Below, one piece after another: positions 1-16,612 of a stretch of DNA of 16,612 nucleotides. The notes beneath the pieces are model-generated. The model had not been told where the DNA came from and did no database searches. It worked only from the letters and a program-made list of their open reading frames with translations. The position numbers and the translations under genes were made by a program. Each line of letters begins with the position of its first letter. Position 1 is the first letter of the stretch. This stretch comes from Flectobacillus sp. Lineage in GTDB: Bacteria; Bacteroidota; Bacteroidia; Cytophagales; Spirosomataceae. Location: positions 1 through 16,612 of the forward strand of contig JARXAV010000014.1 of NCBI GenBank assembly GCA_029865665.1. Reading direction: 5' to 3'.

Positions 1-1214
1 CCTTTTACACCGATAGATTTCAACCAAGCCATTTCTTTCCGTCTGGCAATCGTATTATCCATAATGCCTCTTGGCCCTTGTGGGGCATCATTCCAATAGC
101 CATTTGAGTTATACCACAAGTACAAACTCACGCCTTTTTGCTTGGCATAGTTGCACAATTCTACTATTTTTTCACGCCCGATTTGTGTATCCCAAAGGGC
201 ATCTACCAAAACGGTTTTATAGCCCATGGCTGCACTAAAATCTATGTATTTTAGTTGTTCATCAAAAATGGTTTTGCCGTCCATTTTTATAATCCAACTC
301 CACGAACCTTTGGTATATTCGTATTTTTGACTTGCCTCATACAATGGTTTTACAACATCAAATGCAACGGTAGTTTCAACAATTGGAGCAAGCGTTTCGC
401 CAACTGTAATGGTACGCCACGGAGTTTCATCAGGGAGCATAATACCGGGTGCTGTGGTTCCATTACCATTATTTTCGCCCATCATCGGATAACCAATCGT
501 GTAAAGTCCGTCTTTTTGTCCCATCAAACGACTCCCACAATAACGACTATCGACACCCGTCTCTGAAATTAAAACCCAACCATTATTATTTACTTTAAAT
601 AAACACGGGAAGGTGTAACCGTTGTTTTCACGACCGTTTTGTCCCATATTTTCATCCACGGTATAGGGAATTTCATAGCTGGGCATGGTACGGGCGAAAC
701 CCACCATCGGCTTACTTTGTGACGATAAAAAAGTGGTGCTTCCAGACGGTAAAGTAAACCCTGTAGTCTCTTCATTTACCACACATGACAATGCTTTATT
801 TTGTGGATATACTTTATATTTGAATGCCACATCGTTGTCGCTTACCCTAAAAATCACGTCCAAAGCTGTAGTCGTGTCTTTTTTGAAAGTAAAAGTCGCT
901 TCATTGGCTACATAATGAACTTTTGATTTTTTAATATTGGGTAATTCATAAACTTCATCTATTCTCAAATTTTTGGAATTGTTATTCATATTCAATCCTT
1001 CACTAAGATCGGTCACGTTGGTTTTAAGTCCAAGTGGTGATTTTGTCAAAAATTGTTTTCCATTTAGACTTATCTCATAGTATGGCTTTCCATTTTCGGT
1101 TGTTACTGAAACCACCAACTTTCCGTCTGGACTACTTACTTTTGCAGTATTTTGAGCCTTTATTACAAAGCTTCCCATCAAAAGAAAACAAGTAAGTATC
1201 TGTTTAATTTTCAT
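1..1214 (-). CDS. GH97 family glycoside hydrolase (alpha-glucosidase/alpha-galactosidase, SusB-like), 3' end outside window
   Basis: The minus strand from the ATG at 1212-1214 is open to the window edge, giving about 404 codons. A signal peptide (residues 1 to about 20, ending VIKAQ) implies export to the periplasm. Residues 25-270 look like the GH97 N-terminal beta-sandwich. The barrel start follows, with GH97-typical stretches: 'GSWSWI', 'YIDFSAAMGYKTVLVDALWD', 'LYLWYNSNG' and 'MDNTIARRKEMAWLKSIGVKG'. Known GH97 enzymes are about 650-720 aa, so roughly 40% is missing. The window ends just before the strand that should carry the Asp nucleophile of retaining members, so retaining alpha-galactosidase cannot be separated from inverting SusB-type alpha-glucosidase. 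It lies 11 bp after the GH43 stop and is probably co-transcribed. In a xylan locus, removal of terminal alpha-galactose from side chains is a reasonable guess but is inference. Confidence 0.88.
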   Translation of the reverse strand, partial: MKIKQILTCFLLMGSFVIKAQNTAKVSSPDGKLVVSVTTENGKPYYEISLNGKQFLTKSPLGLKTNVTDLSEGLNMNNNSKNLRIDEVYELPNIKKSKVHYVANEATFTFKKDTTTALDVIFRVSDNDVAFKYKVYPQNKALSCVVNEETTGFTLPSGSTTFLSSQSKPMVGFARTMPSYEIPYTVDENMGQNGRENNGYTFPCLFKVNNNGWVLISETGVDSRYCGSRLMGQKDGLYTIGYPMMGENNGNGTTAPGIMLPDETPWRTITVGETLAPIVETTVAFDVVKPLYEASQKYEYTKGSWSWIIKMDGKTIFDEQLKYIDFSAAMGYKTVLVDALWDTQIGREKIVELCNYAKQKGVSLYLWYNSNGYWNDAPQGPRGIMDNTIARRKEMAWLKSIGVK

Positions 1215-1225
1215 TGTTTCCAGTT

Positions 1226-2827
1226 TTATAAAATTTTATCTGTAATCTTAAACCAATCAAAATCAGTAAAACCACCCGTATTTTTCGTAGCATAATTGAA
1301 AAGCCCAAATCTGTATCCCATAAAGTGAGGGAGCGTGTAAGGCATTTTCAACGTCTCACCGATACTCGTCCAAGTTTTGCCGTCGAGACTATAAAGGAAA
1401 GTAGCCAAGTCTTTTTTGTCCGTAAAATCACAGTTGATTTTTAGATAGATTTTGTTCTGCTCTAATGGTACTTTTTGAGTTTCAACGGGTTTTCCCGTGT
1501 TGGTACTGACCATCACGATTGTTTTTTTGCCGTTTTCAATTTTCACACCAACTTGACCAAAATTTTTCTGCAAAACGCTCAATCCTGCAAAATCGCCTTC
1601 CTTCATGTTGCTCATATCAAGCATTGTAGAACCAGAGCAAGTTGGTCCAAAGGTGCGTTGCGTTAACGTATTACGAGCTTGCGTAAAAGCCGTATCAATT
1701 CTATCTGTTTTTAAACGTAAAAATCCTGTACGCTCCGAAATAGACCAAAGATTATTCGCTGGATTATGGTTCCATTGCCAAACTAGTGGAAGTTTTGCTT
1801 CCCCTTTTTTGCGAGTAAATTCATCCGAATTCACAAGATTGGGCATCAAACTTTTATTAGTGGGTAAATTTAGGGTCATCGGAACTTTGCCATTTTCGCC
1901 TAAAACTGGCCAACCGTCTTTCCACTCGACAGGTACTAAATATGGAATTCGTCCAACGCCACCATTATCACGGAAAAGGTACGAAAACCAACGTCCATCG
2001 GGGGTATCAATCAAACCACCCTGAGCAACGCCTAAATCTTGTAACCCAATTTTCCCTTCCCAAGGCCCCGTAATTTTGTCGGCATGGTGAATAAGTACCG
2101 TTCGCATTCCGCCACGTGGCCAGCAGATATTAAATAGGTAATATTTGCCATTATGTTTGAAAAGTTGTGAGCCTTCGGCTGGTAACATAATGGGGGCATT
2201 GGCAGCAGCAGAAGCATTCTCAATCAAGGTTTTTTCTTCTGTACCTTCCATTTTACCACTCAAATCAGGCTTTAATTCTATGATTTTTAGTTTTCCTGCT
2301 CCATAAATGAGGTAGGTTTTACCATCGTCATCAAAAAAAATAGTATGGTCGTGGTAAGCAGGGGCAAAAGATTTTTCTTTCCACGGCCCTTTGATATTTT
2401 TGGAAGTGTAAATGTGCGTTTTGCCCGATGTGGCGGCAAAAGTGCTGACCATAAATTCTCCATTGTGGTAGCGGATACAACTTGCCCAAGAACCTCGACC
2501 GTAAGTACTTTGACCATTTGTGAGGTTCATGGCATCGTTTTCTACCAATCTGTCATAACAATAGCTTTCGAGTTTCCAATTCACCAAGTCTTTTGAACTC
2601 ATAATCGGCACACCCGGACTCATGTGCATGGTGGTGCTACTCATGTAGTACGTATCGCCTATACGAATCATCGAAAGGTCGGGAACATCGGCATGAATGA
2701 TTGGGTTATGGGCTTGAATTTTCTGGGCTAAAACGGGAGATGTTTTTACACAAATGCTTAAGCACAAGGTTATCGTCCAAACTTTTGCCAGCTTCAAAAA
2801 CTCTAATATATTGATGTTAGTTTTCAA
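1226..2827 (-). CDS. GH43 family exported glycosidase with C-terminal concanavalin-like domain (beta-xylosidase/arabinofuranosidase type)
   Basis: This 533-aa protein has an N-terminal hydrophobic signal (about residues 15-35, ending VLAQ). Residues 40-320 form a five-bladed propeller with the GH43 triad: general base D50 in 'ADVPDLS', pKa modulator D160 in 'YHDHTIFFDDDG', and general acid E219 in 'AEGSQLF'. The 'YYMSSTTMHMSPGVPIM' stretch is characteristic of large GH43 beta-xylosidase-like enzymes, and I think subfamily 12 fits best. About residues 335-530 form a beta-sandwich (GH43 C2-like, concanavalin fold) that in relatives shapes the active site. Predicted role is removal of xylose or arabinose from xylan-derived oligosaccharides in the periplasm. 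The start is 12 bp after the stop of the upstream GH43 gene, so the two are operonic. The subfamily and exact substrate are inferred. Confidence 0.92.
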   Translation of the reverse strand: MKTNINILEFLKLAKVWTITLCLSICVKTSPVLAQKIQAHNPIIHADVPDLSMIRIGDTYYMSSTTMHMSPGVPIMSSKDLVNWKLESYCYDRLVENDAMNLTNGQSTYGRGSWASCIRYHNGEFMVSTFAATSGKTHIYTSKNIKGPWKEKSFAPAYHDHTIFFDDDGKTYLIYGAGKLKIIELKPDLSGKMEGTEEKTLIENASAAANAPIMLPAEGSQLFKHNGKYYLFNICWPRGGMRTVLIHHADKITGPWEGKIGLQDLGVAQGGLIDTPDGRWFSYLFRDNGGVGRIPYLVPVEWKDGWPVLGENGKVPMTLNLPTNKSLMPNLVNSDEFTRKKGEAKLPLVWQWNHNPANNLWSISERTGFLRLKTDRIDTAFTQARNTLTQRTFGPTCSGSTMLDMSNMKEGDFAGLSVLQKNFGQVGVKIENGKKTIVMVSTNTGKPVETQKVPLEQNKIYLKINCDFTDKKDLATFLYSLDGKTWTSIGETLKMPYTLPHFMGYRFGLFNYATKNTGGFTDFDWFKITDKIL

Positions 2828-2839
2828 TGTTTTAGTTGC

Positions 2840-3811
2840 TTATTTTTTACTAACCTTATAAACTCCTTCGGTAGTTTGTATGATGGGTTTAATCGTACCG
2901 TCTTCATTGTAGTACATATAGTCCACACAGATAGAGCGACGGTACATGCTTCCAGTGGGTAAAGCACCATTATGATAAAAAAAGTAAGATTTACCTTTGT
3001 AATCAATTATACCGGGGTGAGTGGTAAAACTATTCGGAACATTTTCTTGTATGATACCTTTGTATTCCCAAGGGCCGGTAGGGCTTTTTGCCATGCAGTA
3101 TTCAATCATTTCTGGCTTAGTACCTGCACTCGCATATACGAGGTAGTACCAGTTGTTACGCTTATATACCCAAGGTCCTTCTATGTAATTTTTAGGAGTA
3201 TCTACCGTAATAGGGCCATCCAACTCTATCATGTTTTCTTTAAGCTTAGCCCATTTCATACTACCATTACCCCAATAAAGATAGGCTTGCCCGTCGTCGT
3301 CAATGAGTACTGTTGGATCTATGTCATCCCAAGAATGGGGCTTGTCTTTAGTCATTTCATTGACCACTAGTGCTTTACCAATAGCATCCTTGAAAGGCCC
3401 CAGTGGATTGTCTGCCACGGCAACACCGATACAAGAGCCTCCTTGGCTTTCTGCATCTTTTTTATGAAAAGTAGATACGAACCAGTAAAACTTCCCATTC
3501 CGTTCTACACATTGAGCCGCATAGGCATCACCTGTTGCCCAACTAAAGGTTGCGGGCGAGAGTTTTACTCCATGATACTCCCATTTTTTCATGTCTTTGG
3601 TAGAGTAAACATGCCAGTCTGGCATTCGATAATTAGGAGCATTTACTGAGGCCGTATCATGCCCAGCATATACATAGAGTACTCCTTTGTGAACTAAAGG
3701 AGCAGGGTCAGCAGTAAAAATATTACGGAAAATAGGATTTTGGGCAAATGTGCCTTTACTCCATAGCAGACTGCCAAATGCGAGAAGTACAGCTATTAGT
3801 TTATATTTCAT
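2840..3811 (-). CDS. GH43 family exported glycosidase, single-domain (arabinofuranosidase/xylosidase type)
   Basis: This 323-aa protein has a signal peptide (residues 1-24, ending GTFAQ) followed by a bare five-bladed propeller with no accessory domain. Visible triad: base D35 in 'FTADPAPLV', pKa modulator D165 in 'DIDPTVLIDDDGQAYLYWG', and acid E211 in 'YIEGPWVYKRNNWYYLVYA'. The compact length and the 'YRMPDWHVYSTKDM' stretch resemble the short GH43 proteins of Bacteroidota xylan loci (possibly subfamily 1). These are often annotated as arabinanases but act as arabinofuranosidases or beta-xylosidases. It is the middle of three consecutive GH43 genes, 54 bp after one and 12 bp before the next. 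Three divergent paralogues suggest division of labour over different arabinose and xylose linkages. The precise specificity cannot be read from sequence. Confidence 0.9.
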   Translation of the reverse strand: MKYKLIAVLLAFGSLLWSKGTFAQNPIFRNIFTADPAPLVHKGVLYVYAGHDTASVNAPNYRMPDWHVYSTKDMKKWEYHGVKLSPATFSWATGDAYAAQCVERNGKFYWFVSTFHKKDAESQGGSCIGVAVADNPLGPFKDAIGKALVVNEMTKDKPHSWDDIDPTVLIDDDGQAYLYWGNGSMKWAKLKENMIELDGPITVDTPKNYIEGPWVYKRNNWYYLVYASAGTKPEMIEYCMAKSPTGPWEYKGIIQENVPNSFTTHPGIIDYKGKSYFFYHNGALPTGSMYRRSICVDYMYYNEDGTIKPIIQTTEGVYKVSKK

Positions 3812-3865
3812 GTCTTTTACTTTTTTGAGGCAGTATTAGGTCTGCCATAGTTAAAAAATCATTTA

Positions 3866-5533
3866 TCATTTCAAGACGGCATCATCACCGCTGTATTTCA
3901 AATACTTAAATGTTGCGTTCTTGTCTGATTTTTCACCATTGGAAGTTGCGTACATTGCATATACACAGCCTACAAAGCCTCCTGAAAATTTGGTAGAAAG
4001 GTGTTTGCCATCTTGGTTTTCGGCTAAAACCTTGAAGTCTTTGCCATTTTCAGAGATAGAAAAATCACATTTATCGCCTTTGGTAGCGATACGCAAGACC
4101 AATTTTCCATTGCCAACAGGTAGCGTATTAATCAATTCTACGTCTTTTTTGCGGTGAATACTTTTATATAATTCTACTTGAGTTTTACCGTCTTTAATAG
4201 ATTTTGCCAAAAAGTAATAATGGCTTTCGTCTTGATAAATCACTAACCCAGCTTTTTCTTTTTCAGATTTTGGAGAAAAAACGAGTTCTGTTTCTGCCGA
4301 ACTGCTTAGATGTTGCTGACGCTTGCCTACAAATGAAGGATTTTCGAGTGCTGAAATAGTCTCGGGTTTAAGTTTTAAGGTTAGTCCATTTTTAGAAGTT
4401 TTAAACGAACTACTATCTACCGTTCGCAAGTGCATCATCGAAAGGTCAAGACCTTTATCAAATTTCATGGTGTAAGAGAAATTACCATTTTGAGGCAAAG
4501 CACCTTTTTGCTTTACTTCTTTAATATTGGTTTCGTATTTGTATTCGATGGCTTTTTCGCCATGTTCAATCATCGGCCAATCGTTTACCCAAGTAAGCGG
4601 AGCAATAAACATTTCACGTCCTGTATTATAATAATCACCTTCGTAAGGACGAACGGCTAAGAAAATCGAGTACCAATTACCATCTGGCCCTTCAATAAAT
4701 TGTGCGTGTCCTGCTGATGTAATAGGGTTGGGGCGGTCTGCTGGTAATTCCCTTTGAGTCAAAACGGGGTTTCCCGCATAAGGTACATACGGTCCCCAAA
4801 TATCTTTACTACGCAAAGCCACTTGTGAGTGATTGACCGATGTTCCGCCTTCGGCACAATACAAAATATACCAATCGTTGCGTTTCAAAATATGTGGACC
4901 TTCAATCCAAACTGGTTTTTTAGTAATATCCACACCGCCGTTTATCAATTGCTTTTTCTCACCAATGGTTTTTAAGTTTTTGTAATCAAACTCATACAAT
5001 TGCACCGTGCGATGTCCAGAGTAAAGGGGTTTATTATCAGGAGCATCGCTGTTGTAAACCACATAAGCTTTGTCAGTTGCTTCGTCAAAATAAATGGAAG
5101 GGTCAATACCACGAACTTGGGGCAATTTTACGGGATTACTATAAGGGCCAGCAGGGTTGGTGGCTGTAACTACAAAGTTTCCGTCGTTGTCAATATCGGT
5201 ACAAGTAACGTAGTAAATGCCTTTGTAATACGTAATGGCAGGGGCAAAAAGTCCACGGCTCATACGCTCGCCCATGAAATCCATTTGTGATGGACGATTG
5301 ATTACATTCCCGATTTGTTTCCAATTCTTCAAATCACGGCTGTGCATGATGGGTAACCCTGGGAAATAGGAGAAAGTAGAATGAACGGAATAATAATCTG
5401 CGCCTACTTTTACAACACTTGGGTCAGGATAAAAACCCGTCATAATTGGGTTTACCAAGGTAGTTTTCTGTGCATTTGCGATACCGACCGTAAACAGATA
5501 GGTAAGTCCTAAAATGAATGCTTTTATTTTCAT
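3866..5533 (-). CDS. GH43 family beta-xylosidase-type enzyme with C-terminal beta-sandwich
   Basis: This 555-aa exported protein has a signal peptide (residues 1-21, ending GIANAQ). The propeller shows the GH43 triad: base D37 in 'GFYPDPSVV', pKa modulator D144 in 'GIDPSIYFD', and acid E211 in 'IEGPHILKRNDWYILY'. The stretches 'YYSVHSTFSYFPGLPIMHSRDLKNW' (split here as YYSVHSTFSYF and PGLPIMHSRDLKNW) and 'GHAQFIEGPDGNWY' are typical of two-domain beta-1,4-xylosidases of subfamilies 10-12. Residues of about 340-550 form the concanavalin-like C-terminal domain. The likely reaction is release of xylose from the non-reducing end of xylo-oligosaccharides made by the GH10 enzyme upstream. The ATG lies 26 bp after the GH95 stop, consistent with one transcript. 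Activity on arabinofuranosyl linkages is an alternative. Confidence 0.92.
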   Translation of the reverse strand: MKIKAFILGLTYLFTVGIANAQKTTLVNPIMTGFYPDPSVVKVGADYYSVHSTFSYFPGLPIMHSRDLKNWKQIGNVINRPSQMDFMGERMSRGLFAPAITYYKGIYYVTCTDIDNDGNFVVTATNPAGPYSNPVKLPQVRGIDPSIYFDEATDKAYVVYNSDAPDNKPLYSGHRTVQLYEFDYKNLKTIGEKKQLINGGVDITKKPVWIEGPHILKRNDWYILYCAEGGTSVNHSQVALRSKDIWGPYVPYAGNPVLTQRELPADRPNPITSAGHAQFIEGPDGNWYSIFLAVRPYEGDYYNTGREMFIAPLTWVNDWPMIEHGEKAIEYKYETNIKEVKQKGALPQNGNFSYTMKFDKGLDLSMMHLRTVDSSSFKTSKNGLTLKLKPETISALENPSFVGKRQQHLSSSAETELVFSPKSEKEKAGLVIYQDESHYYFLAKSIKDGKTQVELYKSIHRKKDVELINTLPVGNGKLVLRIATKGDKCDFSISENGKDFKVLAENQDGKHLSTKFSGGFVGCVYAMYATSNGEKSDKNATFKYLKYSGDDAVLK

Positions 5534-5559
5534 GTTTATAAAAATGTCTATGCTAAAAT

Positions 5560-8019
5560 TTATTTTATTGAAAAAGTATAAACGTTACCCTTCTGCGTAG
5601 TTATGTCAAAAAGGAAGGTTTTTTTTAATACAAGTGGTTTGATAGTTGATTTTTCGGAAATGATTGGTTGGGGTATCTCTTCTAATTGATAAAATGGATT
5701 CGTATTTTTACCTTGAGCCTTTGCTAAGTTAGCTCCTGTGCTGATTTTCAATTCATTAGGTAATCGCAAACGAAGGTTTCCGCCCAAATTAGATTTAATA
5801 ACCACCTTAACTAACTTGGCATCTTTCCACTCCATTGATACGATTTCAAAACCACCTTTAGCACGAAGTCCACGAATAGAGCCTTCTGTCCAAACATCTG
5901 GAAGAGCTGGCAAAAGATGTATGGCATCTTCAGCACTTTGCATCAGCATTTCGGTAATACCCGAAGTACAACCGAAATTGCCGTCAATCTGGAAGGGAGG
6001 ATGTGCATCGAACAAATTGTTGTAAGTGCCTCCCCCATCGGCATTTACCCCCAGTGGCGTAAGCTGATTTTGAATTAATTTATAGGCATGATTTCCATCT
6101 TGCATTTTTGCCCACCAGTTTACTTTCCAGCCCATACTCCAACCTGTCGAAACATCACTGCGTTGAATCAAGGTATTTTTGGCAGCCGCAAATAGTTCTG
6201 GCGTGCGATAAGCTGATATTTGATTAGACGGAAACAGGCCATACAAATGTGAAATATGACGATGATGGTCGTTAGGTTCGTCCACGTCGTCAAGCCATTC
6301 TTGTAATTGATTGTGCTTCCCAATGTGCATAGGGGCTAATTTACTACGCACTTGTTTGAGGGAATCCACAAAAGCAAGGTCATTACCAAGTGCCTCGGCA
6401 GCTCTAATAGTTGTGCTAAATACATCATACACAATTTGATTATCCATCGTTGTACCCGCATCGATAGAAGAGCCTTCGTGTGCTGCAGGAGCATTTTCTG
6501 GCGAGTTGGCAGGAGCTACCACCAACCAGTGATATTTGGGATGTTCTACCAAAAAATCAATATAAAAAGTAGCTGCCCCTTTCAAAATTGGATATACCGA
6601 AGCTAAGTATTTTTTGTCGCCATTGTATAAATAATGTTCCCAAAGGTGCTGACTCAGCCAGCCACCGCCTGCATTCCAAACTCCCCAAAATGCACCGTCA
6701 ACTGGCCCGTTGATTCTCCAAATATCGGTATTATGATGAGCCATCCAGCCACGAGTACCATACATGACTTTGGCAGTTTCTTTGCCTGTTTCTGATAGTT
6801 CCCTTATCAATTTAAGTAATGGTTCGTGTAATTCTGAAAGATTGGTTTTTTCGGCAGGCCAATAATTCATTTCAGTATTTATGTTGATTGTATATTTACT
6901 ATCCCAGGCAGGGTATAGTTTATTATTCCAAATACCTTGCAAGTTGGCAGGTTGTCCGCCTGGTTGTGAAGAAGAAATCAACAAATACCTTCCATATTGA
7001 TAATATAGCGTAACAAAATGTGGGTCATAGCTTTTGTTAAAATTTTTCAGTCGCTCGTCGGTTGGCAATTTTGCGGCATCCGTTGCACCCAAATCCAATT
7101 TTACTCTGTTAAAATACCGCTGGTAAGCAGCGATATGTCCTTTTAAAATGGCTGGATAAGCTTTTGGAAAAGCTTTGTTCAAGTATTCTAAAGCTCTTTT
7201 ATTTTCATCGCCACTGATATCATCATATTTGTTGAAATTGGTCGCAATTGAAATAAATATAGTGGCAGTATTAGCGTTTTGCACCACGACTGAAGAATCG
7301 GTGGCACTCATGTTACCACCCTCAATTTTGAGTTTTACGATTCCTTTGAGCCGAACCAAACCTTTTACGCCTTCATGGTCTGCTGTTGTGGCTGCCAAAG
7401 TGAGTTCTTTATTGGGCGTAACAGCAATACTTTTCTTGGCATGAGGCGACGAGTAAGTAGCTGAAAAAGAGAGACTATTGGCTTTGTTGGCTGTAAGTCG
7501 TATTACGATGACTCTGTCTGGAAAAGATACAAATGCTTCACGGGCGTATGTAACTCCTCCAGCTGAGTACGTAGTAGTGGTTAGGGCTTTTTCAATATCT
7601 AATTCACGGCGATAATTGCTAAACTGTTGGTGTCCTTCAAAAGTTAAATGCAAATTACCCACAGGTTGAAACATTTGTCCATGCGATTTTTTAGTGATAA
7701 TCGACTGATTGGTCAGCTTTTCGGCTTCTTTGTATTTTCCTTCAAAAATCAATTTTCTAACTATCGGCAAAGCCGCCAACGCATCAGGGTTGTCATTGCG
7801 ATTGGGGCTACCACTCCAAACGGTGTGTTCGTTGAGTTGAATCGTTTCTTTTTCAACATTGCCGTAGACCATTGCTCCTAGAAAACCGTTCCCAATAGGT
7901 AGTGCATTTTCCCAAGTGTTTCCCGCAGGTTGATTATACCACAGGTTCAGCCTTGTTTTGTTCTGGGAGAAAACACTTTTTGCTACAAAAAGTAAGAAGA
8001 TCAGAAAAACTTGTTTCAT
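5560..8019 (-). CDS. GH95 family alpha-L-fucosidase / alpha-L-galactosidase
   Basis: This full-length GH95 enzyme (819 aa) has a signal peptide (residues 1-19, ending SVFSQ). The N-terminal beta-domain contains '[15 protein letters not shown]' and '[10 protein letters not shown]', both highly conserved in GH95. An (alpha/alpha)6 catalytic barrel follows. Catalytic residues can be placed by comparison with Bifidobacterium AfcA: the Asn pair N379 and N381 in '[10 protein letters not shown]', the acid E508 in 'SPENAP', and D679 in 'QIDGNFG'. The family inverts alpha-1,2-L-fucosidic bonds, but a GH95 member in a Bacteroides ovatus xylan locus acts as alpha-L-galactosidase on complex (corn-type) glucuronoarabinoxylan. 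Given the neighbours GH115, CE15, GH10 and GH43, alpha-L-galactosidase is the more attractive assignment here. This is context-based inference. It starts 105 bp after the GH10 stop. Confidence 0.93.
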
Positions 8020-8037
8020 AAAAATGGGCGTTGTTTT

Positions 8038-8100
8038 GCGAGTTTGCTTTTATCAACTCTGAGTATTCGACAGACATTCTCCCAAAAAACAAACTCTCGC
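8038..8100 (-). repeat. Imperfect inverted repeat in the GH10-GH95 intercistronic gap
   Basis: In the 105-bp gap between the GH10 stop and the GH95 start, GCGAGTTTG (8038-8046) is complementary to CAAACTCTCGC (8090-8100) except for a two-base bulge, with a loop of about 43 nt. In the minus-strand transcript this could fold upstream of the GH95 start, as an mRNA processing or attenuation hairpin. No T-run follows it, so it is not a classic intrinsic terminator. It may be coincidental. Confidence 0.35.
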
Positions 8101-8124
8101 TACAACAGCAGATTTAACCTGATT

Positions 8125-9249
8125 TTATTGTTTATTAGTTTTTAATTTTACTACTGCGTGATAGGCTTTTTTAGGTTTTAAAGCTCTATCGAACAATAGT
8201 GGATAGTTGGTACGATTGGGAATCGGAAATCCATTTAGCCATGAGTGGCTATCATCTACCCCCCAAAATGTTACTCTGCTTATTTTATCCTGATGTTTCA
8301 AGAAAAGTTTAAAGAGGTCTGTATAACGGTCTGCCAAGGCTGTTTGCACTGAGTCAGGTAAGGCATCTTTGTAAGGATTCATTTCAGGGCTTTCTGCAAA
8401 TCGTTGATTCACATCAGCTCCTCTTAAGTCCCATGGATTAGGTAATACAGTAAGGTCTAATTCCGTAAAGGCAACCTTGACACCTAGCTTAGCAAATTCA
8501 ATAATTGATTCTTCAATTTCTTCTAAATTGAGGGTTTTAATACTCCAGTGTCCTTGAATCCCAACACCATCAATCTTTGTTCCACTTGCTTGTAACTTTT
8601 TGATAATCTCAATTGCCCCTTTACGTTTCGCAGGTTGTTCGATATTATAGTCATTATAATACAAAGCTGCTTTTGGATCCGCCTTAGCTGCCAAATCGAA
8701 GGCTTCTTTTATGTAGCCTTCTCCCAACGTATTCAAGAAAACGGATTTGCGAAGGGTACCGTCTTCGTTCAATGCTTCATTTACCACATCCCAACTATTG
8801 ATTTTGCCTGTATATCTTCCTGCAACGGTATTGATGTGGTCGGTCATAAATATACGTACAGAATCAGCATTTTTCATTCGATACACAAAAGACGGTAATT
8901 GCGAATGCCAAACTAAGGTATGTCCTACAATATACATGTTGTTCTTTTGCCCATACTCTACATATTTGTCTGCAAGTGTAAAATTATAACGATTTGGAGC
9001 AGGATGAACAATCTGAGACTTCATGATGTTCTCAGGTGTTATAGCATTAAATTCTCGCTTGATTAGCTGGTTTGTTTCTTCGTTTTTTTCCAGAATATGG
9101 TCTGTACCTAAAGCTGTACCAATCAAGAAATCTTTTTGATAAACTGACTTTAGTGAGATAGGTGTTTTCTGTGCACACGACAAGTTGAAAGATAAGATGC
9201 TTATAAGAGCTGTTTGACATATTGTCGTTGGTAGCTTACAATAATTCAT
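8125..9249 (-). CDS. GH10 endo-1,4-beta-xylanase
   Basis: This 374-aa enzyme is a typical single-domain GH10 xylanase that cleaves internal beta-1,4 bonds of the xylan main chain. The barrel runs from about residue 33 to 368. The acid/base is E158 in 'SWDVVNEAL' and the nucleophile is E263 in 'FTELDLTVL'. Other conserved stretches are 'NAITPENIMK' (about 68-77), 'GHTLVWHSQLP' (109-119), 'YYNDYNIE' (197-204) and 'VTFWGVDDSHSWL' near the C-terminus. The N-terminus is hydrophobic and ends 'FNLSCAQK'. Cys25 could be a lipoprotein cysteine, although -3 Asn fits the lipobox poorly, so a cleaved signal peptide is equally possible. It is preceded by 457 bp of non-coding DNA with a candidate promoter, so it may begin its own transcript (GH10, GH95, GH43 x3, GH97). 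Confidence 0.96.
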   Translation of the reverse strand: MNYCKLPTTICQTALISILSFNLSCAQKTPISLKSVYQKDFLIGTALGTDHILEKNEETNQLIKREFNAITPENIMKSQIVHPAPNRYNFTLADKYVEYGQKNNMYIVGHTLVWHSQLPSFVYRMKNADSVRIFMTDHINTVAGRYTGKINSWDVVNEALNEDGTLRKSVFLNTLGEGYIKEAFDLAAKADPKAALYYNDYNIEQPAKRKGAIEIIKKLQASGTKIDGVGIQGHWSIKTLNLEEIEESIIEFAKLGVKVAFTELDLTVLPNPWDLRGADVNQRFAESPEMNPYKDALPDSVQTALADRYTDLFKLFLKHQDKISRVTFWGVDDSHSWLNGFPIPNRTNYPLLFDRALKPKKAYHAVVKLKTNKQ

Positions 9250-9424
9250 GTTGTTTTAGTAATAAAGTAAATTGGGATAAATCGAAGACTTTTAACGGTG
9301 TAAAGTAAGTGAATGGACAAATGAATATGTAGCACAAATTATCAAATATTATTACCGAATGTTTAATAGGAAAGAAATTGTTTAATTAATATAAATAATA
9401 TCACAAAAAAAGGTTATGAGATGC

Positions 9425-9432
9425 CAAATGTA
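9425..9432 (-). promoter_or_regulatory. Candidate Bacteroidota -7 promoter element for GH10
   Basis: On the minus strand these bases read TACATTTG, a perfect match to the TAnnTTTG -7 consensus of the Bacteroidota primary sigma factor. The -33 TTTG is only approximated: TTTC lies at 9455-9458, spaced 22 nt, slightly long. Transcription would start near 9418 and leave a leader of about 170 nt before the GH10 ATG. A single 8-bp match in AT-rich DNA can arise by chance. Confidence 0.35.
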
Positions 9433-9534
9433 GAAAATATATTACTTTTTGGTGGAAATATGCTTTTGAGATATAGTTAAAAAGCTGAGGGGAATTTTGG
9501 TTGAAACCGCTTTAACATTCTCGACTTAGATGAT

Positions 9535-9596
9535 ATACATACCATAAAGTAGAAGAAAATTTTATCGTAAAATCTCTCCTACTTTATGGTATGTAT
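9535..9596. repeat. 18-bp perfect inverted repeat with nested small hairpin
   Basis: The arms ATACATACCATAAAGTAG (9535-9552) and its exact reverse complement (9579-9596) flank a 26-nt spacer. Inside the spacer ATTTTA-TCG-TAAAAT (9559-9573) forms a second hairpin. The structure lies about 110 bp after the CE15 stop and about 100 bp before the candidate GH10 promoter. Neither side has a T-run, so a textbook intrinsic terminator is not supported. A bidirectional terminator of the AT-rich Bacteroidota kind, or a dimeric regulator site, would both fit. Confidence 0.8.
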
Positions 9597-9706
9597 TGAA
9601 AATTAGCGTTGATTTATAAGAAAAGTACCCGAAAGCTATTGTCCGTGATTTACTTTTACACGATTAGGCTAAGTCAACGAATTCAAAGATGGGCGACTTA
9701 TTTGAT

Positions 9707-11077
9707 TTAATCACAATCGCCCCAATATTTACACGCCCAAGCAATCCAAGTACTCCAATTTGGCCCTGTACTGTGGCCACCTGCATGTTGTCTAAAGGCT
9801 ATTTCTCCATTCGTTAACGCAGTTCCTAATTTAGGGAAATCCACTGTTCCTAAATCTTTTTTACCCAATAATTGATATACTGTTCCCGCATGAACTGCCC
9901 CTAAGAAAGTTCCCTTAGAATCTATCCATTTGCCTTCTACTTGAGGAGAACCCGCACTGATAAAAATTGGTCTTGGAGCAGCTAAAGCAACTAATTCATG
10001 GGCATCAACCGACAAATCATTAGGGGTTAATTTACTAGCGTAGTTGATAAAATTACCTGCGAACCAGTGATATTCTGAAGAAGATGCGAGGTTTTCCACT
10101 TGTTCTCCAAATATTCTACGCAAGATTTTAGCTCCACCTGCTCCAGATGAACCAATGAAACCAAGCGAAAAACGAGGTTCAAATGCCATGGTTACGATGG
10201 CTGCTTTTCCATATCGAGATAAGCCTTCGATGGCTACTCGTTTAGTATCTACTTGCTTGTCGGTTTCTAAATAATCCATTGCTCGACTGGCTCCCCAAGC
10301 CCATGCTCTCAATGCTCCCCATTCATCTGGTTTACGAAATGCTCCTTTGTTGACTAAACCAATGATACCAATTGTTAGTCCAGCACCATTATCGGCTTGG
10401 ATACTGCTAGGTTCAAGAATGGCATACCCCCACCCTCTCGAAATGAGTTGCTCTTGCCAAGTGGGTTCTCCCGAAGAACCTAAGCCGATTGCTTTAATTG
10501 GTGCTGGATTAAATGGATTACGTACGAAGCCAAATTCCATTACAAGAGGTACTGCTCCTGAGGCATTTAGAGGAGTGGCTACTACCAAATTTATTTCAAC
10601 TTTTATGGAAGGGAAAGCGGTGTTATCGACAATTCCTTTTAACGTTTTTTCTTTAATCGCTTGATTTCCTACCGTAGTATCTTTTACTGAAACAACTTGC
10701 CATGTTACCGAAGGAATCTGTTGAGGTAAACGACCATAAATCTCATTTTCAAAGTCTCTGATGAGTTCTGGTCTTCTTTTCTCAAACCAGTCTTTAGCAG
10801 ATTTTACTTTTTGTCCATTTTTTAACGTTAGTGCATCTGGTAAGGAATAGGTGTTGACTTTTGCCTCCGAACTATTGGCCGCATTCGCATCTTTGGGATT
10901 TCCTGATGGCCCACTTCTGAGTTGTGAACGTGCTATTCCTAACTGTTGAAGCATATTAGCATAATCATCATTATTCCGTTTGCTCACACTGTCCCGTTGA
11001 GACGATGTGAGTCCAAATTGTGCAAATGTTGAACAACTGATGCAACAGAGTATCACTATTTTTCTTAACGTTTTCAT
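9707..11077 (-). CDS. CE15 family 4-O-methyl-glucuronoyl methylesterase (glucuronoyl esterase)
   Basis: This 456-aa alpha/beta hydrolase is predicted to cleave ester bonds between glucuronic acid on xylan and lignin alcohols. A signal peptide ends at 'STFAQ' (residue 20), followed by a low-complexity linker (about 25-75). The CE15 nucleophile motif is 'GLSRYGKAA' with Ser287. Other bacterial CE15 features are 'GGAKILRRIFGE', 'EYHWFAGNF', 'VDAHELVALAAPRP' and the catalytic His435 in 'HAGGHST'. Where fungal members have the acidic residue (Glu before SGxGG) this protein has Ser310 in 'IGSSGAGG'. The acid is therefore probably E381 or D386 on the later loop ('QVEGKWIDSKG'), as described for other bacterial members; this assignment is inference. 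It lies 80 bp after the GH115 tail and chemically complements it: CE15 exposes the carboxylate that GH115 removes with its sugar. Confidence 0.93.
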   Translation of the reverse strand: MKTLRKIVILCCISCSTFAQFGLTSSQRDSVSKRNNDDYANMLQQLGIARSQLRSGPSGNPKDANAANSSEAKVNTYSLPDALTLKNGQKVKSAKDWFEKRRPELIRDFENEIYGRLPQQIPSVTWQVVSVKDTTVGNQAIKEKTLKGIVDNTAFPSIKVEINLVVATPLNASGAVPLVMEFGFVRNPFNPAPIKAIGLGSSGEPTWQEQLISRGWGYAILEPSSIQADNGAGLTIGIIGLVNKGAFRKPDEWGALRAWAWGASRAMDYLETDKQVDTKRVAIEGLSRYGKAAIVTMAFEPRFSLGFIGSSGAGGAKILRRIFGEQVENLASSSEYHWFAGNFINYASKLTPNDLSVDAHELVALAAPRPIFISAGSPQVEGKWIDSKGTFLGAVHAGTVYQLLGKKDLGTVDFPKLGTALTNGEIAFRQHAGGHSTGPNWSTWIAWACKYWGDCD

Positions 11078-11157
11078 GATGATAAATTTACAATTTTGAG
11101 TTGTTTTTGGATATACAATTTACGAAATACCTTTCCCTAACCGTGATGATAGTAGGA

Positions 11158-12313
11158 CTATTGCTTACTAAAATAACTTTCTTGTGGCCCTAAATAACTT
11201 GGCTTTAAACCTCCTGTGTCAATCATTATTTTTTCTAACATAACGCCTTGGTCAACCATCCAAATTTTTAAGGTATGCTGACCCGATTTAGGTACATAAA
11301 ACTTTGTCTGACATTGTCTTGCCTGTTTTACAACGGTTTCAGCCCAAGCTGGATTAGACCAATGTACCTTAAATTTATCAGGAACATTGGTAACATACTG
11401 AGGGGCTTGGTCGTCTATCGAAACAGCCAATTGAGTCGCTCGTCCTGGCATCACATTGAGCAATGGCGAAGTCACTAAGGTAATGTCAATGGTATCTTTT
11501 GAAAATAAATATACAGGATACTCCAAGCAAGGGGCATTTTTCGTTGGAATAGCCGCAGGTGTATGAGCAGGTGCAGTCGCTCTCATGCCAGATAGCGTAA
11601 GACCATAATCATCTACCTTAATCCACTGAGAATTGGCAACGGCTGTATTTTTTGAAAAATGTTCTGCCTCGATAGCAATCAATCCACCGCTTTCTACAAA
11701 GCCTTTTACGGTTTCGGTTGGATTAAACGCATTTACCGAAACGACTACTTCCTGATCTGCTCCCGAAATGGTGATTTCTCCTGTATTTCTTCCTTTTGGA
11801 ACTAGATTTTTATCCAATTTTACCCAAATACGTTTATCACGTTGGTCGATTATTCCTTTATTTTCACTGAAAGTCAACCAAGGAACATTACTTTTGATGG
11901 TGTAATCAAAGGCCTGTTTACCATGATTAAAAATTTCAATAAAATGCTCTCTATTACTAAAAATATCTAGTTCTGGAAGCATCGCTTTTTCGGAAGAAAT
12001 TGGCCAAGTAGCTTCACTTCCTTCTATACTAACGCCCATACTGGCAGCCGCTAAGGGTTCTATTTCTTGTAATGGAACGGCTCTCAAACTATTTGTTTTG
12101 GGTGGCATCCAATCGTTGTAGCCAAGGTGTGTTTGATCCATAAAGTGATTCCAACGACCGTCCGCATAAATGTGGTTATAGTGATTCATTAAAGCGGTAT
12201 CCTGCTTGAATAATTCACGAGTACGGATTGCCATCGTATTGGCACTCACTCGTTTCTGAGTTGCAAATAGCTTATTTTTTGCTGCCGTAACATACAATTC
12301 ATGTACTAAAGCA
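11158..12313 (-). pseudogene. GH115 alpha-glucuronidase, C-terminal part severed by transposon
   Basis: About 383 codons of GH115 C-terminal sequence remain. The frame joins the transposon end at 12313 and is in frame with a stop at 12367-12369 inside the element. Recognisable parts are 'VHELYVTAAKNKL', 'YADGRWNHFMDQTHLGYNDW' (typical of the helical region after the catalytic barrel), a middle Ig/BACON-like beta-domain (about 'PWLTFSENKGIID...GEITISG'), and the GH115 C-terminal domain ending 'MIDTGGLKPSYLGPQESY'. The catalytic barrel is not here. It belongs to the upstream part, which continues past the window end. A TTG at 12295-12297 is the earliest start in the fragment, but no active enzyme is expected from it. 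The intact protein would remove (4-O-methyl-)glucuronic acid from xylan. The remaining sequence shows no further frameshift or stop, so the disruption looks recent. Confidence 0.93.
12308..12313. repeat. Target-site duplication, left copy (AAAGCA)
   Basis: AAAGCA directly abuts the left transposon end and recurs at 16358-16363 beside the right end. Tn3-family elements usually duplicate 5 bp. The sixth shared base may be a chance match or a true 6-bp duplication. Using 6 bp gives terminal repeats of equal length. Confidence 0.85.
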
Positions 12314-12347
12314 GACGAGTCACTTAAATTTGGGGCAAACTTCCCAC
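12314..12347 (+). repeat. Left terminal inverted repeat of Tn3-family transposon
   Basis: These 34 bp match the reverse complement of 16324-16357 at 32 positions; weaker similarity continues to 12359, for about 40/46 in total. The outer end reads GACGAGTCAC where the right end reads GGGGAGTCAC, so two of the first three bases differ from the usual Tn3-family GGGG terminus. Confidence 0.92.
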
Positions 12348-12394
12348 GAAACAGGCTTAAATCATTTTAAATCAATTAGTTACAAGTGAAAAAG

Positions 12395-15300
12395 TTATAA
12401 TTCAAGGTTCATAGCCTTTTTCATATCTATTTCCAGAATATCAACCAACACTTCATCTGAAAAATCATATTCTCCTTGAAAATTAACATGACCATAAGCA
12501 AATGCCGCTGAATTTGATAATGCTCTTTGAATATCCTTTCTTTCTTCTGGATTTGCCTCGATGATTTTCTGGGTTTGGTACAAATAATTGTAGCAAACGA
12601 TTGAATTAATCAGTAACTGTTTGCTTCTTGCCATGATTAACAATTCCTCTTTGGTAGCGAATCTAATCAACCCGTCGTGTCCTAAATTGAGTTCCTCCGA
12701 AAGTTGGTGCATACTTTCAATTTGGGTGAGTTGATGGTTAATAATACGTCTGAGGTCTTCCAAGTGCATATATTTAAGTACAAAAATGGTTTGTACCAGT
12801 TTCCCCAACTCTTGTAAAGCAATGTTTAAAGGGTGTTTATTGGAGTAAGAAGTCAATCTTTTTAGCAATACAGAGGGCGTAATATGTTTCAATTTGAGTG
12901 TTGTAACCAACCTTAAAATGTTGTCCCATTGTTCATCAATAATTTTGATATTGACATTATTTCCTGCATTGATTTGATAATCAAGCTGTTGAGTGATTGG
13001 CATTTCAGCCATTCCGTAGAGTTTTACCTTATGAATCTGTTTAAATCGTGGCTGAAACTCAATTTTCATGAGATAACATAAGGCAGAATTAATGAAGCTA
13101 ATCCCATGTTGGTCGGTGGAATGCAAACGATTTGTTTCCATATCATCTTCTTCCTTTTCCTGATTTTTACCCTCTTTAATGGTTTTTCCTTTTTTCTTGG
13201 GCGTTTGGGTCAATACAGGTTGATAGTGCAGTAAGCCGTCAATGATGAACCATGCTTCAAAATCACCTGCCGAAAAAGTGGTGGTGTAAGTCAGTGGATA
13301 ATGCTCTGAGAGGAAGGAATAGATAATAATACCTTTTTCCTTACCAAAATATTTCGAGGAATAATTGGCATGAATGGAATTAAGAGCCATCATAAATCTT
13401 TGTCCATCGGATGCAGAACGCAGTAAATTTTCATCCTCCTTGAAAACCGCATTGATAGGCATTGAGTCTAATAAATCCACAATTGCCTCATTCGCCTCCA
13501 AGAGATTTTTAGAAGAGATGTGCCAATTAGAAGTCTTTTCGAGGGCTGCCAGCGTAATATTTTTGGTCTTTTTAGCCATTAACCCAATCCCTAAATTACA
13601 CCCCCAGCTAATAATGGTGGCAAAATTCACCATATTTGGCATAATATCTCGGCGATATTCTTCCATTTTGTGGGTTAATTTCTTGGTAAATTCCGTGTGC
13701 AAATTGACCGTATGGAGTAACTTAAAAATCGGTACGTATAGGTCTGAGGGGTATAAGTCAACGGTCGAAGCTGGGACGGCTTGTTTTTTGGGTGTGATGA
13801 ATTGAAGGGTATTATTTTTACGTTTTTTGACAAAAGGATTTAAGCCTTTATTGATAGCATCAAAGGTTTGTTTGAATTGAGAACTTAGTTTCTCTTCCAG
13901 ATTTTTACGGATATTCTCCCAGTCTTTCAAGTACGTTATTCCCGCTCTTTCCATCAATGATTCTTTATTTTTATCCCAATCATTCTGCGGAATCATGTAG
14001 TCTTCAAAAGCCTTAAATTGATGCGATACTCCCACATTTATCTTACCCGATTTGAGGGATTTATGGACATATTTCGCTAACAGTACTTTATATAATGGCT
14101 CATTAAAGCTTTTAGAACCCTCTTTTACTTGTTTTCGTTCTTCTTTATTTAGAAACTCTATGGGTGCATTGGGATTTAACACTCCTTGTTTTTTCTGGTA
14201 GAATTTTAAAGCAAGTAGCACTTTATCATCTGGTTCAGTAGCGGTAAATTCAACGTGTCGTAACATCTCAGCAATGCGTATCTGGAAAGCTCTTGCCTTT
14301 TCCGTCATGGCTTGGTAGAGTAATTTATTTTCCTGTGCTTTGGTGGATTCTTTGTAGAGTTTTTCAACCGCAGGGACTAACTTCAAAAACTCATTGTGTT
14401 GGGGGTTCTTAATGATTTCCATGATAATTTTAAATTTCTCTTCTGCCGTTTTTTCTAAGGAGAAGGCAGTATCTTGGAGTAGTTTGATTAAAGGAGCTTC
14501 GGCTAAGATTCCCAAGAATATTTCTGCCTGAGTAATTTGTATCTCTGGCTGCCATTCCAACAATAATTCATTTTTTCGATTATCGGCTTGTCTCAGCGTT
14601 TGTTGGGTGGTGGACATAAAAGTTTGTATCATCACATCATTAAGATAGTGGTATTGATGCTTGATAAAACATAACAGAAAGAGGTATTTTTGGTTACGTT
14701 GTTGAACTTGAAAAACGTGGGCAGAAAGCACGTAATTGGCATAATATTCAATGAGTTCATCCGAAAGTTTGAGAGAATTTATCAGTCCAATCAATAAATG
14801 GTATAACTCTTTTAATTCTTTCAGTTTAATCATATTCTCTCGGATGGCGGAGAGTTTCATTAACTCAACCATCGTCTTATAACGAGAAATCTTGTAGGTG
14901 TTTCGCCCTAAAATTTCATCGGAAAGTTTGTCAAATAAACCATCTAAGGCGGCAATTTGGGCTGATGTCGAATCAGTTAGGATTCTTTCCAATAATATTT
15001 TCTCGAAACTTTGGAGGGTTTGGGTAATGATAACAGCCAAGGTATTGTACGATGGGACTTCTATTCCTTGGGAGCGAAGGTAATCACACAAGGACCTGAA
15101 AATACTGGCGGGGCTAAATTGTTTGGTTGCCAGATGATTTGCTTCTTCCAGTGTAAGCTCTCGATAAAGTCCTGCAAAGCGATGAATCCCAAATTCTCGA
15201 AGAATCATCTCCCGATGGCGGGCTAAGGAAGTGCTGGCGTAGGACGTTAAAACAATCGTCTCACGCTTAATTTTCAATATCCGACACACGTAGAGTATAT

Positions 15301-15523
15301 CATTTTCTTGAAAGGTACTAACTTTAAAAAAACGCCCACAGGCTTTGAAATAACCCATTTGAATCACCAGACCAATATCATTAACGGGAGAAATAAACTC
15401 ATTTAGCTTACTCTTCAATCCCACTGGAATTTCAAAAAAAACTTTTCTTTGTTGATAAGAAAAGAGGGGAGGGTTTTCAAACTCCCTAATTTCTGAGGGG
15501 TTAAGGATGTCAATAATACGCAT
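12395..15523 (-). CDS. tnpA: Tn3-family DDE transposase TnpA
   Basis: This 1042-aa protein has the size and plan of Tn3-family transposases. The N-terminus (about 1-170) resembles the DUF4158 DNA-binding region and is followed by a long helical middle. The RNase-H-like catalytic core has D706 in 'SASDGQRFMMALNS', D804 in 'HSTDQHGIS' and probably E936 in 'TQIESMHQL', placed by comparison with Tn3/Tn4430 TnpA from memory. The product binds both terminal repeats and makes the strand cuts for replicative transposition. A strongly charged Lys/Glu/Asp-rich stretch (residues about 776-794) sits just before the second Asp and widens the D-D spacing. The reading frame is intact and ends 48 bp inside the left repeat. 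It runs in the same direction as the interrupted locus, so read-through into the GH115 tail and CE15 is possible. Confidence 0.96.
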   Translation of the reverse strand: MRIIDILNPSEIREFENPPLFSYQQRKVFFEIPVGLKSKLNEFISPVNDIGLVIQMGYFKACGRFFKVSTFQENDILYVCRILKIKRETIVLTSYASTSLARHREMILREFGIHRFAGLYRELTLEEANHLATKQFSPASIFRSLCDYLRSQGIEVPSYNTLAVIITQTLQSFEKILLERILTDSTSAQIAALDGLFDKLSDEILGRNTYKISRYKTMVELMKLSAIRENMIKLKELKELYHLLIGLINSLKLSDELIEYYANYVLSAHVFQVQQRNQKYLFLLCFIKHQYHYLNDVMIQTFMSTTQQTLRQADNRKNELLLEWQPEIQITQAEIFLGILAEAPLIKLLQDTAFSLEKTAEEKFKIIMEIIKNPQHNEFLKLVPAVEKLYKESTKAQENKLLYQAMTEKARAFQIRIAEMLRHVEFTATEPDDKVLLALKFYQKKQGVLNPNAPIEFLNKEERKQVKEGSKSFNEPLYKVLLAKYVHKSLKSGKINVGVSHQFKAFEDYMIPQNDWDKNKESLMERAGITYLKDWENIRKNLEEKLSSQFKQTFDAINKGLNPFVKKRKNNTLQFITPKKQAVPASTVDLYPSDLYVPIFKLLHTVNLHTEFTKKLTHKMEEYRRDIMPNMVNFATIISWGCNLGIGLMAKKTKNITLAALEKTSNWHISSKNLLEANEAIVDLLDSMPINAVFKEDENLLRSASDGQRFMMALNSIHANYSSKYFGKEKGIIIYSFLSEHYPLTYTTTFSAGDFEAWFIIDGLLHYQPVLTQTPKKKGKTIKEGKNQEKEEDDMETNRLHSTDQHGISFINSALCYLMKIEFQPRFKQIHKVKLYGMAEMPITQQLDYQINAGNNVNIKIIDEQWDNILRLVTTLKLKHITPSVLLKRLTSYSNKHPLNIALQELGKLVQTIFVLKYMHLEDLRRIINHQLTQIESMHQLSEELNLGHDGLIRFATKEELLIMARSKQLLINSIVCYNYLYQTQKIIEANPEERKDIQRALSNSAAFAYGHVNFQGEYDFSDEVLVDILEIDMKKAMNLEL

Positions 15524-15580
15524 AAGTCTATTTATTTAAACGACCGTTTTTATACACAGTCAAATTATTCCTATTTTCCT

Positions 15581-15588
15581 CAAATTTA
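15581..15588 (-). promoter_or_regulatory. Candidate -7 promoter element for tnpA
   Basis: On the minus strand these bases read TAAATTTG, a perfect TAnnTTTG match, 57 nt before the tnpA ATG. No convincing -33 TTTG was seen at the usual distance. The box is the left arm of the 10-bp inverted repeat in the presumed res region. Confidence 0.4.
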
Positions 15589-15624
15589 ATTATTTAGTTT
15601 GCCATGTAATTAATTAAAATATAT

Positions 15625-15632
15625 TAAATTTG
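15625..15632 (+). promoter_or_regulatory. Candidate -7 promoter element for tnpR
   Basis: TAAATTTG matches the TAnnTTTG consensus and lies 26 nt before the tnpR ATG. A TTTG at 15598-15601 could serve as the -33 box, although the 23-nt spacing is a little long. The box is the right arm of the same inverted repeat whose left arm is the candidate tnpA box. Confidence 0.45.
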
Positions 15633-15658
15633 AATTAATTGAGTAACGTAAATAATCT

Positions 15659-16279
15659 ATGATAAAATTAGGCTATGCTCGTGTTTCGACACTCGAACAA
15701 AATTTAGACTTACAAATAGACTCTCTTCAAAAAGAAGGTTGTAAACAAATATTCACCGATAAGGTATCTGGGGTGAAATCCGTCAAACCTGAATTTGAAA
15801 AATTGATTAATTACGCAAGACCAGGAGATACCATTGTAGTTTGGAAACTTGACCGTTTGGGCAGAAGTACCGTTAAATTGATTGAGTTGATTGAAAAATT
15901 AAAAATTCAGGGCATTCACCTCAAATCGTTGAGTGAATCCATTGATACTTCGACAGCCACAGGAAATCTATTTTTTCAGTTCATGTGCATTTTAGCGGAA
16001 CACGAAAGAAATGTTATCAGAGAAAGAACCAAGGCAGGTTTGACGGCTGCCAGAGTCAGAGGAAGAAAGGGCGGAAGACCCTTTGGATTAAGCGAACGCT
16101 ATCAACTCATAGCCCCAGAAGTCAAGAAAGCCTATGAATCGCAGGAATACTCAACCGATAAAATAAGGGAAATCTACTCCATCAAGAGCCAACCAACACT
16201 TTACAAGATATTAGCCTTTGCCAAGGTAGATGTGAAGGGATTTTTAAAGAAACGAGAGAATGTGGGTAAGAAAAAATAA
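15659..16279 (+). CDS. tnpR: Tn3-family serine resolvase TnpR
   Basis: This 206-aa serine recombinase resolves the cointegrate formed by replicative transposition through recombination between two res copies. The catalytic domain begins 'LGYARVST' with nucleophile Ser10 and Arg8. The active-site arginines R66 and R69 lie in 'KLDRLGRST'. The helix E segment 'AEHERNVIRERTKAGL' (about 113-128) is followed by 'GRKGGRP' (135-141), the minor-groove-binding hinge typical of this group. A C-terminal helix-turn-helix spans about residues 160-190 ('STDKIREIYSIKSQPTLYK'). Length is slightly above the usual 185-195 aa because of a basic tail (KKRENVGKKK). The gene is complete, diverges from tnpA, and stops 44 bp before the right terminal repeat. 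In this family TnpR usually also represses transcription from the res region. Confidence 0.97.
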   Translation: MIKLGYARVSTLEQNLDLQIDSLQKEGCKQIFTDKVSGVKSVKPEFEKLINYARPGDTIVVWKLDRLGRSTVKLIELIEKLKIQGIHLKSLSESIDTSTATGNLFFQFMCILAEHERNVIRERTKAGLTAARVRGRKGGRPFGLSERYQLIAPEVKKAYESQEYSTDKIREIYSIKSQPTLYKILAFAKVDVKGFLKKRENVGKKK

Positions 16280-16323
16280 TTTTACCTACAATTGACTGTA
16301 AATCAATGAGATAAGTCGTTTTA

Positions 16324-16357
16324 GTGGGAAGTTTGCCCCAAATTTAAGTGACTCCCC
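16324..16357 (-). repeat. Right terminal inverted repeat of Tn3-family transposon
   Basis: Read on the minus strand this starts GGGGAGTCAC, the classical Tn3-family GGGG terminus. It matches 32 of 34 bases of 12314-12347, with weaker similarity inward to 16312. The TAA at 16321-16323 (minus strand) ends the truncated GH115 frame immediately inside it. Confidence 0.93.
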
Positions 16358-16363
16358 AAAGCA
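16358..16363. repeat. Target-site duplication, right copy (AAAGCA)
   Basis: This is identical to 12308-12313 and abuts the right transposon end. Joining the flanks through a single copy regenerates the GH115 reading frame. Confidence 0.85.
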
Positions 16364-16612
16364 CTGGCTTTTGTCGGAAATAAGACAATCTGATAAAACG
16401 CATCTCGTTTTTCTTTCGGTAATTTGGCATAGATGGCTTCTGCTTGAGCGGTAATTTTGTTGTACTCCGTTACAACTCGCTCCGCTTCCTGATAATTGGT
16501 CAAACTGTAGGTCTGAGCTGTTAGCGATTCTGGTTTTCTACGTCCGTTAAATTTGGTGTATTTTGAAAGAATGTCCGCAATTTCGTTGGCATACGTCGCT
16601 CCAAATTCACGA
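16358..16612 (-). pseudogene. GH115 alpha-glucuronidase, upstream part, 5' end outside window
   Basis: The last 85 or so codons before the insertion are visible and open to the window edge on the minus strand. They carry GH115-typical sequence from the region following the catalytic barrel: 'REFGATYANEIADILSKY', 'KFNGRRKPESL' and 'AFYQIVLFPTKASAL'. After KASAL the frame enters the transposon, adds GSHLNLGQTSH and stops at 16321-16323. A protein made from this half would keep the barrel (if intact upstream) but lose about 380 C-terminal residues, including two beta-domains. Family members have about 830-1000 aa. The gene is the most upstream of the locus genes seen here. Its own start, promoter and anything before it are not in view. 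Confidence 0.92.

Follow-up and report, generated by a model that had tools for sequence, protein, structure and literature searches.

The divided GH115 gene and its locus

The window, by which we mean the whole 16,612-bp stretch of DNA that was analyzed, carries a GH115 alpha-glucuronidase gene cut in two by a complete 4,044-bp Tn3-family transposon (12314-16357). The features are listed below.

2840..3811, minus strand: GH43 (PF04616, 1.1e-43)
3866..5533, minus strand: GH43 with C-terminal domain (PF04616, 5.9e-82; PF17851, 8.2e-44)
5560..8019, minus strand: GH95 (PF22124, 9.9e-183; 87% to an Arcicella aquatica protein)
8125..9249, minus strand: GH10 xylanase (PF00331, 1e-102)
9707..11077, minus strand: glucuronoyl esterase-like gene (PF22244, 3.2e-31), which we take to be of family CE15
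11158..12307, minus strand: downstream part of the split GH115 gene (382 whole codons), C-terminal domain included
12308..12313: target duplication AAAGCA, left copy, directly abutting the left transposon end
12314..16357: whole transposon, 4,044 bp
12314..12360, plus strand: left terminal inverted repeat, with GACG as its outermost bases (right end, GGGG)
12395..15523, minus strand: tnpA, Tn3-family transposase, 1042 aa (PF01526, 1.7e-89; PF13700, 2.6e-19)
15524..15658: tnpA-tnpR gap, AT-rich, with inverted repeats
15659..16279, plus strand: tnpR, serine resolvase/invertase, 206 aa, divergent from tnpA (PF00239, 7.9e-44)
16311..16357, minus strand: right terminal inverted repeat, beginning GGGGAGTCACTTAAATTTGGGGCAAACTTCCCAC, 40 of 47 bases matching the left repeat
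16358..16363: target duplication AAAGCA, right copy, directly abutting the right transposon end
16358..16612, minus strand: upstream part of the split GH115 gene, 85 codons as far as the window edge, junction codons included

With GH10, GH43, GH95 and glucuronoyl esterase-like genes in the window, the first-pass annotation's description of a xylan locus is a reasonable one. The nearest named relatives of the window's genes belong to Arcicella, a freshwater genus. Between 11000 and 16612, no terminator-like site was found on the minus strand (two were found, both on the plus strand), and the xylan genes downstream of the insertion may still be transcribed.

Judged by sequence, the pieces present are GH115. 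The 382-aa C-terminal piece (12306-11158, minus strand) matches GH115_C (PF17829, 1e-54) and solved GH115 enzymes (4zmh, 9.5e-57). The N-side piece (16611-16364, 82 aa) finds 4zmh with phmmer (4.9e-21), as well as 7pxq, 7pug, 4c90, and 6nps, and aligns to the part that precedes the C-terminal piece in the same structures; the 96-aa open reading frame to which it belongs (16321-16611) has no Pfam or NCBIfam match. Both pieces align, in order, along BoAgu115A, SdeAgu115A, and wtsAgu115A (the assignment of PDB codes to these enzymes is in part presumed), and the alignment to 4c90 places the interruption at approximately residue 582 of BoAgu115A. Roughly 467 GH115 codons lie within the window, and for these the earlier statement that the pieces are free of other lesions holds; the first ~520 codons, including the catalytic TIM barrel, are beyond the window edge at 16612.

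Anatomy and affinities of the transposon

The element has a Tn3-type DDE transposase, an adjoining resolvase gene, and inverted repeats of at least 38 bp, all characters of the Tn3 family, but the target duplication is 6 bp rather than the family's 5 bp. We read this as a variant and not as an exclusion from the family, because 6-bp duplications have already been published flanking some Tn3-family or Tn3-derived ends, namely in passages on the TIMEs (PMC4133298) and on Tn6296 (PMC9603283). The transposase scores 497.3 bits against NCBIfam NF033527, 2.7 under the cut-off of 500, and matches the Tn4430 structure 7qd4 (3.9e-47); in the alignment, Tn4430 residues 679, 751, and 881, which we take to be the DDE triad, have D706, D804, and E936 as their counterparts. 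The best solved match of TnpR is the DNA-invertase 4m6f (2.6e-41), with the gamma-delta and Tn3 resolvases ranking lower, and its catalytic serine is presumably S10 in the motif YARVST. The gap between the two genes is presumed from its position to hold the res site and promoters; its folding is not above that of shuffled sequences (z -0.70). No passenger gene was seen in 12314-16357.

Tn3-family terminal inverted repeats start with GGGG. Here the repeats are ~47 bp long and identical between the ends at 35 of the 38 outer bases and 40 of 47 overall, compared with 38-40 bp, at times longer, in the family as described in PMC7157771. Like the window element, Tn4430, Tn3, and Tn21 have a DDE transposase of ~1,000 aa with DUF4158 and DDE_Tnp_Tn3 domains, a serine resolvase, terminal inverted repeats, and a short target duplication.

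The closest elements are in genomes G446 and G447, where TnpA is 94% identical and DNA identity is 88.5% and 86.5% across ~4,040 bp, with the same repeats. They occupy insertion sites different from the window's and have no exact duplication (flanks AATTAC and AATTTAC at locus L125, no duplication at L054). The G446 transposase matches P0002, from an Arcicella sp. MAG, and the protein database matches to TnpA (P0001-P0014) range from 61 to 94%, most of them on short contigs. Within Jiulongibacter's family, the next full-length matches after those in G446 and G447 are at 45-46%; 62 of 222 genomes have a TnpA match, and 58 of 222 a match to the GH115 C-terminal piece. That piece has no match in G445-G449, the genomes that hold most of the end motifs. 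A Jiulongibacter genome (L033) contains GH115. For the genus to which G002 (F. franklandianum) belongs, a search of 398 genomes gave 0 matches to TnpA, an empty answer that alone shows nothing, and viral contigs contained no exact copy of one end-motif pattern. A DNA search with the element found 15 plasmid records, each matching in the part around the resolvase gene.

Continuity across the insertion and loss of the enzyme

The first-pass annotation had proposed a complete transposon between AAAGCA copies inside GH115, with the gene continuous on either side, and both claims are borne out: tnpA, tnpR, and the repeats are intact, and the copies, with the ends fixed by the inverted repeats, are exact. 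When the two pieces were searched separately, the spacing between them was exactly 9 bp in each of 52 loci of relatives, out of 52, and a 3-residue gap separated them in 120 of 120 proteins among the matches listed. The window's junction codons predict SAL at this gap, and SAL is what the two closest intact proteins have at the insertion site (P0153, with pieces 96.3% and 94.5% identical, and P0155, 92.7% and 93.5%). No empty allele of the same species was found at the DNA level.

These observations also bear on whether the junctions could come from assembly, with a repeated transposon misjoined to GH115 sequence in a contig from a draft or metagenome assembly. Kin genomes do carry multiple copies of the end motif, with ends on several contigs. 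However, both flanks here are one gene and would meet exactly as in all 52 relatives, and they share an exact duplication that would not be expected from a chimera; we reject a chimeric assembly on these grounds and consider it extremely improbable. The interpretation that a Tn3-family element splits GH115 is supported by flanks that fit the relatives exactly. The insertion may plausibly be recent, given the exact duplication and the absence of visible lesions.

The split gene is very probably switched off. The upstream frame reads on across the transposon end and, 11 foreign residues later, meets a stop at 16321; the downstream piece lacks a catalytic domain. BoAgu115A truncated at 526, 639, or 665 had undetectable activity (PMC3879575, Table 3), and we infer loss of function because the insertion, near residue 582, falls within the range of these inactive truncations.

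A tolerated split is very unlikely, whether the two halves were produced as individual chains and then came together or the element dropped out frequently enough to preserve function. Neither piece has stops, the insert and one copy of the duplication together measure 4,050 bp, which is divisible by three, and a TTG start is present at 12297; against this stand the early stop of the upstream frame, the lack of any secretion signal visible to the eye where the downstream piece begins, and the inactivity of shortened BoAgu115A. Tn3 elements, moreover, are not known for excising cleanly.

For the disrupted gene, loss of this enzyme's activity is well supported. For the strain, the earlier claim of lost or altered removal of glucuronic acid is not established, as the locus of some relatives (L004, L007, L029) has a second or third GH115-like match. 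Gene disruption of this type is ordinary; the window offers a clean case of how a single insertion can deprive a xylan locus, otherwise well stocked, of a debranching enzyme, while annotation would list the split GH115 as two partial genes. A 6-bp duplication is less ordinary.

Length of the target duplication

The Tn3 stagger is given in print as 5 bp (a passage of PMC9579193). We counted duplications around related elements with the transposon ends fixed by the inverted repeats. Among 54 Bacteroidota loci, 25 gave no repeat pair around TnpA; the 29 left comprise 17 in the transposase branch of the window element (16 once L173, the same stretch as L124, was removed) and 12 in other branches. 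Support for the branch is 89/90, below the tool's star level, and L233 is absent from the tree, sharing its transposase accession with L178. Within the branch, 9 of 10 resolvable insertions have a 6-bp duplication, at nine different targets; L198 is the one with 5 bp, and 6 of 16 have no duplication of 5 or more. Outside it, 4 of 5 resolvable insertions show 5 bp (Fisher 0.017 for 9:1 against 1:4, a guide only, as relatedness is ignored).

The 12 loci of other Bacteroidota branches divide into L211, L213, and L223 with 5 bp, L222 with 4 bp, and eight with none; L211 and L213 are one element at two sites, and L222 and L223 apparently likewise. Thirteen non-Bacteroidota loci gave 5 bp at L179, 4 at L235, 3 at L236, none at six, and no repeat pair at two; L237, with 6 bp, has a broken transposase frame of 837 aa and the longest terminal branch in the tree. 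The 6-bp call at L238, the last of them, was rejected (it is palindromic and adjoins a non-transposon repeat, and there are 142 candidate ends). Also rejected were the script's 6-bp calls at L054 and L125, where an inner GGGG lies beside the palindrome AAATTT and the outer ends give no duplication, and its call of 7 at L213, made with ends at GG; GGG ends, as in L211, give 5. The ends of L206 are ill-defined and give 4 bp, and the pair AACGAT in G449, spotted by eye on two contigs, was excluded from the count.

The sixth base could be a chance match or the element's own, added to the usual 5-bp duplication, as the printed stagger and the 5-bp cases in the survey (L198 in the branch; L179, L211, L213, and L223 outside) would allow. 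We consider this unlikely. Exactly 6 bp recurs in nine of the ten resolvable branch insertions, and swapping flanks among loci produced 6 bp or more in only ~0.6%. An identical Hymenobacter transposase, moreover, occurs at two sites (L178, L233) where the bases adjoining both ends differ, so the sixth base is not part of the element. The published precedents differ from this pattern: the passages on the TIMEs of Pseudomonas (PMC4133298) record 5-bp duplications too, with all 6-bp cases at one site, and Tn6296 is a single mention (PMC9603283), whereas the window's branch has nine different targets.

We regard it as probable that strand transfers six bp apart, not five, are a property of this Cytophagales (Bacteroidota) branch of the Tn3 family. 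For the window, we assign a probability of roughly 0.92 to the reading that a Tn3-family transposon devoid of cargo entered the GH115 gene of an Arcicella-like bacterium and duplicated 6 bp, with the ends of its branch apparently going in six bp apart. The small element would have jumped into the region of the xylan alpha-glucuronidase gene encoding a helical bundle and would have duplicated 6 bp of target, AAAGCA, its transposase branch appearing to place its ends at that distance. If the 6-bp branch is real, it would mean that the geometry of a well-studied transpososome has shifted naturally, and a 5-bp rule for spotting Tn3 insertions would overlook its members. Comparison of 5-bp and 6-bp transposases could reveal what sets how far apart the two strand transfers fall. 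No clade-wide TnpA change explaining the 6 bp emerged from a comparison with four 5-bp rows, two of them identical; the differences it yielded were limited to an insertion of 4 residues, a C-terminus of greater length, and 8 fixed columns.

The split GH115 gene

The first-pass annotation had placed sequence of a GH115 alpha-glucuronidase on both sides of a complete Tn3-family transposon flanked by AAAGCA duplications, with a reading frame that rejoins once the element is removed. The parts concerned are:

16611-16364, minus strand: GH115 piece at the window edge, 82 aa, matching GH115 structures 4zmh (4.9e-21), 7pxq, 7pug, 4c90 and 6nps
12306-11158, minus strand: the other GH115 piece, 382 aa, with the GH115 C-terminal domain PF17829 (1e-54)
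12314-16357: whole transposon, 4,044 bp, between the GH115 pieces, with inverted ends, transposase and recombinase

Continuity was assessed with the two pieces as separate queries. The 382-aa piece matches the next stretch of the same structures to which the 82-aa piece aligns. The gap between the two matches is exactly 9 bp in 52 of 52 GH115 loci in genome_contigs, and exactly 3 residues, alignment ends allowed for, in all of the best 120 of 7,997 proteins found with the F. franklandianum enzyme (a few of the 120 being below full length). The nearest two proteins among the matches listed, P0153 (96.3% and 94.5% identity to the two pieces) and P0155 (92.7% and 93.5%), have the residues SAL at the insertion site, as encoded by the window's junction codons, and the insert plus one duplication copy measures 4,050 bp, divisible by three. 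Taken together, the constant spacing, the SAL match and the preserved frame bear out both the split and the rejoining, and make a chimeric assembly a very unlikely source of the two pieces. AAAGCA abuts both transposon ends directly on the outside, as had been described. As to age, the two AAAGCA copies are identical, and no stops interrupt tnpA, tnpR or the roughly 467 GH115 codons within the window. The finding is correct; one gene broken by one insertion is an ordinary event.

Predicted consequences for the enzyme and the xylan locus

The 82-aa piece aligns as far as residue 581 of 4c90 (numbering taken as that of the characterized enzyme BoAgu115A), which places the insertion inside the third domain, residues 488-641 (PMC3879575). 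The same paper reports that BoAgu115A truncations to 526, 639 and 665 were all inactive (Table 3) in an assay able to detect activity 100,000-fold below wild type, and that the C-terminal domain of one chain lines the cleft of the other; for a second enzyme, wtsAgu115A, a 2022 paper likewise describes substrate bound across the dimer (PMC9063842). The upstream product is predicted to end 11 foreign residues past the junction. By analogy with these truncations and the dimeric cleft, the split enzyme is expected to have lost activity. Some relatives carry a second or third GH115-like match within one locus (L004, L007, L029), and redundancy from other GH115 genes is possible.

The downstream genes (glucuronoyl esterase-like, GH10, GH95 and two GH43) look intact. 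They may still be expressed, since tnpA reads towards them and a search of 11000-16612 gave no terminator-like site on the strand that carries them. The GH95 product and its nearest named match, a protein of Arcicella aquatica, share 87% identity (another match reaches 92%). With the 94% identity of the transposase to an Arcicella MAG protein, this makes Arcicella or close kin (Cytophagales) the most probable source of the window. Five genomes (G445-G449) hold 18 of the 22 listed matches to the transposon end motif and yielded no GH115 match, which suggests that the presence of the GH115 locus varies between genomes. In three Flavobacterium-labelled loci (L001, L002, L003) GH95 directly follows GH115, unlike the window, where the esterase-like and GH10 genes (8125-11077) intervene. 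Two more carbohydrate-enzyme-like genes (3-1214 and 1226-2827) have weak NCBIfam matches far below the cut-offs (alpha-galactosidase-like, arabinosidase-like).

The transposon and its relatives

The inverted ends are identical at 35 of the 38 outer bases and at 40 of 47 over a longer span, and the element encodes a Tn3-type transposase (TnpA, 1,042 aa) and a divergent serine recombinase (206 aa). Its left end is GACG; in the closest other copies the corresponding bases are GGGG, GGCG or GGCA. TnpA is 94% identical to P0002, an Arcicella MAG protein; full-length genes at 94% identity occur in two genomes, G446 and G447, while G449 has part of one. The end motif is present in 8 of 222 family genomes, in which a reversed control pattern gave no match. 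Tn3-type TnpA was found in 62 of the 222 family genomes; a class-level sample of 295 genomes yielded 5, 4 of them above the cut-off. The contrast is a rough one, the first count coming from a protein query and the second from a Pfam query.

Compared with Tn4430, the window TnpA (in 12395-15523) has a charged insert of about 25 residues before the second catalytic D, at residues ~770-799, a point at which alignments with many other members of the family are interrupted as well. Elements of ~280 bp in G448 contig 133 (L164:1253-1534) and G453 contig 11 (L161:639-918) have the same kind of inverted ends, are too short for a transposase and resemble Tn3-derived miniature elements; no target duplication was seen around either.

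Target duplication length in the TnpA branch

The window element belongs to a Bacteroidota TnpA branch of 19 tree rows (support 89/90), to which L233, with the same transposase as L178, was added. The outermost G of each aligned repeat was taken to mark the element's end, and flanks were read for Bacteroidota and other elements. Among 16 distinct branch insertions with a repeat pair, nine have a duplication of exactly 6 bp.

Insertions of the TnpA branch with a 6-bp duplication
Window: AAAGCA
L123: GTGGTT
L128: ATGTTT
L175: CCCATT
L178: TAGAAA
L233: CAACTG
L184: ACTCCT
L234: ATTGTT
L199: AATAGT

One more (L198) has 5 bp, and six (L054, L125, L124, L174, L176, L206) have no duplication of at least 5 bp. 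Outside the branch (25 loci, from other Bacteroidota branches and non-Bacteroidota), L179, L211, L213 and L223 have 5 bp and L237 has 6 bp; for the other 20 no call was accepted. In trials that exchanged flanks among loci, at least 6 bp arose in ~0.6% and 5 bp in 1.1%. A Hymenobacter transposase (WP_173118890.1) occurs at two sites, and the bases beside both element ends differ between them, which indicates that the sixth base belongs to the target and not to the element.

Single 6-bp cases already exist in print: Pseudomonas Tn3-derived miniature elements have 5 or 6 bp, every 6-bp case being at one site (PMC4133298); for a member of the Tn21 subfamily, Tn6296, 6-bp repeats are mentioned in a single clinical paper (PMC9603283); and work on Listeria lists the Tn552-like Tn6870 and Tn6871 with 6 bp and Tn6947, of the Tn3 family, with 5 bp (PMC7698968). 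The Tn4430 structure paper gives a 5-bp stagger (PMC9579193). No report of a 6-bp transposase branch was found in the literature searched, which was largely open-access, and one may be known elsewhere; the duplication length seen in this branch is a modest novelty, and a testable one. In G449, two ends of different type, on contigs 230 and 417 (L144, L149), both have AACGAT in their flanks, as if one insertion had been split between two contigs.
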